Shown here piece by piece: positions 1-19,675 of a stretch of 19,675 bases of DNA. The notes beneath the pieces are model-generated. The model saw only the letters and a list, made by a program, of their open reading frames with translations. It was not told the origin of the DNA and ran no database searches. The stretch spans positions 1-19,675 of the forward strand of contig JALUBW010000032.1 of NCBI GenBank assembly GCA_027044735.1. Direction: 5' to 3'. A program made the position numbers and the translations under genes. The DNA comes from Anaerolineales bacterium (GTDB lineage Bacteria > Chloroflexota > Anaerolineae > Anaerolineales > DRMV01). Numbering within the stretch: position 1 is the first letter of the stretch; each line of letters starts with the position of its first letter.

Positions 1-2
1 GG

Positions 3-134
3 GTGCCCGCGGGCACCCTTTCCATCCCCTGCCGCTACGTGCATAGCCCCTCGGAAATGATCGACATCCGCGATGCCGAAAACGCGGTGGCTCTGCTGGT
101 CGCCATGCTGAGCCGGAAAGTGACTTGCTGCTGA
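3..134 (+). CDS. M42-family metallo-aminopeptidase, C-terminal fragment
   Basis: Only the last 43 residues lie in the window; the gene begins upstream. The frame reads through SIPCRYVHSPSEMIDIRDAE and ends at TGA 132-134. The R-Y-x-H-S-x-x-E motif followed by an amphipathic helix (ENAVALLVAML) is the C-terminal signature of M42 peptidases (FrvX/TET aminopeptidases and cellulase-M-like proteins), where the motif histidine is a metal ligand. The family forms large cytoplasmic tetrahedral particles that trim peptides. The short tail SRKVTCC after the last helix is unremarkable. Repeat sequence begins almost directly after the stop. Assignment from so little sequence is good for the family but not for substrate. 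Confidence 0.75.
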   Translation: MPAGTLSIPCRYVHSPSEMIDIRDAENAVALLVAMLSRKVTCC

Positions 135-503
135 GCCGTGGCAGCCTATCTAAAAACAGAAAACCACAGAAAACACAGAGAAGGCACAGAAGAAAATAGG
201 GAGGCGGGAAACGGGATGCGGCTGTTGGCGTCATCTTGGCGACCTTGGCGTTGTTATCCACAGATTGACACAGATTTACGCCGATTGAAGCAGAAACACA
301 GAAGACACAGAAACGCCACAGAAAACACAGAAATTTTCTCTCTGCGTCTTTGGGCGAGGCATCGCCTCGCCCCTACGCTGCGTCTTTGCGTTAATCTTGG
401 TGCTCTTTGCGTTTCTTGGCGCCCTTGGCGCCCTAAAATCTGCGTCTATCCGCAATCATCTGCGGTTCATCCGTGGGCTGTTTTCCAAAGGCTGAAAAAG
501 AGC
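133..503. repeat. Intergenic repeat copy A of the MITE-like family (degenerate ends)
   Basis: This 370-bp gene-free stretch consists of short ACAGA-rich units (CCACAGA, ACACAGA), GGCGACCTTGGCG units, a TCTCTGCGTCTTTGCG segment and ATCCGTGG-type units. It is nearly identical (about seven substitutions and a 3-bp indel over about 280 bp, counted by eye) to the central part of the element at 10126-10512. A perfect 9-bp-arm palindrome, GGGCGAGGC-ATC-GCCTCGCCC, sits at 352-372. The left end (GGCAGCC at 140-146) and the right end (AAAGGCTGAAAAA from 488) are decayed versions of the family terminal repeat, and I see no flanking duplication. A 141-codon open frame across it is a by-product of the repeat composition. 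Confidence 0.8.
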
Positions 504-529
504 AAGGCGGGGCTTACCACCCCGCCTTG
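494..529 (-). terminator. Rho-independent terminator of the rrf2-cydA-cydB operon
   Basis: A perfect 10-bp inverted repeat (CAAGGCGGGG at 503-512 and CCCCGCCTTG at 520-529) with a 7-nt loop lies 28 nt beyond the cydB stop. On the minus strand the stem is followed by CTCTTTTT, a T tract at 499-495, as expected for intrinsic termination. The opposite strand has no comparable T run, so it acts chiefly for the minus-strand operon. Confidence 0.85.
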
Positions 530-556
530 TGTCTTTGAACGGAACCTCAGCCAGCA

Positions 557-1570
557 TCAATAGGTCATCTTGTCTTTCACGCTGATGCGCTGGCGGAAGG
601 TGTAGTAAGTCCAGGCCTGATACACCAACACCACAGGCACCAGCACCAAAGCCACGATGGTCATCACCTTCAGGGTGTAGGGGCTGGCCGAAGCGTTAGA
701 GATGGTGAGGCTGTATTTAGGATCCAGGCTCGAGGGCATGACATTGGGGTAGAGGGAGGCGAAGAAGCCCGCGGTCACGCCGATGATAGTCACCGCGCCT
801 GCCCAGAAGGCTTTGAGCATGTCGCCCTGTTTGAGGAAATAGCCGTCGGCCAACAGCGCAACCACCGCGATGGCCAAGAACACGGCGGCTATCCCAAAGT
901 ATTGGGCTTTCGAGAAGACCTCGGGGTAAGAGTAGAGCAAGAACAGCACGGCCATCACCAGCGTGGCCACCCAAAGGCGGTTTGCCACCCGGGCCGCCTG
1001 TTTTTCCAACCCGTTGCTCAACTTGAGGGCGAGATAGGTTGCGCCATGCATGGCAAAGAGCACCACAAAAGTGATGCCGCCCACCAGCGCGTAGGGGTTG
1101 AGCAGGTTGAAGAAGCCGCCCGCGTAGTTCATGTGCTCGTCGATGGGCACACCGCGCACGATGTTGGCGATGGCCACACCCCACAGCAACGCAGGGAGCA
1201 GGCTGCCCAACCAGATCAGCCAGTCCCACGTGTTGCGCCAGCCTTCGTCTTCGATCTGGCTGCGGAACTCAAAGCCGACGCCGCGGAAGATGAGCGCCAG
1301 CAGCAAGAGCACTAAAGCAAGGTAAAAGCCGCTGAACAGGGTGGCGTACCACTGGGGGAAGGAAGCAAACAGCGCGCCACCGGCGGTAATCATCCACACC
1401 TCATTGCCATCCCAGAAAGGCCCGATGGTGTTGAGGATGGCCCGGCGTTCCTCGTCGCGCTTGCCGAGGAAGGGCAACAACATGCCCACGCCGTAGTCGA
1501 AACCTTCGAGGAAGAAGAAGCCGCTAAACAGCACGGCAATCAAAATAAACCACAAAGTGTTGAGACCCAT
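557..1570 (-). CDS. cydB: Cytochrome bd ubiquinol oxidase subunit II (CydB)
   Basis: This 337-residue membrane protein is the second core subunit of cytochrome bd oxidase, which oxidises quinol and reduces O2 to water in the cytoplasmic membrane without pumping protons. Family motifs are GFDYGVGMLLPF (residues 23-34, with the conserved Asp25) and IGPFWDGNEVWMITAGGALF (49-68, with Asp54 and Glu57), followed by several hydrophobic helices. Length is slightly below the E. coli subunit. ATG at 1570 has an AGGAGG ribosome site 8 nt upstream. It lies 39 bp after cydA, so it is co-transcribed, and the operon terminator follows 28 nt after the stop. No small third subunit (CydX-like) fits between stop and terminator. 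Confidence 0.96.
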   Translation of the reverse strand: MGLNTLWFILIAVLFSGFFFLEGFDYGVGMLLPFLGKRDEERRAILNTIGPFWDGNEVWMITAGGALFASFPQWYATLFSGFYLALVLLLLALIFRGVGFEFRSQIEDEGWRNTWDWLIWLGSLLPALLWGVAIANIVRGVPIDEHMNYAGGFFNLLNPYALVGGITFVVLFAMHGATYLALKLSNGLEKQAARVANRLWVATLVMAVLFLLYSYPEVFSKAQYFGIAAVFLAIAVVALLADGYFLKQGDMLKAFWAGAVTIIGVTAGFFASLYPNVMPSSLDPKYSLTISNASASPYTLKVMTIVALVLVPVVLVYQAWTYYTFRQRISVKDKMTY

Positions 1571-1609
1571 GGTAAAACCTCCTAAAACAAGGAAGGGAAG
1601 CGGACTCGA

Positions 1610-2977
1610 TTAGTCTGCCTCGGCGGCATGCGGCGGGGCTTCGTGCAGGTGTTTGATCACCAGTTTGACGCCGTAGTAGGTGAGCACGATGTAGACCACG
1701 CCCAGCCCCAGCAGCGAGAAGAGCACCTCGCCGCCGCTGACTACCGACGCGGGCGAGACGCCTTTCGCGGTTTTCAGCAGGCCATAAACGACCCACGGCT
1801 GCCGGCCGACTTCCGCCATGATCCAGCCCGTCGAGACGGCCAGGTAAGGCAGCAAAATAGACCACACCATGGCCTTGGCAAAGCCCGGCCGCTCGGCCAA
1901 CGAAATGCCTTTGCTGTTCAGATACCACTGATAGAGCAGCAAAGCCAGCATCAGCAAGCCCGCGTAAACCATCAGCCGGAAAGCCCAATACGTGATGCCC
2001 ACCGGCGGGATGTAGTCACCCGGCCCGTATTTGGCTTCCATCTTGGCCTGCACCTCGTCGATGCCCTCGACTTTGCTGGTGAAATCGTTGTAAGAGAGGA
2101 AACTGAGGAAGCGGGGGATCTTGATGTCCAGCGCGTTGCTTTGGGTGGATTCATTGGGGATGGCAAACAGCGAGAAATCGGCAGGCTGCTCTGAATGCCA
2201 CAAAGCCTCGGCCGCGGCCATCTTGCTGGGCTGCTCTTTTACCAGGAACTGACCCTGGAAGTGTCCCACGGTGATGACCATGATCACGCCGATCAGGCCG
2301 TAGATGGTCGCCCAGCGCACCGACATATCCAACATGGCCTTGTCGCCGCGTTTTTTCAGGTAAAGGTAAGCGCTGAGGCCCAGCACCACGAAAGCAGCGG
2401 TGCTCATCCCCGCGAAGAACACATGGGGGAACTGATAGAGCACGTTGGGGTTGGTCGCTACCTGCCCAAAGTTGGCCATCAACACGCCGCTACCATCGGC
2501 TTTCATGGTGTAACCGGTGGGGTGCTGCATGAACGAGTTGGCGATCAAAATCCAGATGGCCGAGAGGTTAGAGCCAATGGCCGTGAGCCACAACACCGTG
2601 GCGTGGATTTTGGGGGAGACTTTATCCCAACCAAACACCCACACGCCGATGAAAGTGGACTCTAAGTAGAAGGCCAACAAGGCTTCTACGGCCAGCGGTG
2701 CACCGAAGATGTCGCCCATGAAGCGGGCGTACTCCGACCAGTTCAGGCCGAACTGAAATTCCTGAACGATACCAGAGACCACGCCCAGGGCAAAGTTAAT
2801 CAGAAACACTTTGCCCCAAAACTTCACCGCGTCACGGTACACCTTCTTGCCCGTACGGACGTAGGCCGTCTCTAAAATAGCCAGAAACACCGAGATGCCC
2901 AACGTCAACGGGACGAAGAAAAAGTGAATAATGGTAAGGATGGCAAACTGCCATCGAGCCAAGAAGTATGGATTCAT
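1610..2977 (-). CDS. cydA: Cytochrome bd ubiquinol oxidase subunit I (CydA), short Q-loop
   Basis: This is the haem-bearing quinol-oxidising subunit, 455 residues. Ligand positions match E. coli CydA closely: His18 (E. coli H19), Glu98 and Glu106 (E99/E107), His185 (H186), the quinol-site QPSKMAAAE with Lys252 and Glu257, then Met336 (M393) and Glu389 (E445) followed by GRQPW at 391-395. The shift of about 57 residues after residue 257 shows a short Q-loop, so the protein belongs to the short-loop class. The frame is open further upstream to 3064, but ATG 2977 is the start: it has AGGAGG 7 nt upstream and begins with the family-typical MNPYFLARWQF. It follows the Rrf2-type regulator gene by 97 bp and precedes cydB by 39 bp. 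Confidence 0.96.
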   Translation of the reverse strand: MNPYFLARWQFAILTIIHFFFVPLTLGISVFLAILETAYVRTGKKVYRDAVKFWGKVFLINFALGVVSGIVQEFQFGLNWSEYARFMGDIFGAPLAVEALLAFYLESTFIGVWVFGWDKVSPKIHATVLWLTAIGSNLSAIWILIANSFMQHPTGYTMKADGSGVLMANFGQVATNPNVLYQFPHVFFAGMSTAAFVVLGLSAYLYLKKRGDKAMLDMSVRWATIYGLIGVIMVITVGHFQGQFLVKEQPSKMAAAEALWHSEQPADFSLFAIPNESTQSNALDIKIPRFLSFLSYNDFTSKVEGIDEVQAKMEAKYGPGDYIPPVGITYWAFRLMVYAGLLMLALLLYQWYLNSKGISLAERPGFAKAMVWSILLPYLAVSTGWIMAEVGRQPWVVYGLLKTAKGVSPASVVSGGEVLFSLLGLGVVYIVLTYYGVKLVIKHLHEAPPHAAEAD

Positions 2978-3074
2978 CTGAGACCTCCTGAAAAGGGGTG
3001 TGTGGGGCGCTGTGGCGCCTGATGCAGAGGAGTGAAAAATCCTTGGCTTTCGACGGGCTGACACCCGGAATGCC

Positions 3075-3515
3075 CTATTCAGGGGAAGGAACAGCAGCCG
3101 CGATGGAGGTGCTTTCTTCTGCTAATTGGGCAATCGTGACCGAGCGCAGTTCTCGGCGAATCAGCGCCCGCAACCGCGCCCACCGCTTGCGCACCGGGCA
3201 CGTTTCGCTCAGCGGGCAAAAATCGGGGTCGTCGATACATTGCGAAATTTCCAGGGGTTCGTCGCTGGCCTCGACCACATCTAACAAGGTGATTTCATCT
3301 GCGGGGCGACGCAGCCACAAACCACCCTTACTACCCCGCCGCGATTGCACCAGCCCCGCACGCACCAGGTCGGCCACGATACGCTTCACAAAAGGCAAAG
3401 GGATCAACATCTCATCCACAATGTCTTGCACTAACCGCGGCCTTTCGCCCTGGTGAATCGCCAGGCTGAGGAGCACACGCACAGCATAATCGGTACGACG
3501 GCTAATTCGAAGCAC
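3075..3515 (-). CDS. Rrf2-family (NsrR/IscR-like) Fe-S transcriptional regulator
   Basis: This 146-residue protein has an N-terminal winged helix-turn-helix (RISRRTDYAVRVLLSLA, residues 3-19, then a recognition helix around PFVKRIVADLVRAGLV) and the Rrf2 wing GSKGGLWL. Three cysteines, Cys93, Cys100 and Cys106, sit where IscR/NsrR-type members bind a 2Fe-2S or 4Fe-4S cluster; spacing is C-x6-C-x5-C, one residue longer than the usual first gap. Such proteins sense NO, iron-sulfur status or redox. GTG at 3515 is the start, with AAGGAAG six nt upstream. As first gene of the cyd operon, preceded by a dyad overlapping the -10 box, it probably autoregulates and controls cydAB. The ligand sensed cannot be decided from sequence. 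Confidence 0.9.
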   Translation of the reverse strand: MLRISRRTDYAVRVLLSLAIHQGERPRLVQDIVDEMLIPLPFVKRIVADLVRAGLVQSRRGSKGGLWLRRPADEITLLDVVEASDEPLEISQCIDDPDFCPLSETCPVRKRWARLRALIRRELRSVTIAQLAEESTSIAAAVPSPE

Positions 3516-3546
3516 GCGTCACTTCCTTTGTTTGGGTTGGCTTAAT

Positions 3547-3599
3547 GTTACCCACAGTGTAACCTATTCTTGTCACGCTTTCAAGATGACGTTTGTCAT
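3547..3599. promoter_or_regulatory. Two dyads bracketing the cyd operon promoter (putative operators)
   Basis: GTTAC-N7-GTAAC (3547-3563) has perfect 5-bp arms and overlaps the -10 box. ATGAC-N4-GTCAT (3586-3599) has perfect 5-bp arms and lies just upstream of the -35 box. Position makes them candidate binding sites for the Rrf2-type regulator or another repressor/activator. The sequences are not a clear match to a known NsrR or IscR consensus. Confidence 0.5.
3556..3584 (-). promoter_or_regulatory. Sigma70-type promoter of the rrf2-cydAB operon
   Basis: On the minus strand, TTGAAA (3584-3579) is followed after exactly 17 bp by TACACT (3561-3556), a good housekeeping promoter. Transcription would start near 3549, about 34 nt upstream of the GTG at 3515. 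Confidence 0.65.
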
Positions 3600-3657
3600 G
3601 TTCGGCTTTCCAGCGGCTGCTTTGGGGGAAGCCTCCGGCTGCAAATAAAGGCAGATT

Positions 3658-3830
3658 GTAACTATTCAGCCACGAATAGACCACGGATTTTTAGGTCGCC
3701 AAGACTGCCAAGAAGCGAGGGCGAGCGTGGGCTTTTTAGTGTTTTTCGCCCAATCTGCGCTCATCTGTGGATCCCTTTCTGCGTAATCTGCGCAATCTGT
3801 GGTTTCTCCTCGCTAAGGCTGAACAGTTCC
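3658..3830. mobile_element. MITE-like element, copy B, with perfect 8-bp target duplication
   Basis: The 173-bp element starts with GTAACTATTCAGCC (3658-3671) and ends with GGCTGAACAGTTCC (3817-3830); the ends are inverted repeats matching at 12 of 14 positions. It is flanked directly by GGCAGATT on the left (3650-3657) and GGCAGATT on the right (3831-3838), a perfect 8-bp target-site duplication. The interior holds AATCTGCG/ATCTGTGG units and no coding capacity. It separates the cyd operon promoter from the large regulator gene at 4122. Confidence 0.9.
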
Positions 3831-3925
3831 GGCAGATTTTAAGTGGACACCGCCAAGACGACACCAAACCCCCAAAGCAACTTTGACCATCAGGTGGGGT
3901 TTATGGGTATAGACGATGTTTTTGC

Positions 3926-3964
3926 CCTGGCAACGAACGCCTGGCAACAAAAAAGTGATACAAT
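3926..3964 (+). promoter_or_regulatory. Extended -10 promoter with upstream direct repeats, for the BTAD regulator
   Basis: TGATACAAT (3956-3964) is an extended -10 box with no good -35 hexamer. In its place lie two exact copies of CCTGGCAAC (3926-3934 and 3940-3948), 14 bp apart. BTAD-type (SARP) regulators are known to bind direct repeats close to the -10 box, so self-regulation is possible but is inference. The transcript would have a leader of about 150 nt before the ATG at 4122. Confidence 0.4.
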
Positions 3965-4121
3965 TTTAGAGCGCTCTCATCTTCCCTTCATGTTGAGCGC
4001 CTTCCCTGCTTCAGTTTTTCGTTGTTTCCTTGTACTTCCCTTGACCCTGTGCGTTTTGTATTAAGTGAGCACGTCTGAAAGAAGTCGGCGTGCTGGCTTC
4101 TTGTTGCTTTCCGACCGCGCC

Positions 4122-7100
4122 ATGAGCATCAAAATCCTCTGTTTGGGCCCCCCACAAATTTTGCTCGACGGCGCACCCCTCCCCCAAAACCACGACCTAC
4201 GCTTTCGGGAACGGGCGCTGCTGTTCTACCTTGCTGCACACGAAAAGCCCGTGCCGCGGAGCGAGGTACAACGCTTGTTCTGGGGGCCGGTGCGCCGTGC
4301 CGATACCGGGCAGTTGTCTATCCCCCTCAGCCGCTTGAGGAAGACGTTGCCTGAGATCGCTCCCCCTCGCGAGCAAAAAACGGCGTTTACCCTGCAGGTG
4401 CCGCCTCATTTGTTCATCGACTGCCGCGTTTTCCAAGAAGCCATTTCCCGCCGTTTGCCGGTGGCTCAGCGCACTCCCCTCCAACAGCCGCTACCTCACG
4501 CGCTGGTGTTGAGCCTGGCGCGGGCCGCCAAATTGTGGCGTGGCCCTTTTCTGCAAGGCTTCCTCACGCGACAGGCTCGTCATCGCTACCCCTTGTTTGC
4601 CCAGTGGGTCGATGAGACCGCGGCCGACCTGCAACAAAAATACTTTGCCCTAACCCGCCGTTTGGCCTACCACTTTTGGGTCGATGGCGACCCAGAAAAG
4701 GCACGCCACTTTGCTGACCAAGCGCTGGGCATCCACCCAGCCGATGAAGGGTTGAACCGATTGTTAGCCGAGGCCCAAAAGAGCAAAACTTCCCTTAAAG
4801 CCTCATCCTTACAGCGTGCGCCCTTTTCCTCCGCCCAGCCAGGTGCGCAGGCTGGGGCCAACGATACAAGCCCCTCTATTTGGAACACGCGCGATGTCTT
4901 GCAGGTGCCTTTTATCGGCCGGAGGCACATTATCAACGACCTGTTACAGCGCATCAGGCGAGGGCGGGTTGTCATCCTCTTGGGCGAAAGCGGGCAGGGC
5001 AAGACCCGGTTGTTGCAGCAAATCGAGGCTTCTGTAGAATCGACGCACCGGGTGTTGCGGGTGGGTTGCCGCTATGGCGAGCGGGAACAACCTTTTGCAC
5101 CGCTGCGTGAGGCGCTGCGTGAGCAAGTGCACCCCGATGAATGGGCGCGCGTGCCGCCGGAATGGTGGCCTTATCTGGTACATTTGCTCCCTGAAATTCG
5201 ACCTTATTTTCCTGAGAAAGACATTCCCCCATTGCCTTCGCCGATGCAAGCCCAATTGGTCGAGGCCATGCGTCAGGTGCTGCTGGTGCTGGGGCAGGAA
5301 AAGCCGCTCCTGCTTTGCGTAGACGACGCCCAGTGGAGCGATTCGGCCACCCTCGACGCGCTCACGACCTGGATCGATCGGCCGCCGTTCCACCTGGCCC
5401 CACCTTGGGAACGCCGCGCCACCATGCTCTTTGCCGCGCGGCCCGCAGCACATACCCCCACGCCCTTTCATCAACGCCTGCCTTTCTTTTTAGAAGAACG
5501 GCGCGGCTACCGCTTTGAATTGAAGGGTTTGAGTCAGTCAGAGGTCAAAGAACTCGCCGAGCCCCTCCTTCAACGCAAACTCACCCCTGCAGAGGTAGAA
5601 GAACTCTGGCGCGCTTCAATTCAGGGCACACCGCTATATCTACTGGAGATCATCCGTTATCAATTAGAAAACCACCGCGCCGCCTTGCCAGTGGAACAGT
5701 GGGCGACCCCGCAAGCCATGACCAACCTGCTCAAGCGCCGTCTACGGCGGCTGGATAAAGCCGCCCAGCGGGTGCTCTTTTTCGCCGCGCTGGAAGACGC
5801 AGACGTCCCTTGGCGCGCCTTGTTGATGGCTACCCAGGTAGATGCAGAGCAACTGAGCCCTATTTTGGCCAAATTAGAGCGCGCAGGGTGGTTGACCCAT
5901 TTTCGCGACGCGCCCCACGGCATCTTACGCTATGGCTTCACCCATGACAAACTTCGCGAAATCGTAGCCGCGCAAATAGACGACGTCTTACGGCAACACA
6001 TCCACTCTCGCTGGGCTCTGGCCTGGGAAAGCGCCCTGGGGCCAAAAGCCGAGCAGCGCGCGGCCGCCATTGCTCGACACTACCATGCGGCTGGCGACCC
6101 CTACCGGGCTTTTCATTGGTGGGTGCGGGCAGCCCGCTATGCCCTCAAATTTGGCGTAGCCCAACAAGCGCACGAAGCCTTCTCTCAAGCCGCGGGCCTG
6201 ATTGCCGAAGACCCACTACGCTTCCCTGAAAACGAAATTTGGCAGATGTTTTCAGAATGGACGCTGTTGGCCGGCGACACGGTCGACATTTCCACCTTGC
6301 AGTGCATTGCGTCCATGCTCAACCGTTTGGCCACAGCGCTCAACAGCCCCTTGCTGCGCAGCAGTAGCCTCAACGCTAAAGCCCACATCGCCCAACTCAG
6401 CAACCGCATGGACAAAGGCGCAGGCTATACCGCAAAAGCCATCCATCAACTCACTTTGCTGCGTGACGAAGAAGACACCGCCCTCCCACTGATGGAGATT
6501 TACACCCATCACGCGGCGTTACTTTATATGCAGGGTCAGATACAAGAATCGCTATCCTACCTTCAAAAAGCCTTGACCATCGGCGAATCGCGACGTGCAC
6601 CCTTTACCAACCTCTTTTTGGGGAGCACACATTACCAATTGGCTGTTTCATACGTGCTGGCCGTGGAGCCCCAACGTGCTTTACACCATGCCGACCTTTC
6701 GCTGCAAGCCTACGAAGCCAGCCGCCGCGTCTTTGGCTTAACCGACGCACTAGGCGTGCGTTCTTTGGCACTGTTTATGTTAGGGCGCTTAGAAGAAGCC
6801 CGCGCCGAAGCCGAACAAGCCTGTCAGCGGGCTGAACAGTTAGGCAAACCCCGCATGTTGAGTTATATTTACAGTTATTACGCCTTCCCACTCCACGCGC
6901 TGGGGCGCCTGGAAAAGGCATGGGAAGTCACCCAAAAAAGCCTGGAACTGCAAAAAAACAGCGGCGGAGTGCCTCTACCAGGGCAGGCGTTAGCCTTGAG
7001 GGTGCGAGGTGATATTTTCTTCTTGTTAGAAAATTGGGAAAGGGCGCTAACCTGCTATCAAAACAGCCTGAAACACGGCAGCCGTTTGGTGTTGGGGCCC

Positions 7101-7619
7101 GATGTGCTCTTTCGGCTGGCCATTACAGTGGCGCAGACAGGCGACCTCCCGCGCGCCCAGGCCCTGTTTGCCCAGGCATCAGAACAACAACGCGCCTCCA
7201 TTGCCACTGAGTGCCCCCTCATGCGGTTGGGGCGAGCAGAGTTGCTTTACTTGCAAGGCCGGTATGCCGACGCTCTACACGTGGTCAAAGAAGCATTGAC
7301 CGACGCCCAAACGCGGCAACGGTTAGAGGTGGTAGGAGGCGCCTATCTGCAGCAATGCCGCATTTACTTAACCCTTGGCGAAATAGAAAAGGCCGAAGAA
7401 GCCGCGCGGCACCTCTATGAACTGGGGAGAAAAATCAAATATCGGTGGCTTTGGCTGCGCGGGTTAGAAATGCTCCAGCGCCTGGGCGTCGCTACTCCCG
7501 CGCAACACCGCCAACTGCACCGATTTTATCGGGAACTGGCCGACTTGGCCAATCACCCCGATTTAGGGCCTGCGGTGATCCGCATGCTCATCAGCCGAGG
7601 ATGGCGTTTGGCCGCGTAA
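4122..7619 (+). CDS. Large SARP/BTAD-type transcriptional regulator with STAND-like ATPase and TPR repeats
   Basis: This 1165-residue protein has, in order, a winged-helix DNA-binding region (about 1-90, opening KILCLGPPQILLDGAPLP), a bacterial transcriptional activator (BTAD) domain (about 95-230), an AAA/STAND-type ATPase with Walker A GESGQGKT (288-295) and Walker B LLLCVDDAQ (Asp401, Asp402), then a long helical TPR-like region to the C-terminus (for example residues around LYMQGQIQESLSYLQKAL). The architecture resembles AfsR/MalT-like signal-dependent regulators, with ATP binding and TPR ligand sensing gating DNA binding. No C-terminal LuxR helix-turn-helix is seen. ATG 4122 is preferred because it starts the conserved domain; neither it nor GTG 4065 has a clear ribosome site. 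Target genes are unknown. Its 3' end overlaps the convergent gene by 57 bp. Confidence 0.88.
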   Translation: MSIKILCLGPPQILLDGAPLPQNHDLRFRERALLFYLAAHEKPVPRSEVQRLFWGPVRRADTGQLSIPLSRLRKTLPEIAPPREQKTAFTLQVPPHLFIDCRVFQEAISRRLPVAQRTPLQQPLPHALVLSLARAAKLWRGPFLQGFLTRQARHRYPLFAQWVDETAADLQQKYFALTRRLAYHFWVDGDPEKARHFADQALGIHPADEGLNRLLAEAQKSKTSLKASSLQRAPFSSAQPGAQAGANDTSPSIWNTRDVLQVPFIGRRHIINDLLQRIRRGRVVILLGESGQGKTRLLQQIEASVESTHRVLRVGCRYGEREQPFAPLREALREQVHPDEWARVPPEWWPYLVHLLPEIRPYFPEKDIPPLPSPMQAQLVEAMRQVLLVLGQEKPLLLCVDDAQWSDSATLDALTTWIDRPPFHLAPPWERRATMLFAARPAAHTPTPFHQRLPFFLEERRGYRFELKGLSQSEVKELAEPLLQRKLTPAEVEELWRASIQGTPLYLLEIIRYQLENHRAALPVEQWATPQAMTNLLKRRLRRLDKAAQRVLFFAALEDADVPWRALLMATQVDAEQLSPILAKLERAGWLTHFRDAPHGILRYGFTHDKLREIVAAQIDDVLRQHIHSRWALAWESALGPKAEQRAAAIARHYHAAGDPYRAFHWWVRAARYALKFGVAQQAHEAFSQAAGLIAEDPLRFPENEIWQMFSEWTLLAGDTVDISTLQCIASMLNRLATALNSPLLRSSSLNAKAHIAQLSNRMDKGAGYTAKAIHQLTLLRDEEDTALPLMEIYTHHAALLYMQGQIQESLSYLQKALTIGESRRAPFTNLFLGSTHYQLAVSYVLAVEPQRALHHADLSLQAYEASRRVFGLTDALGVRSLALFMLGRLEEARAEAEQACQRAEQLGKPRMLSYIYSYYAFPLHALGRLEKAWEVTQKSLELQKNSGGVPLPGQALALRVRGDIFFLLENWERALTCYQNSLKHGSRLVLGPDVLFRLAITVAQTGDLPRAQALFAQASEQQRASIATECPLMRLGRAELLYLQGRYADALHVVKEALTDAQTRQRLEVVGGAYLQQCRIYLTLGEIEKAEEAARHLYELGRKIKYRWLWLRGLEMLQRLGVATPAQHRQLHRFYRELADLANHPDLGPAVIRMLISRGWRLAA

Positions 7620-8051
7620 CCGCCGATAGGGGAGCATCAACGCCATCCCAATCAACATCATCCCCTCACCAACCAGCATACCATAACTCTGCACCGCCCC
7701 AAAGTGCGCCTCCTTGGGCCACGTTTGAGAACCCAACCCCAACACGTCGGCCATGACCGAAGCGGCTAAAGTCACGTAGCCACTGGCCAAAATCCGCACA
7801 CCAATTTGGGCTGCTAAGGGCCACGGCTCCCCTCGCCAGGTAAGCCTTAGCGTAGCCGCCGCCGCGCCGGCAAACACCCCCATCCCCACCACCATGAACA
7901 TGATTTGCAAAAAACCCACCTCGGGGCTGTAAGCGAGCCCCAGCCATTCAGGCCGGGCGCCAACCACAAACGCAGCCGCCCCGCCCACGGCCAAAGAGAG
8001 GCTCAAGTGCAAGCGCGGGTCGTTCCACAAACTGCCACCGTTGCTTTTCAT
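7563..8051 (-). CDS. Hypothetical four-helix membrane protein
   Basis: I do not recognise the family. The 162-residue protein has four hydrophobic segments (around LAVGGAAAFVVGA, FLQIMFMVVGMGVFAGAAAA, ILASGYVTLAASVMADVLGL and YGMLVGEGMMLIGMALML) with a basic/polar C-terminal tail rich in His, Arg and Asp. ATG 8051 is chosen over ATG 8078 because AGAGG lies 7 nt upstream of it. It starts 63 bp after the glycosyltransferase gene on the same strand, so the two may be co-transcribed. Its last 57 bp are antisense to the end of the regulator gene; no earlier in-frame stop exists, so either the overlap is real or the tail is dispensable. Confidence 0.65.
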   Translation of the reverse strand: MKSNGGSLWNDPRLHLSLSLAVGGAAAFVVGARPEWLGLAYSPEVGFLQIMFMVVGMGVFAGAAAATLRLTWRGEPWPLAAQIGVRILASGYVTLAASVMADVLGLGSQTWPKEAHFGAVQSYGMLVGEGMMLIGMALMLPYRRLRGQTPSSADEHADHRRP

Positions 8052-8114
8052 AACCGTACCTCTTCGCTGGGCAACCATCCACAGCCCAGCAGCAATAGAA
8101 GCCTGCCGGCACCC

Positions 8115-10022
8115 TTAAGGGGCTGAGTTGAAGGGTTCGCGGAGGTAAATGAAAAGAGGCGCGTCGGGGGCCTCATAAACCAGGTAGAAGACCGCACTGT
8201 CGACCTGCCAACGCGGGCGCACCTGAAAGTCAGGTCGGGTGACGATAAGCGCGCAAGGGGTGAAACGCGGCCAGCGAGAAGCAAAGCCCGCGGTCGCGTT
8301 GTTCACGAACAGGTGCTCCAGCCGCAAATGCGGCTTGGTGGGCGCCAACAAATACCAGAAAATGTATTCCAGAGTGTTGGGGGTAGCCACCAGGCCGATC
8401 TGGTCGCATTGGCTGTTTTGCAAAATGCGCATCCCCTGGGTGTACGGCTCGCGCAAATCGCGCACCGGTCGGAAGAGCCGCTCCTCTTCGTTGGTGTGGA
8501 ATACCGAAAGCGGCCCTCGCAGGGGGTGGTTGCTATTGAGCACCAAAGGCGGCAGCGCCTGCACGACCAACACGGCCAACACCGCGACGGCCAACCACCA
8601 GCGGCGGCGAAACAGGCGCTCTAACGCCCAGGCCATCACCGGCACGGCCAACAAAAACCACGGCAAATGCAGCCGCACCACCCACGGGTTCCATTTGAGC
8701 CACCCGGCAAAGACCACAAAGGCTACGCCCAGCGCCGCGGTGTGCAGCCGGAGGGCGCGTTCCCCGCGCCAAAGCGCCCACAACGCGGCAGGAATCAGCC
8801 ACAACAGGTGATACCAGTTCCCCGCATCGTCTTCGCTGGGGTAATACACCCGCCGGACATGAAAAGTGTGCAAAAGGCTGGTGGTCTGGGGGTCAGAAGG
8901 GGAAAGGTGCAACACGTGTTGGTGAAGGGACTCGACTTCCTGAGCAACCCAGCGGGTCTCGCCCAGGCGTGCGGTGGTGGCATGGACGGCCAGATGACGG
9001 AGCACACCCGAGGCTACAGCGCGCCAGTCGTGGCGCTCGGCCAAGTACTTCTGCCGTATCTGCGGGTCACCTAACGGGTGTCCGAAGACCTCGGTGTTGC
9101 GGTAAAGGGGCCCGGCCACCAGCACCGCGGCCAGCACCGCGGCCAAAGCGGCTTCTCGCCAGGCGTTGCGCTTCCAGACCAGCCACAGCGCCCACAGCCC
9201 CCAGGGCCACAGCCAGAGATACGCCGTGCCCTTGGTTGCCAGGGCCAGCCCCCCGGCCACGCCCGCGGCCACCAGGCAGCCCCGCTGCTCCTGCCGATGA
9301 TAGGCCACTACTGCAAACGCAAAGGCCACCAGCCAGTAGGAAACCACCAGGTCGTTCTGGGTGCTCGCTGCCTGCAGAATGACCATCGGCATGGTTGCGG
9401 CCAGCCATAGGGGCCACAAAGGCCGCACCTGGGGCGCCAACTGGCGGGTGAATTCTGGTAAGATGATCAACACGCTGAGCAACGCCCACCACTGCACCAG
9501 AGCCGCGAAACGGTCGTTCCCGGTCAGCAAATGCAGCCAGAGCACCACTTCTTCAGCCCAGGGAAGTTGATAAATCTGGCGCAAGATGGTGGTGGGGTAA
9601 GGCGCCAGGCTCTTGTTTTGCGCCCAATGGATGACCCGCCCCAGGTGATAGGTAAAGGCGTCGACCGTGTTGGGTGGTGAGGTGAGGGCCAAGAAAGCAG
9701 CCACGGCCAGCACCCCCGCGGGGAAACTCCAGGCCAGCAGATCGCTCTTGCTCCAGCGGCAGTGGGCGCGGCAAAAGGCGCGGCCGCCCTTGAAGCCCAA
9801 GCGGCCATGCCAGCCCAACAACAGCAGCAGCGCGCCGCTGCTGACGGTCAACGCCGCGGCGGGGGTGAGCCACCGCAAGGCGCTCAAAACCTCGGTGGTC
9901 AAAGCCAAAACCAGGCCGAAGAGCAGCGTGGCTACGAAATAAGCCTGCGCGGCCGGCCAACGGTACCGGCGGTACAACGCCAATGCCAACAAAAGCAAAT
10001 CCCCAGGAAGTAACCAGCCCAT
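8115..10022 (-). CDS. Polytopic GT-C (GT39/ArnT-like) glycosyltransferase
   Basis: A 635-residue protein with roughly eleven or more membrane segments. The first large extracytoplasmic loop carries NTVDAFTYHLGRVIHWAQN; an acidic residue in this loop plus a YH(L/M)xRVxHW motif is typical of family-39-like transferases that use polyprenyl-phosphate sugars to glycosylate proteins or envelope lipids. A soluble C-terminal part (after HPLRGPLSVFH) contains two cysteines and probably faces outside. ATG 10022 is supported by AGAGGAGG just upstream. A TAAAAT box at 10110-10105 could be its -10 element. It is followed by the four-helix membrane protein. Donor and acceptor cannot be inferred. Confidence 0.8.
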   Translation of the reverse strand: MGWLLPGDLLLLALALYRRYRWPAAQAYFVATLLFGLVLALTTEVLSALRWLTPAAALTVSSGALLLLLGWHGRLGFKGGRAFCRAHCRWSKSDLLAWSFPAGVLAVAAFLALTSPPNTVDAFTYHLGRVIHWAQNKSLAPYPTTILRQIYQLPWAEEVVLWLHLLTGNDRFAALVQWWALLSVLIILPEFTRQLAPQVRPLWPLWLAATMPMVILQAASTQNDLVVSYWLVAFAFAVVAYHRQEQRGCLVAAGVAGGLALATKGTAYLWLWPWGLWALWLVWKRNAWREAALAAVLAAVLVAGPLYRNTEVFGHPLGDPQIRQKYLAERHDWRAVASGVLRHLAVHATTARLGETRWVAQEVESLHQHVLHLSPSDPQTTSLLHTFHVRRVYYPSEDDAGNWYHLLWLIPAALWALWRGERALRLHTAALGVAFVVFAGWLKWNPWVVRLHLPWFLLAVPVMAWALERLFRRRWWLAVAVLAVLVVQALPPLVLNSNHPLRGPLSVFHTNEEERLFRPVRDLREPYTQGMRILQNSQCDQIGLVATPNTLEYIFWYLLAPTKPHLRLEHLFVNNATAGFASRWPRFTPCALIVTRPDFQVRPRWQVDSAVFYLVYEAPDAPLFIYLREPFNSAP

Positions 10023-10052
10023 GATCCTCCTCTTGCCGGGGCCCTGTGATTC

Positions 10053-10110
10053 GCCGCGTGCCTCGCGGCTCCCCCGCGCCGTTCCAAACGTGCTTGTGAG
10101 GTGTATTTTA
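10053..10110 (-). promoter_or_regulatory. Possible promoter and leader hairpin of the glycosyltransferase gene
   Basis: TAAAAT (10110-10105, minus strand) resembles a -10 box but has no clear -35 hexamer 17 bp upstream. In the presumed leader, GCCGCG and CGCGGC (10053-10058 and 10064-10069) form a 6-bp hairpin. The upstream side abuts the target duplication of the element at 10126, so the insertion replaced whatever lay at and beyond -35. Confidence 0.3.
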
Positions 10111-10125
10111 CCCCATTCTCGCGCC

Positions 10126-10512
10126 GTAACCGTTCAGCGCAAACAAAAGAGAAATCTCAATATCGCAGACGGAAAAACCACAGAAGACACAGAGAAGGCA
10201 CAGAAAATGGGGAGGCGGGAAACGGGATGCGGCTGTTGGCGTCATCTTGTCGACCTCGGCGTTGTTATCCACAGATTGACACAGATTTACGCCGATTGAA
10301 GCAGAAACACAGAAGACACAGAAACGCCACAGAAAACACAGAAATTTTCTCTCTGCGTCTTTGGGCGAGGCATCGCCTCGCCCCTACGCCGCGTCTTTGC
10401 GTTAATCTTGGCGCTCTTTGCGTTTCTTGGCGCCCTTGGCGCCTAAAATTCGCGGCTATCCGTCATTATCCGTGTTCATCCGCGGCCTATTTCCCCAAGG
10501 CTGAACTGTTAT
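10126..10512. mobile_element. MITE-like element, copy C, with perfect 8-bp target duplication
   Basis: A 387-bp element begins GTAACCGTTCAGC (10126-10138) and ends GGCTGAACTGTTAT (10499-10512), imperfect inverted repeats. CTCGCGCC flanks it directly on the left (10118-10125) and on the right (10513-10520), a perfect 8-bp duplication. The interior is nearly identical to copy A at about 170-455 and includes the same GGGCGAGGC-ATC-GCCTCGCCC palindrome (10363-10383). It sits between the divergent glycosyltransferase and nucleoside phosphorylase genes. Open frames across it are not credible genes. Confidence 0.92.
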
Positions 10513-10538
10513 CTCGCGCCACCCTTCGCCCGGGGGAG

Positions 10539-10544
10539 TATAAT
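10539..10544 (+). promoter_or_regulatory. Consensus -10 box for the pyrimidine-nucleoside phosphorylase gene
   Basis: A perfect TATAAT lies 59 nt upstream of the ATG. No recognisable -35 hexamer is 16-18 bp upstream, where the target duplication CTCGCGCC (10513-10520) lies; the element insertion may have displaced an original upstream region. Confidence 0.5.
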
Positions 10545-10602
10545 ACCGACAACGCCGCCGCGGCCGAGCAGATGCGGCACTTTCCCCTTCAAGGAGGCGC
10601 GT

Positions 10603-11907
10603 ATGCGCGCAGTCGACATCATCATCAAAAAACGCGACCGTCTCGAACTCTCTACCCAAGAAATCCAGTTTTTCATCGCTGGCTACACCCAGGGGAATAT
10701 CCCCGATTACCAGGCCGCCGCGTGGGCAATGGCCGTGCTCCTCAACGGGATGACCCCGCGCGAAACCACCGACCTGACCATGGCCATGGCCCATTCCGGC
10801 GACACACTGGACCTTTCGGGTGTGGTAGACATCGCGCTGGACAAACATTCCACCGGCGGCGTGGGCGACAAGACCACGTTGGCCGTGCTGCCCATGGTGG
10901 TCGCCGCGGGCGTGCCCGTGGGCAAAATGTCGGGCCGGGGGCTGGGCTTTAGCGGCGGCACGTTGGATAAATTGGAATCCATCCCCGGCTACCGCACCAA
11001 CCTGACCACCGAAGAATTCCTCCGCCAACTGCGCACCGTGGGCATTGTGCTCACCGGCCAATCGGCCGACCTGGCCCCCGCCGACGGCAAACTTTACGCC
11101 CTGCGGGATGTCACCGGCACGGTGCCCTCGATTCCGCTGATTGCTTCTTCCATCATGAGCAAAAAAATCGCGGCCGGCGCGCAGGGCATTGTGCTGGACG
11201 TGAAAGTGGGCACCGGTGCGTTCATGCAAACCTTGGCCGAGGCGCGCGAACTGGCGCAACTGATGGTCGCCATCGCCCAGCGGGTGGGGCGGCGGGCTAT
11301 CGCCCTGCTTTCGGATATGAACCAGCCTTTGGGCTACGCGGTGGGCAACGCGTTGGAGGTGCGCGAGGCCATCGACACCCTCCACGATCGCGGGCCTGCC
11401 GATTTCCGCGAGCACTGCCTCAAAGTGGCCGCGTACATGCTGATGCTGGGCGGCAAAGCCCAAGACGAAGCCAAAGGCCGTGCCTTGGCCGCCCGCACCC
11501 TGGCCGACGGCAGCGCGTGGGCGGTGTTTCGGCGCCTGGTGGCGGCCCAGGGCGGCGACGTGGCTTTTGTAGACCACCCGGAGCGGCTGCCCACTGCCCG
11601 CCTGCAGGCACCGCTGCCTGCCGCGCAAGACGGCTTTGTGGCCCAAATTCACGCCCGCCTGGTGGGCGAGGCCGCGGTGATCTTGGGCGCCGGCCGCGAG
11701 AAAAAGGGCGACCCCGTGGATCACGCGGTGGGCATTGTAGTGCACAAAAAGGTGGGCGACCCCATCGCCGCGGGCGAACCGGTGCTGACCATCCACGCCA
11801 ACGACGAGGCACGGCTGGCCGAAGCGCGGGCGTTGCTCACCCAGGCCGTGCAGGTGTCCGCTCAGCCGGTCGCCGCGTTGCCGCACTTTCATGGCGTGCT
11901 GATGTAA
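10603..11907 (+). CDS. pdp: Pyrimidine-nucleoside phosphorylase
   Basis: This 434-residue cytoplasmic enzyme reversibly cleaves uridine, thymidine and deoxyuridine with phosphate to base plus (deoxy)ribose 1-phosphate in nucleoside salvage. The family signature [16 protein letters not shown] occupies 110-125. Active-site residues fall at the same numbers as in characterised Geobacillus-type enzymes: Lys81, His82 and Ser83 with the phosphate loop GGVGDKT, Lys108, Thr120, Arg168, Ser183 and Lys187. Full length, with the C-terminal barrel-hybrid domain present ([15 protein letters not shown]). ATG 10603 has AAGGAGG 8 nt upstream. It stands alone on the plus strand between an inserted element and a hairpin. 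Thymidine-specific DeoA is the alternative, but length and residue numbering favour PyNP. Confidence 0.93.
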
Positions 11908-11927
11908 TTTCCCCCCACACCCCACGC

Positions 11928-11961
11928 GTCGACGGGGCGAGCAGATGCTCGCCCCGTCGAC
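11928..11961. terminator. Long perfect hairpin between convergent pdp and degV-like genes
   Basis: The arms GTCGACGGGGCGAGCA and TGCTCGCCCCGTCGAC are perfectly complementary over 16 bp with a 2-nt centre, so four or more inner bases would form the loop. It lies 20 bp past the pdp stop and 37 bp past the opposing stop. Neither side has a T tract, so it may be a bidirectional transcription barrier or a REP-like palindrome rather than a classic terminator. A smaller hairpin, GGGAG-TCT-CTCCC, follows at 11976-11988. Confidence 0.6.
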
Positions 11962-11998
11962 TTGGATGGATGGAGGGGAGTCTCTCCCAATTATAACC

Positions 11999-12850
11999 TT
12001 ACATTCCAGCAACATACACCAGCCCGACCCCCTCGGGCCCGACGTGCGTGCCCACCACCGGGCTGACCATGCTGAGGAAACTTTCTTCGACCTCTACCCG
12101 GCGGGCGAGTTGCTCCAGCAGGCTTTGCGCCTCTTCGGTGGCGCCCGTGTGGATGGCGCTCAGGCGCACGGGGCGGCGGTCGCCAATGCGTTCTACCGTG
12201 ATGTCGGCGATGCGTTGGATGACCTTGCGGCGGGTGCGCACTTTTTCCAACGGTTCTACCCGGCCGCCGCGCACTTCCAAAATGGGTTTGATGCGCAGCA
12301 AGGTGCCAAACCAGCGGCTGGCCCCGCCAATGCGTCCCCCCCGGTGGAGGTATTCCAGCGTCGGCACCATGAGCAGCAGCCCGCTGTGCTCCCGGGCTTG
12401 CTCCGCGATGGCCTGGCATTCGGCCAGCGTGGCGCCCGCGGCCGCAGCCCGAGCGGCCAAAAGCGCGTGGAAGCCGGTTTCCATCGCGGTGGAAAGCGAA
12501 TCGACGATCGCGATGTTCTCTGCCCCCAGCATGGCTTTGGCCTGCTCTGCGGAATTGAGGGTGCCCGACATTTTGGAAGAGATGACCACTGTCAAAATGT
12601 CGTAACCTTCGTCCAACAGCGATTGGAAGACGTCCACGAAATCTTGTGCTGGTGGCTGGGAAGTAGTGGGCAGGGTTTTGGAAGTACGCAGGCGCTGATA
12701 AAAGGCTTCGGGCGTCAGGTCGACGCCGTCAAGGAAAATTTCTCCATCCCAGACCACCCGCAGCGGCACCACCCGCAGGGGGTATTGGGCAACCATATCG
12801 GGGGGGATGGAAGCGGTGCTGTCGGTAACTACAGCCACAGGTTTGCTCAT
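11999..12850 (-). CDS. DegV-family fatty-acid-binding protein, second of a tandem pair
   Basis: A 283-residue DegV protein: VTDSTASIP (8-16), a DGVDLTPEAFY segment, VVISSKMSGT, the RGGRIGGASRW motif, KPILEVRGG and a C-terminal GTHVGPEGVGLVY. DegV/FakB proteins bind a fatty acid in a deep cleft; in Firmicutes they present it to the kinase FakA for phosphorylation and lipid synthesis. No FakA-like gene is in the window. ATG 12850 has GAGGTG 4-5 nt upstream. It begins 26 bp after the first DegV gene and is the same length (283 aa), with clear similarity throughout, so it arose by tandem duplication. Lipid preference is unknown. Confidence 0.92.
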   Translation of the reverse strand: MSKPVAVVTDSTASIPPDMVAQYPLRVVPLRVVWDGEIFLDGVDLTPEAFYQRLRTSKTLPTTSQPPAQDFVDVFQSLLDEGYDILTVVISSKMSGTLNSAEQAKAMLGAENIAIVDSLSTAMETGFHALLAARAAAAGATLAECQAIAEQAREHSGLLLMVPTLEYLHRGGRIGGASRWFGTLLRIKPILEVRGGRVEPLEKVRTRRKVIQRIADITVERIGDRRPVRLSAIHTGATEEAQSLLEQLARRVEVEESFLSMVSPVVGTHVGPEGVGLVYVAGM

Positions 12851-12876
12851 CTCACACCTCGTCGAAGGGATAAAGA

Positions 12877-13728
12877 CTAAAGCCCGGCCAGGTAGGTCAG
12901 GGCTACGGTGCCGGGGCCGACGTGCGCGCCGACCACGGGGCTGACGTCAGAAAGCAAAACCTCGACCGGCTGGAGCCGCGCTTCCGCCGCGGCCAACACC
13001 TGTTGCGCCATGGCCTCGGCGTTGGTGTGCTGCGCGGCGAGGCGGATGGGCTGCTGGCCTTCCAGGCGCTCGACCACGATGTCTACCAGGCGTTGCAGGG
13101 CTTTGCGCTGGGTGCGTACTTTTTCCAGCGGCGAAACCTGGCCGTCGCGCACTTCCAAAATGGGCTTCAGGCGGAGCATGGTGCCCGCCCAGCGGCTGGC
13201 CCGGCCGATGCGCCCCCCGCGCTGGAGAAACTCCAACGTGTCCACCGCCATCACTACGCCTGTGCGCGCCTGGGCTTGCTCGGCCACCTGCCGACATTCT
13301 GCTAACGACGCGCCGGCTTCCGCGGCTCGCGCCGCGGCCAGCACCTGAAAGCCCAAGGCCATCGCAGTGGTGCGCGAATCTACCACTTCAATGGACGCCT
13401 GGGGGAACGCCTCTTTGGCTTGTATGGCGGCCTGGTAGGTGCCCGACATGGCGGAAGAAATCACCACGGCCAACACGTCGTAACCCCCGCCGACCAGTTC
13501 GCCGAAAATTTCTACGAACGACATCACCGAGGGCTGGGTGCTGCGGGGCAACGTCTTGGCCTGCGCCAAGCGTTGGTAGAAGACCGCGGGGGTGATGTCG
13601 ACCCCGTCGCGGAAACTCTCTTCCCCCCACAGCAAAATTTGCGGTGCGACCCGGATGCGGTAGCGCGAGGCCAACGCTGCCGGGATAGAAGCCGTGCTAT
13701 CGGTAACCAGAGCAACAGGGCGAGGCAT
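12877..13728 (-). CDS. DegV-family fatty-acid-binding protein, first of a tandem pair
   Basis: This 283-residue paralogue of the next gene carries VTDSTASIP, DGVDITPAVFYQRL, VVISSAMSGT, RGGRIGRASRW, KPILEVRDG and GAHVGPGTVALTY. ATG 13728 is the start because GGAGGAG lies 3-4 nt upstream; the in-frame TTG at 13740 falls on the ribosome site itself. Roughly half of the residues match the neighbouring copy by eye, with the differences concentrated in the stretches lining the lipid cleft of known DegV structures and in the surface between domains, which would fit two acyl-chain preferences as known for FakB1/FakB2. That division of labour is inference. Confidence 0.92.
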   Translation of the reverse strand: MPRPVALVTDSTASIPAALASRYRIRVAPQILLWGEESFRDGVDITPAVFYQRLAQAKTLPRSTQPSVMSFVEIFGELVGGGYDVLAVVISSAMSGTYQAAIQAKEAFPQASIEVVDSRTTAMALGFQVLAAARAAEAGASLAECRQVAEQAQARTGVVMAVDTLEFLQRGGRIGRASRWAGTMLRLKPILEVRDGQVSPLEKVRTQRKALQRLVDIVVERLEGQQPIRLAAQHTNAEAMAQQVLAAAEARLQPVEVLLSDVSPVVGAHVGPGTVALTYLAGL

Positions 13729-13744
13729 AGGCTCCTCCAAAGCA

Positions 13745-13890
13745 GGCGCAACAACCCAGAGAGGGACGCAAAGAAAACATCAGCGTGCAGAGGGGATTTC
13801 CCCCCAATCTCTCTCGCCTTTTGTTTTCTGTGGCTTTCGCTCTGCCGCTGCGCAACCTGCGGTTTTCTTGGCCAGAACTGAGCAGATACA
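13745..13890. repeat. Degenerate intergenic repeat copy
   Basis: CTGCGCAACCTGCGGTTTTC (13848-13867) followed by TTGGCCAGAACTG resembles the right ends of copies B and E (GCGCAATCTGTGGTTTCTCC, then AAGGCTGAAC). The left part (CAGAGAGGGACGCAAAG) resembles internal ACAGA units. No intact terminal repeats or duplication are visible, so this is an old or rearranged copy. It occupies the 5' region of the DegV pair; I see no clear promoter in it. Confidence 0.5.
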
Positions 13891-13939
13891 CACTGCACTT
13901 AAAACCATAACCCCCTTGAGAAGAAATGGTTACGCCTGC

Positions 13940-14207
13940 GCAACGATTCCGTCACAAGGGAGTAGACCACGGATAACACGGAGCGCCACGGATGCGCACG
14001 GGTTTTTGGGGTCGCCAAGGGGCGCAAAGGAACGCAAAGGTAACTGTTCAGCCTCAAAGAGACGCTGCGGATGACGCAGACAGAAAACCACAGAAGACAC
14101 AGGAAGAGGGATGCGACCGTTGGCGTCATTTTGGCGACCTTGGCGCCCTAAAATCCGCGTCTATCCGCCATCATCCGTGGGCTGTTTTTCAAAGGCCGAA
14201 CAGTTAC
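13940..14207. mobile_element. Composite MITE-like element, copy D, inserted in the tail of the 59-aa gene
   Basis: The right end GGCCGAACAGTTAC (14194-14207) is an intact terminal repeat. A perfect consensus end GTAACTGTTCAGCC lies inside at 14040-14053, and a decayed left end GCAACGATTCCGTC lies at 13940-13953, followed by the same CACAAGGGA-TAGACC stretch seen at 16786. The sequence flanking the outer pair is ACGCCTGC (13932-13939) and ACGCCTTG (14208-14215), 6 of 8 matching; the inner end is preceded by ACGCAAAG, matching only 4 of 8. The best reading is two fused or nested copies with an aged duplication. Confidence 0.7.
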
Positions 14208-14383
14208 ACGCCTTGCGGGGGCGCCAAAATCAGAGCATTGGCCAGGGCAAACAGCCCCAACAGCCCTATCGTCAGCCCCCGTTGCCCGGCTTGAGCCGTC
14301 CAATACATGGCGCCCGCGCTGCCCAACATGAGCGCCAAAGCCACCGTATGCACCACAAACTTGCGCCGTGCGCCTTGCCTCAT
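14204..14383 (-). CDS. 59-residue membrane peptide coupled to the lactate permease gene
   Basis: Not recognised as a known family. It starts MRQGARRKFVVHTVALALM and has two hydrophobic segments (about 9-26 and 35-54) separated by YWTAQAGQRG; the basic N-terminus predicts a cytoplasmic start and a hairpin topology. ATG 14383 has GGGGAGG 8 nt upstream, and that ribosome site lies in the last codons of the permease gene, whose TAA is 4 nt before the ATG, so the two are translationally coupled. Its TAA (14206-14204) is inside the terminal repeat of element D, so insertion probably replaced the original C-terminus. It could be an accessory subunit of the permease; that is inference. Confidence 0.7.
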   Translation of the reverse strand: MRQGARRKFVVHTVALALMLGSAGAMYWTAQAGQRGLTIGLLGLFALANALILAPPQGV

Positions 14384-14387
14384 CGTG

Positions 14388-15947
14388 TTACCTCCCCAGC
14401 CAGACGCCCCAGGCCAACGCCACCACGGTCAACAGGCTCACCAACGTCACCAGCGCGGCCACGTACTTTCCCAACGCGGCCATAACGTCGCCTTCGCGGC
14501 CGGCCATGCCTGTGGTGCTGGCGCCCACCACCACCTTGGGCGGTGCAAACACCGAAGCCAACGCACCCCCCGCGCTTTGGGCAGCCAAGATGACCGCGGC
14601 GCTGTATCCCAACAAATTGGCGGTGCGCTGCTGCAACGCGGCAAAGATCACGTTGGAATTGGTGTTGCTGCCGGTCATGAACGCGCCAAGAGCACCCACC
14701 CAGGCTGCAAACAAAGGGTAAGCCTGCCCCACAGCGTGCGCCAGCCCCTGTGCCAAGGTTTCGGTCATCCCTGCGTGCTGCATCACCATGGCCATAGCGA
14801 CCATAGAGGTAATGCCCACGCTGGGCCCCATCACCCGCCGCGCGGTGCTGCTTACAATGCGCCGTGCGGCGCCCGGCCGATACCACCCTGCCTGTCGGTA
14901 AAACCCATACGCCACCGCCGAGGCGTAAAACAACACCAACCCCGCGTGGCGGAAGACAGGCAGTTTGCGCCCTAAACCCGCGGGGGTCTGGAACCCGCGC
15001 GCGGTGCTCAGCGCGGGGAAAGGCCACTGAACCACCCACAAGCCTTCCAAAAAATGCCGCACCGGCGCGACAAGTTGCACCACAAGGGTGATGAGCACCA
15101 ACGCCAGATACCCCGAGAGGGCAATCCACAGCGTGGCCGGCGGCACCGGGGGTGCGGAATTCTGATGCGCGGCAGGGGTGCGCTGTTGCTGCCGACGGGC
15201 TAAGAGCACCCCGGCCAACAGCCCGGCCAACCCGCCGCCCAGCGCGCCGATGTTCCAAAGATGATGGGTGGCGAGCAGGTATTGCGTGCCGCCCATGGCG
15301 CCGCCCATGAGCAGCACGGTAGGCCACAACCGCCGTACTGCAGCCCACCCCTCGGCCGCGTGGGCGACCATCAGGCCCACAGCCAAGCCGGCCACGCCTA
15401 ACAAAAACGCGGTGGGCGAAGCCAACACTTCGCCCGGCAGGCCGGTGGCAGCCATTAGCGCCTGAAAGGAGGTGGCCAGCGAGCCAAAACTCACCGCCCA
15501 CGCGTGCCCTACCGAGGGAATCACTACCGCGGCCAACGGCGAAAAGCCCAGCCCGACCAGCAGCGGCGCAATCACGGCCACCGGCACCCCAAAACCGCCT
15601 GCTCCCTGCAAAAATGAAGCAAAAGCCCACCCCAACAACAAGGCTTGCATCCCCCGGTCGTGGGTCAGGCGGGGCAACGTCTGCCCGATAATCTCAATCG
15701 CGCCGGCCTCGTCGGCCACCCGGTACAACAAGAACGCCGCCCACACGATGAGCAACACGTCGAGGCTGAGGAAGAGCGCCTTGGCGTGGGCAAAAGCCAA
15801 CACCCGGGGTCCCGCGCCAAAATAGCCCCAAGCCACGGCCAAAGCGGTCAAATAGCCCGCGCCCCCGGCGCGCGAAGCCCCCCAGCGGCGACCGATCATC
15901 AATGCCAAAATGACCAGAACCGGAAGTGATGCCAGAAAAAACGCCAT
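14388..15947 (-). CDS. L-lactate permease (LctP/LldP) family transporter
   Basis: A 519-residue polytopic membrane protein of the lactate permease family (TC 2.A.14), which imports L-lactate, D-lactate or glycolate with protons; E. coli LldP is 551 residues. Family features include the first-half stretch GFGVPVAVIAPLLVGLGFSP, the SFGSLATSF region, and the second-half GALGAFMTGSNTNSNVIFAA with FAPPKVVVGASTTGMAGREGD. About twelve to fourteen hydrophobic helices are apparent. ATG 15947 begins the hydrophobic MAFFLASLPVLVILALM; the frame is open much further upstream but there it overlaps the response regulator gene. The ribosome site is weak and the regulator stop is only 8 bp away, suggesting coupled translation. 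Substrate within the family is not determined. Confidence 0.9.
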   Translation of the reverse strand: MAFFLASLPVLVILALMIGRRWGASRAGGAGYLTALAVAWGYFGAGPRVLAFAHAKALFLSLDVLLIVWAAFLLYRVADEAGAIEIIGQTLPRLTHDRGMQALLLGWAFASFLQGAGGFGVPVAVIAPLLVGLGFSPLAAVVIPSVGHAWAVSFGSLATSFQALMAATGLPGEVLASPTAFLLGVAGLAVGLMVAHAAEGWAAVRRLWPTVLLMGGAMGGTQYLLATHHLWNIGALGGGLAGLLAGVLLARRQQQRTPAAHQNSAPPVPPATLWIALSGYLALVLITLVVQLVAPVRHFLEGLWVVQWPFPALSTARGFQTPAGLGRKLPVFRHAGLVLFYASAVAYGFYRQAGWYRPGAARRIVSSTARRVMGPSVGITSMVAMAMVMQHAGMTETLAQGLAHAVGQAYPLFAAWVGALGAFMTGSNTNSNVIFAALQQRTANLLGYSAAVILAAQSAGGALASVFAPPKVVVGASTTGMAGREGDVMAALGKYVAALVTLVSLLTVVALAWGVWLGR

Positions 15948-15955
15948 GATCGCTG

Positions 15956-16741
15956 CTACGCGTCCGCCTGCCGGGTTTCTGAAACATCGCCGTCGGCTGC
16001 TGCGGCTTTCTTCTGCTGTTCTTGCTGCCTCCGAAAGTCCACGAACCGGTATCCCACCCCCCGTTCGGTGAGGATGTACTTCGGGTGCGAGGGATCCTCT
16101 TCGATTTTTTGGCGCAGGTAATTGATGTAGAGCCGCACGTAGTGGTATTCGTCGCGGTATTCGTACCCCCACACCCGGCTCAACAATTGCTCATAAGTCA
16201 TCACCCAGCCCGCGTTTTGCACCAAATGGTAAAGCAAGCGGTATTCGGTGGGGCGCAACTTGACCAGTTTGCCGTCGACCCACACCTCGCGGCGGTCGAA
16301 ATCGATTTTCAGGCGGTCGTCCACTTCCACCACGCCGTGCAGCGACCCCCGCACGGCCTCGAAGCGGCGCAATACGGCTTTGATGCGGCTGACCAGTTCG
16401 CGGGTGCTGAAGGGCTTGGTCACGTAGTCGTCCGCACCCAATTCCAGGCCGCGGACGATGTCTTCTTCGGAGCCGCGCGCGGTAAGCATGATCACCGGCA
16501 CGTCGCTGATTTCCCGCAGCGTCTCCAACACTTCGAAGCCGTCCCGATCGGGCATCATCACATCCAGCAGCACCAAATCGGGCAGGCTGTCGCGCACGCG
16601 TTCCAGGGCTTCGCGGCCGTTGCTGGCCTCGACCACCTCAAAGCCGTCGTATTCCAGGTTGAGGCGGATGAAACGGCGCATCCGGTCTTCGTCATCGACG
16701 ACCAAAATACGGTAAGGGCGTTTTTTGTTGCTGACAGGCAT
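15956..16741 (-). CDS. OmpR/PhoB-family response regulator, orphan
   Basis: A 261-residue two-domain regulator. The receiver has Asp16-Asp17 (VVDDED), phosphoacceptor Asp60 ([10 protein letters not shown]), Thr87 (VIMLTARG) and Lys109 (DDYVTKPF). A winged-helix DNA-binding domain follows ([55 protein letters not shown]). A Gln/Lys/Ala-rich tail of about 25 residues extends past the domain. ATG 16741 starts the conserved region; the frame is open upstream to 17203 but that part is antisense or out-of-frame to the 80-aa gene and a repeat. The ribosome site is weak (GAGAG). No histidine kinase is next to it. The adjacent lactate permease 8 bp downstream suggests it is in the same transcript and may control carboxylate uptake. 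Confidence 0.92.
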
Positions 16742-16771
16742 GGGGGCTCTCTTTTTTGGGGGGCGGTGTCT

Positions 16772-16953
16772 ATTCGGGTTCAGCCACAAGGGAATAGACC
16801 GCGGATACACGGATGTCTGCGGATTTTTTAGGGCGTCAAGTAGAGGCGAAGCACAGAGGAAATAACGCCTGCCGCCTCCTGTTTCCCGTGCTCTGCAGTC
16901 GGCAGAATCTGCGTAATCTCTGTGGTTTCTCCTTGCCAAGGCAGAACAATGGC
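16772..16953. mobile_element. MITE-like element, copy E, between the 80-aa gene and the response regulator
   Basis: The left end has GGTTCAGCC (16777-16785) followed by ACAAGGGAATAGACCGCGG; the right end is GGCAGAACAATGGC (16940-16953), preceded by TCTGTGGTTTCTCC as in copy B. The ends are worn and the flanks match at only 5 of 8 positions (CGGTGTCT and GGGTTACT), so this is an older insertion. It begins 30 bp upstream of the response regulator start and ends 4 bp from the stop codon of the 80-aa gene, so it probably supplies or replaces the promoter region of the regulator. Confidence 0.65.
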
Positions 16954-16956
16954 GGG

Positions 16957-17199
16957 TTACTCGCGGATAAAGCCGATGATTTCCTCTTCCTCGGGGCCGG
17001 GCATCACCTCGATCAGGGTCACGCGGCTCAAGGGGATGATGATCGTGGTCACTTCGGGTTCCACGTAGTGAATGTCTTTGCCGTCGCGGCGGCGGGGGTT
17101 TTTGATGGTCACCATAGTATCTTGCGGGCTGGGCAAGGCTTCTACCTCGCCGGCGATGGGCTCTTCGTTGGGGATGTGGAGGATGAGGGTGATGGCCAT
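16957..17199 (-). CDS. 80-residue acidic protein, function unknown
   Basis: I do not recognise a named family. The protein reads as a run of short beta strands: [52 protein letters not shown] and EIIGFIRE, with a glutamate-rich stretch before the last strand. The pattern resembles small beta-barrels of the Sm/Hfq or SH3 type, but no specific Sm residues can be claimed. ATG 17199 has GCGAGG 6 nt upstream. It follows the FHA gene by 48 bp and is probably the last gene of that operon. Its good ribosome site, balanced composition and codon usage like its neighbours support a real gene. Confidence 0.75.
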
Positions 17200-17247
17200 A
17201 CAAACCTCGCGATAGGTGCAGGGGAAGGGAGTGTCTGAGATGGCGCG

Positions 17248-17760
17248 CTAAGCGCGCGAAGGCTGAGGTACAAAGCGGACACGCAAGAGCATTTTACCCA
17301 ACAAGATCACGCTACCATCGCGCAGAGGGTACGGTTTATGAGGCGATATTTGCACACCGTCGACCTGGGTGCCGTTAGAGGAGCCCAAGTCGGTGATGGT
17401 GAGCAACCCTTGAGGGCTGAAATGAAGGGTAGCATGCAATCGCGAGACGCCCATTTCATACGCGCCATAAGGGCTCAGGTCAATATCAGGGAGCACTGGC
17501 TGGTTGCTGACGGCGCGTCCCAAAGACCATCGCTCGCCCGGGGGTAAGGCAATACGCTGTCCGTCTTGCAAGAACAGCACCACCTGCCGACCGGGCATTC
17601 GCTCCGGCCGAGGCGTGGGTGGGGCTGATGGTGAAGGCGGAGGATACCCGGCGTGCAACGCGCGCGTTTTAGCCAACGCAGCCACCAAAGCGGCCCCACA
17701 GGCCGGACAAAAAAGTGCACCCTCGTAGGTTTCGTGGTCACATGCCGGGCAACGAATCAT
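17248..17760 (-). CDS. Zinc-ribbon plus FHA-domain protein
   Basis: A 170-residue protein. A zinc ribbon is formed by Cys4, Cys7, Cys18 and Cys21 ([19 protein letters not shown]). A Pro/Ser-rich linker (about 38-57) leads to a FHA domain with the phosphothreonine-binding residues Gly81-Arg82, Ser106-Arg107-x-His109 and SSNGT (127-131). FHA domains bind phosphothreonine peptides, so this is a reader of Ser/Thr kinase signalling. Its ATG overlaps the stop of the upstream J-domain/VWA gene (ATGA, 17760-17757), so it is translationally coupled and likely acts in the same complex. No Ser/Thr kinase or phosphatase is in the window. Confidence 0.92.
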
Positions 17761-19259
17761 GACGACCGGTTATCCTCTGCCGGGGTGTGGGGAGTGGGCG
17801 CGGTGACTGCGGGCAACTTAAGGGTGCGGGTGCCAAACTTGATGGCTTTGCGAGCCTGCTCAGGGAGGCGAGCCGTTCGACGCAGACGGCCGGCTTCTTG
17901 CTGCACAGTGCGGGCGAGGTCGGTCGCGCCCGCGGCAAGCAAGTGGGTGGCCAGTTGTTCCAAGCGTCGGGTAGCCTGCGCCACCTGCCCGGCGGCCAAG
18001 TCTTGTTGGGCTTGTTCTTGCAGGCCGTAGAGCACCATGTGTTGTACTGCGCGGCTCACTTGGGGCGGCGGGGGTGGTGTTTGCGCTTTTTGAGCCGTGA
18101 CCGGTAGCGCCCAGGCCAAGGGTCGTGGTGCGCACTTGCCCCCGCCGGGGAGCACGGCTTGCCATTGGCCGGTCAGCAGGGTGATTTCTTCGGCTTGCTG
18201 CACGTTCTCAGGCTGCACCAAAAACTCGAAAACCACCTGCAAAGGCGCGTCTTGAGGCACGTGCCCCAAGAGCAACGGCGTATCGTCGGGGGGCAAGGGC
18301 ATCGGGTCGGGCTGCAGGCGGAAGGCGCGGGTCAATTTTACCCCATCGCCCAACTGCAAGGTCAGGGATACGCTGTCGGCGAAATGCGCGCCCAGGCTGC
18401 GGAAGTGGGTCTCCAGAAAGCGTTCCAGATCGCGCGAAGAGAGGATGAGGTGCGCACTGCCGCCGGTGGTGACGGTCAGGCGGTCTAAGAACGCGTCGTT
18501 CCAATTTTCACCGATGCCCAATCCGTAAATGGTGATGTTGCGAAGTCGCGCTTGGCGGGCTAAGCGTAGGCTGGCGGCTTCGTCACCATAAGTATGGCCG
18601 TCGGTAATGAGCAAAATCTGGTTATGGTAGGCCGAATTGTAAAAGCGCCCCACCTGTTGGTACGCGGTGCGCAACCCTTGGTAAATTTCGGTACCGCCTT
18701 CAGCCTGCATTTGCCGCAAGCGTTGTTGCACTTCGGCCGAAGGCTTACCTCGCCGCGGAGGCACGATTACTTCCGCCCGGTCGGCAAATGTAACCAAAGA
18801 GAAGACGTCATCGTCTTGCAACTCGTCCATCAGCCGGAGCGCTGAGCGTACTACCGCGCGCAGGCGCTCACCGCGCATGGAGGTAGAGCGATCGATGGCC
18901 AGACTCAGGTTGAGGGGGCGACGGGCGATGGGGGCAACTTCGGGGTGCGCGGTGATTGTCCACAGGGCGTAGAGCCATTGGGGTTCGTCGAGGCGCCAAA
19001 GTGCAGGGCGGCTCCACTGCACTTTGGCCTCAAGGGGTCGCCGCGGCAGCGACGCGTCATAAGCCGCGCGGCGTTCAGGATGGCTGAGGGTATGGTAGGC
19101 TTCTTGAATGGCCAAGAAACGCGATTGCGCGTCGGGCGCGGTTGCCACGTCGGGGTGGAACTGGCGTACCAGCCGTCGGTAGGCCGTTTTGATTTGCTGC
19201 AGCGTGGCTTCCCGCGGCAGCCCCAGCAGATCGTAGTAGTCACGGAATTTCTCAGCCAT
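17757..19259 (-). CDS. J-domain and VWA-domain fusion protein
   Basis: A 500-residue protein with an N-terminal J-domain (about 7-70: YYDLLGLPREAT, HPD at 35-37, RRAAYDASL) followed by a VWA domain (about 114-285). The metal-dependent adhesion site is complete: DRSTS (Asp123, Ser125, Ser127), Thr190 in GGTEIYQGL and Asp220 in LLITDGH. A beta-rich middle region and a C-terminal helical part (QHMVLYGLQEQAQQDLAAGQ to KFGTRTL) match VWA proteins of the type found with FHA partners. The J-domain would stimulate an Hsp70; the VWA would hold a partner through a divalent metal. ATG 19259 is set by the domain boundary; no ribosome site lies immediately upstream. No signal peptide, so cytoplasmic. The J-VWA combination is the unusual feature. 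Confidence 0.92.
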   Translation of the reverse strand: MAEKFRDYYDLLGLPREATLQQIKTAYRRLVRQFHPDVATAPDAQSRFLAIQEAYHTLSHPERRAAYDASLPRRPLEAKVQWSRPALWRLDEPQWLYALWTITAHPEVAPIARRPLNLSLAIDRSTSMRGERLRAVVRSALRLMDELQDDDVFSLVTFADRAEVIVPPRRGKPSAEVQQRLRQMQAEGGTEIYQGLRTAYQQVGRFYNSAYHNQILLITDGHTYGDEAASLRLARQARLRNITIYGLGIGENWNDAFLDRLTVTTGGSAHLILSSRDLERFLETHFRSLGAHFADSVSLTLQLGDGVKLTRAFRLQPDPMPLPPDDTPLLLGHVPQDAPLQVVFEFLVQPENVQQAEEITLLTGQWQAVLPGGGKCAPRPLAWALPVTAQKAQTPPPPPQVSRAVQHMVLYGLQEQAQQDLAAGQVAQATRRLEQLATHLLAAGATDLARTVQQEAGRLRRTARLPEQARKAIKFGTRTLKLPAVTAPTPHTPAEDNRSS

Positions 19260-19269
19260 GAGGTTGCTT

Positions 19270-19400
19270 TGAACGACCGCCCCTCTCGGTTGTGATGGGG
19301 TGTGCCCTTGCTGTGTTGTGGCGTTGAGGCACTGAGGGATTGAGAATTTTCCCTCTGCGCCGTCTTTGCGCCGCTCGGCGTTAACGTTAACTTCTTTGAC
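19270..19400. repeat. Degenerate repeat sequence upstream of the J-VWA gene
   Basis: TTCCCTCTGCGCCGTCTTTGCGCC (about 19349-19372) resembles the TCTCTGCGTCTTTGCG units of copies A and C, without recognisable ends. The 5' leader of the J-VWA operon therefore runs through old repeat sequence. Confidence 0.4.
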
Positions 19401-19413
19401 GATTTTGCGTCAA
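19380..19413 (-). promoter_or_regulatory. Cluster of dyads and weak promoter upstream of the J-VWA operon
   Basis: GTTAACGTTAAC (19380-19391) is a perfect 12-bp palindrome, and TTGACG-N6-CGTCAA (19396-19413) is a dyad with perfect 6-bp arms. Read on the minus strand, TTGACG could be a -35 box with TAACGT 18 bp downstream as a weak -10 box, which would give a leader of over 100 nt. This is suggestive only. Confidence 0.35.
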
Positions 19414-19414
19414 C

Positions 19415-19671
19415 GTCATTATTCAGCCTTGAGAAAATCGGCCGCGGATGACGCAAATGGCAACGGATTCCCACGGATTACGACGTCAGGCCGTAAACAA
19501 CGGAAGTGAGCGTGGTGCTTTTCAGCGTTTTTCTCTCAATCTGTGATCATCTGTGAAATAGTATGATAAAGGCAGGGGGCGGGTGCGGCAGGTCGGTAGT
19601 GAAATGGTCCTTTGAGACCGGCACAGAGTGAAGGCCGCCGCACCCGTTTTCAAAACAATCCGAACAGTTAC
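19415..19671. mobile_element. MITE-like element, copy F, near the right window edge
   Basis: The left end GTCATTATTCAGCC (19415-19428) and right end ATCCGAACAGTTAC (19658-19671) are imperfect inverted repeats of the family. The interior has ATCCGCGG/ACGGATTCCCACGGATTAC-type units on the left, AATCTGTGATCATCTGTGAAA in the middle and a branched structured part on the right that is absent from the other copies. The left flank is GCGTCAAC and the right flank visible before the window ends is CAGG, so a duplication is not seen; the two ends may belong to different insertions. Confidence 0.55.
19573..19650 (+). ncRNA. Candidate structured small RNA inside copy F
   Basis: A -10-like TATGAT (19562-19567) precedes a stretch closed by a perfect 10-bp helix, CGGGTGCGGC (19580-19589) with GCCGCACCCG (19637-19646), followed at once by TTTT. 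Inside are a GGTC-N6-GACC hairpin (19606-19619) and a small CAC-AGA-GTG hairpin (19622-19630). The similar strings GTAGTGAAAT and AGAGTGAAGG occur in the joining segments. It is not a tRNA and matches no riboswitch class I know. No -35 box is evident. It could equally be a palindromic end of a repeat. Confidence 0.35.
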
Positions 19672-19675
19672 CAGG

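Follow-up and report, generated by a model that had tools for sequence, protein, structure and literature searches.

The window, by which we mean the whole 19,675-nucleotide stretch analyzed here, encodes an Rrf2-type regulator (PF02082) at 3075-3515 on the minus strand and an AAA/TPR (MalT-like) protein at 4065-7619 on the plus strand. Between these genes lies a 173-bp intergenic element at 3658-3830, 142 bp from the start of the Rrf2-type gene. Its left terminal inverted repeat is GTAACTATTCAGCC (3658-3671, plus strand), identified from the window sequence, an end-motif scan, and the consensus end GTAACTGTTCAGCC of 41 elements (see below). The right terminal inverted repeat, identified from the window sequence and the same scan, is GGCTGAACAGTTCC (3817-3830), which reads GGAACTGTTCAGCC on the minus strand. 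The 145-bp interior (3672-3816) is non-coding and contains CCACGGATT, CGCCAAGA, and AATCTGTGG modules. Perfect 8-bp copies of GGCAGATT abut both edges of the element, at 3650-3657 and 3831-3838.

A first-pass annotation of this DNA had described the block as a transposed MITE-like element with 14-bp inverted ends and a perfect 8-bp duplication exactly at the terminal-repeat boundary. Comparison with the window sequence showed that its coordinates for the element and for the GGCAGATT duplications were correct and that the duplication does sit at that boundary. The ends are inverted copies of each other as described, but imperfect ones, GTAACTATTCAGCC and GGAACTGTTCAGCC being alike at 12 of 14 positions. 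The element has no coding capacity, since the sole listed ORF of at least 80 aa across it (3570-3842, plus strand) starts outside it; it is thus short, non-coding, and inverted-ended, as MITEs are. No Rfam family reached threshold anywhere in the window. The entire element forms an imperfect hairpin with an RNA fold somewhat better than that of shuffles (z -2.68), as inverted ends would produce.

Related elements in the window and in its genome

End-like sites are overrepresented in the window, where 14 were found with up to three mismatches against 3.65 expected, a number reached in 0 of 200 shuffles. The genome that carries the window, a 1.3-Mb draft rated 63% complete, has 24 sites matching AACTRTTCAGCC with at most one mismatch, compared with 2 for a reversed-pattern control. 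The excess of the end motif in the window and in its own genome is not due to chance.

Pairing of end motifs delimited further family members, elements D and B. Element D (10126-10512) has the ends GTAACCGTTCAGCG and ATAACAGTTCAGCC, and flank comparison identified a perfect duplication, CTCGCGCC, on its left (10118-10125) and right (10513-10520). Element D also contains the 3' terminus (the final 18 codons plus the stop, 10456-10512) of a minus-strand ORF at 10456-12015. In 12 other family genomes, homologues of this ORF gave alignments confined to residues 27-504 of 519; genome G072 has four weak matches (E 3e-4 to 1e-3) that cover little beyond the tail encoded by element D. Element B (14040-14207) has the ends GTAACTGTTCAGCC and GTAACTGTTCGGCC; its flanks, ACGCAAAG and ACGCCTTG, agree at just 5 of 8 positions, which may reflect either decay or a chance match.

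Elsewhere in the window, the region at about 16770-16960 keeps interior modules and lacks clean ends, and that at 19415-19671 contains end-like sites and abuts the window edge, with its right flank outside view. Both are probably decayed relatives of the family.

Copies, duplications, and empty sites in related bacteria

The element family is amplified in related bacteria. The exact end GTAACTRTTCAGCC occurs in 27 of 151 genomes of the order, with 153 occurrences in G072, 120 in G080, and 55 in G133, and a reversed-pattern control gave 0 in each of these three. We scored flanking duplications in stretches of G072 (16) and G080 (20), 385 kb in total, that had been picked for carrying listed ends. 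Left and right ends separated by 100-700 bp formed 46 pairs, with 42 distinct right ends; 32 more left ends were unpaired. A perfect abutting 8-bp repeat was present in 20 of the pairs, and 28 matched at 7 or more of the 8 positions. The remaining 18 pairs had six or fewer matches. When left and right flanks were cross-paired between elements (2,070 combinations), only 0.1% were perfect and 0.43% reached 7 of 8. After one flank was shifted by 1-4 bases, 0 or 1 of the 46 pairs was left, and the repeat was perfect only at length 8 and in the abutting register. Dispersed copies thus carry a target-site duplication of fixed length, as expected of MITEs, at exactly 8 bp in these 28 pairs, and the search for flanking repeats at other copies that the first-pass annotation had proposed bore out its reading.

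Across the 41 family elements with a duplication of at least 7/8, the consensus end is GTAACTGTTCAGCC and composition is looser beyond it; these elements were chosen by a 14-base pattern with up to three mismatches, so that the sharp edge at position 14 comes partly from selection. Their duplicated targets have no strong motif.

Joined flanks of 53 elements (at least 7/8; some outside the family) were compared with the collected loci. The copy at L074 2435-2669 of G026, whose duplication is CTTCTTTG, corresponds to an empty orthologous site in G080 (L095, 8179-8478), where CTTCTTTG occurs once, the element is missing, and identity is 95.3% over 300/300 bases. This sister copy therefore has the precise empty site in a relative that is a mark of MITEs. 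One insertion in G072 (L082, 9663-9927) is nested inside another copy, of which uninterrupted relatives with 93-94% identity occur elsewhere. For the 3658 copy, an empty site, which would read AAA-GGCAGATT-TTAAGTGG, was not found in relatives; its flanks barely align with them and, when joined, gave only a 31-bp match to Rrf2 orthologue loci. The empty-site comparison that the earlier annotation had suggested thus succeeded for the sister copy, filled in G026 and empty in G080, but not for the 3658 copy.

The G080 orthologue of the same Rrf2 gene lies at 1501-1911 (minus strand) of locus L285. Upstream of it is a separate insertion (2004-2452, duplication CATTGAGA), which itself carries an insertion of a second family, described below, at 2133-2347 (duplication GACGCTTC).

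The block might instead be a drifting intergenic repeat, REP-like or made of tandem modules, whose ends and duplication arose by chance or recombination. Modules do occur without recognisable ends: neither end was present at 14 of 22 module blocks in the window's own genome (loci picked by similarity, some overlapping, so that double counts are possible), and the modules are therefore not confined to the element. In the G072 and G080 stretches, however, 14 of 34 CAGATT-type module blocks had both ends and 13 of 34 had a single end; of 680 blocks placed at random within those stretches, the corresponding numbers were 26 and 48. A drifting repeat is further contradicted by the duplication statistics, the register test, the empty site, and the nested insertion, and we regard it as very improbable.

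The full signature, inverted ends with an exact 8-bp duplication, is present at 3658 and is shared by many sister copies. The transposed-MITE reading of the earlier annotation is supported by the duplication statistics in relatives and by the empty site of the sister copy, and we consider it highly probable that the 3658 block is a transposed, gene-less MITE with IS66-type (ISBst12-type) ends that was moved in trans. An anonymous intergenic repeat thereby becomes a mappable insertion family with base-exact boundaries and predictable empty sites, and the 8-bp duplications allow separate insertions to be distinguished.

IS66-type ends and the candidate parent

The MITE ends are of the GTAACT-R-Y-TCAG type found in the ISBst12 group, and the 8-bp duplication is likewise that of this group. 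Family and protein searches of the same order and class supplied IS66 loci, and viral contigs contributed another seven. An end screen of 70 loci, which tried starts such as GTAA, GTGA, GTAT, and GCAA and whose counts apply to ends of those kinds, reported a pair in 28 and an 8/8 duplication in 16. Some of the screened pairs (L189, L373) look spurious. Fourteen of the 16 loci with an 8/8 duplication have ends loosely of the GTAACTRYTCAG type, and those of L130 and L131 are clearly different.

Several complete elements closely resemble the MITE ends. An IS66 element of Thiocapsa marina (L182, 1525 bp) has the ends GTAACTGTTCAGGT and an 8/8 duplication, GAAAGATT, and its protein matches the profile of IS66 transposases. 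It came from a scan designed for an IS66 C-terminus adjoining a MITE-type end, in which IS66 was encoded beside the end at 3 of 80 loci among the matches listed (at least 119 stretches). Proteins with 35-39% identity to that of L182 are encoded by the IS66 elements L276, L277, and L279, each with an 8/8 duplication. L276 (1895 bp, longest ORF 492 aa) has one end that is exactly GTAACTGTTCAGCC, the other being GTATCCATTCAGCC (duplication CATAATTT); the ends are GTAACTATTCAGTC in L277 (duplication AAATCCCC) and GTAACTATTCAGCA in L279 (duplication CTATGGCA). At L141, GTAACTACTCAGCC is present at both ends. A matching duplication is absent there and from L113, L134, L135, and L349, which are also single-ORF IS66 loci with ends of this kind. 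NCBIfam NF033517 identifies the L141, L144, and L134 proteins as IS66 transposases. No IS66 element carrying the exact GTAACTRTTCAGCC at its two ends was found among the loci screened, and among 146 plasmid records with a relative of the L182 transposase none reached 60% identity.

Because the ends and 8-bp duplications of the IS66 loci and of the published ISDge4 (see below) are alike, we assign the MITE ends to the IS66, ISBst12 type. As judged from these sequences, the parent is likely to be found among IS66 transposons of the single-ORF ISBst12 type. No IS66 transposase (PF03050 or NF033517) is present in the 3658 element, which can at most be a derivative that uses IS66-type ends, as opposed to an IS66 element. 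Its mobilization would involve a DDE transposase of IS66 type, acting in trans, that recognises both MITE ends and joins them to an 8-bp staggered cut, the repair of which would make the 8-bp duplication.

The same genomes contain a second MITE family, with ends GTAAYTACCTACCC, of which 27 pairs were found in loci of G072, G080, G039, and G026 (for example, L089, 11186-11426, in G072). Eighteen of these have a perfect 8-bp duplication and four match at 7/8. Members of this family are often nested within the first, and 13 of the 151 genomes carry the exact second-family end, which has four sites in the window's own genome. A shortened IS66 element in G046 (L149, 1114-2136) has an ORF that ends inside GGGTAGGTAGTTAC, which is the second-family end; a matching duplication is absent at this element. 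G046 also carries a MITE with second-family ends and a perfect duplication, CTCTGATC (L523, 1501-1672).

MITEs usually, though not of necessity, share a genome with their parent element. The transposase itself was not detected alongside the MITEs. PF03050 (E<=1e-3) had no match in G000, G039, G026, G072, G080, or G133, six family genomes that bear copies, and at E<=1e-10 it matched 1 of 18 family genomes, G147, which is without the exact end. All six negative genomes are drafts, G000 being 63% complete. Multi-copy IS elements are often missing from draft assemblies, so the absence of PF03050 is weak evidence, yet G072 is rated 100% complete. The supplier, unseen in the drafts, may have been lost, may be unassembled, or may have been present for a limited time. 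That 55-153 exact ends per genome occur without a detected transposase is a point that transposon specialists would want explained.

This absence in the six genomes favors a different account, in which the element is a transposed MITE moved by another transposase family that makes 8-bp duplications and its IS66-like ends are convergent. Against such convergence, the ends agree closely with those of several complete IS66 elements, one end being identical, and an end found at an IS66 ORF is likewise carried by the second MITE family in these genomes. We consider another mover unlikely and retain IS66-type mobilization as the preferred reading.

It could also be proposed that the element is the non-coding part of a larger, gene-carrying element with the same ends, the cargo being GxxExxY or another gene. 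GxxExxY is common (PF13366 in 11 of 13 genomes), and one of 12 GxxExxY loci, L117, has a family member of 203 bp whose duplication is perfect and which lies beside the gene, not around it. None of the 12 loci, however, placed GxxExxY between such ends with a matching duplication. Of 157 pairs of ends separated by 600-12000 bp in the loci compared, 2 had flanks alike at 7 or more positions. One of the two is a 653-bp element (L109), and the other, a 9.6-kb pairing in L082, resembles a chance match. We regard this reading of the 3658 element as extremely improbable. These long pairs were also considered as candidates for long autonomous copies and were rejected, genes being shown in neither of the two cases.

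Viral contigs contain the exact GTAACTGTTCAGCC at no fewer than 80 loci, among at least 120 stretches. Of the 13 end pairs there, 3 short and 10 long, none had flanks alike at 7 or more positions, and IS66 protein matches were absent from these loci among the matches listed.

Wider distribution and comparison with known systems

Similar short elements occur in other groups, in records from several phyla. Among 80 genome loci listed by a biased end pattern, 8 of 26 short end pairs, at seven loci (L167, L177, L185, L188, L201, L223, and L232), had 7-8/8 flank matches. The record titles of these loci name Planctomycetota, Clostridiales, Anaerolineae, Syntrophaceae, Desulfobulbus, Sedimenticola, and Prevotellaceae. 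BLASTN (E<=1e-3) of the eight other-group interiors against the 41 family elements gave no match, and the interior of the window element gave 32 matches among the same 41 elements at this threshold. Tentatively, IS66/ISBst12-type ends might characterize a class of MITEs, spanning phyla, in which the intergenic repeat modules of each lineage are enclosed, CAGATT-type blocks in this family and different interiors in the other records. Such MITEs might thereby disperse some of the widespread unannotated intergenic repeats, with a transposase that need not be encoded by the host.

A literature search that covered few subscription papers found no description of an IS66-derived MITE in the texts available to it and no paper for the letters of the MITE ends, and a search for Chloroflexi with MITE gave nothing relevant among the matches listed. 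MITEs as a kind are already known; the 3658 family is a new addition, whose transposition is well supported and for which a likely parent family can be named.

Among the closest published systems is ISDge4 of Deinococcus geothermalis, an active IS66 element of the ISBst12 group (PMC12898284). Its ends, GTGACTACTCAGCA and GTAACTGCTCAGCA, resemble the GTAACTRTTCAGCC found here, and it likewise has an 8-bp direct repeat. ISDge4 encodes a 449-aa transposase, whereas the 3658 element is 173 bp long and encodes none. MITEAba12 is also short and gene-less, has inverted ends and a duplication, and is thought to be mobilised in trans, but its parent ISAba12 is present in the strain, its duplications are 9 bp, and its length is 111-114 bp (PMC6382973). 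MITECca01 of Cardinium, about 240 bp long, is similarly IS-derived and multicopy, but its parent belongs to the IS982 family and has intact copies in the genome (PMC9769881). MITEPye1 of Paracoccus yeei shares the short length, inverted ends, direct repeats, stem-loop, and mostly intergenic location of the elements described here, and differs in a parent thought to be of the IS1182 family and in its 1-3 copies per chromosome (PMC11578231).
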